Positions 1 to 7,784 of a stretch of 7,784 nt of DNA are shown here, piece after piece (the stretch's first letter is position 1; each line of letters begins with the position of its first letter). Source of the stretch: an uncultured Hippea sp. (GTDB taxonomy: Bacteria > Campylobacterota_A > Desulfurellia > JAADFJ01); contig CAJVZA010000071.1 of assembly GCA_913009315.1 (NCBI GenBank), forward strand, positions 1 through 7,784, written 5' to 3'. A program made the position numbers and the translations under genes. The notes beneath the pieces were generated by a model. The model had not been told where the DNA came from and did no database searches. It saw only the letters and a list, made by a program, of their open reading frames with translations.

Positions 1-8
1 ACATTCAT
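1..8 (-). CDS. Start of an unidentified gene running off the left edge
   Basis: Only the first codons are inside the window, so no function can be given. On the minus strand an AAGGGGG Shine-Dalgarno (13-19) lies just upstream of two candidate ATG codons in different frames, at 8-6 (spacing 4) and 4-2 (spacing 8). The same G-rich ribosome-binding site type precedes lysR. A promoter-like pair and a LysR-type palindrome lie further upstream. Being the next gene downstream of lysR on the same strand, it is a natural candidate target of that regulator (inference). Confidence 0.45.
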
Positions 9-57
9 AAATCCCCCTTATAAAAAAATCAGATTATCTTTAATAGCATATTATTCT

Positions 58-91
58 TTTATAAAGTATTGATAAAATATAACAAAATCAA
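58..91 (-). promoter_or_regulatory. Candidate sigma70-type promoter for the left-edge gene
   Basis: On the minus strand, TTGTTA (80-85) and TATAAA (58-63) are separated by 16 nt. An overlapping alternative is TTGATT (86-91) and TACTTT (63-68) with a 17-nt spacer. Either would start transcription near position 50-56, leaving a leader of about 45 nt before the start codon at 8 or 4. The region is very AT-rich, so chance matches are possible. Confidence 0.4.
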
Positions 92-102
92 GTTAAATTA
101 AT

Positions 103-117
103 TTATAGTTACTATAA
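103..117. promoter_or_regulatory. Perfect 15-bp palindrome, candidate LysR-type operator
   Basis: The sequence is TTATAGTTACTATAA, arms of 7 bp around one base. The inner 13 bp start with T and end with A around 11 bases, which fits the T-N11-A dyad typical of LysR-family binding sites. Its centre (110) is about 54-60 bp upstream of the predicted transcription start of the left-edge gene, close to the usual LysR recognition position near -65. It shares the 8-mer TATAGTTA with the palindrome upstream of lysR. Confidence 0.45.
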
Positions 118-289
118 GATTTTTTATGAAAATAAGGTATTATTTCTGACTGTTTTATTTCTTCGAACTCCGGATATGGTTTACGAACCTGCCCGGCACA
201 AATCATATTTCTATTTTGAAAGAGATAACTTCAGGATATCTTATGAAAAGTTGTGAATCTGTTTATTGTACAGTGATTTCATTATTCAT

Positions 290-1210
290 TTATTTATCTT
301 TACTTCTCGGTATATAATCCAGGACGCATTCTATAAAATATTTCATTTTCGGACTATCGTGCTTTTCTTTGTACAGCATCAGTTTTATATCCATAAAAAA
401 TTTCATATTCCTGTTCATCTCTATTTTTTTAAGTGTTCCGGCATTAAGTTCATTTCGTACGGTAGAAATAGACAGGAAACTGATACCTTTGCCCGCAATT
501 ACCATCTTTTTTATGAGATCGGAGTTTTCGCATTCCATGCTAATTGGCAATTTAACTTTTCTGAATCTGTTTTGAATATATTTTCTTGTTGCAGATCTAT
601 TATCTCTCATTATAACAGTTTCGCTCAATATATCGTTGATCGTAACTACTTTCTTCCGTTGTATAGAATGATTGGGTGCCGATACGGGACAGATCTCCTC
701 TTTTCCGAGTTTCAGGACTACAAGTTCTTTTCTGCTGATACGACCTGATGTTTCTCCTATAACAATGATATCAAGTGTTCTGTTCTGCAGTTTTTTGAAT
801 AGAGTTTCAGAGCTGTCTATATCAATTTTTATCCGCGAAACAGGATATTTCATTCTATATTTGTTTAGAATTTCAAAAAGTAACGTTTTTGAATGAGCAA
901 GGGTAATTCCGATTCTCAGTTTTTCCGATTGAGTTTCCTCTATTTCTAAAAGTGCCCTCTCCGCATCGTCCAGTTCTCCAAAAACCTTTTTAAGATATCT
1001 CATCAAAATCTTGCCGCTGTCGGTCAGCAGAAAATTTTTCTTATCCGCTATGAGCTTTATCTTTATACTTTTTTCTAAATTCCTTATCTGCATAGTTACT
1101 GCCGGTTGAGTTAAATATAAACGGTTTGCCGCTTTGGAAAAGTTTCCTTCTTCAGCAACCACATAAAAGTAATAAAGCTGCTTCAGATTATCTTTGAGTC
1201 TAAGAGTCAT
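290..1210 (-). CDS. LysR-family transcriptional regulator
   Basis: 306 aa, normal length for the family. An N-terminal winged helix-turn-helix (about residues 8-67) carries the recognisable pattern GNFSKAANRL-x3-QPAVTMQIRNLE (22-46). A linker helix (70-93) leads to a periplasmic-binding-protein-like effector domain (about 97-300, opening LRIGITLAHS). The usual LFxR after the HTH is replaced by LIAD (53-56). The ATG at 1210 follows a GGGGGG Shine-Dalgarno (1222-1227), 11 nt away. It lies 110 nt downstream of nth with its own candidate promoter and palindromic operator, so autoregulation is likely (inference). The effector and targets cannot be read from the protein; the next gene to the left is the best target candidate. 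Unlike many LysR genes it is not divergent from its neighbour. No convincing intrinsic terminator follows. Confidence 0.93.
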   Translation of the reverse strand: MTLRLKDNLKQLYYFYVVAEEGNFSKAANRLYLTQPAVTMQIRNLEKSIKIKLIADKKNFLLTDSGKILMRYLKKVFGELDDAERALLEIEETQSEKLRIGITLAHSKTLLFEILNKYRMKYPVSRIKIDIDSSETLFKKLQNRTLDIIVIGETSGRISRKELVVLKLGKEEICPVSAPNHSIQRKKVVTINDILSETVIMRDNRSATRKYIQNRFRKVKLPISMECENSDLIKKMVIAGKGISFLSISTVRNELNAGTLKKIEMNRNMKFFMDIKLMLYKEKHDSPKMKYFIECVLDYIPRSKDK

Positions 1211-1236
1211 AAGTTACACTACCCCCCTATTATATG

Positions 1237-1266
1237 AATATACTATTTTACATAATGTTTTAGCAA
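1237..1266 (-). promoter_or_regulatory. Candidate promoter of lysR
   Basis: On the minus strand TTGCTA (1261-1266) and TATATT (1237-1242) are 18 nt apart, giving a start near 1230 and a 20-nt leader that contains the GGGGGG ribosome-binding site. A TATAAT hexamer (1229-1234) is an alternative -10, but it would place the start inside the ribosome-binding site. Confidence 0.4.
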
Positions 1267-1288
1267 AATCGAGAGTTGCTTCACTATA

Positions 1289-1302
1289 TGTATAACTATA
1301 CA
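1289..1302. promoter_or_regulatory. Perfect 14-bp palindrome, candidate autoregulatory LysR site
   Basis: TGTATAACTATACA is a perfect inverted repeat (6-2-6). Its centre is about 65 bp upstream of the predicted lysR transcription start, where LysR proteins usually bind. It contains TAACTATA, the complement of the TATAGTTA in the palindrome at 103-117. Spacing is one base longer than strict T-N11-A. It is not followed by a T-run on the minus strand, so it does not look like a terminator for nth. Confidence 0.45.
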
Positions 1303-1322
1303 CAATGGCTGCACATCGAACA

Positions 1323-1979
1323 TTATCTATGCCTGATGACCCCAATTTTAGGACACTCCGAATCTAATGGACAAACAGAGCAGAAAGGTGAAACGGATTT
1401 ACAGATATTCTGACCAAAAGCAACCAGAAGATCATTAAACCGTATCCAATATTTTTTCGGTAAACAATTTCTAAGTGCCATTTCGGTATCAAATGGAGTT
1501 TTTGTTTTTACTATCCCAAGCCTGTTGGATATCTGATGGACATGCGTATCAACGCAAATTCCAGGTTTATTATATCCTACGGTTATCACCAGATTAGCAG
1601 TCTTTCTGCCGACGCCCGGTAAACGCAGAAGCTCAGTCAAATTGTCCGGCACTGCATCATTATAATCATTATGCAGAATATTGCATATTTTCACAATATT
1701 GTTCGCTTTTACTCTATAAAAGCCGACAGGATAAATAAGTTTCTGGATGGCCGATACCCCTAACTCAGCCAGTTGTTTCGGAGTGTCGGCATATTTCATT
1801 AATCTAAAGGCTGCATCTCTGGTTGCGGCATCTTTGGTTCTAAGACTTAGTACGGTAGATATCAATATCCAGAAAGGATTACTGCTGCAGGCAACCTCTG
1901 TTACTACAGGAACCTTCCAGTTTTTCAATTCATCCGATAGTACGGCGACAATCCGGTCTATATTTCTCGCCTCACGCAT
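1323..1979 (-). CDS. nth: Endonuclease III (DNA glycosylase/AP lyase)
   Basis: 218 aa, close to the usual 210-220. The enzyme removes oxidised pyrimidines and cleaves abasic sites in base-excision repair. The helix-hairpin-helix LPGVGRKTA carries the catalytic lysine K126, followed by VDTHV with the catalytic aspartate D144. The C-terminus has the complete [4Fe-4S] loop C-X6-C-X2-C-X5-C (C193, C200, C203, C209). The helix that reads LSAQATD in E. coli Nth reads LSLRTKD here, so this is not an enterobacterial-type sequence. The ATG at 1979 is preferred over the in-frame TTG at 1982 because AAGGTG (1987-1992) is 7 nt upstream of it. The upstream 267-nt gap to ppiD is largely occupied by repeat copy A, which ends close to this start. 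Confidence 0.96.
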   Translation of the reverse strand: MREARNIDRIVAVLSDELKNWKVPVVTEVACSSNPFWILISTVLSLRTKDAATRDAAFRLMKYADTPKQLAELGVSAIQKLIYPVGFYRVKANNIVKICNILHNDYNDAVPDNLTELLRLPGVGRKTANLVITVGYNKPGICVDTHVHQISNRLGIVKTKTPFDTEMALRNCLPKKYWIRFNDLLVAFGQNICKSVSPFCSVCPLDSECPKIGVIRHR

Positions 1980-1986
1980 CAAATGG

Positions 1987-1992
1987 CACCTT
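1987..1992 (-). promoter_or_regulatory. Shine-Dalgarno AAGGTG of nth
   Basis: Seven nt before the ATG at 1979, against 4 nt before the TTG at 1982; this decides the start. It lies at the edge of the sequence that resembles repeat copy B. Confidence 0.6.
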
Positions 1993-2024
1993 GAACGGTT
2001 TTCGGTTTTATCAACATATAAATA

Positions 2025-2130
2025 CAGGCAGTATGAGGATGCAGCCGATTCAATTGAAAGATAATTCCGATTTGAGACTCAAGATGATCGTTCACGGATC
2101 GATAGAGATGCACCGACATCACAATTATTC
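2025..2130 (-). repeat. Intergenic repeat, copy A (diverged)
   Basis: The segment 2070-2108 aligns without gaps to 5141-5179 of copy B: 31 of 39 bases identical by hand count, in the same orientation. Similarity continues with small gaps to a shared CAGGCAG (2025-2031 and 5096-5102) on one side and to about 2130 on the other. On the minus strand the core reads TCTCTAT, then about 15 nt later CATCTTGAG. A 63-codon open frame (2170-1979) crosses it, but the frame equivalent to copy B's open frame contains stops, so the copy is treated as non-coding DNA. It fills much of the ppiD-nth gap. Confidence 0.7.
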
Positions 2131-2246
2131 GCCAAAAGCCCGCCCAAAAGGCAAAACGAAAAACATACACTGCAGCATTAGCTTTTACGCATTACGCGTT
2201 TTCTCATTTTGCTCAAGGCCTCATCCGATGCGCAAAATTAGGCACA

Positions 2247-4121
2247 TCAGATATTTTCCGTAAACTTTTTGTTGATTTTAATTTCAATGCCTTTTTTCAA
2301 ATTTGCAATCTTTTTATTCAATATAATCGATGCCTTTTTCTGCAGAAGCTGACGCCTTATCAGATCTTTTTTGCTCAAATAGTCTTTCTTATTAAATTTG
2401 CTTTTATTTTTAAAAGCGACAATATTGTACGAACTTGTGTTGCTGCAGACAGCAATTTCGTTACTTTTCAACGATACCAATTTTTGCGGCAGGCATCCAA
2501 GCTGTAAACTTTCAGTTTCAGCCTCCGAAATCAAACTTGTTGATTTATACGCCAAATTTAATTTTTTTCCTGTTTTGTACACACCTATCTTTTTAGCTAT
2601 TTTTGCGGCTTTTTTCTCCATATTTTTTGCAATCTGAACAGATTTAAGCTGAATGACGGCAGATCTGATCTTTGACTTCAGAGTTGCAAACGCAGGTATA
2701 TATGATTTTATGGTCTTGTCTTTTTTAAAGACTATAAAATGCCCCTTGCCTGCCTGAACAGGTGATGATATCTTGCCTTTGGCAAGCAATACGGCACTCT
2801 TGTAGATATTCTGAGTATAATCTCCAAACAGATCTCCGTTGTATGAGAATGGTTTTGAAACCAATATAGGATAGCCTTTAAAATTGTTATCACCTTTTGC
2901 ACTTTTCCATGCAATTTGAGCTCTTTCTGCGTTATTAAACAGATTCTGATACGCTTTAAAGAGTCTTAGATTTTTTCCAATCTCATCGGCTACGTCATCA
3001 AAACTTTTTACAGATGATTCTTTTCTGCTGATTACTTTAATAATATGATAGCCGAATTGTGTTTTGACCGGTTTGCTTATTTCGCCGATTTTAAGTGAAA
3101 ATGCTGCATCGGCAAACGGCTTGACAAGCTGGTTCTTTTGAATATATCCTAAATCGCCGCCTCTAACTCTTGAACCGGGGTCATCTGAGTATTCTTTTGC
3201 CAGTTTACCAAAAGATGCGCCTTTTTTAAGCTCTTTATAAATCTTTTCTGCCTTTTTGAGAGCATTTTTGTATGATCCGTCTTTACCTTTGGCGATCAGA
3301 ATATGCTCGGCATGAACAACCGCAGGCACAAGGAATCGTGTTGGGTGGGCATCATAAAACTCTTTCTCTTCCTTTTTTGTTATCTTTATGCTATTTTCAG
3401 TATTGCCTATATTCACATCAATATATTTTATTACCACCTTTTGGGGCACTCTGAACTGCTCCTTGTACTTGTTGTAGTAATCTTTCAGATCACCTTTTTT
3501 TATCTTGACATCCTTCTTATATCCGGCAGCATCAACAACAATGTATCTGTAACTTCTCTTTCCGTACTCGGAAAGATAGGCTTTTTTAATCTCATTATCG
3601 GAAACATTAACATTTCCTATAAGTTTCTGAGCTTCTTTGCGCACCAAAAGATCTTTTCTAAGCGCACCTTCATACTCCTTTTTTGTCTTATTGTTCAAAC
3701 GCAAAAAATTATCATAAAGATCGCGGCTGAAATGCCCGCCCCGCATAAAATTCGGATTGCTTTCAATTTCAGCAGCGAGATCGGTATCACTAACTTTGAC
3801 TCCGTCCTTTTTTGCCTGAAGAACCAATACTGCTCTGTTAATTATGTTGTTTTCTATCTCCTTATCAAAGCCCAGCTGTTTTGCCATCTGTTTATCAAAC
3901 TTTCCGCCTAAAAGCCGGGAATATATCTTGTAATAATGATTATAAATCTTTTGATAATCACGGGCGGATATTTTCATATCTCCAACGCTTACGGCTATAT
4001 TTTCTCCCTTGCTGAAGGGACCTGCCATATAAAGCACCGCACCTCCGGCAACAAACGCAAAAATACCGACCCATATTACCAAGCTTAGCAGTTTGATGTT
4101 TTTTCTAAAAATTGTTATCAT
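2247..4121 (-). CDS. ppiD: PpiD-like membrane-anchored peptidyl-prolyl isomerase/foldase
   Basis: 624 aa, almost the same length as E. coli PpiD (623). A short cytoplasmic start and one N-terminal transmembrane helix (about 11-34, rich in L, V, I, A, F) anchor it in the inner membrane with the remainder in the periplasm. A SurA-like N-terminal chaperone region (about 40-200) precedes a parvulin rotamase domain (about 266-366) with the signatures HAEHILI, FGKLAKEYSDDPGS, GGDLGYI and FGYHIIKV. A Lys-rich C-terminal region (about 380-620) resembles the second, degenerate half of PpiD. It would help newly exported proteins fold. The ATG at 4121 overlaps the TGA of the radical SAM gene by 4 nt and has GGGAGAG 4 nt upstream (4126-4132), so the two are translationally coupled. 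SurA or PrsA are alternatives, but the uncleaved anchor and the length favour PpiD. Confidence 0.88.
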   Translation of the reverse strand: MITIFRKNIKLLSLVIWVGIFAFVAGGAVLYMAGPFSKGENIAVSVGDMKISARDYQKIYNHYYKIYSRLLGGKFDKQMAKQLGFDKEIENNIINRAVLVLQAKKDGVKVSDTDLAAEIESNPNFMRGGHFSRDLYDNFLRLNNKTKKEYEGALRKDLLVRKEAQKLIGNVNVSDNEIKKAYLSEYGKRSYRYIVVDAAGYKKDVKIKKGDLKDYYNKYKEQFRVPQKVVIKYIDVNIGNTENSIKITKKEEKEFYDAHPTRFLVPAVVHAEHILIAKGKDGSYKNALKKAEKIYKELKKGASFGKLAKEYSDDPGSRVRGGDLGYIQKNQLVKPFADAAFSLKIGEISKPVKTQFGYHIIKVISRKESSVKSFDDVADEIGKNLRLFKAYQNLFNNAERAQIAWKSAKGDNNFKGYPILVSKPFSYNGDLFGDYTQNIYKSAVLLAKGKISSPVQAGKGHFIVFKKDKTIKSYIPAFATLKSKIRSAVIQLKSVQIAKNMEKKAAKIAKKIGVYKTGKKLNLAYKSTSLISEAETESLQLGCLPQKLVSLKSNEIAVCSNTSSYNIVAFKNKSKFNKKDYLSKKDLIRRQLLQKKASIILNKKIANLKKGIEIKINKKFTENI

Positions 4122-5005
4122 AATTCTCTCCCATAGTTTATAAAATTTTCGTCTCTATTTATATCACAGTTTTCGTTCTGTATCCAGCCTGAAAATTGCA
4201 GCCTTTTTGCCTTCTGCACCACTCTCATATATTCCTTTCTATTTAACTTCCTGCCTATTTTAGAAATTTCAACCGCCTTATAGGCAGGAAAATATTGCCC
4301 CATAACACTGACAGTCACCTGACTGCCGAAAGTCTTCTTTATCCAATCCAATATCTTATAAGATTGATCGATAAATCCCGGAATTACGAGATGCCTTATA
4401 ATTAATCCTCTCGTTGCTGCAGAAGATTCAGTATCGACAGCTCCGACAAGCTCGTACATTTTTTGAATCGCTTTTTTTGCATAAGTCGGATAACTGAACG
4501 TATTGCACAAAAAAGCTGCAGCAGCCTCATCAAAATATTTGAAATCAGCTAAAAAAATATCAACAATACCATCAAGTTTTTCCAGTGCTTCTACATTGAG
4601 AAACGAGCTCGTATTAAACAGAATCGGAATGTGCAAACCGTCTGCCCTGGCAGATCTAACGGCATGGATAATCCATGGAATATATTGATCAGCCGTTACA
4701 AGATTGATATTACCGGCACCCCTTTTCTGCAGAATAAGCATTATTTCGCTGAGTCGCTCTATACTTATAGCTTTTCCTATACCATACTGACTTATGGGAT
4801 AATTCTGACAAAATTTGCAGGAAAGCGTACAGTGAGAAAAAAATATCGCTCCCGATCCGTTCTCTCCCGAAATAGAAGGTTCCTCGCCTTTATGTATACA
4901 GAAACTGGCTATTTCCGGCTGCCCTGCCCTGCAATAGCCAAGCTGACCATTTAAGCGATCCGCGTTGCAATTGCGAGGGCACAGATTACATCTGAATGAT
5001 TTCAT
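4118..5005 (-). CDS. PflX-like radical SAM protein (COG1313 type), substrate unknown
   Basis: 295 aa. The radical SAM cluster motif C-X3-C-X2-C is at C59, C63, C66 (HCTLSCKFCQN). Ahead of it is a second cysteine set, C6-X2-C9-X3-C13-X11-C25 in the context CNLCPRNC...GQLGYCRAG, which is the hallmark of the PflX/COG1313 group. Further conserved segments are NLVTADQYIP (98-107), LFNTSSF, DIFLADFKYFD and RHLVIPG. The group is named for resemblance to pyruvate formate-lyase activases, but to my knowledge its substrate is not established; a Gly-radical partner is not present in the window. The ATG at 5005 has no clear Shine-Dalgarno; the nearest GAGG is about 18 nt upstream. It overlaps ppiD by 4 nt, and its 5' side is repeat copy B. 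Confidence 0.88.
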   Translation of the reverse strand: MKSFRCNLCPRNCNADRLNGQLGYCRAGQPEIASFCIHKGEEPSISGENGSGAIFFSHCTLSCKFCQNYPISQYGIGKAISIERLSEIMLILQKRGAGNINLVTADQYIPWIIHAVRSARADGLHIPILFNTSSFLNVEALEKLDGIVDIFLADFKYFDEAAAAFLCNTFSYPTYAKKAIQKMYELVGAVDTESSAATRGLIIRHLVIPGFIDQSYKILDWIKKTFGSQVTVSVMGQYFPAYKAVEISKIGRKLNRKEYMRVVQKAKRLQFSGWIQNENCDINRDENFINYGREL

Positions 5006-5027
5006 ATAGTTCAGAAATTAAAGCCTC

Positions 5028-5200
5028 ATGAGCATCTCTATTAATTCTGCATGTTTCAAATTGAGAATCCGAATTCGCAGATAAAGCACAAATTGCAGGC
5101 AGCAGCGAGGGATATTGCAAATCCGGTTCAAATGAGATTAATTTGGAGCTCAAGATGACAGTTAACGGGTCAATAGAGACACTCATACACTAATCATATC
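5028..5200 (-). repeat. Intergenic palindromic repeat, copy B
   Basis: The ends carry inverted arms: ATGAGCATCTCTATT (5028-5042) against the complement of 5172-5186, 13 of 15 matching. The inverted similarity continues inward at lower level to about 5075 and 5140, with TTGAG and TCC-AATT blocks at matching spacing. The right part (5096-5200) is shared with copy A. On the minus strand CTGTCATCTTGAGC followed by AATCTCA recalls the widespread bacterial intergenic repeats built on a TCATYCTGAGC core (from memory). A 66-codon open frame (5186-4986) starts exactly at one arm and runs into the radical SAM gene; it has no ribosome-binding site and is considered spurious. Function unknown: REP/MITE-like element or transcript-processing hairpin. 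Confidence 0.65.
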
Positions 5201-5266
5201 AGAACCGCACAGAACACATTTTCAGTGCATACATCTTTTTATTCTCAGTTTTAACACTTAGTTTGC

Positions 5267-6181
5267 TTAAACCGACTTTGCAAATCCCAATTGTTCAACA
5301 TAGCCGGCAATTCCATTTTCTATCGATACATTAGGATTATAACCAAGCAGATGTCTCGATCCGGAAAGATCTGCCTCAGTATGAATCTGAAAGAAATCGT
5401 AAGGGCAGCTGAAATATTCAGGCGGCAGATCGATACCCATCGTATCATTAAGAATGGCAACAACTCTGTTGAATGTTGTTGCTGTACCTGAACCTACATT
5501 GTACACACCGTTGTTTTCTGTTTCCAGCGCCCTGATATTTGCCTCCACGACATCATCGATTGAAACAAAATCTCTTTTTTGTTCTCCATCCGTAAAGATT
5601 CTCGGGCGCTTTCCCTCTTTCATCTGACAGGCAAGCTGGTATATCATGCTTGCAAATTTTCCTTTATGCTGTTCTCCGATACCATACACATTAAAATAAC
5701 GCAAGCCGACAATATCCATACCATATTTCTTAATATAGTAAGATGCCAATTGATCCATGCACAGTTTTGAATATCCATACACATTCAAAGGCGCAAGTTT
5801 GACATTCTCTTTTGTTGGAGCACCTATGTTTCCATATACAGCTGCGCTTGACGCATAAATAACCTTTATATGTTCCTCTCTGGCAAATTCAAGTATTCGT
5901 CTAAATGCTCCGAAATTATTTTTCATCATCTTTTCCTGATCGGTAACAGTGGTATCTGTTATAGCCGATTCAAAAAACAGCGCATCGGATCCGAAAAACG
6001 GATCGAGATCGTCCGATGCCAAATCCATACAAAAAAACTCTCCTTTGTAATCTATCAGATTTTTAAATGTACCGCTATAAAAATTGTCCGCCGCAACAAC
6101 GTTATAATTATCCCTTTTCAATCTTTTCGCTATATTCGATCCTATAAATCCTGCGGCGCCGGTAACAGCTATTTTTTTCAT
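5267..6181 (-). CDS. hldD: ADP-L-glycero-D-manno-heptose 6-epimerase
   Basis: 304 aa, family length about 310. It converts ADP-D-glycero-D-manno-heptose to the L-glycero form used for the LPS inner core, in the cytoplasm. The Rossmann motif GAAGFIG is at 8-14. SSAAVYG (111-117) supplies the catalytic serine and YGYSK (135-139) the Tyr-Lys pair. RYFNVYG...HKG (K173) and the following GEQKRDFV match the HldD-specific pattern, as does FFESAITDTT, which corresponds to the HEGA..STT stretch of E. coli HldD. The ATG at 6181 is chosen over the in-frame TTG at 6187 because GGGAG (6188-6192) is 6 nt upstream. It starts 2 nt after the tilS stop, so it is co-transcribed with tilS. Another sugar-nucleotide epimerase is possible but less likely. 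No other heptose pathway gene is in view. Confidence 0.88.
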   Translation of the reverse strand: MKKIAVTGAAGFIGSNIAKRLKRDNYNVVAADNFYSGTFKNLIDYKGEFFCMDLASDDLDPFFGSDALFFESAITDTTVTDQEKMMKNNFGAFRRILEFAREEHIKVIYASSAAVYGNIGAPTKENVKLAPLNVYGYSKLCMDQLASYYIKKYGMDIVGLRYFNVYGIGEQHKGKFASMIYQLACQMKEGKRPRIFTDGEQKRDFVSIDDVVEANIRALETENNGVYNVGSGTATTFNRVVAILNDTMGIDLPPEYFSCPYDFFQIHTEADLSGSRHLLGYNPNVSIENGIAGYVEQLGFAKSV

Positions 6182-6183
6182 AT

Positions 6184-7554
6184 TCAACTCCCATTCCTAC
6201 AATTTATTTTAATTATCATTCTGCTTTGCATATCGACTTTTACCCTATTATCAATCTGAACAGGCAGAGCTGCAATAATTCCCTGCTCATCACATAAAAT
6301 ATAGATATATTTTCTGAAATAAACCGGTATCATTTTTTTCATTAAGAATCTAAATATCTTTACTTCATTCTTCATACCAAAAGGGACAAACCGATCCCCT
6401 TCTCTTGCGGTTCTCAAGTGTATCTTCCCTGTTGTTTTATGCAAATCAAAATAAAGACTATTTGATTTTTTTTCATATTTGTATAGAGGAAACTTTGCAG
6501 GCTTCTTGCCGTAATCAGCCTTTATTGTAACATTGCCGATCTTTATCTTCTTTTTCAGATCCAATTCGATATTAATCGGAAAATCATTTTTTTTATTCGT
6601 AAAGGCAATATACCCGCAGCTGACCAATACTCGAAAATCTCCATATAAGGCTGCACCGCTGCCCTTTTTTATTCGACTAAGCGCATTCTCAGTAAAATTT
6701 AACGGAGGATTATAAAAACTTCCGGTAACCTTCATATAAAAAAAATTTATAAGACGAAACTGGAGAACCTTCTCGAAATTCAAAAACTTGTCTCTTGTTA
6801 TTTCCCAGAAATCTGTTTTTCTGCTAAAAAATTTCAGGCGTTTAAACATTTCATTGTCAATGAAATTGTTCTCATCGTTTAGATATTTGACATTTCTGCT
6901 TACTGTTACGGACAGATTTGTATTTAATTTTCTCAAGCTTGGGATAATATTTATTCTTATATAATTTCTTCTGTATCTTGTGTCGTTATTTGTTTCATCA
7001 ATTCTGTATTCCTGATTATTTTCATTTAAAAAGGCAATCAAATCCTTTCTGACAAACGATAACAGCGGTCTTACAAAAATACCTCGTCTTGCATGAATTC
7101 CTGAAATTCCACCGAGTCCGGAGCCTCTTACCATTCTCAGAAGCACGGTTTCTACCTGATCATCTGCAGTATGGGCAACAGCAATAAAATCCAGTCCCAT
7201 TATCTTTGCAGAATTCTCAAAAAAGTTATATCTAACTATTCTGGCAGATTCTTCAGGAGACATTTTATTATTTTTGTGAAACTCTTCAACATCCGATGAG
7301 CCTGTTAGAAAAGGTAAACTCAGTTTTCGAGCCAGATTTTTTACAAAGATTCGATCGTCCGATGATTTTTTACGCAGTTTGTGATCAAAATGAAGCACTA
7401 CAAGATGTTTTCTAAGCTCTTGCACGGAATGCATAAGCAGTAAAAGCGCAACGGAATCAGGACCTCCGGAAACAGCTATACCTATCCTGTTGTTATATAT
7501 AAAATCGAAATTTTTATAAAGCTCTGATTGAAACTCAGACACATAATATGACAT
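6184..7554 (-). CDS. tilS: tRNA(Ile)-lysidine synthase
   Basis: 456 aa from the ATG at 7554. The enzyme attaches lysine to C34 of tRNA-Ile(CAU) using ATP, changing both codon reading (AUA) and charging (Met to Ile). The PP-loop SGGPDS is at 29-34, followed by VVLHFDHKLR (52-61), AHTADDQVETVLLRMVRGSG (127-146) and DETN...RRNYIR (186-200), all typical of the catalytic half. A C-terminal TilS domain (about 377-450) begins with LRTAREGDRFVPFG. The open frame extends upstream to 7629, but that stretch runs through the tRNA gene, so the start at 7554 is preferred. No Shine-Dalgarno is visible before it. It lies 24 nt behind a tRNA in the same direction without an intervening terminator and overlaps the expression region of hldD. 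Confidence 0.95.
   Translation of the reverse strand: MSYYVSEFQSELYKNFDFIYNNRIGIAVSGGPDSVALLLLMHSVQELRKHLVVLHFDHKLRKKSSDDRIFVKNLARKLSLPFLTGSSDVEEFHKNNKMSPEESARIVRYNFFENSAKIMGLDFIAVAHTADDQVETVLLRMVRGSGLGGISGIHARRGIFVRPLLSFVRKDLIAFLNENNQEYRIDETNNDTRYRRNYIRINIIPSLRKLNTNLSVTVSRNVKYLNDENNFIDNEMFKRLKFFSRKTDFWEITRDKFLNFEKVLQFRLINFFYMKVTGSFYNPPLNFTENALSRIKKGSGAALYGDFRVLVSCGYIAFTNKKNDFPINIELDLKKKIKIGNVTIKADYGKKPAKFPLYKYEKKSNSLYFDLHKTTGKIHLRTAREGDRFVPFGMKNEVKIFRFLMKKMIPVYFRKYIYILCDEQGIIAALPVQIDNRVKVDMQSRMIIKINCRNGS
6188..6192 (-). promoter_or_regulatory. Shine-Dalgarno GGGAG of hldD
   Basis: Lies inside the last codons of tilS, 6 nt before the ATG at 6181 and immediately adjacent to the alternative TTG at 6187, which it therefore cannot serve. 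It supports translational coupling with tilS. Confidence 0.75.
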
Positions 7555-7578
7555 ACTATCTATTTGTTGGTTGCGTAA

Positions 7579-7655
7579 TGGTGGCGGCGAAGGGATTTGA
7601 ACCCCTGGCACTGCGGATATGAGCCGCATGCTCTAACCGACTGAGCTACGCCGCC
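7579..7655 (-). tRNA. tRNA-Met (CAT anticodon), elongator type
   Basis: 77 nt with an encoded CCA end (7581-7579). Acceptor GGCGGCG pairs with CGCCGCC, D arm GCTC/GAGC, anticodon stem TGCGG/CCGCA with loop CTCATAT, and T arm AGGGG/CCCTT with loop TTCAAAT. A CAT anticodon could be initiator Met, elongator Met or tRNA-Ile2. The first acceptor pair is a Watson-Crick G-C, against initiator. Acceptor pairs 4 and 5 are G-C rather than the C-G pairs of E. coli tRNA-Ile2 recognised by TilS, so elongator Met is most likely. It sits 16 nt after 5S rRNA as part of the rRNA operon. Confidence 0.96.
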
Positions 7656-7671
7656 CTTCTTCATAAATACC

Positions 7672-7784
7672 CCCCTGGCAGCAACCTACTCTCCCAAGAA
7701 TCTTAGTACCATCGGCGACGTCGGGCTTAACTTCCGAGTTCGGAATGGGTTCGGGTGTTTCCCCGGCTCTATAACCACCAGAGG
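7672..7784 (-). rRNA. rrf: 5S ribosomal RNA, complete or nearly so, at the right edge
   Basis: On the minus strand the conserved segments CCGAACCCATTCCGAACTCG, AAGTTAAGC, GATGGTACT and GGGAGAGTAGG appear in the right order. The 5' strand CCTCTGGTGG (7784-7775) pairs with the 3' strand CTGCCAGGGG (7681-7672), with some G-U pairs, forming helix I. About 113 nt are visible against the usual 115-120, so at most a few 5' bases are cut off. 23S rRNA is expected just beyond the edge. Confidence 0.95.

Follow-up and report, generated by a model that had tools for sequence, protein, structure and literature searches.

The window analyzed here is a stretch of 7,784 nt (positions 1–7784 of contig C71) in G000, a draft genome of 1.74 Mb in 96 contigs, and it raises the question of why a run of genes on one strand is interrupted by two long gaps that resemble each other. 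The run lies on the minus strand between a lysR-type regulator and tRNA/5S genes and consists of lysR; an nth-type endonuclease III gene (1323–1982; Pfam HhH-GPD and HHH); a gene for a ppiD/SurA-type peptidyl-prolyl isomerase (2247–4121; SurA_N_3 and Rotamase); a gene for a radical SAM protein, probably AmrS-like (4118–5005; Radical_SAM); a gene for a galE-like NAD-dependent epimerase (5267–6187; Epimerase); and tilS. The nth-ppiD gap of 264 nt and the amrS-galE gap of 261 nt are, as originally noted, the only long ones from nth to tilS. The first contains repeat copy 1, with nth downstream of it, and the second contains copy 2, with the epimerase gene upstream in the direction of transcription; the isomerase and radical SAM genes lie between the two copies.

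The original prediction held that positions 2070–2108 and 5141–5179 form a shared core and that the distance from a CAGGCAG block to an ATAGAGA block is the same in both copies. The ungapped match of 31 of 39 positions (79%) was reproduced exactly, as was the span of 84 nt in each copy. Local alignment of the whole gaps gave a score of 25; the scores of 2000 dinucleotide-preserving shuffles averaged 10.7 (sd 1.5) and did not exceed 19. In the opposite orientation, the gaps scored 12. A core agreeing at only 31 of 39 positions might be put down to chance, but chance was rejected because the score exceeded those of all 2000 shuffles. A local duplication of the region was likewise rejected, as about 100 further copies were found over 58 contigs (see below), and neither account of the similarity is now credible.

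When copy 1 was used as a blastn query against its own genome, approximately 25 partners were found, centered on its right arm; copy 2 gave weaker matches, some of them full-length. Putting these matches in one orientation revealed a unit of approximately 160 bp with long inverted arms, here called HP. A covariance model built from 19 copies detected 103 distinct loci in G000 at E<0.01, 61 of them at E<1e-10, and palindromic copies were matched on both strands. The loci total 15.25 kb (0.87% of the genome) and are spread over 58 contigs. They are mainly intergenic, with less than 10% overlap with a long ORF in 56 of 70 copies, and they show no uniform direction with respect to genes (22 against, 15 with, 7 divergent and 4 convergent). 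The proposal of an old family dispersed through the genome, as opposed to a recent duplication, was thus borne out by the genome search, and also by the solo copies common to the sister species (see below). The suggested kinship of the repeat with the TCATYCTGAGC class was not supported: this motif occurs 8 times in the genome (2 times for the reversed control), with 5 of the 8 inside HP variants, and the family consensus core reads TCATCTTGAG instead.

The HP unit is approximately 155–165 bp long, begins with GGGYACCTCTRTTAATTC and closes with an inverted copy of it. Most copies measure 130–165 bp, and those of approximately 190–240 bp have another repeat nested inside. The left end was read as GGGYACCTCTRTTAATTCTAAGCGTT, with its inverted copy at the right end; farther in are an inner arm pair (CAAATTGAGAATCCAAATCC and GGATTTGGGACTCAAGATG) and a central stem (GCAAATTGCAGGTAATAGC and GCTATTGCCAAAATTTGC). 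With its terminal inverted repeats (GGGCAACTCTATTAATTC and GGATTAATAGAGTTGCCC), an entire young copy pairs with itself and forms one hairpin over its full length (−40 kcal/mol with DNA parameters, z=−9.4). HP is shorter than 500 bp and has neither a conserved ORF nor a transposase gene. A GC-rich palindrome of approximately 25–35 bp, CCTGTCTGCGTGCG...CGCACAGGCAGG, constitutes a third repeat, inserted in HP at different points (L008, L012, L017, L018, L108, L148 and L149) and elsewhere (L028, L083 and L265, with no recognized HP core nearby). At L099 and L015, on contigs C33 and C56, copies of HP or T (the second family described below) are adjoined by a repeat of the TCATTGCGAGC...GCAATC type, which we take to be a further dispersed repeat of G000.

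On both sides, HP adjoins T(T/A)(A/T)A-like, that is, TTAA-like, tetranucleotides. Exact identity of the two 4-bp flanks was seen in 14 of 171 cases, against 10.5 after shuffling (P=0.13), in a list that includes duplicates and chance matches. Since TTAA reads the same on both strands and is common, comparing the flanks pair by pair does not distinguish a target duplication from longer ends. The nested HPa insertion in T adds four bases outside the element, and the two cases of nesting together with the TTAA preference are the basis for a putative target duplication of 4 bp. These features also bear on the alternative to a MITE mobilized by a DDE-type transposase, namely a REP/BIME-type repeat for which a RAYT (TnpA-REP, Y1 family) would supply the transposase. 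Its intergenic location, its palindromic form, its approximately 100 copies and the failure to find a DDE partner would fit a REP; however, REPs are 20–40 nt long, and a unit of 155–165 bp with long matching ends, TTAA-like flanks and four additional bases on insertion into T is unlike them, which makes this origin highly improbable.

In the window, copy 2 (5029–5186, plus strand) is complete, with a left arm (GAGCATCTCTATTAATTCTGCATG...), an internal part and a right arm (...GGGTCAATAGAGACACTC); the model match at 5027–5187 scored 130 bits (E=2.2e-28), and an ortholog is present in the sister species genome, G001. Copy 1 (1981–2116, plus strand) abuts the start of nth at 1982 and has an eroded left arm, the loss of which accounts for its weak model score (E=0.0027); it is found at the same place in G001. 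Its right arm is well kept, with 2069–2111 approximately 91% identical to young copies, and blastn matched 43 nt of it to two other loci at 91% identity (E=1e-10). The extent of approximately 105 bp given in the original prediction is therefore too short for the unit, the left arm of copy 2 having gone unnoticed.

A third remnant, beyond the two noted gaps, lies at approximately 229–282. It comprises a solo or degenerate terminal inverted repeat of T (252–282, minus strand; 27 of 31 positions identical to ATGAGACCACTGCACAATAAGCAGATTCACAG) and, at 229–241 on the plus strand, a short segment (TTCAGGATATCT) that may be the stub of a third HP copy, as suggested by alignment with G001 contig C89. 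At the corresponding position, G001 has a fuller HP copy (C89:29801–29997, E=3.6e-13). Opposite copy 2, on the same G001 contig (L174), the place of the left arm is taken by a T end joined to the right arm of an HP in inverted orientation, which looks like an arm swap between two palindromic copies.

In G001, the model gave at least 46 matches, with approximately 29 distinct loci in 356 kb, or about 1 per 12 kb. None was found by the same model in a third representative of the genus, G002, or, under stricter filters, in the other 58 relatives sampled; a search of five of these repeated at a laxer limit gave a best E of 0.79. HP is thus restricted to two species among the genomes sampled. Phages, plasmids and viral contigs gave no matches, and an origin from phage or plasmid was rejected on these searches. 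In the literature searched, no paper names or describes the repeat.

Insertion sites were compared between the two species for age. Approximately 22 solo copies of G000 have an ortholog in the G001 stretches compared, and all of these sites, like those of both window copies, are occupied in G001. Conversely, four G001 copies without a partner in the compared G000 stretches were examined by a joined-flank test; two appear to be occupied in G000, where model matches lie at the corresponding places, and two have no orthologous DNA there. The comparison of G000, G001 and G002 revealed no solo copy whose site is cleanly empty in another genome. The amrS-galE gap of G002 is short and without HP, with flanks too diverged for alignment.

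Old shared copies could have been retained for a function, and the original prediction had named covariation in the arms as the sign of selection on RNA structure. Across HP copies, covariation was no higher than in shuffles. In 17 orthologous pairs, 202 stem pairs were changed on one side, of which 83 were kept and 119 broken. Orthologous HP copies are 82.8% identical (2580 aligned sites) and have more gaps than their surroundings, where identity is 90.2% in the remaining non-coding DNA and 92.6% in coding DNA of the same stretches, the contrast with true spacer DNA being smaller than these figures suggest because the non-coding class includes some unrecognized genes. The lack of constraint stands despite this impurity. 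Faster divergence, broken stems and absent covariation together indicate that the solo copies are neutral relics.

The same data weigh on the possibility that the copies are structured RNAs or terminators/attenuators in operon untranslated regions, with hairpins kept by selection. Copies sit between co-oriented genes and are therefore probably transcribed; the hairpins of young copies are very stable; and copy 2 retains part of its hairpin, folding better than shuffles on the minus (gene) strand (z=−4.2; −1.6 on the plus strand). Copy 1, however, has hardly any stem (z=−0.1), and the mixed orientation relative to genes, like the decay described above, speaks against such a role. Rfam searches found only 5S rRNA and tRNA in the window and, on loci with young copies, nothing but a tRNA at E<1; no terminator-like sites were found in the copies. 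HP was accordingly rejected as a known RNA family and, after a search of the copies, as terminators or promoters. A selected RNA is largely refuted for the family and is very unlikely to explain it. Unlike the rest of the family, one orthologous pair (C23:20026–20191, L128, and G001:C14:4590–4755, L151) has all nine of its singly changed stem pairs still paired; the pair may have been co-opted as a functional hairpin, or the pattern may have arisen by chance, 17 pairs having been compared.

T is a second abundant MITE family, with the terminal inverted repeat TGAGACCACTGCACAATAA and a 3-bp TWA target duplication. A search with TGAGACCACTGCACAATAARCAGATTCACAG found 84 ends at 3 or fewer mismatches and none with the reversed control, and a 3-bp TTA/TAA duplication flanks about half of the T pairs listed. 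Complete copies are mostly 51–57, 265 or approximately 420–430 bp long. The shortest are nothing but two terminal repeats, and the longest consist of the 265-bp form with a single HP added at one of two points. At the first, TTTTCTATA|HP|TGAAGACAAGG corresponds to TTTTCTATAGACAAGG in HP-free T; at the second, AAATTCTATA|HP|TTAACTAACCGG corresponds to AAATTCTCAAACTAACCGG. T was also noted at L060, L075, L086, L092, L100 and L122, in addition to the window remnant. Many T ends lie approximately 100 bp from contig ends, so that T is probably responsible for part of the fragmentation of the assembly.

The direction of the nesting can be read from two observations. In one orthologous T insertion, HP is present in G000 and absent from G001. 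On contig C21, a T element carrying HP (417 bp, with TAA on both sides) adjoins a tRNA gene, and G001 has a contiguous empty site at this place (94% over 228 nt). The existence of HP-free T copies and this precise empty site indicate that HP moved into T and that T then moved carrying HP, with the caveat that HP could have entered some T copies by recombination exchange between them.

We conclude that HP is a new family of a well-known kind: with a probability of roughly 0.9, it is a MITE family of non-coding elements mobilized through their ends, whose solo copies decayed and of which a few later spread as cargo in T. A transposase acting in trans, probably of the DDE type, would have bound the GGGYACCTC ends, and copies would have inserted at TTAA-like sites in spacers. 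Multiplication would have taken place in the common ancestor of the G000 and G001 species, after which the solo copies, both window copies included, decayed without constraint, a few others spreading again as passengers within T. Since the split of the species, solo HP appears to have been inactive, because the solo sites are common to both; only T appears active, with HP as a passenger, as is seen at the C21 site.

An autonomous element with HP ends (TTAAGGGYACCTCTRTTAATTC) was not among the ends found in the DNA compared, an absence that carries little weight in drafts that break at repeats. Nearly all pairs of HP terminal repeats there are less than 450 bp apart, and two are wider (1587 and 1993 nt); loci of DDE_Tnp_1 genes in the genome had no convincing HP ends. 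The source gene may be missing through breaks of the drafts at these repeats, or it may be extinct. A bolder account would have HP long without a transposase of its own and surviving only as cargo in an unrelated MITE, a two-step history datable by orthologous sites, with a few old copies (e.g., C23:20026–20191) possibly co-opted as regulatory RNA hairpins; we regard this combination as unlikely.

With HP read as a MITE family, the two odd gaps are accounted for, and probably also part of the fragmentation of the genome. One repeat family for which no description was found makes up nearly 1% of a small genome, and short ORFs across HP gaps should not be called as genes in annotation. The species pair offers a clean case of an old neutral MITE layer beneath a younger layer of nested MITEs, a case that is also useful for measuring neutral divergence.

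Among known systems, IS5-type elements use 3-bp TNA targets. T, rather than HP, resembles them in its TWA duplications and in ends that start with (T)GAGACC, as does a presumed IS5-like end on contig C85 (TTA|GAGACCTTTGATTAA); it differs in having no transposase and in a terminal repeat that departs from theirs past the first bases. Besides its IS5-like transposase, contig C85 has a gene of the IS3 type. The start of the contig (positions 1–120, L101) looks to us like Illumina adapter/index sequence, and the contig may be an assembly artefact or a contaminant, perhaps foreign to G000.

Numerous decayed copies in intergenic DNA are also a feature of other bacterial MITEs, among them Chunjie of Geobacter uraniireducens, QMITE1 and QMITE2 of Coxiella burnetii, ERIC and Correia (PMC10969869). 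HP is like these in being shorter than 500 bp and non-coding, with inverted terminal repeats, AT-rich intergenic targets and a stem-loop, and in its gradient from complete to truncated copies numbering from tens to more than 100. It is unlike them in its confinement to two species, in a parent transposase that was not found and in recent copies that ride in a second MITE; it also had no match in Rfam or among plasmids, phages and viral contigs. Repeats inserted in one another are known from the BOX/RUP/SPRITE clusters of Streptococcus pneumoniae (PMC10969869). The nesting of HP in T and of the CCTGTCTGCGTGCG...CGCACAGGCAGG palindrome in HP is of this kind, although the sequences and the phylum differ and T and HP are mobile together as a single unit that makes a 3-bp duplication.
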